From: Perkinsus chesapeaki
Taxonomy: Eukaryota > Perkinsozoa > Perkinsida > Perkinsidae
Length of the DNA: 53,637 nucleotides
Assembly: GCA_013115145.1 (NCBI GenBank)
Contig: JAAPAO010000200.1
Coordinates: 1-53,637 of the forward strand
Direction: 5' to 3'
A program made the translations under genes and the position numbers. How positions within the stretch are numbered: position 1 is the stretch's first letter; each line of letters begins with the position of its first letter. Below, one piece after another: positions 1 to 53,637 of this stretch. The notes beneath the pieces are model-generated. The model did not search any database. It was not told the origin of the DNA and saw only the letters and a list, made by a program, of their open reading frames with translations.

Positions 1-1289
1 AACTAAGATACAACAACTAGCATTGTCGTAACGAATCAACAAAACTCTATTATTGTCTCTAGGAGTGACAACGGCGGTAGCATCTGTAATTATCCGAGAA
101 GTACGTAGCGCGCGCCATTGTAATCGATATACTTTTTGCGCACCTGAGAGGCGCGTTGTTTCTTATTTAAATGTCTAGGCTTGTACCATCTCTTCGACAC
201 TTCCAGTGGCCGGTGAGTGATTTCTAAATAAAATGGCCCCTCTACTTGCTGTTGTCAGCCACCTCCTGCTGACGAGATATCTCCTGTAGGACTACAGACT
301 AAAGCGTAGGGATGATGTTTAATCGATTTTATGGCGGGCAAGAAAGATTCCTAGGTTAGCTGGCATCGATGGGTCCTATAGAGTGAACGGCTTCCCGGGC
401 AAAGAATCTGGGAAACTTATGCTTCGAGCTGAGATATCCACTATTGGTGGTAATGGGCCTGAATTAGTGTGCCCAAGCTGACCTTATTTGTATCTTATCA
501 TTCAGACTCTCAAGAGGTCAGTAGTATCTACTCAGTAGGCTCGAGCGCCCCTAGGGACCGGTTGCTGGATAGTAAATGTAAATGCGGTGCAAAGGAACAG
601 CTAATTGCATGCAAAGTAGCGCTCGTAAATTGACCTAAGTTAACCTATGCACAGGGCCGACTTGAGAGACTCACTAGGAAAGATGTAACAAGGAGACGGT
701 GCGCGGTTAATAGAGGGAAGCTGGCTGCGGCAGGGTGCGGCTTTTGAAGGGGGCGGTTGAGGAACTTTTAGGCAAGCTGCTCTTCGAATGCTCTCGGATG
801 AGTTGTCGATGACAATTATCGAGGCAGAGGAAAACTGCAAAAAGTGGATAGCTGCGGTTAAGGAGGAAAGCAGAGTCTTCAGTAGTACTGGGAATTGTGC
901 AAACCCTCTATAGTGGGTATCATGTATGAGAATGTATGGATATTAAGTAGAAGACGCTGCGACGGAATCTTCGGTAGTTAGGGGAGCGAGCGGTATAGAG
1001 GATCGTCGGTAGTATGGGGGAAGGAGAGGTATAGAGAATCGTCGGTAGTACGGGGGAAGGAGCGATATAGGTCTCTTTTATTTCCTGATGCCCTTCTAAA
1101 CCTGTGGATCATTTGATTCTTGCGCGCCTCAAAATAAAGATAGAATTTCGTCCTATATATTTTTTGATTATTTTTAAACCTTCCGATACAATACTTTGAC
1201 ACGTAGATCCCTCAGGTGACCTTGGGGCTCTTAAAGCATCTTTGGCGAGTCGGTCGGAGTCCTTAATTCAGCACAGGACCGAGGTTCAG
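1..1289. other. Intergenic region, no gene supported
   Basis: I see no convincing coding exon here on either strand. The short ORFs have no recognisable domain or splice-consistent continuation. A G-rich tandem repeat lies at 967-1070 and is listed separately. The right end should hold the promoter or unseen 5' exons of the coiled-coil gene that starts by 1290. Confidence 0.5.
967..1070. repeat. Imperfect tandem repeat, about 36 bp x 3
   Basis: Three adjacent units each contain TCGGTAGT followed by a G-rich run (GGGGGAAGGAG or a variant) and then GTATAGAG/GATATAG. The second and third units are nearly identical and the first is more diverged. This is a short minisatellite in intergenic DNA. 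No function can be read from it. Confidence 0.75.
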
Positions 1290-3113
1290 TGCTCGCTAGC
1301 TCCGTAGTTTACAATTTCCTGTCGCAGTTGGAGTCGCTGCGGGATAGGGAGGCAGCAGCTCAGGATGAGCTCCGAGATAAGACACAGGACTTTATTAGCA
1401 ATCTGAGGAAAGCTAGGAGTGAGTTACGTGTTGAAAGAGAGAACGAAGATAAGGTAATAGTGGGAACGGTATTGGGGACAAGCACGATTCATGGCGACAT
1501 GCAGCTTTGTACTCGCGGGCATTAACTTTTTTTCATTTTGGCTAATGTGGGGTTTGCTTTGATACTTTACGTATCTGAATAGATCTCGAAGGGATGAAAA
1601 AATAATGTTTAGGTGAATCGTGTCCAGCAACCGTTCCAATCAGTTTTTGGCAAAATATAATGTTCCTGTTTCGTAGCGGCTTTGGCCATGACACGCAAGC
1701 GTCTTTCTTTAGCTCATAGTTTCCCTGTCAAGTGCGAAGCGAGAGTTGAATGCCAGGAAGGAAAAGATTCAAAATGATCGGAGGGCTCTGGAAGCAGCTC
1801 GAACCGATCTTGATGTCTACACTAGTGTCATTGAAGAGGTAGGAGTCAGTTGCAAGCAGGCAACGGTGAAATATACGATCGGGGAAATTTTGCGGAATTT
1901 GGAAGAGTCAGTTGTGGCTCGGTGGAGAGAAACGTTGGATGCGGAGCCGAAAGGGTTCTATATCGACCGAAACCTTTATTCTTACGGAACATGTTCCTAG
2001 AAGCTTGAAAGGGGCACGTCGTCGCGGAACACGGCAGCCGTGTATGAATGATACCTAATTGCTACAAAGAGGAGCAAGGGCTGGCAGTAGCTTCAAAATT
2101 CGGGGACAGCAGATTGTGTGCGGAGAGTTCCTTAGGTGCCAAGTATTATAATCGACCTCGATATGGCGGAGAAGGATACGTTGAGGGAGGTACAATAGCT
2201 CTTGTTGGAGATGATAGTAGTTGATAATGTCAGACGGCAGAGTATTCGGAGCGGTCAGCTAGGTTGATAGAGGAAATGAAGGGTATTGACTGTCGCATTG
2301 AGGGGTTGAGAAAATGTAAAGTGATGGACGTTAGTGCTAGGAAAGAGTGCCTACAAAGAGAAAATAAAGTAGGCAGGGAATGGTCGTGAAATTTGGAGGC
2401 TTCGAGATGATGCGAGTCTGAAGTCGTGGTGGATTGGTACGTCGAAGCTGCCTCAATTAGACTCGAATGCTGCTATTAGAAAAGGTTAACGCCTAGGCCA
2501 ACATCAATTTCCAGTTTTACGAGTTTTGGTGTAAAGGTTTTTACCATTTTACTTGTTAACTTTTTAGGAGTTGGATCGGCTGTCGGAGCATCTGAACGCA
2601 ATGCAGAGATATGTAGCGGAGCATGAACATCGAAGAGTTAGCAGCGACACGGCCAGATCTGACGTGAGGGGTTACTGTGGTGAGCGGGGATTTGATGGCA
2701 GTTAAAAGAAGAAGATGAGGAGCTGATTGAGATGGAAAAGGAGATACGGAAGAATACGAATCTGATGAAGGTTAATTCTGAGGAGTAGTCTCCTTTACTG
2801 CTGGAGAATGCAGGTTAATGAGCGTGAGCTTGAATCCATGATGGGTAGGAGCGATGCTTTGAGAAAGAAGCTTAGAAGGATTGAGGAGAGGAAGAAGGTA
2901 ACCCTCGCTCCGACATTATCGAAGGAACGGCAGCTAAATGCCTCGAAGATTCCGTCACAGAGATACGAGAAACATGTTGAATTTGTGGCGCCGCCAGAGT
3001 TGAATAATCCGCGCTATAATCTATTGCTTGTTTGGCTGAGCGGACGGGCCGCACAATTCTTTCCGCTTCGGGATGGCCAAAATCGTCGTAGTGGCTTATT
3101 TTGTTTGGAGTAG
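1290..3113 (+). CDS. Multi-exon coiled-coil protein, 5' end uncertain
   Basis: Several charged heptad-like segments lie in order between plausible splice sites. One ends at 1453 before gtaata (ends in ENEDK). A second runs 1733-1838 and begins KRELNARKEKIQNDRRALEA. Further segments lie near 2236-2370 (EYSERSARLIEEMKG), 2569-2675 (LDRLSEHLNAMQRYVAEH), 2701-2770 (EEDEELIEMEKEIRK) and from about 2814 (NERELESMMGRSDALRKKL), open to a stop at 3113. All are rich in Glu, Lys, Arg and Leu, as expected of a long coiled coil from a cytoskeletal or centrosomal-type protein. I do not recognise the family. The start codon and some central exon edges are unresolved, and introns between 1840 and 2230 are guesses. 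RPB8 starts about 265 bp downstream on the same strand. Confidence 0.55.
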
Positions 3114-3377
3114 GTATTCCAGATGGAGAGCAAGCGTAAGAGAGAGAGCATACGGACGTGAATGAAGACACTATTGGCTGACACTATTGGCACACACGGA
3201 CACTATGTAGCATATTATTTTTGCAGCATATTGTTATTTTTGTAATCATGTGCAGTGGCATGGCAGTCATAAGTGCTCCCTTGCTCAAATGAGTTTTCCT
3301 TCTCTCTCTGAGATTGAGTTGCGAGGGAAGATCCACGGCGATGGCTATTCAGGCTTACTCGCTATTGTCTCTTGGAA

Positions 3378-4401
3378 ATGTCGGCGATCTTCGATGACAT
3401 GTTTGATGTTAAGAACATCGATGATGAGAAGTTCGATCGAGGTGAGTCGCCTCTCTTTGAGAATCTGCCCGACCCCTTTCCGTTCGCTCCTTCTTACTCT
3501 TTTGATTTCCAGCACTTGTTTCGTTTCGTCTCCGTTTGATTGCTCCTTCCTCCTCGTTTTACTATTCCCTTTCCTTTATTCAAGCTTGTTTATCAGGCAT
3601 TTACTGCTGCCCTTGTTCATGTTCGTTCCTTGTCAGTATCTCGTATTAAAGCCCAATCACATACATATAACGCCGATGTCGAAGTGGATATAAATACGGA
3701 GATTTATCCCATCGGCAAGAACGATACAGTAAGTCATCGAGAGGGGTATTTCTGAGTAGCGGAATCCTGTAGTTGCGAATCGCTATTGCCTCTGCGGCAG
3801 ACGCGACGGAAGGGTATCAGGGTGAGTCAGCTCAGCCAGGCATTATTGATGATTACGAGTATGCCATGTACGGGAAGGTAAGATAGATGTGTAAGCGAAA
3901 TGCGGAGGAGGAGAGTTATTAGGTTTATAAGAAGATGAACAAAACAGTCGGCAACGAGACGGTGGCCTCGCGCACGATCATGTAAGTACAGCCGGATGTG
4001 TCGTTTGTGGGGGAGAATCTTACTTGCGCCAATTTCGTATTGAAGTAGTCGAGGTCCAGACGGACAGGAATTCATACAAATCCAACTGGAATCAGACGAG
4101 GTTCTTCTCTATTGAATTAACCCGTGAGTTTGCACATCGGGGGCCCGCGTTTTCGGATGTCACGTATCGTATAGGGCATCCGATATTCTCCTAAGGAAGA
4201 GCTTTCACGGTACTTGGCCAACTTTTCTGGGGTTCTCTCATTCCTCGGTGGCTTGCTACTACTTTGTGCTGTGTATTCGCCCCGTGTAGTTACGTATCGT
4301 TCGGTGGACTGTTGATGAAGCTAGAGGCGCAAAGAAGTGATGTTGACGAATCCATCCGACTCGACGATCGACTCTACTTACTGATAAGGAAAGTTTACTA
4401 G
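3378..4401 (+). CDS. RPB8: RNA polymerases I/II/III shared subunit RPABC3 (RPB8)
   Basis: RPB8 is a small OB-fold subunit common to nuclear RNA polymerases I, II and III. Five exons join in phase: 3378-3441, 3637-3728, 3773-3877, 3923-3981 and 4290-4401, giving 432 nt and 143 residues, close to the usual 145-150. The family pattern is followed throughout: N-terminal IFDDMFDVKNIDDEKFDR; then VSRIKAQS, DVNIQIYP-like VDINTEIYPIG, YEYAMYGKVY, YVSFGGLLMKL, and C-terminal DDRLYLLIRKVY. All four introns are GT-AG, of 195, 44, 45 and 308 nt. The ATG at 3378 matches the family N terminus. The reading frame that continues through the 308-nt intron to about 4192 has no resemblance to RPB8 and is treated as intronic. 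Confidence 0.95.
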
Positions 4402-4892
4402 ACGGCAACAGCAGCAGCTCATATTGCCGATACCTCTCCCGTACGGGTATGTTAACGTTCCTTCAAGGGAGACAAGTATTGTGTTACAGTCAACTCTAGC
4501 GAAAACGCGACGTTGATAAATTCAGCGAGCGAATGGTTATCCCGTAGACAGGCCAAAGCTGGATGCATAAAGCTACCGTACGTGCATTTTCCTCATCCAA
4601 ATCACGACAACGCAGTTATCTCCACGAGTATTTATGAAACTGTATATTATTGACATTTCAACACAGTCCTCGCATGTCGGTCAAGTGAGTACAATATACG
4701 TAGGCGTATAATCAACTGATTTATGTTAGACTTCCAATGAGAAGTGTGTACTGTAACTGTTGCCAGATAATGCTCCAAAAACCTGTATTTTTCGCCCAGT
4801 GCTTCCGGAGTACTGCAGCAGAGTCATGTTGAATCATTTAGTTCGTCTGATGATGATGCATGACCGGTTAGTTCATACTTCACGCTTAAAGC

Positions 4893-5655
4893 ATGCCCTT
4901 CTTGCGATACGACTTAGTACACGAATTCCATAACCATCACACTCATCCTTCTCACCCTCATAGCAGCAGTCATCATAGAGGCTTGCTTGGTGGGTACTTC
5001 AGCGATGAAGCTAGATATCACTTGAATGAGGCAAAGGGCATGTCTGAAGCTGCTATTGAGGAGATGCGAAATGTTCAGCTGCCGAACCTTCTTGTGAGAC
5101 CGGGGGGGATTTTCTCCATCTGCTATCGCTAATACCCTTTTTATGGCCGGTCCCGCTTGTTTCGCACTTACTGAAGATCCATTTCCTTAATACCCCACCC
5201 TCCCCCTCGACTCTCGATTACATCATCATGAAGTAGTCGAGCTTATTTGTGTTCTCAGCGTGCCAACAAAGTGTTATCCTTCATGAATGATGCTCATCGG
5301 CCAGAGTATTACTGGCCCTACCCTCGGTCTGAGCCGATACAATTTGCTGACAAGGAGCTTTCCTTAGGGATCCCTTTGGATAAAGCAAACAAAATACAAG
5401 TAAATTCAGGATCTCCGCCACGGGAAATGCATTAATGCCGCGCGATTTCAAGAGCTGACCTTGTGGGCCCGCTTCAACAGAGATAATGTGACTGCTTTGT
5501 GGACAGTCTGCTGTCTGCGCCAAACGGAGCTCTTCAGGAGATGATATTAGAACACCCGACGGACATGCTGTCACTAACACCGCAGAGTCTAAGTACGCTC
5601 CAAGCTTTTGCGGAAGTTAATGAAGCTCGCCGCACTTGTGTTTATTTCCTGTGAA
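4893..5655 (+). CDS. Unidentified spliced gene
   Basis: Three stretches look coding but match no family I know. The first, about 4972-5100, reads GGYFSDEARYHLNEAKGMSE and continues EEMRNVQLPNLL. The second, from about 5251 after a cag acceptor, contains RANKVLSFMNDAHRPEYYWP and reaches a gtaaat donor near 5399. The third, from about 5509 (acag acceptor), reads SLLSAPNGALQEMILEHPTD, continues TPQSLSTLQAFAEVNEARR, and stops at 5653-5655. A histidine/serine-rich stretch around 4930-4975 is pyrimidine-rich on the plus strand and may be intron. The start, exon edges and phases are not resolved, so treat the span as approximate. It lies about 490 bp after RPB8 on the same strand. Confidence 0.4.
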
Positions 5656-6695
5656 GGTATGTATTGTGTGCTAGTGTCTCCACCCCGACATAGCCCAATC
5701 TATGAAGGGCTTATGAACATCGTAACTTTCGGTTCGTAAGTGACTTTGACCGCTCAATATAAATGGGGGAGATATTAGCAATACTAAGAGCCACATAAGC
5801 GAAGCGGCTACAAGCATTATAGCGGTAACGAGAAAACACACTTTGAAACGACTCATGTAGCAGCTAAACTCGGTCACGAATCATGACACGATTTTTCGTA
5901 TCCTTTCTCCGGGATCTTCATGCCAGTGGTAACATTCCAGTGGGTAACCGACAGGTTTTACCATTGGTCACCTATTGGTCACGGGTCTCTTCGAGAGATT
6001 ACTTTGCGGAACATTAGTTAGCTCACATTAAGGTTACGCTTATGACTGTCTCAGCTTATGTCGTTGACTGGAGCAGATTGCTCGAGCAAATAACATAACA
6101 GTCTCTTAATGAGGCGAACTTGTCTCAGGCAACATTGGTTCATCGTTGTTCGTCGGTTTCTAGAGGCAACTCTCCTTTGATCAATCTCATAAGTAACTCA
6201 ACACGTTTTGTAAAATGATTATTATAATGAGATTATGACGGTAACCACGGAGAGATCACCGGGACGGAGATTATCCTATCCAAAGAACTCATCTACGTAC
6301 TTGCACTCTCTTCAGCTACAATGGGAACTGCAGGCACAAGTGAACAAGTTGGATTCGACAAACGATTGACCAGCCTATGGTTCTACTATGGCGTTCCGAC
6401 GGAAGCGCACCGAGCCTTCTCGGCTCTGGGTACTGCTCCCCTGACGCAACACGAGGCGACATAATCAGAACAGATAGGCGAAAACAGATGAGGAGCAGCA
6501 AACGTTAATAATGCCTGAACATTTGTATGCACGAGCAGCACTGTTAGAGCAGATCGAACATACACTCTACTCGGGCTTAATGAAATAATAAAGAACAATA
6601 CATAAGAAAGTCTTAGTACAGGTCAGCTCACTCATGAGAGCAAAGGCACAAGTATAAGGGAGGAGGACAGTGGCAAGGACAATATGCGCAAGGGT
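5656..6695. other. Region without a supported gene
   Basis: Short ORFs on both strands lack domains, biased composition or splice-consistent extension. The sequence is of mixed composition with no clear tandem repeat or RNA gene. It may hold the 3' part of a minus-strand gene whose signal-peptide exon starts at 6800, but I cannot trace one. Confidence 0.35.
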
Positions 6696-6800
6696 TTACA
6701 TGGGTGTTTTCAGGTCATTACTATTTTCTTGTTGAACACCACCATCAGTACTGAGAATGACGGTAGTGCAGATGACAACAAGGATGATGTACTTGAACAT
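6696..6800 (-). CDS. Short secreted-peptide ORF or first exon, copy A
   Basis: Read on the minus strand from 6800 this gives a 34-residue ORF starting MFKYIILVVICTTVILSTDG: one Lys, a long hydrophobic core, then a small-residue Ser-Thr site, a textbook eukaryotic signal peptide. Its upstream flank and first 12 codons recur at 8176 in a second copy, so the segment is part of a duplication of roughly 90 bp or more. It may be a complete tiny ORF, a first exon whose partner I cannot find, or a decaying fragment. Substitutions between copies leave the hydrophobic core intact (VV versus VA, TT versus TS), which argues for recent function but is weak evidence alone. Confidence 0.4.
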   Translation of the reverse strand: MFKYIILVVICTTVILSTDGGVQQENSNDLKTPM

Positions 6801-6967
6801 ATTTAGGGAACCGGTAAAGGAGCCTGAAAATTATTCCTGCGTATCATGAACCCATAGTTGGATCTGTTCTGTAACATAAGATTCGAAATTTTAGAGAACA
6901 CTCAGCATGAATAGAACATAAAAACGGCACAGCTGCGCTACACAGCTGTGATCCGAAGGCGCACGTT

Positions 6968-7186
6968 ATGAGCCGCGAGAGGAAACACATTGGCATACTT
7001 TGGGAGACCTCCGGCAGGCCAGCGGCAGAAGGGTTACTCCCTACACACTCATCGGCCATGCTTTCCTTCGTATATTTGATACTAGTAAATTTAGCTGTGG
7101 GAACCTCCTTGGGCGAGACTAGGTGCAATCTAGTAGGTGACGCTTACGGTTTAGCTCTGGTCAGCTGGACGGAGTGGTGGAGGTGA
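6968..7186 (+). CDS. Possible short secreted-protein fragment
   Basis: The internal ATG at 7059 starts MLSFVYLILVNLAVGTSLGE, a signal-peptide-like segment, and the frame continues about 20 residues to a stop at 7186. No domain is visible. It sits between the duplicated signal-peptide ORFs and the larger secreted protein at 7462, so it could be the 5' remnant of another family copy. The minus strand here is also open (6844-7128), which lowers confidence in either reading. Confidence 0.25.
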   Translation: MSRERKHIGILWETSGRPAAEGLLPTHSSAMLSFVYLILVNLAVGTSLGETRCNLVGDAYGLALVSWTEWWR

Positions 7187-7461
7187 ATTCCTCACTTGAG
7201 AGGTTTGAACGCCGTGTTTCAAATACTGAGCACGTTTACAAAACTAGAGTTCTCGTAATATCGCGTCCAATAATGCCCATGGCTGCGAATATCCTACTGA
7301 TAATCGACAAACCTGATACCTTCCATTAAGCAACCTCGCGTCACGCGAGTCGCGTGCAAGCAGAACGCAATGCCTCGGGTAAGGCCCTATGGAACCAACA
7401 ATGTTCGTCGTTGGAGTTCTCCAGAGCATCTTTGTTCTTTTAAACTTCATAGTACGAAGAT

Positions 7462-7959
7462 ATGACTTGCCGTCGTACGGCTAAACCCGCCGATAAGCCA
7501 TACTCCGTTTGGTTGAGATGTGTATTGCTTATTATTCCTTATGTGATGATGACTGGATTGAAGGGCTGCGGTGATCCAAAGTACTCGGTTGATATTGGGA
7601 AGTATGAGGGTATGCGCGAGGGGGTTCGTTATGATGCCTATGTATACGGGGCGTCGAGTCACACCTTCTCCGTGGCTCTCACTTTCACAACCGACGCTGG
7701 ACCTTATACCTGTAGAAGCGACTTCCATTACGACAAGTTCGCACGAGCTTATACCCCCGACACCGACGGATGCCTTGACGATCTACTCGCTCATATAGGT
7801 TTGCCGTATTTACTCTGTATAGTCGAGTTCACCGCAGATGATTCAAGCTCTTCTTCTGTTACGCTGAACTTAGGCAGATACAAAACTAAGCTTTCTAAGA
7901 TCGAGGATGACGAGACTCTGAAAGAGGTGGATCACAGCATATCAAAGACTGCAGTGTAG
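7462..7959 (+). CDS. Predicted secreted protein, lineage-specific type
   Basis: A 165-residue single-exon ORF starts with ATG at 7462. A basic N terminus (MTCRRTAKPADKPYSVW) is followed by a hydrophobic segment (LRCVLLIIPYVMMTGL) at residues 17-33 that fits a signal peptide or anchor. The mature part has Ser/Thr/Asp/Tyr-rich beta-like composition, several cysteines (GCGD, YTCRSD, DGCLDD, LLCIVEF) and a Ser run (DDSSSSSVTLNLG), then an acidic C terminus (KIEDDETLKEV). Composition and length suit a secreted or surface protein. I recognise no named domain and do not assign a function. Flanking duplicated signal-peptide ORFs point to a locally amplified family. The stop is at 7957-7959. Confidence 0.6.
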   Translation: MTCRRTAKPADKPYSVWLRCVLLIIPYVMMTGLKGCGDPKYSVDIGKYEGMREGVRYDAYVYGASSHTFSVALTFTTDAGPYTCRSDFHYDKFARAYTPDTDGCLDDLLAHIGLPYLLCIVEFTADDSSSSSVTLNLGRYKTKLSKIEDDETLKEVDHSISKTAV

Positions 7960-8047
7960 AAAGGCTCGATATGAGAAGTCATGAGACTCAATAGTATCTA
8001 TTGAATAGTTTCCATCTTGGTCCAGATGACACCGCCGAGTTGCGTAG

Positions 8048-8176
8048 TCAAAAGAGAACCGTCGTTAACTCCACAGTAAAGTTAACTAAATGAACGGGGG
8101 CCCATTGTTTGTCAATCTCCTTCATACTGAGGGTAACGCTAGTGCAGATGGCAACAAGGATGATGTACTTGAACAT
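8048..8176 (-). CDS. Short secreted-peptide ORF or first exon, copy B
   Basis: The minus-strand ORF from 8176 encodes 42 residues beginning MFKYIILVAICTSVTLSMKE, again a canonical signal peptide. It then runs through a short polar segment (DKQWAPVHLVNF, VELTTVLF) to a stop at 8048. It matches copy A (6800) through the first dozen codons and the upstream flank (8177-8226 against 6801-6848) and diverges after the signal peptide. This is consistent with a conserved leader attached to variable mature sequence, or with loss of constraint after duplication. Whether an intron and a further exon follow cannot be settled here. Confidence 0.4.
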   Translation of the reverse strand: MFKYIILVAICTSVTLSMKEIDKQWAPVHLVNFTVELTTVLF

Positions 8177-8226
8177 ACTTAAAGAACCGGAAAAGGAGCC
8201 TGAAATCGTTCCTGCCTATCATGAAC

Positions 8227-9449
8227 CACGATTTGCAATCTCGCTCACGTGAAGTATACCCACTAGGCCGAGGCGGAGTGTGTGTATGAGTTTATACGCC
8301 AAAATTGGCTTAGTAAGACTAGGGGCGGAGGCGGAGCCGCTCCATGGAAGAAATACTTGTTCGCCAAAAGTGGGAAATCGCACATCGACCCGATGGTTAC
8401 ACTGCACAACGCGTTCTTAATACGACGTCAAGAACACAACGTTGATTGGGACCGTTGAATAGCCCGTCCCAGAATCTGCTATATTCTACGGCCCTCGAGG
8501 GCTAGACTCTATCAGTCTAGCCGGCCTTTCCAGCTGGAGCGGATCAGTGAGGCGTGAGAAGCGCCATTACCTTTAGTGGGTTAGTTTGGTAGCCTCACCT
8601 CCTGAAAACGAAGGTATCATCAATACGGTATGAACGTGACATCAGTCTTGTCATTGATTCGTCGGCCTCGATAAGAAGTCTCTCAAGCTTCATGTAATGG
8701 CTTCTGTACGCGTTCTGGTTAGGATTCCTAACTTAGGAATTCACCTCGAAACGAGTTAGACAGCACTCTCTCATTGCGGGTCGCGACGTGTGCTCAACTA
8801 GGGCCTTCCCAATAAAAATAGTGCCATGTTTTCAGCTGAGCTCTAACTCGCGGACATCCACCATCTATACGTGATATGAGAAATCGAGCATGAGACGCCT
8901 TCTGGTTAAGGAGAACTCTTCAGAACTCTTCTTAAGACGTGGAAAAAGCCCAAGTGGAGCAGAATTGAATTCAACAACGTAAAACTTAATGCTTCGTTTT
9001 AGTGCTTGACGACCTCACTATCCGCTGCTATGTGACACCGATAACTAGCGGTATCAGATCTCATCACTCGGAGCTACATAGAAGGAGCTATAAGTTATAT
9101 ATTCCACTCGTCCCGAACCACCATATGTTCCCCTAGGGACGTCATATGACTTGTATCTCGGTTGTATGGCTCAACTTCACCAAGTGTGAAGCTGAGAAGG
9201 TGAATCACATACCAAGTAGGTAGCGATCAGACCACTTGAAAAAGACAGGGTGAGTCAATTTCGACGGGTCGTGCCAGACTTCTCTTAACTCACAAAATGA
9301 GTCCACCAGTCACGTGTGATCGGTATGAGGGTCCATCACAGAAACAGCTGTGAAATCTTTGGTGTAAATTGGTAACTGGGTCTGCTCGCGATCTACATGT
9401 AATATGAGTGTCACTTTCGGAAACACAACCATCCAAAAACAAGTAAAAC
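8227..9449. other. Gene-free stretch with small inverted repeats
   Basis: No ORF here has coding character. Small palindromes are present, for example GGGCTAGACTC/AGTCTAGCC around 8499-8523. The right end should carry the 3' untranslated region of the minus-strand DTW gene ending at 9450. Confidence 0.4.
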
Positions 9450-10181
9450 TCAATCGTTCTCATCGCGGCCAACATCATAAAGATTCTCAACATAGTTTTT
9501 CTTCTCTCGCCGATGCACGACATGCTCTGTGTGAGAAAGCTGCGTCTCCGAGAACTTCGTAAGCACTTTACGGACGGCCCCTAGTCGGGAGCAATCCGTC
9601 GAGACCGCGTCAAGGGCAAAAGCGATGGCCTCCGCAGTGGACAGCAGACCCGCGTTGGCCAATGGCTCTTTGCGGATCACAAACGCGCCCTCGTTCTTCG
9701 GTTTTAGCACCCATTTGTGCTTAAGGCCGACCAAAGGTGGTGAGGACTTGTACATCTCCTTCGCATACTTCCACGTTGCGTCGACAAATATGAGATGGCG
9801 TATCTTTCCTTCGCCTTGGTAAGTGCAGTCGACCTGCTCCGCATCATCCGTGGGGTAAATAAGTGCACATTCGTCTGGCTTGTCCAGTACAACCTTCAAT
9901 GGCGAGTCTGCGGGCATGTTTTCGCCGATTAAACGTCGACCAACCACGACATGGACGCCTTCAAGGCACTTTGTCGCTACCAAATCGACAGTGCGATTTT
10001 TTCGTTTTTTCTCGCTGGGATGCATCAGGACCACGACAGAGTCGATTCCTTCTGGTAAAGGTAGGCGTTGGGGAGGGAACGAAGAGCACATGCAGACGGA
10101 CGCGGGCCGGTCACATCCAGAACAGATTACTCGACGCTTCTTGGGGAGAGGTTCGGACATTGTAATTAACTGAAGGATCAA
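9450..10181 (-). CDS. DTW-domain tRNA-uridine aminocarboxypropyltransferase
   Basis: Members of this family (bacterial TapT, human DTWD1/DTWD2) transfer the 3-amino-3-carboxypropyl group of S-adenosylmethionine to a tRNA uridine, making acp3U. The 243-residue single-exon ORF has the N-terminal cysteine cluster CSGCDRPASVCMC (zinc-type, residues about 20-32), then MHPSEKKRKNRTVDL, ALIYP, the namesake motif in FVDATWKYAKEM (about residues 132-143), and VIRKEPLANAGLLSTAEA. These appear in family order and the length is normal. The first ATG gives MILQLIT before MSEPLPKKRR. The second ATG (10160) may be the real start because the cysteine cluster follows soon after. The compact form looks closer to DTWD2 than DTWD1, but I cannot decide. 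A 52-bp tandem repeat sits just upstream. Confidence 0.9.
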   Translation of the reverse strand: MILQLITMSEPLPKKRRVICSGCDRPASVCMCSSFPPQRLPLPEGIDSVVVLMHPSEKKRKNRTVDLVATKCLEGVHVVVGRRLIGENMPADSPLKVVLDKPDECALIYPTDDAEQVDCTYQGEGKIRHLIFVDATWKYAKEMYKSSPPLVGLKHKWVLKPKNEGAFVIRKEPLANAGLLSTAEAIAFALDAVSTDCSRLGAVRKVLTKFSETQLSHTEHVVHRREKKNYVENLYDVGRDEND

Positions 10182-10189
10182 GTATGATA

Positions 10190-10310
10190 GGGAATATGTT
10201 ACTAGCGATACGGAGGAGATATAATAGAAAGGAGTTTGATAGGAAATATGTCACTAGTGATACGGAGGAGGAGAAATAATAGAAAGGAGTTTGATAGGAA
10301 ATATGATACC
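10190..10310. repeat. 52-bp tandem repeat, left copy
   Basis: Just over two units lie upstream of the DTW gene, each with TACTAG(C/T)GATACGGAGGAG, then ATAATAGAAAGGAGTTTGAT and AGGAAATATG. The same units appear in reverse complement at 53516-53637. In both places the repeat abuts a transcription-unit end or start. It could be a dispersed minisatellite, a mobile-element remnant or shared promoter DNA. Confidence 0.85.
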
Positions 10311-11553
10311 GGAATGACGGAATTGTAAGTCTGCCTCATAGGTGTGCCTGACCTCATTATACGATTATACCTGATTATAACCTGACGCTTCATAGATACG
10401 CACTTGAAGCACACTCGAATCTACACGTGGAGTATAGATCCCTTGTTATCATATATCGCACTTGCTCAGACTTGCTGTTCTCTGTCTCGAATCGCTCGAC
10501 TCATCTGACGTACTGGATAAAGTGAGGAGATCCCGATCGATTTCGGAGTGTCTAGCACAGATGAGTCAAGCTTTCCTTGTTGATTATAGCAATTATAGGA
10601 TTCAGAATTGATTCTAGCATCGCATTTCAGGTGTAAAGAACAGTTCTGGAATCCGAACGACCCCATTATTGAACAATGATTATTTACCATATTAATACAT
10701 TTCAGAAGTATAGGGATTTGGGTGGTTTGAGTTAACATGGACCCTCTGACGCCCCTTCCATAGACTATCTCCTAATACGACATTCACTGATGAGACCATA
10801 CATCAGAGTCATGGTACACAGCATATATGGAGGCAACCAAGATGCCCCCCGTACCCTTCGAGAAAAAATTAACCTTAAAATGCGTATCCAGAATCACCAA
10901 GAGGAGGTCTCCGAACTCGTTTCCGCATACCAATGAATCACAACTCGTTCGTCCTTGAACCAGGAGTTTTAGGTTTGGACTCGTCGGAAGTACAAAAATT
11001 GTCTTTCCCTTTTTCGGCGGGCGCGCAGTTTTGCGCTGATCGCGCGCGCCCAGACATCCGACAGGCATTTTTGTACTATGATGGTAGACATGGATCGATG
11101 GTATTAATGAGGGTAAGAGTGATGTGTTAAGTCATTAACAATGAAGCTGGATAAAGTCAACTTGTGATCGGTTTTATTTTATTCATTTTGCTTGTGGAGA
11201 ACAAAGAAGTAGCGAAGTAGAGGAACCTAAGTACCGAGCGGGGATGAGACTTTTCAACTACTGAGAGCTGGTGGATTTTTACGGGAATGCTATATATCTC
11301 ATTTTGAGATGATCATCTTTGCCGTACGCTCCTACTTTAATAAGACTCTGCAATGTGCTTGTGATGACAAAGGAAATTTCCAGGATTGTACGGTAATGGT
11401 TGTATTTCGTACATGAGGAATTATCTCCTAGTGAGAAGTATAAGAGGATGATGGAGGGCTTACTGAAAAAATATAAGTGAAGTTTGACGGGAAGGGTAAC
11501 AGACATTTCACGACTTCAAGTGAAAGATCTAGCTTACTGTTGTTTTTGAATAA
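10311..11553. other. Intergenic region upstream of Rpn5
   Basis: Several ORFs of 65-95 codons occur on both strands, the longest at 10784-11068 (-), which overlaps an open plus frame. None shows a family motif or splice-consistent partner. A short G+C-rich stretch with CGGCGGGCGCGCAG and CGCGCGCGCCC lies at 11015-11054. The last few hundred bases should include the Rpn5 promoter. Confidence 0.35.
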
Positions 11554-14500
11554 ATGGCTGAAGAAGCAGCAAGTACCGTTGTTAATAGAGGGCTTGATTC
11601 ACTGGTCAAGGACCCAAGGGCTACACAGGATTTCAGCAAGGAGGCTGATAGTGTTATTGTTACCAGTCGGGACATGGCCAAGGTGAGCTTATCTTACCTT
11701 TGAAAAATATATTATATGGTGAACTCGTACAGTATTAGGATTAGTGGTTTTGGAGAACTAATGAGACTTGCTGAGGGATGAGCGGCATGGGTCTTTTATA
11801 TGGACATTGAAAAGTTACTCAATAATACCTATTATCAAATAATATTCATTATTATAGTATTTGATATTATATTATATAGTTATTATTATTCATCGAAACA
11901 GTATAGCAATCCATAGAAATTTTCCTAGATCGACATCTGTTAGTAAATGATAAGGTTCACATCAATCCTTCATGTATCGACCAACCATCTCTTCCGTTTG
12001 AAGACTCGGTTCACTTTATCGCCAGCAAGGCAAAAGTTGAGGAAGAGTCTTTTTGGGATTCAAGATATAAAAGTCGAGTTCGTCGATATAAATAAATGCA
12101 GATGAAATTTCTAAATATGTTTTATTTTGGCTTTGTTAAGATGCGGAGCTCTTTGAGGAGCGGTAAAGTTGAGTGTGCTATGTCATGGCAAGTAGGGCTT
12201 CGTTATTGAATATAAAAAAGTTGGAGAATCTCCAGGCAATGAAAAATCATGTTTGTAACGTGATGAGCGTATCTCATTCCACGGATCCATTTAGGCCGGT
12301 CGTCTGGATGACGCTCTTGACGCTTTGATGGCCCTGGAAAAGAAAGCCAGGCAATCCAGCGATGCTGCTACATGCAGCCGATTGCTCATTGAGATGGCCA
12401 CGCTTTTGTAATGGGGAGAGTTGACGATAAGTTGAGGAGTGTTGGCAGATATAATGCGAAGCAGTTTGACAGGCTGTTGGAGATGATTCATGTTATGACT
12501 AAGAAACGAGGACAGCTCAAGCGTGCCGTTGCCGACTTGGTAGAACCTTTACCGAAATCTTTGCAGTTGTATCTTGGGGCAGGTTCATGTGTGCATGGGT
12601 TGGCTGGATACATTTGATAGGAAGCAACAGTACGCTATGGTTGATGCTTTATCTGAAGTCACGGAGGGTAATACGAATGGGGGCGCCTATGAAGAGCCAT
12701 CTGGCCCGCGGAAATGGTTTAGGAATTCAGTGGAGGCTTCGATAGAAAATGTGTTTACAGGTCATACTTTGCATCACTCCGTTTGTAGGGGCAAAAAAAA
12801 CTGAGAATTTTCGAAAGCTTTCGGGAAAATTTTGTACATTTGGATCGATAGTGGAGACCGCAGTTGGTGTTCATTCAGAAGGACATTTTGTAAAAGGATT
12901 TGATATTGCCTTCTCCTAAAGGGAACGCTGACTTGGGAACCCTCTGCAACTTATTGATTTTATGGAAGAATTTGTGGTCCCTTTTGTTAGGTAAGATCTT
13001 TGTAGAGGTTGAGCGTGCTAGACTGCGCTTGAGATTGGCGCATATGAAAGAGGAAGACGGAGATCCTATCGAGGTGAGGGGGGGTATGGGGGAGGGCTAA
13101 GTTGGAATGATAAGCATTACTTGATATGATGGGGCAATGAAATATTGCTCCAATATTTCATTAAGATAGCAACTAGTATACACTCGACACTATATAAGTG
13201 TTGACATACACTGCACAACAAAACTTTAGCAAGTTGGGTTTTTTAGCATTTAGGAGGAATTGAGGTGTACTCATCAATAGTATCAGTAGTATTGATTTAG
13301 CACTGCCTCAGCAGTACTCCTTTACTCTAGACTGTATCAGATTATTAATGTAATCAGTTAAATATCTCGGCATCGGGCCGGCAAAGTATTCTCCGTTTGA
13401 GTGCGCGGGGGTATCTAGTGAGTGTCTTGCGACCGGTGTATACTGTATGACTGGGATGCTCCCCGATGCTTATTTTACTGTATACCTACAAGTCATGTAT
13501 CTATTCGTAAAGCATTGTTCGCTCTGGTTCGGCAGCGCTGCTACATGCGCGAAGGTGGTGCTATGAAGTAGATGATAATCCGTGTTTTAGGCGGCAAATA
13601 TCATCCAAGATGAGCAGATCGAGACATGTGGGGCTATGGAGAAGAATGAGAAAGCGGAATACATTCTGGAACAGGTAAGACACTTTATGGGCATTCACAG
13701 GGGATACGTAAGAGTGATAGTGTATTTGGTGACAGAAAATAGTGGTAACGATTTAATTACAGTGTAATTAGATTGCTACCGCGCGGTATTGTCCAGTTTT
13801 CTAGGGACAAGGACACTCACCGTAGGAATCGTTATAAAAACGGAGTATTTTGAAAGTTGTTCATTTGGAGGTTGAATTAATAGGTGGGCCTTGTCCCTCA
13901 TTTATATTAGTTTTTATCGTATCTGGCATAGACTTTAGTACCGTCTTGCTCGCGAGCAGGGGATTCTGCAGGGCTGATGTTGTTCGTTGCTTTTATGAAT
14001 TTATTCGTTGTTGTCAGATGCGTATGGTGTTGAGGAAGGGGGACTATATCAGTAAGGCTAGAACAGATATCTGTGAAGATAATCTCTACAGGAACGCAAA
14101 TCATATCTCGGAAGATCAATCCGAGGATGCTCGAGAGAGATCAGGGTATGCAGGATATTAAGATCACCTATTATACGTAATAAGAGACACGGGAATGGTC
14201 GGAGCTTCGGTCGATTTGGGGTAGTATAGGGGTTGGCCACGGTCAGAAGTGGTGAATATGAGTTAAGAGGGCAATAACTGGGGAGTAAAAGTGATGGGAT
14301 ATTGGGAGGGGGGGTCTATAATAAATTTGAATCTGTGGTAGACATTGAAGTTGGCGATATCTTTTCTATTGGACAATAATAGTCAAAGCGGAGGGAAGAA
14401 TCGAGTTCCGCAAATTCAATATTTTGAAAAAAATGGTAGTTGCTCGTTTACTTTAGGTATCTTGTTCGTTACTGGCTTCATGAGAAGAACTACCTCGAGG

Positions 14501-17328
14501 TCAAAATATAATAATATATATTATAATACCTGTTATCCTCCTCTTTATTATTAGGTCTATAAGTGTTATAGAGCCATACTGGACACTAAGAAGACACAGG
14601 AGGATGAGGCAATGTGGACACAGGTACTGGGAGAAGTTATTCTTCGTAGATTGGTGCCCTAATGGTAATTTGCCTAAGTTCAGTCTCTATGTTCGATAAA
14701 ATATAAGTTACTAATTTATGTTTTATTATCAAAGCTATTTGAGCTATGGGATGTTATTCAGTTTACTTTTAGAAAACAATTATGTGCTCTTTGAAGAAAT
14801 ACCAGTATTAATGCAACCCAATTTCCCTTCCTTTCTCCACATGTCTACGAAGAACTTGTTACCATGAGTGCATGCAGAGTGTTCGATATAGTTCATATAG
14901 AAATGGTTGATCTTGGTTGATCTAGGCCTTGGAGAGTTCGGTGCTTTACCTTCTCCTGTCGCCCTATTCCAATGAGCAATCGGACTCCCTGTACAAACTA
15001 AGGGATGCGGAGAAGAAGCGTCTGGAGAGCGTACCTGTTTACAGGTAGGCCTCCTATTAGTTTAGAATGTTATTTTCAACTGTAGCGAATTGTTGGACTC
15101 GTTCTTGGCCGAGGAGTTGGTGCCAACACCTGTTCCTAATGAGGACGTCATCAAGGCATATAAAGTAGTAGGGGGAGTCGGTTATATACTCGACAAAGTC
15201 TGGTTGAAATTTGGACTAGCTTTCATTGATTTCGGGAATGGCTCTAAGGAAGGTTGAGAGTGTTATTCATTTGACTAGATCTTGTTAGTATTATATTTAC
15301 TCCTCAGCTAAATAGGCGTCTGTGTAGGCCAGTTGATGTATAGGAAAAATGAGCACCTTGGGGATGATGACCGGGCGGAAGATTCTTTTAGGTTAGCGCA
15401 TTGTCTAAATTAAAATGAATTCATGAAAGTATTTTGTAGCTGTCGTTCGGTAAAAATGGTAGTATGGATGGGTAAGAGTATCTTGTGTAGGTGTTTAACG
15501 ATGCCGCTGCAGATAAAGAGCCGGAGTATCTGGGGTAAGTGATAGCCTACAGCATTCCTTATTTCAACCTGTGTTATTCAGTGGTGAGGAGAGATGGAAT
15601 CTGTTCAGAAAACGAGTGGTTCAACATGTACGTATTTAGTAGCTTCACGGGGCCTTCCAGGATGATGGTGCCAAACACGAGTCTAAGAAAGTTGTTGAGA
15701 AGGTCTCATGTCATGTTTCTTCTTGCTCTAGAAATATCTCTTGTACCTATATTGCCATGGCATTCTTTGTGCTGTATTGTGAAATATACTACCCCATGTC
15801 CGGACGTCTTATAGCAAGTTGCCAGCTTTGCTCCTGGCGGTGTGCTATTGTTCTACCAAATCACTATGTGATGATTGTTAAGTAACGGAACGTAATCTTC
15901 AGATTGTGTATTCTAGTCTTCGGTCTTTATACACTTGTCTACTCCTCAAGTATCAGTTCAATCGATGGTATTAATGATCGAGTTTTCATTATAAATCATC
16001 GCCTGGTAACCTCCTAATGAATACGGGCATTCGCCATCTGACCATCATCCGTCCACGATGTCGTTGATGCCACACTTCTTACGTAGCTTTGAGATGCTTC
16101 AGCTTTCTCGCTTGACCATTAAGGCGATCTATTCGCTTATATCTGGGAAATCTCCTCGGGAAAAGTAGCTCGCTATCTGACCGTTTCCTCTCAGAACATC
16201 GTTAAAGTCGCGGCAGTCTACTATACCAGAATTCACACGACGTCCTTGTAAGTGCCTTTTCAAAGGTGTGTTGGCATGTTAACCGTCCCAGAGCGAAGAT
16301 GATTGGCGTGTCGGTTGATGAGACTGAAAAGGAAGTCTGCGAGCTTGTGACTGGAGGCTTCTTGGCAGCCAAGATTGACCGTCCTGCGGGGATCGTCAGG
16401 TAAGACTAAGGGTGGAGTTGAGGAGCTCTGATGGTCGTTGGGCAAATTACGGTATTGGGAAAGGAAATACATGCCGAAATGTGAAATAGCGAATGACATG
16501 GTTCAAGGTTCCTCGAATGGGTTCTGCCGAGCACGTGTAAATATGGCTGCTTCCTTTTCATATTGTTAAAGACACCTTTGTCGCTAGTTCGGTCTGACTA
16601 TGAGCCTGTCAACTGCCCCTTGAAATCATGTCTTTTTACCAAGACAAAAAGCCATCATTTGGTTCATAAAAGAGGGCGGGGCAGTTGGGTTTGTCGTGTG
16701 GTGGAGGTGGTGTGTGAAGGATATATTTCAGATTTGGCAAGAGGCTAACTACAACTCAGCGTCTCGATAAATGGGGATCGGATATTCATAGCCTTCTGGA
16801 TTTGGTTGAATCAACTGGCCATCTTATTGCTAAGGAGCAAATGGTAGGTTATCATCATCGGTCACGGGGGATTGGAACAGACTATTATCTCACAATGCTT
16901 TTTTGCTGGTGTGAGTCAGTAATCCAAACTTCACCATTTCAAGATCTAATTAGTAAAAGCCCAGACCAAATTAATATAACCCCGAACAAATTAGTAGGAG
17001 CCCTAGTCTAGTGGCTGTAGAGCTTTCATATTTCATCATTACCGATGAAATTGTAGTAGAAGTCGGATTGATTCTTATCGGAGTACTTTTCAGTGGGCAT
17101 AATCGAAATGCAGTCAGCTGGTCACGTTTTCCAAATTCTATTCTCTCGATTCCTTCGAGCGTATCTACATGTTGACTTTTGGGAATTCATTTCTATCGGT
17201 GCTCCGACTTGTAGTATACGTTTCCGCTCGATCAGGTTGCCTATGATATTTGATCGTTTTGTGTTCAGATTAGCGCTGCTCGTGCTAAGATGCGTGCGAG
17301 GGCGGCCACCACTGCTACGGCGAAGTAA
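11554..17328 (+). CDS. PSMD12: 26S proteasome regulatory subunit Rpn5 (PSMD12)
   Basis: Rpn5 is a PCI-domain scaffold subunit of the 19S proteasome lid. Eighteen exons join in phase: 11554-11682, 12295-12407, 12449-12539, 12583-12667, 12991-13073, 13591-13674, 14018-14051, 14092-14176, 14457-14499, 14555-14623, 14926-15044, 15086-15164, 15491-15534, 15582-15627, 16195-16247, 16292-16399, 16744-16843 and 17269-17328. They give 1,425 nt and 474 residues; human PSMD12 has 456. Diagnostic segments run in order: GRLDDALDALMALEKKARQ, AKQFDRLLEM, GKIFVEVERARL, ETCGAMEKNEKAEYILEQ, YIRTQIISRKIN, CYRAILDT, SSVLYLLLSPYSNEQSD, then the PCI end GVSVDETEKEV, KIDRPAGIVR and TGHLIAKEQM. The last exon (ISAARAKMRARAATTATAK) is chosen on phase; the alternative is read-through to 17011. 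Six introns are only 40-47 nt. Confidence 0.93.
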
Positions 17329-18546
17329 ATATTAAACTCGTTGTGTTGTCGCGGAGATAGACTAAGTTTCAAAGGGCATCTCTGTAGTGTTACTAGTCAT
17401 ATGAAGATGATCAGAGGGGAGAGTGGTATGAGTGGCCAGCCTACGTAGGGGCGGAGATGGGTTGGTTTTGTATGTAGTGGGCTTTTGCGCATGCGTGCTG
17501 AAAGGAGATGATGAGCCTCCTTTTGGCTGCGCCTCTACGTGAAAAATAGTATCACTTTGGTTTTCTTATGAACAGTTTGAGCTCCATGATACGGTCTGGA
17601 TACTATTGATGATCAGCTACATGCAATATCCCACAAGTCTATGGGCTTTCAAGACTTGCTTGGTGTTGGATCACTGCTCCAGCTGCGAAGTCACCTGAGC
17701 TAGTGGTGGGATAGGGAGCAGTGGGGGATAGCTCTGGTGTTGATATTTACTCTTTCTTGATTAGCTGATAGCTTTCCCTATTAAAGTTTGACTTTACTGT
17801 GGACAGTAAGTAGGTTGATTACGAAGTCTTGCCAAAGTACTGGGAACAACTTTTCCCGGTTGCACTACAGATGGTGTTGTGTTGGTCTTGAAAAGCTGTT
17901 GACTTTCGTAGGTTGTTGTTGACGTAATTATCGTAACGTTTACCGGTCCATATTGATGAGTAAATGGCAAACCTCCTCCTCCTTACCGGTAGCAGCCACT
18001 GGTGGGATGGATTTCATGAGGCTTGCATTGGTTGTCTATGACCCAGATGGAGTGTAATGACAAGGGGGAGGAAGCTGTGAAATGGTTTAGAAAATTGGTC
18101 TCCGTTCTAAGCACAGCACGCTGGATTTCGACCATCATCATTTACAGTGCGCGACATCTACACCTTTTCTCGATCAAACAAAAACTTAGATCAGTGAAGT
18201 TGAATATCTTTACGGGAGTAGAAAGTTTATAGTAGAGGCAACTTTAATATTCACGCCAAGGCTTGATGGTCGTCTTAACAAAGTTGAAGCAGAACGGCGC
18301 GGCCTGTACGGGGAAAATCGATAAGTAATCTATATAAGTCGTGTACTTTGTCGGTATATTATATAACATAGCCACCGCAGGAGGGCCATCTAGTTACTTG
18401 GAATGGAAGGGAAGTTTTAGAGGAGTTCTGAATCTCCCCCTCTTCTGCAGGGGACGGGTCTAGATCATTCCGAGTGCAAAAATTGACTTCGTTTGTGAAT
18501 AAGTGGCGCCTTCTAATTCAGGATTGATCGTCCGACTTGGTCACAG
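17329..18546. other. Gap between Rpn5 and the megasynthase
   Basis: No complete ORF is supported. A fragment near 18008 (MDFMRLALVVYDPDGV) looks protein-like but has no continuing frame. This stretch most likely holds the megasynthase promoter and perhaps one or more of its first exons, since the first recognised exon begins at an acceptor-like site (18545-18546) without an upstream in-frame ATG. Confidence 0.4.
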
Positions 18547-21500
18547 GAGCATTATTGGACAGAAGATGTGCTCTACACTCTAGTGTGGGCTGGCCAGGGG
18601 TGGATGTGGAATAGAGATTGGGGTCCGTATGCCTTGGCTGCAATCGACACAGTTGGGGAGGAATCGCCTATAAGGAAGAACGCCGATTGCTATGTTGAGC
18701 TGTCGGAGGAGGAGGCTGGGAATCCTCGGCAGGCTCTGAGCAAGATTCATAGAGTGCTGTCGAGGCACCCATTGGTGGCGGTGCCGTGGCCGGTCTTGGT
18801 CGATCGGTCGTGGAAGCTTGAACCGAAGAAGACCGCGGTGAGTTGCGGAAGGAAGAAGATTTCGTATGAAGAGTTTGTTGGGTACGGAGGGATTGTGCAG
18901 GGTTACTGCCTGGAGCGAGCGGGGCCGGGGGAGCATGTGATGGTGACATTTTCGGACACTCCAGAATCCAGGCTTACCTGGGCCGTTGTGATGTATGCGT
19001 TGTCGGCGTCGGGGGTGCCTTTTTCGATCATGGACCGGAGGACGCTGCCGAACGCGCCTGCCAGGGAGAGGCTTTTGGAGCGCTGGCAGCCGAGGCTTTG
19101 GATCTGCTGTGATCCAGAGGGGCATGGGAAAGGGGAAGGGGGAATGGCGGATATACCGGCACGTGTTAATGTTGAGCTGGACTTGACTGAGAAGACTGTG
19201 GTTGTTGATGGCCAAGCGACACGGGTTCGATTCCCACCGAGGGCACCTGAAATTCTGGCCACTGCCGAGTCGGTTTGCTTTGTGGACTGGACGAGCGGCA
19301 GCACAAGCGGGCTTCCTAAAGGGGTTGAGACTACTCATCGCACTTTGATAAATATGATGCTTTGGGCTTGGGGGGATGAAAAAATGTTTTTCCACGGCGG
19401 AGCGAAGCACGAAGTTGTCGCTGCAAACCTGTTCCTGTTGTGGTACTGGTGGCAGCCTATCTGTGTGGGAGCGTCGGCGGTGTTGGTTGAAGATAAAGAG
19501 CTTTCGGACTTGGTGAGAGTTTCAAGCTGAGGGGGGGAGATGCGTTTTGGTCAGGAAGTACACATTGCTCTGCTTGATGATGAAAAGGTGTCCATTGTTG
19601 ATTGCATAACCCCTTCGTTGTTGGGAGCTATGGTGGATTATGCCGCCGCAGGAGAGGTAGGCAGGGGTCGGTGTGGTTTTCCCAGTGGATTTAATGTGCT
19701 CTATCAAAATATGTACTACACTTCTCTGCCTCGAGTTAGAAATCTCCATGCCACTTGGAGAGCGAAGTCTCCAGGGGTCAGGGTAGGTAGTAAAAAGTTT
19801 ACGACGTTGGGCTTTTCGAAAATAAATAGTCCTTTACTTAACTGTATAACTGTTATATCGCTGTCCCCGTATTGTGTCGGGTTCTCTCAGACGGAGAAGT
19901 CGCTTCCGAGGACAATGGTGGTGAGTGGAGAGCCTTTATCGGAGCAGGTAAGGCCGGAGGATGCCTATGTGCTATCATAGCTCGCAACAGGTATGTCGGA
20001 AGTTCCTCAAGAGCCAACCGAAAGGTGCTAGACTTGTCAATCTGTTCTCAACCACGGAGACCGGTGATGCCGCCTACTGTCCGATTACGGAGGAGCAGCT
20101 GCCGTTGTGGACGGGCATGGTGACCTTCGCTCCGATAGGGACGCCTATATGGAACGTGAAACTGCATATAGAAGATATTAAAGATGGTGAGTGATGGGAA
20201 GGCATGGACAAGATCAGGCGCGGATCTGGTCGCGCTGTAGTACCCCTGTCTGCTGGCTTACATCTGCGTCTGTTGGCGAAGGGGAGACAATTTTGAGAAC
20301 TATCTGGGACGAATCTTTCCGTTTATCAGCACGGGAGAAAGCAACAGAATTCCTCGCTCAGTTGAGGCCGTCATTGTTCAAGGCTCCTCGTTGTTTTCCT
20401 GTGCCAAAGTCTTCTCGGAACTCGCTGTAACTCGTGGTATGGGCTATAGCGCGTTGGTGAGGTTTTCATATTGATGGATGTGTAGATCGGCTCAACTTAA
20501 GGGATAGCCTCAATATATGAGACGGTTTCGGTGTGTACGTCATCCGAGGGTGGCGAAAGCTCCGGTCTATATTTTTTACCAATACTATAAGGAATCTTTG
20601 ATTTCGTCTAGTTCGATGGCTACCCTCATCGATTTCAGATTCGGGTGCTAGTGGAGAAGGAGAGCTCTTTGTTGAGCATGCCGGTGGTATAATGTCTTAT
20701 GTTAATGATGCTGAGCAAACAGCTCGAGGGTTTAGTTCTCATCACGGCTGGCGATCCCGCGATAGGGTTAAGGAAATCCAAGGTGTGGGACTGGTCATTG
20801 TCGGCCGAGCCGACGACAATGTCAAGGTACGGAGGGAATCATTCCGACTTGCTGAGGGCATCTTGGGGTCGAAATTGGTCGTTATTTAAAAACACTGCAG
20901 ATTGCGTCGGCAGTGGTTTGGATGTTGGACTGCTTTGATAGGGCTTAGACAGTCCATCGGTTTGGGCTGAAGCTAATGGCATTGTTTCTCAGATTCGTGG
21001 GTTCAAAGTTGACCTTAGGCTTGTCGAGGCGAGATGCCGTGACTTGTCTGGACTGAGCGAGGTGTGTGTTATGGTCGATGAGGAGGCATTGGTGGTTGCT
21101 TATACCTCGCCGAATGCTGAGGTGAAGCCGAATGAGCTGATAGACTTCTGCTGGAGGGAGGTTCGAGAGGGCAGACTACCGGACAGCCACGTGCCGCAGA
21201 GGGCTCTACTGTGGCAGGGCGGCAGTTTTCCGATGATGAAGACTGGGAAGATTGATAAGACAAAGGTAAAGGAGAAAGTCCAAGCGGTGAGGAGAGGGCC
21301 CTCGAGAGCCAGATCAGGCGATATGGGCTCGGGGAGCCTCATCCAGGCTCGAGTGGCCGCTGTGTGGAGGGACACCTTGGGTTGCGAATGCGACCTTGAC
21401 GGATCTTTCTGGCGAGAGTGCGGTGGGCAGTCTCTGACGGCTATGAGAATCGCTGCGGCTCTGAGGATTCCAGCGAAGCTCATCTTGGATGGGACTTTGG

Positions 21501-24500
21501 ACACCCCACGAGATATAATATATTTCCTCACAAGAAGCCAGCACAGTTCGCCACGTGAAGTTCACGTGGCAAAGGGCGAACGAGGCATGGCCGAGAAGGA
21601 TCACCGGATTGCTGTGATCGGAGCGAGCGGACGGTGGCCTGGCATTGGCCAGACGAGCCTCTCGGCCCTCCTCGAGGCCCTCAGTGGCAAGCTGGTCGAG
21701 TTCAACCCATTCGTGGCTCCTCCAGACGGTCACACTGGAGCAGGTGGGATCGAAAACTTGTCGAAGTTGTGTGATTCTGTTTTTCAGGCAATGTGCCTGG
21801 CGGCTACTATTTGGAATCTGCTTTGGTGTCGGGGTTCGATGAAGCCTTCTGGTCCCAGCGAGGCGTTTCTGATGCTACTCTCATCGATCCTCATCAGCGT
21901 ATCTGGCTCGAGATGGCCTATGAATCTTTGCTCGATGGAGGCTTTGGGCCGGTCATGGAGCGAGGGGAGGCAATCAATTGTGGGGTGAGTCCATTGGGAG
22001 CTGCATAATGCACGCCAATAGAACTTTGTCATTCTCCGCTTGCATCACCCGTGTGAGGGTTGGGCATTTTCAAAACTGTGTCGGCCGTCGAGCTGTTATC
22101 TTTTTGGCATTCTTCATACCTAGAGACGAGTACTAGTGAAACTCTACAGCCCTGTTGAGCTTTGAGACCTCGATACCTTCAAACCTCGCCGATCGACGTG
22201 TGCGGCCGCATGCATGGTCATTTTCCCCATCAGGTATTCGTCTCTGGTGGCTCCTTGCCCCATTATCTCTCCCTTCTCCTCGAGCCAGGCGAGACTTTGC
22301 CGTCCCTCCGCGTGTCTGACCCTGATCGTTACTTCACCCTCGAGATGGGCAATGACAAGGACTACTTGGCAATGCGCACAAGTCACGCCCTCAATCTCAC
22401 TGGCCCGTCCATGTCTATCGGGACGGCGTGCTCGTCAGCTCTGGTTGCGCTCTGTCAAGCTGTCGAGGCGCTTCGAAACGGCACATGCCAGACGGCCTTG
22501 TGCGGAGGGGTGTCGTTGATTCTGCCGCAAAACGAACATGCCAGCCAAGAAGGAATGATCTGGAGCTCAGACGGCAAGTGCAAGCCGTTCACGGATGCCG
22601 CCAGCGGGACGGCGAACTGCAATGGCGGCCATTGCTTTCTCCTCAAACCCTACGAGGACGCCCTGAGGGACGATGACCCGGTCTATTGTTTGATATCGGG
22701 CGTGGGTGTATGTAACGATGGCGCTGGAAAGCCGTTCTCTGCGCCCAGTGTGGCGGGCCATGAGAGAGCGATCCGAGCGGCTCAAGCCGACTGTGATGAT
22801 GACATTTTCGGAAAAGTTGGTATGATCGAAGCACACGCCACCGGCACGTACGTCGGCGATCCTATCGAAGCCGAAGCTCTCACTGGACAGTATCACCGAG
22901 AGAAGGGCAGAGGAGCTATTTCGATCGGGAGCGTCAAAGGCAACGTTGGTCATGCTAATACAGCTGCTGGGGCATTGGGCTTCGCTAAGGCTGCAATGTG
23001 TGTTTATGAAGGTGTCCTGGTCCCATCGGGATCGGCCATGGAGGGTAAGACCGTGGGGGTCCTCAATACCATTTTGTTATTCAGGAAATATCAACCCACT
23101 CCTGGCCTACCGTCTAGAGTCTTCGAATATGAAACTCCAGCGCATCTTTGAGCCATGGACGGAGACTCCTCGAGCGGCAGCCGTCAGCGCCTTGGGCATC
23201 GGTGGTACCAACGCCCACGTTATCATTGAGAGCGGCCCAGCTCTACCCAAAGCCACCGAGACCGACGAGAAGGTCTACTTTCCATTGTCGGCTGACACTA
23301 TGGAGGCTCTTCAAGATGAGGCAAAGGCGCTGGCTAAGTTCCTCGAGGTCTTCACCGGTTCGCCAGCTGACGTTGCCTACACTCTGGCCAGATTCAGGCC
23401 GTCTCTTGGCTACCGTTACGTCGCAGAAACATCTTCTGCTCAGTTGTCTGATATGGACCTCGAGAATGCAGTGAAATGCCTGCCGACGTGCAACTGTGTG
23501 ACGTTAGTCTGTCCTGGTCAAGGTCTGTCGTTGCCGTCACCGGGATCGATCTCAATCGATCCCGCGATCATCTATCTTCTTGGCGAGGATCCCCTCGTCA
23601 CGTACAGTCTTAACCCAAACCCTGTCACACAACAGGTCGCTTTGTTTTCTGTCTCCTATTCGACCTGTTTACGTATCATCAAATTAGTATCGCAGACCAC
23701 GACCGTCCAGATCCTCGGTGCCTCCCTCGGCGAGTGGGTGGCTGCTACAGTGTCCGGGGTCATGCCTCTCGAGGAGGCCCTGGAAGTAGTCAGACTTCGA
23801 GCTTGGCTCATCACCGAGGGGAACACTGGGAAAATGCTCGCTATCACCGGGATGACAACCGAGGAACTCTTGCCTCTGCCCGATGGCATCGAACTGGCCT
23901 GCGTCAATGCAGACAAACGTATAGTGGTTAGTGGCTCTTTGGAAGCCATTGAGAGCTACAAGGCAACCTTGGAAGTCCCCAGCAAGATTCTGGATACTGC
24001 GGGTGCCTTTCATTCGGTCTATGTGGACAAGGCTGTGGGCGTGTTGAAGTCGGAGATGCCCCGGCTGGTGCCTCACCTCAGGCAGCCTTCTCGGTGCCAC
24101 CTTATCAGTACTGCCAGCCTGGAGGGTCCCATTGACTTCACCTCTGTCGACTACTGGTGCACTCAAACCAGGAGAACTGTGATGCTTGCTCGAGCACTCA
24201 AGAAGGCCAGCGCCGGTGGCACGGCTTTCATCGACGTAGGGCCCGGCGCTGGTATGCGGACTTTGATTCGTGAATGCGTCCCTGAGTCGGAGGTTTTGTG
24301 TGCTGCTCGTTACCTAGATAAAAGCGACCAAGCTTTAAAGAGCGCTCTTTGGTCGGCCGGCTTCATTTCGGACCCACCGGTGCCCGAGGGCGATGGCTTC
24401 CACCGGGTTCTGAGTCTGCCTACTAGATCCTGGATCAGGCGGAAATGCTGGCCTCCCGAACACAACAGATCCCTCATGGCCCAAGCCAGCAGCGCGGAGT

Positions 24501-27500
24501 CGGACCTCGCCAACATTACCTACACGGAGGTCTGGCAGGACCTTCCGAAGCTCGACGACGAGGTGGCTTCGGACCGCTTTGCCGGCTTCAGTTTCGGTGG
24601 GGAGGCGCCGGATTATGAGGATGTTGTTTGGTGCAGTGGTGTCAGCGACTTCGATATTGCCGTGAAGTCCTTTGGTCGGTGTGTGCTAGTTGTTGCCCCT
24701 GAAGAGTCCGTTGATCCCGTCGAACTTCTCGGTGATTTTATCACCTTCGTCCAGGAATCTCTTATCCCTATTGGCCGACGGCTCTCTCATATGGACACAT
24801 TACTGATAATCCAAGAAAACCAGTGCACCAGTCCCCTCATTGGGTTCGCTCGATCGCTGCTTTCTGAGCATGGCGGTGACCTAGGCCTCCGGATCCTGCG
24901 TACCCTAAACATGAACCAGTTCAAGCCGTCCGTAAGTCTGCCCAGATTGGCCGAGTTGAGGCTCGCCGACGGCACAGTCAAGTTGCGGCAACTCGTCCGT
25001 AAACCTCTCAAAACTACGACGACCACAAGTGACTTGAAGCATTGCATTCCCGAGGGTATTGTGGTGGTCACTGGTGCCTTCGGAGGTCTCGGCCGTCTCG
25101 TCACGAAGTGGGCTGCGGACAACCTGTCCTGCCGAAGGATCGTGCTAGTCGGTCGTTCCACGCACGGTCAGACGAGCTCATTCGATTCACCTTGTCCAAT
25201 TGACGTCCGACTTGCCGACGTTAGTGACCCTGTGTCCGTGGTTAATGCCCTCACCGAGTACCACGGTCAGGTTTCGGTAGTCCTGCACTGTGCCGGGGTG
25301 GTAGAAGATGCCCTGGTCGAAAATGCTTCGTCGAACTACGAGGATCTTCATCGCTGTTTGGGCGCCAAGGCACTGGGGCCTCCTAATCTGATGGCTGCTC
25401 TCGGCCCCGAGCCTTATTACGTGCTCTTCTCCTCAAGCTCGAGCGCCTTCGGAAGCCCTGGTCAGTCCGTCTATGCCGCGGCCAACTCGGCGACGGACTA
25501 CTTCGCCGACCATTCCGCCAAGAACATATTGGCGGTCCAGTGGGGAGGGTGGTCGAAGTCAATAGAAGGCAGCATGTCCGCCAAGTACAACGTGAACCCT
25601 TCAGCTGGGGAGCGCTTTTTTCAGCCAAACCAAGGTCTCGGAGCTCTCGGCATACTGCTTGCCCAGCTCGCCACACGTGAACTTACCAATCGTAGTGCTA
25701 TCGTGGCTGACATTCCGGATTGGCAGGAGTACCTCTCCGCATCGGGTCTTCCACGAGAAGCTCCTTTGTGGGGCAGGATACTTCCGGCACCTTCTAGATC
25801 CTGGGTACCGACTTTGGGACAGTTGTCCACTGATCCCAAGTACTCTTGGATGCTCGACCACAAGACGGACGACGGCGCGCTAGTGCCAGCTACGGCGATG
25901 GTGCTTTGGTTGCTTAACCATCCCCGTGAGTCATCGGGTGCTCTCGAGAAGGTTGCCTTCCATAAGGTCCTCTGGTTGGATAAAGGTGAAGGTATCGAAG
26001 TTGACAGAGGTGAAGTCCGCAGCGGTCACACTGTCTACGCTTCGGCAGCCTCCAGCGGCCCAGTGGCCCCTGGTCAACCCAACTATATCAAGAGCGTGCT
26101 CTCCAGCGGCCTCTGTCAAGAAGGACCTTGGGAGTCTGTCGAGGTTGGTGACCTGTACAAGAACTACTCGGAGTCTGGTTTCCCGTATGGCCCTTCTTTC
26201 CGCCTCCTCCGCTCCGCCAGGCAGCATGGTGACCTCCTTGTAGCCGCAGTCGCTGATGGAGCCCACCTTGCAGCTGTTATGGACGCTTGCACGCACGCGT
26301 GCGCTCTGCTGGATGAGGCAGCTTTCGGTGGTCTCCCTAGCAGCATCAGCCATGTGCGCCTGGAGCTCGATAGCCCTACCGTAACTGACACTACCGATTG
26401 GACAGTAGTTGTGAAACGGTCACAAGTCAACTCCCTGGCATACAGCTTCGACCTACTGATGCAGCAACCGAGCTCGGGAAGGTGTATAACCTTCGAGGGC
26501 TTCACCATGCAGACCACCACAGCGCCGCCGATGACACTAAATGTCTATCGGGAGGGAGATCCTGTCCCTTTCGCACATGACGATATCAGACGCCGTGTCA
26601 TGGGCTCCTCCTCCTCCGTTATACGTTCGATGGTCGGGCCGATAGATATCCCTAAGCTCCGAGAGCGTCCTCAAGACCTGAGACAGTATGTATTGACCCC
26701 AGCTGGCAACGGCGAGTTGGACGCAACCTTCGCACCTGAGGAAGTTGACGATATCGTGCCGACTGGTGGGAAGGGAGCTCTGACAATCCAGAACTGTCTC
26801 TTTCAGGTTTTATAAAGGTCAACGCTAAGTATTGGGGCATCTCCTTCCTGGACGCTCTGGCCGCCACCGGAGCTATGCCTATGTCATTCTTTGGTGGTGA
26901 ATTTTGTGGCGAGGTCGCTGCGATTGGAGAAGGGTGAGCAGCGGGGTATGTGGGTGAATTCATAGTTCAAAGCTGAGTAAGGCTTAGACGGTTGATGCTA
27001 TGTGTAGCTTTCCAGAACGTTTAATACTTATACTGATACTGTCACCGCATAGGAGTATCAATGGACCTCACTGTGTCTGCATCCCCGAGGCAAATCTTCC
27101 GAAACCCGACTACACTCGAAATAAATGTGCCAAAATTGGCATTCCTGAGATTCCTGGTGAATGCTCATACCGGTCTCAGGGTTGATACCATCAAAGTTGG
27201 TGATATCGTCGGTTGCGTCACCCTTGGTGCCAATGGCCTGCATTCCAGTATGACCCTCCCAGCTCACTACTGTCATAAGGTAAGCTCAAAATCAGAAGAA
27301 GCGATCGATCTCCGGCGCCTCTACTAGGTCCCCGCCGGAATCACCCCATCAGTGGCCGCCGCCCTACCGATGTCGTTGGCCACGGCGATTCTCGGTAGGA
27401 CATGCCTGCTCCGTAGATCTTCATCCTCTCCGCTCTTCAGCTCTCGACCTCCGCGCTGGTCTGGGCCGTGGTCCCTCCAAGACGGTCTTGGTCCATTCGG

Positions 27501-29389
27501 CTGCCGGTGGTGTCGGGCTCTGCTGTGTAGCTCTCCTTCGAATGCGTGGTCATGATATTATTGGAACCTGCAATCTGAGGGATGACAGGAAGGTCGAGAT
27601 GCTCAAGGTTAGTTTCGCGATTCCCATTTCGTTGTTGAAGCTCCCTTTCCAGAGCCTCGGAGTGTCCCGAATCTTCGACAGTCGGAATGTGTCATCTTGG
27701 TACGTGCCAATGATGTCCGGCGAAGCTCCGCGCCCAGAAGCCATCATCGGTGCGCTCGACGGTGATCAGTTTGCTAGGTAAACTGCTGCGTATGTTCCAG
27801 ATGTCCAATATTGTGTGATAGGTCTTTCGAGGTTGTGGCGTCAAATGGCTACATACTAGACCTGGCGAAAAAGGAACAAATGCTGGACCAAGCAACCGTT
27901 CCCCTCAGCCACTTCCTCAGAGGTAGCCTTCCTCCCGGAAGGCATGATGGTCGAGATGATTCCCAACAGGTGTCACTTACAGCGCCTGCCATCTTGACGA
28001 GTTCATGCGCACGGCACCACCGAGCGAAGTCACCGATTTAATGAATAAAGTTTGGGAAACGGCTTCAGCTGTTGGCCAGAGTGCGATGCAATCGATGCCT
28101 GTCTCAGTCTATCCCGGTGAACATCTAAAGCAAGCGCTGGAGGTGCCCCCACATCAGTCTCTCATCTCGGCCACATTCTCGTCTTTCAGGTCCTGACTAC
28201 AGGTCGCAACGTCGGCAAGGTTGTAGTGGAGCTGGAGCCGCCGGAGGGACACGTGGTGTCCAGCGACCTCGTGGTTGATCTTCGCAACAGCTCCGACCAA
28301 GTCCTTCTCGAGGGAGCAGCTCTTGTCGTCAGCACACTTGAATCAACCTTTCTGGCGAAGGCGCCAACAGTTACCGTTCGCGCTGGCCAGAAGCTGCCAA
28401 TAGACCTCCTGAGATCCCTGGTTCACTTACCGGCCCAGGGCCACGCTTATGTTGCTCTCTCCGGTCCACCAGAGCTACCAGCCCTCCCCGTCTGGCATAG
28501 CTGCTGCGAGTCGAGCTCGGCAAGCACCGGTACGTCGAATAAGTTGTCAATCTTGGTAACAGCTGTTCGACAGCGAAGCAGCGCCGCTGCGTTGGATGGC
28601 CTCTCAGACGAAGACCTCGCAAACATGACTTTGGAAGAGCTCGGCTTCGATTCCCTCGCACGCTTGCAGCTCTCATCGCTCATCCGAAAGCTCTCACCGG
28701 GGGGTCGAAGTCTAGTGGGGAGCGAGCTGGTTGGGCATTTGCCGCTCAGTAGCATCGCCTGCACCAAGCCAAAGTCTGCTGGGCGATCCAAGAGTCATCG
28801 ACCACGGTGGCTGGCCCTTCATGGCTTCAGAATGAACGGTGACTTTTTCGCCCAGCAGCTTGCTGGTCTGGCAGACTTCCTCGGTGTCGAATTTGTCTTC
28901 GTCAACGCTCCCCACCAAGCGCATGGTCCAGGATATGGCGAGAAGGGCGGTATAGCTGATGGCTTTGAGTGGTGGTGGAAAGGGGACAGCGCCGACACAA
29001 CCTATGACTCTGGCTGGATCGGCTCTGAAGGCTTGAAGACAAGTCAGGACTTTCTGCGGCAACAACTGGAACGAGTTAAGCCCGAAGGTGTCGTTGGGTT
29101 CTCGCAAGGTGGTGGCATGGCCTACTGGATGCTGTGTAGAGGCCTAGTAAAGAACGGTCTCATTTTCAGCCCAGTAGGCCCCGACACAGACGAGAGCTTG
29201 AGCCCGCAATCCGAGTCTACCGTTGTGGTAGTAAGAAGTACTCAAAAAGATGAAGCCTCGGCAGCCTACTGCCAGAACGTCTTGAAATGTGATTTCCTTG
29301 CCCACGAGGAGGGACATGTCGTACCGAGCTGCGGTAGCGAGAAGTACAAGGAACTTTACGACACGGTGAAAAAGCAGTTGGACTTATAA
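18547..29389 (+). CDS. Hybrid NRPS-PKS megasynthase A-T-KS-AT-KR-DH-ER-ACP-FSH1
   Basis: Seventeen exons join in unbroken phase to 9,009 nt, about 3,002 residues: 18547-19512, 19555-19656, 19891-19947, 19991-20186, 20639-20826, 20993-21743, 21788-21984, 22234-23044, 23085-26765, 26807-26933, 27180-27279, 27328-27394, 27441-27607, 27653-27777, 27822-27922, 27970-28142 and 28190-29389. Approximate residues: A domain 1-600 (WTSGSTSGLPKG 250, NLFSTTETGD 391, KTGKIDK 586); carrier GGQSL 647; KS 708-1120 (GTACSSAL 884, EAHATGT 1017, GNVGHANTAAG 1055); AT with GASLGEW 1301 and GAFHS 1395; psiKR/KR 1560-1960 (VTGAFGGLGR 1751, SVYAAAN 1884); DH (LDHKTDDGALVP 2012, VMDACTHA 2154); ER 2317-2603 (HSAAGGVGL); ACP LGFDSL 2754; serine hydrolase (GFSQGGG 2906, EEGHVVP). 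It should load an acid, extend it with malonyl-type units, reduce, and release hydrolytically. The start codon is unresolved; ATG 18604 is an internal candidate. Confidence 0.88.
28800..29389 (+). other. C-terminal FSH1/LovG-like serine hydrolase domain
   Basis: This domain is part of the megasynthase last exon. It starts with WLALHGFRMNGDFFAQQLAG, has VFVNAPHQAHGPG, the nucleophile elbow VGFSQGGGMAY and the catalytic-His segment AHEEGHVVP. This is the FSH1/OVCA2/LovG pattern rather than the classical PKS type I thioesterase. LovG is a stand-alone hydrolase that releases the product of the fungal PKS LovB. Here such a hydrolase appears fused in cis after the ACP, so product release by hydrolysis is the likely role (inference). 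Confidence 0.8.
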
Positions 29390-30700
29390 AAGGTTGCTTG
29401 AGCATCTCTAGGCTCAGGCTAATGGTCGTTACTACGTTTCTTGTACGATTCATTTGACTTTAAATGCTGATTCTGCAAATATATTGCCTGTTGCGTACAT
29501 TATAGTAAGTGATCCATCTGTTACTCTCCCTCAACGGTTAAGAGAGTTCAGTTACTGAGCTCTGAACTCCCTCGATCAATCACCAAGGAAACTACCTTCC
29601 TTGACAGGAAGAGTAGGATCTCTTGGCATTAGATACATGCGTAATCGGTGAACCATACAGTAGCAATAGCAGTATAGGAATCAAATCCCACTAGCAGGCT
29701 GCAGATAGAATGGGCAGTCTAAGCCAAGTTCGGCGATGGGCTATAAACATACACACCCTCCTCACATCTGAGAGGTGTAGAAGCCGACAAGCCACTCAGA
29801 TCCGGGTTTCCTTACCAACAACTGTAGTCGAGCATCATAAATGTGTTCCACCAATTGTTGAGCCCAATCGATATGCAACTCCAATAAATTTATTGGACTG
29901 CAAGCCAGAGATCCTGTTTACGACGAGGAAAGGACTCGCATAGGAGTGGAATAGTCAAAACATCCTTTACCGTGGAAAATTGGACATATTCGCGACGACC
30001 TGTACGGTACAGGCTGTACCTTGGGCTCAGCACATTGTGGCCCGTACTGAGCTTGACAAAGTTTATTTGGTTCTAGACGGACTATACTCTTGGAAGTTTT
30101 CCTTGCTGTTGTGAGAAATATCGCTAACCAAGTAGCGAGTCGAAGACAGTTTTTTAGGGCGTGGTAGCGTGCCTCTACATTTGAATCAGAACTGAGTACT
30201 GCCGATTTATCTTTGGCAGAAGTCTCCATCATTCATTCCGTCTGTCAATTGGCTCGAGACTCCTGGCCTACAGCCCACTTGGAGACAGACTCGTGCGCGT
30301 ACGGCAAGTAATAGCAGCAGAGTTGATATACAGCGAGGTTGTACCTCATCCATTGGTCGGAAGCTAACCGCTGTCCGAGCTTCGCTACTTCTTTACTTAC
30401 TTGTATTATCACCAATGGTGATCAGTACTTCTAGCCTAGAAGTACTGAATAAGCCGCTCGTTGTTGCTCGCTATTAAGTATATTCTGCGGCGGGAACTAA
30501 CTAAGTAATTCCGGTGAATTGGCCCTGGAGGAGCTCGAAAGCCATATCGAAATCATTGGCGCATAGACTATGCGCCATCATTCTATATGGGGCCGCCGGG
30601 TGATAAGAGGCGTGGCGGTCGCTATGAGGCGAGAACTACTCATCAATGAGCTTCCTGTCCTCCGGAATCGCGCATTTGCCAAACACGTGCTCTTCTCTCC
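29390..30700. other. Gene-poor region after the megasynthase
   Basis: Nothing here has coding character beyond short ORFs (29710-29943 +, 29918-30232 -) without domains. Small inverted repeats occur, for example GTACTTCTAG/CTAGAAGTAC at 30424-30445. It marks the start of a roughly 4-kb repeat-rich, gene-poor interval. Confidence 0.4.
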
Positions 30701-31210
30701 GATGCGGCTATATCTCGTGCTGATGACTATGTACGCGCTGCCTGACTGTGCGCGGGCTGTGGACAACGATTTAGAACTCTACACGGACCTTGGGTGATAA
30801 AGGAAGCCGCTTTTGCTCCAAGGGCACGTTGTGCTCTGAAGACCAGGACTATACTTGGGAGTCATACTTCAACAGAGTATTGGATATCGGTGGACCAAGT
30901 TTTATTCTTGGTGGATATTGGTTACAGTACAGTAGAGTACTACCATTCCCGGGGAATGATTCCCCCATGCAACGCACTGGAACGCTTTTATCAAAAGGTG
31001 AGACATAAAGGCACATCTACTCTGGCCCGCTTAGGAGTCTTCTGTAAGGACTACTTCGACTAGACTACCTTCGAAAGAAACGTTCAGAGCTTCAGGGAGA
31101 GATATCCCGCGAACCGCTTCGTTTTCGGAGCCCCGTTAAGCAAGGGTGAAAAGGGGAGTTTACCTAAGGCCGTCGAGGTTTTGAGGAAGCTGAACTTGAC
31201 ATCTGCAATC
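30701..31210 (+). pseudogene. Probable decayed secreted-protein gene
   Basis: ATG 30701 starts MRLYLVLMTMYALPDCARA, a convincing signal peptide, followed by DNDLELYTDLG and a stop at 30797. Adjacent frames then carry protein-like text: QDYTWESYFNRVLDIGGPSF (frame of 30790), GYSTVEYYHSRGMIPPCNA and RLGVFCKDYFD (frame of 30794). After an in-frame TAG at 31061-31063 that second frame continues ERNVQSFRERYPANRFVFGA and PKAVEVLRKLNLTSAIR, up to a gtgcgt donor. The frame changes and stop cannot all be removed with introns of the size seen elsewhere; the best candidate, 37 nt from 30999, leads to stops in every phase. I read it as a pseudogene, possibly of a secreted enzyme, family not identified. 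Confidence 0.4.
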
Positions 31211-31375
31211 AGGTGCGTATCTACTCACAAGCTCCAGTCGTTTGTTGAACTGTTATTTAGTGCCGCTGATCATTATAGACGGAGTGCTTCTTTTTAGCTT
31301 CGGATGCAATTATTTGCGAACGGTAAAGGAAATCGGTATCGCAAGGGTTGCAGATTCCGACTTCTATGTGTTAAG

Positions 31376-31406
31376 ACCATGCTACGATGAATCATCGTAG
31401 CATGGT
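31376..31406. repeat. Perfect inverted repeat, 15-bp arms
   Basis: ACCATGCTACGATGA is followed by a single A and then the exact reverse complement TCATCGTAGCATGGT. It lies outside the TIR element, 0.3 kb to its left. It could form a cruciform or RNA hairpin. No U-tract or gene end suggests a terminator. Confidence 0.85.
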
Positions 31407-31921
31407 AGCTGATCAGATCAGCTTTCTGTATAATACAGGCTGTATTTAATACGGTTAAGTGCGGCCGACAGTTTTCGAGTCTGGAGCACTGCGCCGCGCT
31501 TATAAGCCACACACTTTCGTTTAAGAACCCCGGAAAACCCGCCCTCAACCTTCACATGAGGAGGTTAAGCTTCTTAGACTTTGAGTTCCAAGAAGGATGA
31601 ACTTTTGAAACAGGTTAAGGGTTTCTTGGAGGCTCTTGAAAGATTTGAGGAGTAAATTGCGCCTCTTTTAAAAATCCCGCTTTAAAGAGGGGGGCCTTCT
31701 TTGACCTAAAGAAAATGCCCCGACAACCGAACCGAAACTGTTTCGGATTTCGATTTCGGATTACCGACGGTCTTGGTTTCGATCGGTTTCGCTTTCGGCT
31801 GAGTTACACCGGTTTCGACTTTCGTTTCGACTTTCGTTTCGGACTTTCGGCTTCCAGGCTATAGAAATTTTCGCGTGCGCTTCGCGCACGGCTATTTCCG
31901 CTGACGGGTTAGATCCGTGGC

Positions 31922-31951
31922 AGAATATTTATTACTAGTAATAAATATTCT
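31922..31951. repeat. Perfect 30-bp palindrome
   Basis: AGAATATTTATTACT is followed directly by its exact reverse complement, with CTAG-containing centre ACTAGT. It is inside the TIR element near its left end and is A+T-rich. Confidence 0.9.
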
Positions 31952-32201
31952 ACTACGGATTTTGCCAATCCGTATTTACCAGAGTCACCGATCGGGGGCA
32001 CGAGCCGGCCATATGTCCTTCCAGGAGACGTCTCACCAGGTAGTTACGAATCTAAAGTGTGGGACCTACCGTTATGTATCCTAGCTATGATAGGTCCACC
32101 TGATTGTGTCGAAGTTCCACCAGGGCAATCAGTTCCTTTATCTCGTTCGGGCAGTTCGGCCAACTGCACCGGCGGATGTCCAGCATCTTTAATAAAGCGA
32201 A

Positions 32202-32242
32202 GCGAAGCGCCAACATAAAAATTCTTTATGTTGGCGCTTCGC
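32202..32242. repeat. Hairpin with 18-bp perfect arms
   Basis: GCGAAGCGCCAACATAAA (32202-32219) and its exact reverse complement (32225-32242) flank a 5-nt loop inside the TIR element. Another perfect hairpin, GAAACCCCCCGAG/CTCGGGGGTTTC, follows at 32323-32350. Confidence 0.9.
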
Positions 32243-32639
32243 GTGAAGATTCACTGAATCGTAAGAGTCTCTTTGCTGCCTTCGTGACATGGGTGGTCAA
32301 TTGTAATTCGCCGGGTCCTTGCGAAACCCCCCGAGCAGCTCGGGGGTTTCTCCTAGCTCGGGCCGAGCTATCGTAAATCTGGACTCTCCCAACGCGCAGG
32401 GGCACAACACAAACAAAACTTCATTGCAAGGTTAAGCGCCTGTGCGACGGAAGAGCTTGACGGATGATGTCCTGGATAGGGGTGATCTCACAAGCTACGA
32501 GCTACGGGATAAGCAAAGTTCTGGAGTGGTCGGGCGTGTGGAGGAGGTGAACTCCTACTTGAGGTTGGAGGCTCCCGGTACCCCGTTCGATGACTTCTGG
32601 ATTCCTAGTGAGGGATGTCGTTCCGAGTAGTTACTAAGA

Positions 32640-32830
32640 AATCGAACACGCACTTGAACACTCCGATTAGAAACCCAGCTCGAGTACTCAGCCAAACATC
32701 TCGGAATGCCCTCCTTTCCGAGCTGTTGCACTTGAACACAGAAGTACTCGGATTAGGAGAACTCGGACTCGGAACTCGGAGCTAGTTACTCAGACTCGGA
32801 ACTCGGAACAGTTGAGCACTTGAACGGGCT
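32640..32830. repeat. ACTCGGA-type short tandem repeats
   Basis: Inside the TIR element, the words ACTCGGA, AACTCGGA, CACTTGAACA and GAACTCGGAACT recur many times in direct and partly inverted order. This is a low-complexity subrepeat block, as often found in internal parts of non-autonomous transposons. Confidence 0.7.
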
Positions 32831-33450
32831 CCAGAAGTGCTTCCAGAATCTGGAAGCAGGCTTCGGTCAAGTATCCCCTCATCTATAAGGCCGCCAAGGC
32901 TGCGAGATTGACCATGCTGAGGACGGGAAACGTGGAGAGCATCGTCTCACCAATCAGATAGCAGTTATCACTAAGACGCACTTTCGTGAAGTGTATTACA
33001 CTTGATCAGAGCTGTTATGACCGTTCGTGGCACGAACGAGCTGCCGTCGCACAGGCTTGTGGAGTGATGAGTCATCACTGATGACCTTGGATTGTACGTA
33101 TTTGTGGTTCTCCAGTGTGCTACAGTGTAGCAAAATTACTTCCATAAGGTGTATAGCTGTTGCAGTCAGCTGTAGCAGCTGCATCTAGCTGCTATCTAAC
33201 TATGGGTGTCTGCACCGTTTCACATTAACCGCGGTATTCGTGTTCTGAACACGTATATGAACACGTGTATGAATTGTAACTTGTACAATTGTAACTCTCA
33301 AGAGGCATGTGATGTCTCTTAGAGTCTATTAATTAGACATTGTCTCATAATGCACGGCCTGAGGCCGTTTCGGTCGCATCGCGACCGAAACCCGGATCGA
33401 AACCGAAATTTCGGATTCGGTCGTTTCGGTTGTCGGGGCATGCTAAAGAA

Positions 33451-34071
33451 GCTGCCGGTTTAAAAAAGTCTTCTTGAGGTTGGTAAGTGGGACTTTTTCA
33501 AAACAGTTGAAGCAAAATCTGGCCGTTTTACCATTAAGAAGCTTACGAAGGCTTCTTTTAAGAGACTTTTGAAATAGGCCTCAGTACAGTATCGGTGCCG
33601 CTGCTGCAGTCAACAAACGCCCCATCATATGGTGGAGCGTCACTACCCCTCGGGCATTGGGCCCCCCTCGCCTTCAAGAAAGCTGCCAATCGCCCAGGGC
33701 CTTCGATCTTTATCATGGAGCAAGGATAGCTTGATCTCTACAGTATGGTACTGCAGAATAAGCAATCAATGGATGAGGGAATTTCGCGTCGAATCTCCCG
33801 CAGACTTCACTGCACGCATGCGCACACGAATACCGATCCTTGGCTTTAGTAAGATCCACATCAAATCTAGCATACAAACTTGGAGTGCCCAACCACTCCC
33901 GATGTTAGACTCGTCATTTGACATCCGTTTGCCTCGCAAGAAGTGCCGGCACGAACTCGAAGTCAGCCTTCCACATGGACTGTGCATGCGTGTGAAGGGT
34001 GTGTTTGCGTGCATGAAGGCCGTCAAAGCTGTGTTCTGTTGCACTCGGGTGATTTATTACCACTATTTCCT
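33451..34071. other. Region upstream of the BT1 transporter
   Basis: 33480-33578 carries a lysine/phenylalanine-rich open stretch (DFFKTVEAKSGRFTIKKL, then TKASFKRLLK and stop) that looks like an eroded coding end. A similar Lys-rich piece lies left of the transposon near 31590-31655. The open frame from 33629 overlaps the transporter start in another frame and has low-complexity content, so I read 33600-34071 as promoter and 5' untranslated sequence. Confidence 0.4.
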
Positions 34072-35808
34072 ATGCCCCCCACCGTACCATCCAGAACATC
34101 GTTGGCCCGTGGCAGCTTCGTGAAAAAGCTTCCCGTTGTCGGAGCCATCTCTGGCCTCTGCAAAGACTTCGGGTGGAAGTTGATTTTCATGCTTCATTTC
34201 ACCAACCATTGGGCGAAAGGCTTCAGCTACATCATGATAGCCTCGACCATTCGATTCTACTTTCGTGCCATGAATGTGCCTGGTCCTGACATCGATCGCT
34301 ATTATTCTGTAATATTCATGCCTTGGGCCATGAAGCCTTGGTTAGGTGTGATCTCTGATTCGGTCCCTATTTTCGGCTATCATAAGTTGCCCTATATGAT
34401 GCTCATCAGCCTTCTTGGCCTTATAGGGACAATCGTGGCCGTCTCATTGAAACTGGTTGAGAGTAACGCCCCCATTGCTACCGTGGGTCTATTCTGTGCA
34501 AATCTTCAAATTATGGGTTATGACCTCTTCGCAGAAGCCGTCTATTCACGTCGTCTGGCGGTCGTTCCAGACTCCGGCCCAAGTCTTGTCAGTTACGTTT
34601 GGGCCGGTAATCAGCTTCTTGGTCTATTCGCTACACTGCTGGTTGGTTTCATCGTTGAACACGCTGATGGTGTTTGGGGCCTCGGTGGTGCGCAGTGGGC
34701 AATTCTTACTACTATCTTCACATCATCAACTGTTATTATCCCCGCATGGATGAACTTTTTCGAGGAACCCAAGGTGACCAAAGAAGAGGCAAGAGCGCAC
34801 CGCAAGCATTTATGGGGAAGCCAGAAAGAAGTTGCGATTCTGTCTGTCGTTGTTGGTCTTACAGCTGTCGGATATTCTGTCATCAACCTAGTTGCCAGAT
34901 CCAATACTGTAGCCTTCGTGACAGCTCTTGTGAGTGTCGCTCTACTCACTGGATTCGCTTTCTCTGTGATGCGACCTGTGATTGGTAAACTAATGTTGTT
35001 CAATGCAATATCACAAGTCACTATCATATCAGTTGGTGGCCCGTCGATCTATTTTTTCACTGATGACGAGCAACAGTATCCCGCCGGGCCTCACTTTTCT
35101 GACATTTTCTATGGTTCAGTTCTCGGCACGGTAGGGCAACTCTGCTCCGTTCTTGCTATTTTCGCCTTTGGCAAGTTTATGAAGAAGTGGAAGTACCGAA
35201 CAGTATACCTTGTCATGACGATTATGCTCGTTGTCATGCAGTCTGGTGATCCCATCATCTTTTCACGTCTTAACGTTCGTATTGGTATTCCAGACCATGT
35301 ATTTGCAGTGGGAAGCACTGCTCTAGTAGCCGCAGTGTCCATGATACAGTTCATGCCTGGTTTCCTGATTCTCTCTCACTTATGTCCTAAAAATATGGAG
35401 GCTACGATGTTCGCTTTGCTGGCATCTTTGTCAAACTACAGCCAAAACGTCACCCCTCCAATCGCTGGTTACATAAGTCAATTGCTTGGCGTCACACCGA
35501 GAGGGCTGCCTGGTGTTGATGAGTCGGAGACCTTTACTAATCTTTGGATCGTCTCATTGATATTGATGGGCCTTAGTATAACATCGATCTTCTTCTTATG
35601 GCTCATTCCTAATGCCAGAATGAATGAGCGCATTCTGATTGATGGTGATGACACATCAGCTACGGCTGGGTCTTTGGTGGAAAGGTGGTTCAAAGGAAAG
35701 AAAACTGGTGACACCAAGAGCGAGGTTAACTATGAAGTGAGCTCTGAGAAACCATTGGATCCTCCAAGTGATAAGGAGGATAAGAACAATACCGAACTCA
35801 TTCGTTAG
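34072..35808 (+). CDS. BT1-family (folate-biopterin type) membrane transporter
   Basis: This is a 578-residue single-exon protein. The ATG at 34072 (MPPTVPSRTSLARGSF) is the first in the frame; the frame is open further upstream but without ATG. Around twelve hydrophobic segments are spread along it. Family landmarks are visible: the first loop ATIRFYFRAMNVPGPDI-like (TIRFYFRAMNVPGPDIDRYY), MPWAMKPWLGVISDSVPIFGY, QIMGYDLFAEAVYSRRLA and NYSQNVTPPIAGYISQLLGV. BT1 proteins import folates, biopterin or related compounds in kinetoplastids, apicomplexans, plastids and cyanobacteria. They are numerous in alveolates, and substrates cannot be read from sequence. The C-terminal tail (about 70 residues) is charged and probably cytosolic. 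It is intronless, unlike most neighbours. Confidence 0.88.
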   Translation: MPPTVPSRTSLARGSFVKKLPVVGAISGLCKDFGWKLIFMLHFTNHWAKGFSYIMIASTIRFYFRAMNVPGPDIDRYYSVIFMPWAMKPWLGVISDSVPIFGYHKLPYMMLISLLGLIGTIVAVSLKLVESNAPIATVGLFCANLQIMGYDLFAEAVYSRRLAVVPDSGPSLVSYVWAGNQLLGLFATLLVGFIVEHADGVWGLGGAQWAILTTIFTSSTVIIPAWMNFFEEPKVTKEEARAHRKHLWGSQKEVAILSVVVGLTAVGYSVINLVARSNTVAFVTALVSVALLTGFAFSVMRPVIGKLMLFNAISQVTIISVGGPSIYFFTDDEQQYPAGPHFSDIFYGSVLGTVGQLCSVLAIFAFGKFMKKWKYRTVYLVMTIMLVVMQSGDPIIFSRLNVRIGIPDHVFAVGSTALVAAVSMIQFMPGFLILSHLCPKNMEATMFALLASLSNYSQNVTPPIAGYISQLLGVTPRGLPGVDESETFTNLWIVSLILMGLSITSIFFLWLIPNARMNERILIDGDDTSATAGSLVERWFKGKKTGDTKSEVNYEVSSEKPLDPPSDKEDKNNTELIR

Positions 35809-36794
35809 TCGGCGTTCGAGGCATTATTATTTCACCTCTACGCCACTGTCTATCTGTCTGCTGACTACGCGAGTCTCCAATATCTTCTGTCACTGTATGT
35901 CACTATTTCTGGGTGGTCGACTTTTGGTAATGACGGTCACTGTGTTGGTAATATGACGCGGGCATTCTGTTAGATGCGGCCGATTCAAGTGCTTATTTGA
36001 AGGGCACCTTCTGTAAAGTACGTACTCTTTTTCCTGCCCTTGTTTCATATCCATCAATGCCATTAATACAATTTGACTCCGAATGCGGTAATGCTAGTTG
36101 ATATCGCGGCCGTCCTTGCCAGCAAGTCCTCGTAAAACTATCAAAACGCTATTTTTCATATCAGACTTAAGGTCAAACAGTTGAATATAACTTCCTGATA
36201 TTGTGTTTTTGTGTTTGTTAATTATTGGCACCCCTCCTGATGCCCCAACTGACTTCTAGTAGACGATGAGTATCTCATTAGCTAAAGGCGGATGTGTAGG
36301 TGGGTTTATACCAAGTCGGGTTCCATAACGGGCCAACCGTGAAGATTGGAGGTGTAATCACTGATGGTGAATCACCATGCTAGAAGTTCTAGCATTACCC
36401 ACTGACCGAATCACCGATGTGCCTCTGTCGAAAGCACTGTCACCCTGGGCCCAGTATTCTCGAGACATTTTTATTTTGTATCCCCTACTCCCTACTCTCC
36501 CCTTTTTGTTCTATACGCTGATCGCTAAGGGACATCCGCACCTTGCTCTCGTGTTTCTTTGTATTCTATGCGCTACTCGAAAGACTAGAGTGAAGTACAC
36601 ACGGCCTTTCTATAGGTGTTTTAAATACATGTATATCGGTGTCTATCCTCTACAATTGGTGCTTGGATATGCTTTGCGATGTTTGTCCGACTCAACTCGA
36701 CCCGCTGGCACCCATGCCCACGTTGTTGTGTTGATTGAGGATAGAATCGCGACTGCGGAGAGCCTGTATTGAGGACCAACTGGAGTTGGCGAAT
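35809..36794. other. Intergenic region with one 131-codon ORF
   Basis: An ORF at 36377-36772 (+) encodes a hydrophobic segment (YPLLPTLPFLFYTLIA) followed by basic motifs (RKTRVKYTRPFYRCFKYMYI). It could be a small membrane protein or the N-terminal exon of an acyltransferase-like protein, but no motif settles it and nothing continues it downstream. The rest has no coding signal and includes the 3' ends of two convergent genes. Confidence 0.35.
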
Positions 36795-39179
36795 TCAAAG
36801 TGGGAGATGACTGACAGTAGCACCCATCGTGTGTAACGTCGGAGTTCCGCCTAGAGATGATGTGGTCATCTTAACAGCCAGCATGAGCTGTTTGGAATTC
36901 CAGTGTAGATGGGCTCTATTAGCTTCAAATGACATCTCCGCGAACTCGGCAGAGAGTAATGTTATTTGTTGAGAGAAGGGCAGGCCTGTTACTTTCTGCT
37001 TCGTGTCGCTAATATGTCGATGGTGGTAGATTTGTTCCGGAGGCAATTGTTAATATTATAAACACAAATCGTATAAATGGTAAAATGACCGGATATAGGC
37101 AATATTACGAGCGATTGCCGCCGCCTGATTGAGTGACTCTGCTTACACCAATGAGCCCGTTCAGGAACCACTGCAATCGAGAATAAATAAATGACTGGAA
37201 CTTGGGGTTCTCTATACTAGTTGGCGGCCAACGCAGAGAATCTGCGGCTACAAGAGCAGAACTTTCCATCAGTTCACCGAGACCGTGATCCTCCAGCGAA
37301 CATAGTAACTTCAAGTCATCTGTTTCTGTCCACGTCCAAGTTGGATCTTCTCTCCACGTAGGAGGCGCCCGACCAGTCTGTGCAGTAATCCTCTGTGATA
37401 CACTTGACAGATAAGAAGGATCACTTGTACTGAGGAGCAAAAATGGTCGTGAAATGTTGGCTGATGATGATGACGCTTACCTCAACCTTTCAATAGTGAG
37501 TCTTATAAGATAAAGCTGTCCGTACCGTCGCATAAAGTTCATTCCTTCTCCAATGAGATAATTATCCAAAGGAGTGCCGTCCGGAAAATGGGTTGGGAAT
37601 CTTTCAAGACTCTCCTCGCCTTGGGACATTCTACTTTCAATATCGTTAACAATCTGAGGAAGCCAGAGCCCGATAACCGCGCGCATTATGGGTGGAAGGG
37701 GCGGCTTACTTTCAGGTAACGGAAGAACATGACAACGTAAGCGTCGAAAATGTGACGTGGTAATCCTCGGAACTCTGGTGGAGATCGGGGTTGAGTGGCA
37801 TGCGGTCGTTCTCTGGGAATGTAGAAGCGCATCGCGAAGGCGAAAAATCTTCTTCTGGCATCGAGGGGAAAGAACTCCCAAACAGATCTGATGTAAGACA
37901 CTCCTCGTAAATGTGAAAATGGGGAAATGGAATTGTACCTTCCATGGAGCTCTACAAGCTCTTTCACACTCAACGTCTCCCAAATGTTTGGGATCCTCGT
38001 AGGTGATCGAGGGGCACCACTGCCATTGCTGTTGAACCCAAAGGAGGGCTGGCCTGAGCCGAAGGTAGGCGGAAGACCAACTTGAGCTCCATAGCCGCTC
38101 GAATTCCTCTGAAATTAAAAAACTGTTTCGAAAGTCTAGGTTAAGTCCAATCTTACCGAGGCTTGCCCGAAGCGTCCCATATTGACTTGGTTCATAGATT
38201 GCTGCAATTGACGGGGTACCCCTTGGGAGTCTAACACAGCGGTGCTACGTGTGATATATAGTGCAGGGTCCGAAGTACGACTGGGTTCACCGAGGGCCTG
38301 GAATCCAGTTGCCCCTCCGGTCTCCCTAGATACACCACCACCATCAGCGGGCCTTCCTCCCGAAGCAGCCTGGGCTTGAACAGACCAAGGTTGACGGGCC
38401 TCTTCAAGTAGGACGGCCAGTACTTCATATATTTTATGGTTTTCCATGCCCCTTACTAAGCGGGCACCATCACTTACAGCTAAGAACAACGTGGGTCGAT
38501 CGGGGCCTCTGATGAATTGACCGTTACCAAGATAGACGTAGACGTAGAATCCGCTTGAGGAAAGCGTGACACCAACAAGTAGTTCCCCTTGCATTTGCTT
38601 ATGTTGAGAGATAGGCGCTGTAGTCGAAGACATCGCCGGGATAGGCTCTGCACGAGGACTTGGATTTGGGGGTTGAGGACGTGCATAGGGATGAGTTAAG
38701 ATATTACTGCTAGTAGCCCTTTGTGGTGGTGGTGGAGGGTTGGGGTTAACGAAATCATTGTTGGTTACAGTTTTACGAGCAGCAGGAGAGTCAGCACTCA
38801 ACGTATCAGAAGTACGGGACAGACCGGGGGGCAGAATTCCCCCGTCAGCGTACAGTTGAAGAACGTCAGTACGCTTGGCCTCGGCCTGCCCTTGCCGAAG
38901 TCGCTCAACAGCGACCAGCGCCGCACTCGAACCGAATCGCATGTTCTCGAGATAGCAGGCATGAAGAGTTGGGCACGAGAGTATGTCATAGGCCTCCTTG
39001 ATGGTCTTAAAGAACTCCTCGGAGGCCTTCCTCAGTTCCTTGGACTCGGTATTCACCGTGCTCGGATGGAACCGTAGCGAAAGACTTAGATACGCCGATC
39101 GTATACGTTCCTTATCAGCCGACGGAGGTACTCCGAGAACTTCGAAGAGAGTTGGCGGTTGCGTTTTAGCATTCATCAT
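36795..39179 (-). CDS. J-like domain protein with HPS instead of HPD
   Basis: Six exons on the minus strand join in phase: 39179-38157, 38108-37939, 37887-37710, 37653-37481, 37429-37147 and 36995-36795 (2,028 nt, 675 residues). Residues about 8-80 form a J-domain-like fold: TLFEVLGVPPSADKERIRSA, LSLSLRFHPS, EEFFKTIKEAYDILSCP. The catalytic HPD tripeptide that stimulates Hsp70 is HPS, so Hsp70 activation is doubtful. A Pro-rich linker follows (NPNPPPPPQRA), then a segment with GVTLSSSGFYVYVYLGNG. The C-terminal exons have helical, Trp/Phe-rich text (SVWEFFPLDARRRFFAFAMR, IVNDIESRMSQGEESLERF) that I do not recognise. Four of the five introns are 48-56 nt. The ATG at 39179 precedes MNAKTQPPTLFEVLG, the natural J-domain start. 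Confidence 0.78.
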
Positions 39180-39279
39180 AATAAAAAATAAATGCTGAAA
39201 AAATCGTGAGCTATCTAACTGTTTCAGGCCTCAAGGGATACGCGTGCACAAGTCTCAGTGGTACATAGAGATATGGTAG

Positions 39280-41212
39280 CTAAGACGAAGAGCGAGTAAA
39301 CACAAAGGTAGTGTAGAAGTTGAAGACAGGCTCCTCTTCTGGCGACAATACAACGCCTGAATGCTTCCTTCGGAAAGTCCTAACCACGTCGCACTTCGTC
39401 TCGTAGTGGTCCAGAAACGCGCCGAAATTTGCGTGCAGCACGCACTTGAGATTTGATCCACGTGCTGCCGCGTCGAAGGACTTGAAGGGAACCATGTACT
39501 CAGCTTGGTCGTCAATGCTTTCGATAAGCCAAAACCGATATACCACACCCCATATAGAAGAACACATCTTATGATCGATGACCGCCGCCGCAGATTCACC
39601 TTGAGGAACTGCTGTACGCGTGCGGCAGAGTTTAGCCAACTCTTCCTTCTCGAAGGTCACACTATAGTGGTCATTGCCGAACTTCGCAGAACCGTCCGAA
39701 GATATCGTTGTATGCTTAAGCCTGTTAGATATGGTCTCGCTGCAGGGAATGGTACCGATGAAATTGCCACCAGGTTTTAGGACAGCTGAAACTCTGGCTA
39801 ATAGCTGCTGCGCGGCTTCCTCGCTGGACATAAGATAGTGCATAGCCAGTTGCATGGAGACAGTATCGAAAACTCTAGTGTCACCAGCAGCCGCAGCACA
39901 GCAAACTCCTTCTTGCTCGGCGATTAAGATTGCCTGAAAAAGTACAAATGAGTGATAGGTAAATTCCAGCTGCATGGAAAAGCGACACGGCGAGCCAATG
40001 CGACGCGACGTGGATCTGGAACGAGACCTGTGCGACTTCACCGACCTTCTTAAACGTTGTCTCGTCTTCCAGGTTGCCTTGGATGAATACTGCACGGTAC
40101 TGCAATCTCTGCTCGGATTCACCGTATCGGCGTTTGGCTTCTTCAATGGCCTCGGAAGATATATCAATACCGATGTACAACCTGCCAAAAGAGAATGCGA
40201 CGCCGAACGATCGCATAGCTAAATCAAGTTCTGGAACGTTTTCTCACCTCGGTTTGCACGCACTGTATTTCCACAAATCCTGCCCGTGTCCGCAGGCGAG
40301 GTCCAGGACCACCGGGCCCGACGGGGGTACGAACTTCTCTATCAGCACACGCTTCACCAAGTTGTTGTACTTCCTCAAGGCCCCAACTTCAGATTCATTT
40401 TGGGACACCTGGTTCCTGGTTTTACGGTCGTAGTGGTCCTGCACGTTGAAACTGGCCGCGGCTCCAGCGGCGGTGAAGAGGTTTTCGTAGCACAGAGCTG
40501 GCGCGGGCATGCCGTCGGCCATCGTAGCGAGCGACTCGGCATTACGGAGCAAATCTCGGACGGCCACGCTGAGTCCATGTGAATGGTGCCCAATCATTCT
40601 GGTATATTGGTTTCTCAGCAGGGAGGGATTCACATCAACCCTGAGGCCGCGCCCTTGGACCACGACGCGCCACCAGAGATCAGGGCCCTTGTTGAAACGG
40701 AAGACCGTGCAGGGCCCCTCGGGACCTTGGTAGTCTATCTGGGGAATGCAGACGTCCACTCGTAGATGAATGCTGCTTTCGGGCCGATATATCAGGTACC
40801 GCTCGACGATCTCCTCACCACCAGTGGGTGCCACAGTCGCCTCCGAAACGTCAACACTGGTCCAACCAGCTTCGTGTGCTTTGAGGGATTGCACTGCCTT
40901 CGAGGGTTCCTGTAGAGCTGCGTCATCCTTAGTATCGAAGGAGCCGCTAGGATCGATGAAGCAACAACCAGTCGCTCGGGATATGGGTAGACCGACAGAC
41001 TCACCGCTCATCTTGTCAGTGAACGTAACCAAGGATACCGATAACCGAACCTCCTCTTTCGGACGAGACGCCAGAGCCTTTATAAGACCGCCTTCGAGCC
41101 GCCGGAAGATGGGCATGTAGGAGGACCCTGAGAGCTCGCTCGGGGCGCACATTCGCAACTGTCTCGGAATTCCGTCTTTGGGCGGTTGCACTGCCGGGGT
41201 GGCGCTTGTCAT
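39280..41212 (-). CDS. mRNA cap guanine-N7 methyltransferase (RNMT/ABD1 type)
   Basis: Three exons, 41212-40248, 40181-40028 and 39933-39280, join in phase to 590 residues. The C-terminal 340 residues fit the cap-0 enzyme that methylates GpppN caps with S-adenosylmethionine: VQDHYDRKTRNQV, LRKYNNLVKRVLIEKF, SAM-binding VLDLACGHGQDLWKY, LYIGIDISSEAIEEAKRRY, FDTVSMQLAMHYLMSS, LKPGGNFIGTIP, FGNDHYSVTF and the late Phe-rich LHANFGAFLDHYE. The N-terminal roughly 250 residues are longer than in yeast ABD1 and carry strand-like text (KEEVRLSVSLVTFTD, ERYLIYRPESSIHLRVD, CTVFRFNKGPDLWWRVVVQG) that I cannot place. A degenerate triphosphatase-like barrel is possible but unproven. Start at 41212 is the first ATG of the exon. 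Confidence 0.88.
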
Positions 41213-41571
41213 CGTATAGGGGCAGAAACAAGAAGCTGAGAGAGTGGTGAAAGATACTCCAGAGAACTCAAGACGAAATTCAGAGGTGTCATGTCACAAC
41301 CATTTGAACAAATTATAGTCCTCCAAGCTGAACGGCACTCGCCACTGTGGAGGTAGATGCTTAGGTATGATAGGCCGCCTTAAAGCATGATGATAAGGTT
41401 CCTTAAGAGACGGAACAACTCACATTTGTCTTGGCGGAACCTGGGGCACGTGCATGTTGTCAGAGTGAATGTCAAGACTGGTGTCGAGCTTCTTTCCGTC
41501 AACGTAGTGAGCAGCGATATAAAGTCTGTAACTGCGCGGAGGGTACAAAGATCCCAGCTCAGACGATTCCC

Positions 41572-44500
41572 TCACTTCTCCTCGGAGCCAGGCTTAGTGC
41601 AAATGGAGCGCATTAGGGGACGAGGGCCGCCACTCGGTCGATGATTCCGACTGAGAATCCTGCTGCCGTTGAGGGAGTAGTTGGCGTCCAAGTAGACCTT
41701 TCCATCACACTCGCCCCTGGTCCCCTTAAGCGTAAGATGAGCGTCCTTCATAGGGTGCTTGAAGAGAACCCCGGGATGAGTAAAGCGATAGAGATCTCGT
41801 TGGAGCTCAGGGCCACAGGTGAGCCTATGGCCATAAGAGCCAGTATCAACATCTGTCGCAGCTATACCGTGCCCTGACAAAGACACTTGTCAGGGGGGGG
41901 TGGTATGAGCTGCATGTACCAAGATGGAAGGAATACAACTGGGGGACAGAGGGCACCGCGAAGACTGTCGAGATGGGAGTGCTGGGAGGACCATCTGCAA
42001 GAAGTGCCATGGGACAACTCTGCAGGGAAAAGCCGCCCGCGAGGGATGCCACCACCAGAGCCGGACGCAACGTCGGTCATCGTGAAACCAATATTTCTGA
42101 AATCACACACAACCAAGCGGGCAGGTTTGTCAAGACTCCATGGTGAGCTCGATTCCGGCGCCGCCGAACCGACCGAGATCAGAGGAGTTCGCAGGAGACC
42201 CAGATGAAGCTCGGGGGCGTTTCGGCGTCCCGCTTCCTCGAGGAGACGCGCAATCGGGCCCGATGCCGGTGTAACTGACCGAAACGTTGAACTATGGCGA
42301 ATACCGACGCGCTCACATCCACTCGATGAAAGGGTGATGAAATTCATAGGGATAAGCCGGCAGCAGCGGTGCAAGGTTCTGGAGGATATAAAGGAAGTTC
42401 TGAAGGGGAAATGAAAAATGTTCAACCACAGAGAAAGCTACTTCGAGCGTTGGCCAGAAGAAGATGTACTCCCCCAGAAGGTCACCGCTGACGAGGTTGA
42501 TGCTATCGAGCCCGAAGATCGCTGCCGCGGAGATATCGCAGGAACCTGACACTGAAGCTCGACCGAGCGTGGAAGATACGCTTACTTCCGTCATCTCCGC
42601 AAGGCTGCAGGGTCATGCCGCATGGGCTCAAGCTTGCAGTTCGGCAGTCCAGGGTGCTGGAGAAGAGGTACGTCTGCCCGCCAGAGGAGGCTCCTCGATC
42701 AATGGCCGGTGAAATCGGTGCGGTGGGAAGAGTTACCGAGGGACTCGGACCAGCGGCGAACGGAACTGGGCGTAATATCCTACAATGGTTACTGCTGACT
42801 GCGTCAAAACGTACCATGGCCGCGCCACATCCCTGGCGCACGGCTGACCAGCTCGTCACTGAGATCTACACTAGTGTAGGCGACTTCATACCTGAGACTA
42901 AGTATAGACGGAATGACCAGCATCAGCAGCAGCTTACCCTCCCCCGTCCTCGGGGGGAAGTTGCTTGAACGCTCTGAGCAACTGCATTTTCACAAAACCA
43001 GGCGCTGAGTTGGGGGAGTTCAGCACCACATCCAAGAGCTCGGCCATAACACCTAGATTGAATACAGGCAGAATATCAGCTCGAAGACTTTACTCGGCAC
43101 TTCTGGACATGAACTTGTTCCATTGTTGGAGCGAACAGGGCCGAGGGAGGGAGAGGCTACCATCCCCGGGATGGAGCTGTTCCGTGGACTGGCCGCCGAG
43201 TCGCCGGGCACATCTGAGAAGATGAGGCTCTGATATGGCCGAGTGGGAGACTTCGTACCCAGCCTCTTCGATGGCAATGACAACTTCATGACATTGTGGA
43301 GGAGAGGGTTGTAGTGGGTGTAGGAGAACTCCAGCAACCTGTCTCGGACCTGAGGAGAGAGTAGGTTCGCTGATAGGGGTCTGTCGTACAGCCTTGGGCA
43401 ATGACCCTTGAGTATCCAGCTCTAAAACGTTATCAATAAAAGCTTTGTGATCATAGACCAAAGCACCTACGTACCTGAAGGGGAGTAAAGAGAGCAGCAT
43501 GATCGACTCAGGTAGCGTACTCAGGGTGGTAAGGCAAATGAAGGAGCTTAGCCCGCGCCATGTGCTCCGGAGGATTCGTGGCTAATCGGTGATAGTCTAC
43601 ATGAACCTATGAGACCGATAAGGGGACGCTCCAAGAGGCAGCAGCACAGATCACATTGCAAGGCGCTCTTAAAGTGTCTCCGAAGTCCTTCGGCGGGGGC
43701 ACCCGCCGCCATCTGCTCTGGTCAAAGCTGACATCACTGTTGTCCTCTCCGCTGTCCGTTGTGGTTGGAGGAGGAGCGTTCAGTGAGTCGTAATAGTTGA
43801 TGGAACCGGAAGGGGTTGATGAGGCGGGGTTGTGGAGTAGGAGTAAGTAGCTTACTATCGGTGCTTGGGTCGCTCTCCTCCGTGCCATCATCGTAAGTAA
43901 TCGTCGAAACGCACGTGGACACCTTCAGCAACGCCTCCTGGGCGACCTTCCGCAGGTCCAACCCGCCTCGGGACCCTCCACCGGCCTGAGTTCCTCGACG
44001 GGCACTCTGTCGGCCACTGAGAGAGTTCTGGCGTCCTGATGAGGTGCGATGTGACGGAGGAGCGGTATGGCAGGCATCACCGTGAATGGAGGACTTCATT
44101 ATTCTCGGAACGTTGGTGCGTCTTTGAACCTTGAACGGACGTCGATGAAGTCCAAGACTCCCGGAAGTAGTTCTTACCAGAACGCCTGGAGGGCCTCCTA
44201 TCATACCCGAGACGGCCGGGCCACTGCCTAGTATCTTAAGCCAGGTGGTGTACCTGTATACGGCGACGGCGGTCGAAGAGGAAGGAGCGACCCTATAGAC
44301 TTACTCTTGAACGGCCCACTCGTCACCATTGAGGAGATCAATAAGTCGGTCACCTGGAGGGCTGATAGTTCTAATTATTTGGAATGAATCAAGTCGGCTA
44401 GACTGCCCTGAAGGAGGAGGATGAGCTCGCCACGGAGGAGTTGATGAGGTGGTTACCTCGGTTAAGCCGTATATGCATTTCGAGGCGCATCCCTTGAAGA

Positions 44501-45268
44501 TAGGTGAAGGGGAAGGTCTTGAGGACGTGGGTATACAGTCCAGCTTCACTGTTGAACTCGAATGACAGCAGCTTCCGGAGGAAGCCAAGGGCAACACAGG
44601 CCGACACAGGTGGGGTCTCGGAGAGGCTGCCAACCTGAGAGAGAAGGAGCTCCGGGTCGACTAAGTCACGGGCGCCCGACCTCCGGCAGCAGGCCAACTG
44701 GTGTTGAAGCATCACCATACTGGGGGTAGGCGGCGTTCTCGTTGTAGAGGTAGCTCTGGCCGGTCGGATCAAAGCCGATGAAGAGGACTCGAATGGAGGG
44801 CTCTCGGTACTGCGGTTTGTTCTGGGCGAACCAGCACTCGAACGTCCTGATAATTTGAACCTGATTACATACAGTATGAGCCCGGCTTATGAGTCTACAG
44901 TTACCTTGTCGTTACTTGGCGAATCATCGGCCACCTCATCCGTGAGAGGGCCCGACTCCCCTTGGGCTTCCAGCAGCTGAAGGCATCCACCGTCACAGAC
45001 AGTGCCGAGGCGCAAGAGGGTACCTTTTCCATGAAAGATCCCAATGCCGCACAAGCCTCCTCATCGGGCGTCATCTTCCTTGTCATTTCACCTTTGCCTT
45101 CAACACCAGCTACGGGGACCGGTCGCAGCGGACTTGTCACATGCAGGGAGTTATCAATACTGTCGGGACCGTGAAGGTGCTCGCCGAACGACCTGCCTGA
45201 GGGCGGACAAGTCCCGGGAAGCTACTCCCCGGTGTAAAGCTATCACCGCTGAACTCGCTCGAGGGTAC
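41572..45268 (-). CDS. Probable 3' exons of the PX protein, unresolved
   Basis: Coding-like segments continue on the minus strand, but I could not phase them all. Examples: MTRKMTPDEEACAALGSFME at about 45080; a segment at 44850-44720 with IIRTFECWFAQNKPQYREPS then IRVLFIGFDPTGQSYLY; SACVALGFLRKLLSFEFNSE and HVLKTFPFTYLQGMRLEMHI around 44610-44450; Ser/Pro-rich text at 43830-43640 (LNAPPPTTTDSGEDNSDVSF); YVGALVYDHKAFIDNVLELD at 43470; FDAVSSNHCRILRPVPFAAG at 42820; LVVCDFRNIGFTMTDVASGS near 42120; and a last stretch to a stop at 41572. They may belong to one protein of about 1,000 residues or to two genes. No known domain is recognised after PX. Confidence 0.4.
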
Positions 45269-46332
45269 CTGCCCGACAAGCGAGGAGGGGGGGTTGTAGA
45301 GGTCATTCCGAAGGCTCAAGGGGACTTCTAGGAACTCGGAAACCTGCAAACCGATTCCCGGGTGAGTTGAGGGCGGCACATTTCTCACCACATTTTGCAT
45401 GCTTGGCGACATCACCAACAAGAAGGGCAGAAGGTTGTCCAGGTACTGCTGGAGGCCCTCCCGCCGGGCAGCTACAAATTCTGGATCGAGCCGCGGCACT
45501 GAGGTAAGAGGATGATGAGCAGGGTAGGCTCTCACTGCAGCTGCTCACCGAGAAGGGTTTTGGGAGGCAGCTCTGGGAGGCGCAAGGCATGCTGAACGGA
45601 CTCGGCGGCAGAGAGGAGCAACCTAAAACCAGAAGGAGTGCTGGCGCCTCCAATTCGGTGGCGCGAAGATTGAAGGCGCCTGGCGCGTGCACATGAACCA
45701 TGCCTCAATTGTCCCACCTGTGAAGCTTGTGGTCGGCCTCACTGAATGCACTGTATCGTCGGTAGACGGTCCAAGTATCACTGACCCCTCCTGAGGGTCC
45801 CTCGAATAGTTGTAGCTTCACAGTGTACCTGAGAATGAGGGGGGTATCAATATGTGCCGTGTTGTGCTGCAGCTCCTACATAACGTACTGCCTACCCAGT
45901 GTCGGCGTAACACTATCAGCAGAGATGATCGAGGCTCTCAGTTGCATTACCATACCACCAAGAGCTAATAGGCATCAACAAGGCAACATTATCGGGCGAA
46001 TCGATACCAAAGTCACTCATGGAAAGGTGGAGCAACACAGAACAAAGGCAACACGGAAAACTCTCGAGAATGTGGCTAACGGGGAAAGGGGAGTGCACTC
46101 ATCGGCGGGAGGATGTACGGCGACCCTGAGGGGAATACAAAGCACAAGTTTGAGACGCGCAAACACAAGGATCATTAGCTTACTTCATCTCGGCTGGAGC
46201 CTCGCTCCCTCCGGATTGGCTCCCTGCGAGAGCCGCTGGAGGATCTCCTCGGTATTTTTTCGAAAGGGCTGGAAGATCTTCTGTGACCTGAAAGGCAAGG
46301 AAGTTCGCAATGGTCGGAAAGGTAGGGATCAT
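45269..46332 (-). CDS. PX-domain (phosphoinositide-binding) protein, 5' part
   Basis: Five minus-strand exons join in phase: 46332-46184, 45828-45718, 45622-45549, 45498-45392 and 45343-45269 (172 codons). They spell a PX domain: YTVKLQLFEG, DTWTVYRRYSAFSEADHKLH, LRLPELPPKTLLG, LDPEFVAARREGLQQYLDNL, SPSMQNVSEFLEVP. RRYS and the Pro-rich loop before the RR-containing helix are the usual phosphoinositide-contact regions, suggesting a sorting-nexin-like protein on endosomal membranes. The first exon (MIPTFPTIANFLAFQ) may be shorter, because CTTTCAG before VTEDLPALSKK looks like an acceptor, and an extra exon between 46184 and 45828 is possible. The protein continues into the next feature. Confidence 0.75.
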
Positions 46333-46639
46333 ACTAAACAAGGGGGAACATGCCTCTCGTCAAGTGACACGACGCCAGTCGCGTGAACTTTATAGCTAAG
46401 CCAGCACAACCGTACTCCTCGAGTGTGATATGCACCGAAATCAAGCGCCAGCGAAATATTATTAGAGATACAAGGTCCGAGGGAGAAAGGGGGAAGACGC
46501 CTGTTAACGATGAGCATCGGCGTCGCAGCAAAACGGTCTACGTGAATGTCACAGCTGACATGTTTGCGACAACACATGGGTTACTGCGTGTGCGTGCAAA
46601 AACGTTAATCGAAGATCGCTGCAACGCACAATGTGAAAG

Positions 46640-48868
46640 GCGATCACATTAAGGAACGGGACTGGTATAATAATTCAACATTAATAGTAGCATCATGTAT
46701 GGTATCAAATGTTGCTTACCACGAGCTCTCCTTGAACTTTCAGACGGTGAACGGTCTCGCTCCCTCTCGCGGTCACCAACTGCCATGTCACGAGTGGCGC
46801 TTTGTTGCTCCATCTTCAGACCCCTGTGTTGGTGCTGCCTCGATAAAGGGCTTCTTCGCCTCCTATCATCATCCTCCGATCTAGACCGCCCTTCTCGGGG
46901 GTTGTCTTCCGGCCCTGAGATCCGATTTACACTTTCCTTCAACCACCGCCTCACGTGACGCTCGCGGGGTTCTGTCTTCCGCTCGCCCCGTTTCGGTCAC
47001 CTTCGTCCTGTTCCGCGCATCCTCCACACTTCCGTGCGGGCGTTCCACCAAAGGCGATCTCGCTGAATGATCGCTTCTACAATAAAGCTTTGCGGAGCTA
47101 TCTCACCTTGGTACCCTGATCTCTCTCGCTCTTGTCTGCGTTCCGGCTCCCTAAAGCCATATGGCGCCGATCGGGCGCCACCGCTCATTTGGCGACCTGG
47201 GAGCGAACACGTGAGGTGTTGCCGAGGGCAGAGGTGCTGATTTACGTGGTCTCTCAATTGTATCGCCGGCATTATCCGGCGGTAAAGGGCCTCTACGCGC
47301 CGGCCATCGTCCACTGCCATCTCTTGTCCAACCTCCAGATCTCTCGTCTGCGAAGGGAACCACTAAATTCAACGCAGCCGAAGTTCTTAACGCGCTCATT
47401 CCGCCACCAAACGGACCTTCTCGGGGTTTCCTGGCAAACGGATTCTCCCCAGCCTCAATCATCTTCTTAACCTCAGCATCTCGTTCCTCCCTTCTCTGCT
47501 GCATAACTTCGCGTCGTCTGAAAGAGCACCATGAACACCACCGAGTGCCTTTACTTTACTTGTCTATTCTCTCTCGCACATTGTCCAGGACAGCCTGAAC
47601 GACATTGTCATCCAGTTTTTCAGCATACAAGTCGAATTTGATTGGCTTCTTTGTCGACTCCTGATGGTCCTGAAATACGTACATCCTTTTCACCAATAAC
47701 ACGCTTCTCACTCGTTAACAGCAAGCTAAACGATGTGGATGATTTTTCCTAAAGTATGCCTTTTACGCGGAAAAATCGAGGGAATTTTCCACAGACATGA
47801 ACAACCGGGGCCGATGCTATCAGACAGTCGGAAGCATACATGCGCTGTTGTGTCCGCTGTCTCCTCAGCCGGCTCCTCGTGGGCTTCCTCTTCCTCCTCT
47901 GCCTTCATCTCCTCCTCAAACTTATCATGTTTCCATACAAACCCAGCACCCTTGCCTCCACCACCACCAGACCAGCGTCCTTTACCACCACTGAAGCCTT
48001 TACCCTTGCCTTTGCCAAATGTAAGTCCATCACCGAACCTGAGACAACTTGCACTTTCAATGGCTGAGGCAGATAAAGATTAGAAGAATCGTAACGAGTC
48101 TTTGTGGTCGTCAAGACCAGGTCGACCGCGTCGTCAGACCCTCTGTTGCCGTGTATTGATAACTCACTGAGGCACTAACAACTGCATTGTAGTCCTTCCA
48201 ATAGTAACATATTCCCTATCGCACTACGGAAGCTTCCTAATCCGCAAGGGCCATATCATAGCCTTTAGTGCTTCGTCAAATACCTTGCTCCACAACGCCA
48301 TTCTCAAGGCCACAAGAGCCCCTCGAGAGGCGAGGCTGCCAGCATTCGAAGCTGGTAGCAGCATCACTTCCCTCTAAGCGTTTTGACCAGCACCCGAGTC
48401 CGGTTTTAATATCCACTATCTCTCCGTTATATCACCTTCCTTTTCCCCATGATCCTTTCCCGCTCCCCTTGCCGAATGGCGTATATGGCCCTCTGCGCTC
48501 TAGAGGCGGACGCCTAGGGCTTCTGCCGAGTTGCAATGCCAATGACTAGCAATAATATTATTACTCTCGATCGTCTCTTCGCGGTTCTTCAAGGCCTCTA
48601 TTTTGGCGCTCCCGCTCTCCCTCGCCCGGCCTTCCTCCCCTCGGGCCCTCTTCCCCCTCAGGCCTACTGCGGCGCCTTTCACGACTGCCCGACCGACTCC
48701 GGCGACTCCCCCGTCTCTCATCGGAGCGCTTATGTGATGAACCTTAGAAATGTTTGGGAAGGCCGGGAAAACTCAAGCGTTACCTCGACGCCTATCAGAC
48801 CTATCGATTTCATCTCTGCTTCTCGAACGCCTCCTCCTTCGATCGTCTGGCGACTCGCTACGTCCCAT
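46640..48868 (-). CDS. SR-rich / GKG-rich putative RNA-processing protein
   Basis: Minus-strand segments from ATG 48868 read MGRSESPDDRRRRRSRSRDE up to a gtaacg donor at 48783, then (from about 48730) RSDERRGSRRSRSGSRERRR. A Gly/Lys-rich piece (PFGKGSGKGSWGKG) lies near 48465-48430, followed by FGKGKGKGFSGGKGRWSGGG and an acidic run (EEEMKAEEEEEAHEEPAEE) at 48025-47830. KPIKFDLYAEKLDDNVVQAV lies near 47645-47595, REVMQQRREERDAEVKKMIE at 47515-47455, and an Arg/Ser-rich tail (DRERERDRSPSESSRRARG) ends near 46649. The order RS, glycine-rich, acidic, coiled coil, RS suits a nuclear splicing- or RNP-associated protein. No RRM is seen and I cannot name a family. Exon joins are unproven. Confidence 0.5.
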
Positions 48869-50315
48869 GGAAGGAAGAAGGTGGAACCTAAGATATTTTT
48901 CAGGTTAACTTCCGTGCACCACCTTAAGTACTATCAACACAACTCATTCATTTATGAGACTTTATAGTTCGTAAACGACGTCAAACCATGGTACTCTGAC
49001 ACAGACCCGCAGTATTCACAACAGAGTTCCATAGTAAATGGAAGAAGGGTCAATATCTGACCTATTTAGAATCTTTTGTGCCATCTTCAACAATACGCTT
49101 GTCTACTTCACTAACCCACACCTGTTTGTCTATTATCACCCAAAGCGACCAGTGACAATCGCTGGATCCATAACGGAGGAGGACACGTTACGGTCACCAT
49201 TAACGGGGAGGGGAATAGCGGATGCTCCCGGAGGGAACGAACTTCGGCGTGCTTGTCTACCTCCTTCTCTACGTCCTAGCTTTCTGTTGATTGAGTGTAA
49301 CTTAATGACAGAAGGCGAGGTTCAACCAAAGATATTTTTGCTCATAAGCGTGCTAAGAGTGTGTCCTAATGTGCCGAGTGGGTTTGGCAAGTCCAATCCC
49401 TCAAGGTTAAGACAAAGAGTCAAATAAGCCCCGAAGCAACTGAGCCTCCGTAGACCAGATCAGTTGAATCCAGGTAGGTCGTAATGGAAGGAGAAGCGAG
49501 AGACAACAAATAGACAACGTGACGCGGGAAGTCGGAACCTTTAATTGAGATTGATATCTTGCACTCTTGCATTTTCCTAAATAGCCGTTTCCGCACTGTT
49601 CAGCTTAGTCCTTAGCCGTAGCTCGACAGTGGTGATGTCGTGGCGACAAGATGTGCCTGCCGACTTCCCTTACTCATTTACAGTAAGTGAATGGGCTGGT
49701 TCAGCCTCGAGTGGTGGCCGACCCTCGGTTAAGGGACGCGCTCCTGATGCCAATACGAGAGAACTGCAGGAAAGAGTGAGTTGGTGAAGGCCGCCGCCCC
49801 CTTGGACCCTTATGGTCGCCCTTAGATTATAAAGTGTATCAGACTGCCGGATAGGATGTATTTTTGTAAGAGGTCACTTTGGGTATCTTTGAGGTTGCTC
49901 GTGCAAGATTCTCATGGGGTTGGTTTATCACCCTCTGCTGCCCGTGAGGATCTTTGGCGCGGTCTGGTTTATACCGCTCCTATTGTTGGTGAAGATTGGC
50001 AGGAGTCTAGGTGGCCTTCACTCTACTATTTCCTTTCCTTCTCTGTTTTAGGACCTTCCACGTTTCCCATCAGACCAGCCACCGTGAAGCCCCTCAGCCA
50101 GTGTCCCTCAGCTCGGTAGGGTCTAGCTAAGCTTTCTGCCCATCGACCCTCAGGGCGATGATCAGCAGCCTCCCGATGCCAGCCCCGAGGCAGAGTCATG
50201 ATCATGCAGTTCTTTCCCTCGTATCCCATGTCTCTTGCGTTTCCTCCTCCTCGCCTTGTGACGGAGTATCCTATTTTATCAGTTCAAGTTTTTTCTTCAC
50301 TGACTACTCGTGGAT
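48869..50315. other. Divergent intergenic region, SR gene / V-ATPase
   Basis: The minus-strand SR gene starts at 48868 and V-ATPase subunit c starts on plus at 50316, so promoters for both should lie here. ORF 49038-49427 (+) has weak coding character. AAGATATTTTT with similar flanks occurs twice (48889-48899 and 49328-49338), hinting at a partial duplication. Pyrimidine-rich DNA dominates the last 250 bp before the V-ATPase gene. Confidence 0.4.
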
Positions 50316-50943
50316 ATGTTCGCCGCCTCGACCGCTCTTGCTGCTTGCGAGCCCAGCTCCGCCTTCTTCGGTTTCATGGGCATCACCGCTGCCATCAGTT
50401 TCGCTAACCTCGGTGCTGCCTACGGTAGGCTCCGCCTCTCCTCGTTCCTTTCTGTCAATGCCTTCCTATTAGGTACCGCCAAGTCCGGTGTTGGTATCTG
50501 CTCCATGGGTGTCATGAGACCTGACCTTGTTATGCGATCTATCATTCCAGTTGTTATGGCCGGTGTGTTGGGTATCTACGGTCTTATCACTTCCGTTATT
50601 ATTAACGGTAAGATGGATACCCCCGCCACCTACTCTCAGTACTCTGGATACGCTCATCTCGGTAAGTCCCATAAAACATCTCCGCCTTGTCTTATAGGTG
50701 TTTCCTTCAGGTGCCGGTTTGACTGTCGGCCTCTCCTCTTTGGCCGCCGGCCTCGCCATTGGTATCGTCGGTGACTCTGGTGTCCGCGCCAACGCCCAGC
50801 AGCCCAAGCTTTTCGTCGGTATGATTCTTATCTTGATTTTCGCCGAAGCTCTCGGTCTGTACGGCCTCATTGTTGGTCTCGTTGTTGCCTCCACCGCTAC
50901 TGAGAAGGGTGCCGGTCTTTGCAGCTCTTTCGCTCCTCAGTAA
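50316..50943 (+). CDS. V-type ATPase 16-kDa proteolipid subunit c
   Basis: Subunit c forms the membrane ring that carries protons in the vacuolar ATPase. Three exons, 50316-50424, 50473-50661 and 50711-50943, join in phase to 176 residues; introns are 48 and 49 nt. Four transmembrane helices are clear: [42 protein letters not shown] (each read across one helix), [20 protein letters not shown], and [20 protein letters not shown]. The last contains the essential proton-carrying Glu in [18 protein letters not shown] and [13 protein letters not shown] are standard loops. ATG 50316 is chosen because GTG 50310 is not an expected start and MFAASTAL fits usual N termini. Confidence 0.95.
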
Positions 50944-51317
50944 GTAGTCGTCTCCTAGGAGGACTTCTACACTGTTTTCCATCTCCGTCGCCCTAAGGGT
51001 GATCGAGAGTCTGCGGTATAGGAGCTCGATGCTGATCAAGCGGAAGTATCTTCTGCTGTTGATGCCAAGATGATGATTTAGACTAAGTGTCGATTCCTTT
51101 TCGATTGACCCGTTACCATTATTGTACTGATAACCATCTGTATTGTCGCTGCCATTGTGCGTGGGAGCCGCTAATTCGTACGTAGAGTTGAGTAGTGCGG
51201 CTTTGTTTGCTGGCGGTGGCAATCTGATGGGTATTGGAGTGAACTGCTAAACAGTTTGTGCTAGTGCAAGTGGCCTTGGGTTTGTTAATAATACTAAGTA
51301 TTGAAGAGTTGTATATC
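50944..51317. other. Intergenic, after V-ATPase subunit c
   Basis: No coding exon is supported. The minus strand is open over 50707-51222 only because it shadows the subunit c exon at its upstream end. This stretch likely holds the subunit c 3' end and the promoter of the next small gene. Confidence 0.4.
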
Positions 51318-51814
51318 ATGTTCAATTCTCCGACTCAGTCGTCGTCGAACAGTCGAGGAGATAATTGTGGGGGTGAAGGCCAGCAGATGAGCGGCGGCAC
51401 TCAGTACATGTCATTAAATTCAACTTCGTATATGTGAGTAGCTCGGGCTTTCATTGGTTATAATTTCCTTCTTAGGGGCTATCAGTCTCCGGGGTACTCT
51501 AATTATTCGGACTACTTACAGCAGCAGACATCTACTCCGCCATTCCAGACGTATATTGGCACTAATAACTTCGGTGAGAGTCGGTCTCGAAGGTTTCCTC
51601 AGTCAGAGGGAACCGTCCTCAACTTGGTCTGCTAAGAATCTCAAGTATCTTGTCGGTTCTGCAAGAGCGTGGTGGTTCTTGTCTTCTGTTGTGCCTTGCT
51701 TCAGGCATCACCGGTATTGCTACTCCAAGGGGCACCTACGACAGTGCGTATGGGTCGCATTACACTGGACAGCGGAGCGGCAGGACTAAGAGAAAGAGCG
51801 CTGGGTGTTGCTGA
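51318..51814 (+). CDS. Small Ser/Gln/Tyr/Gly-rich protein ending in KRKSAGCC
   Basis: Three exons, 51318-51433, 51476-51573 and 51705-51814, join in phase to 107 residues. The sequence is low complexity: MFNSPTQSSSNSRGDN, GGTQYMSLNSTSYMGYQSPG, YSNYSDYLQQQTSTPP, GTYDSAYGSHYTGQRSGR. Such Tyr/Gly/Gln/Ser text is typical of prion-like or phase-separating segments. The C terminus is polybasic with a terminal double cysteine (KRKSAGCC), a possible prenylation or palmitoylation signal if this is the true end. Intron signals are good (gtgagt...ttag, gtgaga...ttcag). The model is uncertain because low-complexity exons give no homology check, and it could be the 5' part of a longer gene including the next features. 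Confidence 0.5.
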
Positions 51815-51899
51815 TGACATCATGCTTCATGGGTTTCGCTATTTGCTAGACTCGGTGTTTGTCACCATTTCACACATGGTTAGAATTCCTTCGATCGTC

Positions 51900-52090
51900 A
51901 TGGCTAATCCTTCTCCTGCTTATACTGCTGCCGGCCCTGCCAAGTAAGATGCTTGCAGGTTGGATAATTGACTCTGGTTTATTGCAGACCAAATGCGGCG
52001 GTGGCGTATGGCACCGGTGCTGCTGCTAATGGAGGATATGTCTACTATAGTCAGCAGCAGCCACAGCAGCAGTATGTTGCTTATGAGTAG
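51900..52090 (+). CDS. Tiny PYG/Q-rich protein or exon pair, copy 1
   Basis: Exons 51900-51943 and 51988-52090 join in phase to 48 residues starting MANPSPAYTAAGPAKPNAAV and ending YYSQQQPQQQYVAYE. Splice sites are gtaaga...ttgcag with a 44-nt intron. A second two-exon unit with the same first-exon phase and exactly the same total coding length lies at 52959-53242, so this is probably one member of a tandem family. It may alternatively be the 3' end of the gene starting at 51318. Confidence 0.45.
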
Positions 52091-52265
52091 GGGAGGGGCA
52101 GAGAGTGTTCGATAATTACAGAATTGGGTGGCTGGGATAGCTGTACTAAGTTCGACAATCAATTTGGCGAAAAGTTATGTTAGAAAGCTCATCGACTTTG
52201 AGAATGTACTCTATGTGGAGTTGAGTCCAATGGAGGATTAGGATATCACTGGCAAGGCATCTGTT

Positions 52266-52348
52266 AAGGTACCCGACAGCTGCAACTTACGCTGCTCCAG
52301 TCGGTCAGGCTTATGGATATGCAGCCCCAACTGGCAACCCTTATGGTA
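52266..52348 (+). CDS. Tyr/Ala/Pro-rich exon-like block, copy 1
   Basis: AGGTACCCGACAGC at the left edge opens a frame reading YPTAATYAAPVGQAYGYAAP then TGNPYG, ending at a gtagga donor-like site. The block recurs at 53280-53360 (YPTYATMAAPGPVYG, GFGNPYG, again followed by gtagta). Both copies follow a 48-residue unit, so they look like paired exons of duplicated genes; the joining of blocks is not resolved. Confidence 0.35.
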
Positions 52349-52958
52349 GGACAGTAAGTCTGCTGCTGCTGATGAGAGCCCGCCTACTGTCAGGGATATC
52401 CGGTTACGAAGACAGTGAAGGAGCGGTAGTGGTGGCGGGAAAGGAAGTGCCACGTAGATGCAAGAAGAAGAGAATGTGCTGCTAGATAGACGAGACACTC
52501 AAGTTGATGCTAGCTCATGCTGTCACCACCATGTTGTACAGATGAAAGTGGTATAGTGACCGGTTTGAGTTAATCACTGGGTGAAGCCGAGGAAGAGGTG
52601 GGATGGATGTTGACCATTTGAGAGCTCTCGATTCCTGTCTAGGATCGAAGCCTATTGTGACCGCTGAAGCCTTATGGAGCAGCTACCTTGGAGAGACTTG
52701 TCTGAGGTCTCTATTAACAAATTTTGTTTCCCACTCAAATGATATAAAGCTATCGAAGCTCATGTAGCGTGGATTAGAAAATACCAAATTTAATCGATTT
52801 TGTAGCTGCTGGTAATAACAACAGGGGCAATGGTGGAGGTGGGAGGAAACGGTGACTTGATTTGTATTTTATTCGTAAGTGGTTCGATCCCTGGGGCGCT
52901 CGAATTGATGGTCAGCGTCGATTGGCTTGAAGTTGACTTGTTTAAATCTCTTAATCTA

Positions 52959-53242
52959 ATGTCAGCAGCTACTCCTAATGCAGCCAACCCAACTCCGATT
53001 TTCACCGTTATTGGAGGGTAATAAAAGGGCGGATGTTTCTGGCGCTAAGTTTCTCCTCATTATAGTAACCAAGCTCGTCCGGCGTACGGAATCACTGGAG
53101 TCGACGATCGGTAGAGATTATAAGTTTGTGTTAATTTCACCTTGGCCTTCTCAGTGGGCAAGTTCCTGAGGGCGGATACACCTACGTAGTTCAACCTGCC
53201 TCCGTACAGCAGCCTCAGTATGCTCCTCCGGGTTACGGGTAG
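52959..53242 (+). CDS. Tiny PYG/Q-rich protein or exon pair, copy 2
   Basis: Exons 52959-53017 and 53155-53242 join in phase to 48 residues: MSAATPNAANPTPIFTVIGG, then GQVPEGGYTYVVQPASVQQ and ending QYAPPGYG. The intron is 137 nt with gtaata and ctcag borders. It parallels copy 1 at 51900 in length, first-exon phase, Asn-Pro/Ala-rich start and Gln/Tyr-rich end, but the nucleotide sequence has diverged, suggesting an old duplication retained for composition. Confidence 0.45.
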
Positions 53243-53279
53243 GAGTTATTGGTGATGACAATCATGGATGGATCGGACA

Positions 53280-53484
53280 GGTATCCTACTTACGCCACTA
53301 TGGCTGCTCCAGGGCCTGTTTACGGGACCTATTATGAAGGTGGATTTGGCAATCCTTATGGTAGTATTATAGGGGGGCGGGATGGGGTGATCTTTGACGG
53401 CGGCGGGTCACTGGTGTATTTTGCCCCCGTGATTGTTGAAGCTGATGGTGACGAAACGCTGGTGTGCTGTGATCGAAGTTGCTA
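53280..53484 (+). CDS. Tyr/Gly/Pro-rich exon-like block, copy 2
   Basis: The frame reads YPTYATMAAPGPVYGTYYEG, GFGNPYG, then continues through GGRDGVIFDGGGSLVYFAP to a stop at 53483-53485. The part up to NPYG parallels 52266-52348. The extension after NPYG may be intron read-through, because GTAGTA follows at the same place as the donor-like site in copy 1. Confidence 0.35.
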
Positions 53485-53515
53485 AGGAGTATTGAGCGAA
53501 TTTGACGCTTGTCTT

Positions 53516-53637
53516 TGCACTAGTAACATATTTTCTATCGAACTCCTTCCTATTATATCTCCTTCGTATCACTAGTAACATATTTCCTATCAAACTCCTT
53601 TCTATTATATCTCCCCCTCCGTATCACTAGTAACATA
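53516..53637. repeat. 52-bp tandem repeat, right copy
   Basis: More than two units lie here in reverse complement to those at 10190-10310: ACTAGTAACATATTT, CTATC(G/A)AACTCCTT(T/C)C, TATTATATCTCC and CGTATCACTAGTAACATA. The array runs off the window end. Relative to the DTW gene's direction of transcription, this copy has the same orientation as the one upstream of that gene. Confidence 0.85.

What the first reader, a model, noticed from the sequence alone, without database searches (positions are those of the whole stretch)
18547..29389. Hybrid A-T-KS-AT-KR-DH-ER-ACP-hydrolase megasynthase in a protist genome
Seventeen exons join without a phase break into a single polypeptide of about 3,000 residues. 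An NRPS-type loading A-T pair without condensation domain feeds one reducing PKS module, with a hydrolase fused at the end. The lack of a C domain means the A domain loads a starter acid directly, as in BurA-type hybrids reported from Burkholderia and invoked for dinoflagellates (from memory). This domain string as a whole is not one I know as described.
Basis: partly seen in the sequence, partly recalled or inferred. Interest (0 to 1): 0.92.

Follow-up and report, generated by a model that had tools for sequence, protein, structure and literature searches.

The report
Oyster-parasite hybrid polyketide megasynthase gene
An oyster parasite of the genus Perkinsus carries one intact giant gene for a chain-building enzyme whose part order was already reported from dinoflagellates; in this assembly it is the only enzyme of its class found, which makes it a candidate answer to how the parasite starts its fatty chains.

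Summary
Seventeen exons (18604-29389, +) join through 16 GT-AG introns into one open frame of 2,983 residues. Profile searches and motifs give A-T-KS-AT-KR-DH-ER-T-FSH1 hydrolase. The host is a Perkinsus, probably P. marinus or very near it. The domain string is not new: A-PP-KS-(AT)-KR-DH-ER-PP-TE is published from Gambierdiscus, Karenia and Ostreopsis, as a clade apart from the BurA-like one (PMC7159223). It is probably the 'ZmaK-like' hybrid reported as absent from syndinians and likely horizontally acquired. A Perkinsus copy with short native introns would move its origin back. What surprised me: it holds the only ketosynthase and only acyltransferase found in the 35.4 Mb assembly, in a genus reported to make fatty acids from acetate yet to lack FASII. 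Most likely it loads a carboxylic acid without an alpha-amino group, adds malonyl, reduces fully and hydrolyses. Its being the parasite's fatty acid synthase is the bold, unexcluded reading. No expression data and no full dinoflagellate sequence could be compared.

The parts
18604..29389 (+). Gene model: 17 exons (18604-19512, 19555-19656, 19891-19947, 19991-20186, 20639-20826, 20993-21743, 21788-21984, 22234-23044, 23085-26765, 26807-26933, 27180-27279, 27328-27394, 27441-27607, 27653-27777, 27822-27922, 27970-28142, 28190-29389)
   Evidence: all 16 introns GT-AG, 11 of 16 are 40-48 nt; 2,983 codons open
18769..21300 (+). Adenylation domain (exons 1-6, limits approximate); A10 Lys kept; Asp235 missing; one-residue insertion in the P-loop (TSGSTSGLPKG)
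   Evidence: PF00501 E 1.3e-28; best solved relatives are NRPS A domains; alignment
21329..21535 (+). First carrier (T) domain, limits approximate, Ser codon at 21431-21433 in CGGQSL
   Evidence: alignment through NRPS T domains; no Pfam hit
21602..23300 (+). Ketosynthase; Cys codon 22429-22431 (TACSSALVA), His in EAHATGT and KGNVGH
   Evidence: PF00109 E 1.6e-34, PF02801 E 5.5e-26; bacterial modular PKS are the best solved relatives
23471..24373 (+). Acyltransferase (limits approximate); GASLG and GAFHS, predicted malonyl-specific
   Evidence: PF00698 E 5.5e-16; motif rule as given in PMC7159223
24497..25054 (+). Probable structural half of the ketoreductase
   Evidence: position between AT and KR; label from recall, no profile hit
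25055..25555 (+). Ketoreductase, TGxxGGLG, Ser/Tyr/Asn present (motifs recalled); lies BEFORE DH and ER
   Evidence: PF08659 E 9.7e-28
25838..26527 (+). Dehydratase; His in LDHKTDDGALVP and Asp in AVMDACTH present (motifs recalled)
   Evidence: PF14765 E 1.7e-5, PF21089 E 0.002 (below cut-off)
26681..28237 (+). Enoyl reductase across exons 9-17
   Evidence: PF08240 and PF00107, both E 1.1e-5, the second below cut-off
28583..28690 (+). Second carrier (T/ACP) domain, ELGFDSL
   Evidence: PF00550, below cut-off, E 0.023
28796..29389 (+). FSH1-type serine hydrolase; GFSQG and late His (EEGHVVP) present
   Evidence: PF03959 E 3e-15, first half of the profile

Best explanation
It is the Perkinsus copy of the dinoflagellate hybrid family A-T-KS-AT-KR-DH-ER-T-TE (the second, non-BurA NRPS/PKS clade, probably the one called ZmaK-like). 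The A domain activates a carboxylic acid that lacks an alpha-amino group and loads it on T1. KS condenses it with malonyl loaded by the built-in AT on T2. KR, DH and ER reduce the beta carbon fully, and the FSH1 hydrolase frees an acid lengthened by two carbons, or by more if the module iterates. Shown: gene structure, domain order, expected catalytic residues present. Inferred: starter class, malonyl choice, number of rounds, product, single transcript, kinship with the dinoflagellate genes.
For: Domain order and motifs. The same unusual order, A-PP start, KR before DH-ER and a hydrolase at the end, in published dinoflagellate contigs. In the 80 bacterial PKS loci at hand, 0 modules had KR before DH/ER and 39 (in 35 loci) had it after. 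KS motif TACSS and NVGH as in that clade, against NSACSS and NIAH of the BurA clade. T1 motif shares 7 of 12 residues with ZmaK_1 and 2 of 12 with BurA_1 (my count). Asp235 absent. GAFH motif for malonyl. A PPTase candidate exists. Short introns in phase argue against a bacterial contaminant.
Against: No full dinoflagellate sequence could be compared, so kinship rests on architecture and short motifs. T2 motif is nearer BurA_2 (7 of 12) than ZmaK_2 (5 of 12), and ACSSALVA has the Ala of the BurA clade. HATGT fits neither clade as printed. PMC7159223 is not consistent with itself: its table writes the string without AT, one sentence without KR, and it says that one contig lacks the A domain that its table gives it. 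That the published TE is an FSH1 is only implied by figure legends. The bacterial order count uses this protein's own domains as queries, misses weak DH and ER, and includes overlapping loci of one contig. The A domain is divergent (P-loop insertion), and an inactive A was not excluded.
Confidence: 0.66

Rival explanations
1. Iterative type I fatty acid synthase of Perkinsus: the A-T pair primes with a short acid and the fully reducing module cycles until the hydrolase frees a fatty acid, replacing the lost FASII.
For: Only KS and only AT found in the assembly; no FabH-type match; full KR-DH-ER-hydrolase set; P. marinus makes fatty acids from acetate, and Perkinsus growth is inhibited by cerulenin and triclosan (PMC2868825 passages); FASII not retained in Perkinsus (PMC7789003 passage); FAE1-type synthases present for later elongation.
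Against: KS scores far better with bacterial modular PKS (308.8 bits) than with animal FAS (157.8 bits). The same architecture is published from core dinoflagellates, which keep FASII (recall). FAE1-type enzymes might supply chains. Triclosan targets FabI, not this ER fold (recall). The assembly may be incomplete and the search is exon by exon.
Confidence: 0.2
2. BurA-like zwitterion synthase: the A domain loads DMSP, a betaine or another cationic acid.
For: Asp235 missing and an acidic residue at the 330-equivalent; BurA-A and ATRR-A also lack Asp235 and carry an acidic pocket residue (PMC7496086 passages).
Against: BurA product gonyol is only ketoreduced, while this enzyme has DH and ER; the BurA-like clade has another order; which residue takes place 235 depends on the gap.
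Confidence: 0.07
3. Two or more separate transcripts, or an unexpressed gene.
For: No expression data here; introns of 452, 249, 246 and 234 nt could hide other signals.
Against: Every junction keeps phase and the A, KS and ER domains run on across junctions; no stop in 2,983 codons.
Confidence: 0.05

Closest known systems
Dinoflagellate hybrid A-PP-KS-(AT)-KR-DH-ER-PP-TE (Gambierdiscus polynesiensis TB92contig47444, G. australes 10913, Karenia brevis Kbcontig10632, Ostreopsis), PMC7159223 section 18
   Same: Domain order, cis-AT clade, KR before DH-ER, terminal hydrolase, KS motif TACSS...N(V)GH
   Different: Here from Perkinsus, with 16 introns, and the only KS found in the genome; KS ACSSALVA instead of ACSSSLVA, HATGT instead of HGGTG
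ZmaK-like transcript of Amphidinium carterae, PMC9027781 and PMC9500876 (passages)
   Same: A domain, T1 of GG(H/Q)SL type; FSH1 hydrolases are drawn on multi-domain transcripts of the same figure
   Different: Full domain string not seen, only legends; T2 motif differs; reported absent from syndinians
BurA of Burkholderia and BurA-like dinoflagellate genes
   Same: A-T loading, Asp235 missing, malonyl extender, hybrid KS
   Different: BurA-like order TE-A-PP-KS-AT-TE-KR-PP, no DH or ER, T1 motif ASGAES, KS motif NSACSS...NIAH
Apicomplexan and chromerid type I FAS/PKS
   Same: Acid-activating loading domain plus carrier before a fully reducing module (recall)
   Different: Multi-module with DH-ER-KR order and an acyl-ligase loader (recall); here the loader is NRPS-like

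Membership tests
Dinoflagellate A-PP-KS-AT-KR-DH-ER-PP-TE hybrids | Domain order with KR before DH-ER and terminal TE | tested here: met
   (T1) against the table
Dinoflagellate A-PP-KS-AT-KR-DH-ER-PP-TE hybrids | KS motifs V(A/Q)TACSSSLVA, HGGTG, N(L/V)GH | tested here: inconclusive
   TACSS and NVGH agree, ACSSALVA and HATGT do not
Dinoflagellate A-PP-KS-AT-KR-DH-ER-PP-TE hybrids | KS and A domains fall in the clade | not testable with these tools
   protein database switched off; no dinoflagellate sequences held
BurA-type | KR as the only reducing domain (no DH or ER) | tested here: not met
   DH and ER present
BurA-type | A domain without Asp235 | tested here: met
   Leu or Asn at that place
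BurA-type | KS motifs VNSACSSALVA, HCGTG and NIAH | tested here: not met
   IGTACSSALVA, HATGT and NVGH
Type I fatty acid synthase | KS nearest to FAS | tested here: not met
   bacterial modular PKS score higher
Type I fatty acid synthase | Iterative synthesis of long acids from acetate | not testable with these tools
   needs enzymology

The most novel reading that the evidence does not exclude
Perkinsus lost FASII and every other ketosynthase of the PF00109 type and now starts its fatty chains with this single hybrid megasynthase, which was inherited from the common ancestor of perkinsids and dinoflagellates. It would be a fatty acid synthase primed by an NRPS-type adenylation domain and the target behind cerulenin sensitivity.
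Probability: 0.18. Interest if true: 0.82.

Novelty: new member of a known kind. Interest (0 to 1): 0.52.

Why it matters
The papers seen here treat this hybrid as common in core dinoflagellates, absent from basal syndinians and probably gained from bacteria. A copy with native introns in Perkinsus puts its origin before the perkinsid-dinoflagellate split, or implies loss in syndinians or a second transfer. As the only KS and AT found in the assembly, in a genus reported to make fatty acids without FASII, it also turns an old puzzle about Perkinsus lipids into a one-gene test.

Tried and rejected
Protein database search: switched off, so no homologue list. A genome-contig scan with the whole KS matched 12 stretches, none a relative. 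A viral-contig scan matched 2 stretches, none a relative. AlphaFold2 of exon 17 alone failed (mean pLDDT 36.7), so no fold search was made and the second job was not used. The same exon had no solved relative by sequence. NCBIfam gave only matches below their cut-offs on the four ORFs given. Bacterial contamination: rejected for introns and a spliced-leader genome. Biosynthetic gene cluster: not seen, but only 14 flanking ORFs were scanned, 6 with hits (DTW, BT1, DnaJ, two pieces of a cap methyltransferase, ATP synthase C) and 8 without; genes in small exons could be missed. Second copy: exon 9 as a protein matches only itself. Loci L093-L097 were fetched but not analysed further. BurA itself was not fetched, since it belongs to a virulence pathway of listed germs.
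Full report
Observation. Reading the window and its frames and splicing by GT-AG boundaries gives 17 exons, 18604-29389 on the + strand, 8,952 nt, 2,983 residues and one stop at the end. All 16 introns are GT-AG; 11 of 16 are 40-48 nt, the rest 166, 234, 246, 249 and 452 nt. Exon GC is 0.561, intron GC 0.482. Introns 2 and 13 could be kept without breaking the frame; I removed them because the A and ER domains align without them.

Domains. Pfam gives AMP-binding, ketoacyl-synt N and C, Acyl_transf_1, KR, PS-DH, ADH_N and ADH_zinc_N, PP-binding (weak) and FSH1, in that order (the protein given in two pieces; exon-wise). ADH_zinc_N, PP-binding and PKS_DH_N stay below their cut-offs. T1 has no Pfam hit but lies in the NRPS alignments. 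Motifs read from the sequence, their meaning from recall: KS Cys-His-His complete; AT GASLG (His of GHS replaced, Ser kept) with GAFHS; KR TG..GGLG with S, Y, N; DH H and D; FSH1 GFSQG and a late His; A10 Lys. No C domain was hit. KR stands before DH and ER; in the 80 bacterial loci at hand 0 modules had that order and 39, in 35 loci, the usual one. That count used this protein's own domains as tblastn queries, so DH and ER are under-called, and some loci are overlapping stretches of one contig.

Host. G000 has 35,393,606 bases in 884 contigs. Of three such places looked at, one runs on into two of the three published P. marinus primer sequences tried, the other two into none (primers). The paper reports different SL introns in P. 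chesapeaki. A FAE1-type synthase is followed by two desaturases on one strand of contig C86, as reported for the P. marinus arachidonic acid operon (PMC2868825 passage). So the host is Perkinsus, probably P. marinus or near it; the species name is inference.

Only ketosynthase. PF00109 finds this locus alone at E <= 0.001 (1 of 5 candidates). PF02801 finds this locus and one chance match at E 0.92 with a stop. PF00698 finds this locus alone. PF08545 finds nothing. Exon 9 as a protein finds itself alone. The control genomes rang in 14 of 14 for PF00109 and 10 of 14 for PF02801 and PF00698. As yardsticks for completeness, Cpn60_TCP1 hits cluster in nine multi-hit places, the number expected for eight CCT subunits and one Cpn60 (recall), with two more single hits; proteasome hits lie on 11 contigs where 14 genes are expected (recall). 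A caution: the search with PF00501 (16 matches, 14 of 23 candidates scored) did not list this locus although it bears such a domain, so absence in these searches is not proof. One PPTase-like match exists, E 1.5e-5.

Literature. PMC7159223 (section 18 part 1 read; passages) describes two dinoflagellate NRPS/PKS clades: BurA-like TE-A-PP-KS-AT-TE-KR-PP, and A-PP-KS-(AT)-KR-DH-ER-PP-TE in Gambierdiscus, Karenia and Ostreopsis; its table and text differ on AT, KR and one A domain. PMC9027781 and PMC9500876 (passages) name BurA-like and ZmaK-like transcripts in Amphidinium, mention FSH1 hydrolases in the legend of the multi-domain transcripts, and say that both genes are not found in syndinians and are likely transferred. 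That ZmaK-like and the second clade are the same is my inference. PMC6722697 passages speak of the BurA-like hybrids. Absence in Perkinsus: I searched the held library for Perkinsus with polyketide synthase (22 papers, 20 listed), with fatty acid synthase (17 listed of 17), with ketosynthase terms (134 papers held two of three terms; the 20 listed hold no Perkinsus) and with NRPS terms (6,350 papers; 20 listed, one of them naming Perkinsus). I saw listings, and passages of a few, and no report of this gene; the last two lists are capped, subscription papers and a 2021 dinoflagellate domain survey are not held, so this is no proof of novelty.

Mechanism. A domain: nearest solved relatives are NRPS proteins, best E 3.6e-33. 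The Asp235 position is Leu in my reading of the phmmer alignment and Asn in MAFFT; either way the alpha-amino anchor is missing, as in BurA-A (PMC7496086 passages). An Asp sits at the 330-equivalent (numbering from recall). The P-loop has one extra residue, which could lower or change activity. KS: the best solved relatives are bacterial PKS chains (308.8 bits) over animal FAS (157.8 bits). AT: GAFH suggests malonyl (rule as). Carrier motifs, 12 residues each, my count: T1 has 7 matches with ZmaK_1 and 2 with BurA_1; T2 has 5 with ZmaK_2 and 7 with BurA_2, so T2 does not speak for ZmaK. Chain: starter acid, one malonyl, full reduction, hydrolysis; iteration open.

Fatty acid reading. P. marinus makes fatty acids from acetate, and Perkinsus is inhibited by cerulenin and triclosan, once read as a sign of FASII (PMC2868825 passages); FASII is reported as not retained (PMC7789003 passage). 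With one KS in sight, this enzyme is a candidate source of short or medium acids that FAE1-type synthases could lengthen. Against it: its KS is PKS-like and its architecture is shared with dinoflagellates, which keep FASII (recall).

Verdict. Observation confirmed; interpretation partly supported; new member of a known kind, in a lineage where I found no report of it, with an unexpected genomic setting.

Noticed in passing
G000 contig C86, 24957-29082 (-): FAE1-type ketoacyl-CoA synthase followed by two fatty acid desaturases on one strand, as in the reported P. marinus arachidonic acid operon.
   Followed up: partly
window 31715-31735 and 33421-33441: 21-nt inverted repeat, 95% complementary, 1,685 nt apart, about 2.3 kb downstream of the gene: looks like the ends of a DNA transposon-like element.
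   Followed up: no
window 33922-35808 (+): BT1-family transporter in one long ORF.
   Followed up: no
window 39280-41293 (-): mRNA cap guanine-N7 methyltransferase in two ORF pieces.
   Followed up: no
L002 and L003, position 1501: Spliced-leader copies followed by TTCTT instead of a GT donor, possibly leader-tagged retrocopies rather than SL RNA genes.
   Followed up: no
window 19657-19890: Intron 2 is 234 nt, a multiple of three and free of stops, so a retained form would lengthen the A domain by 78 residues.
   Followed up: partly
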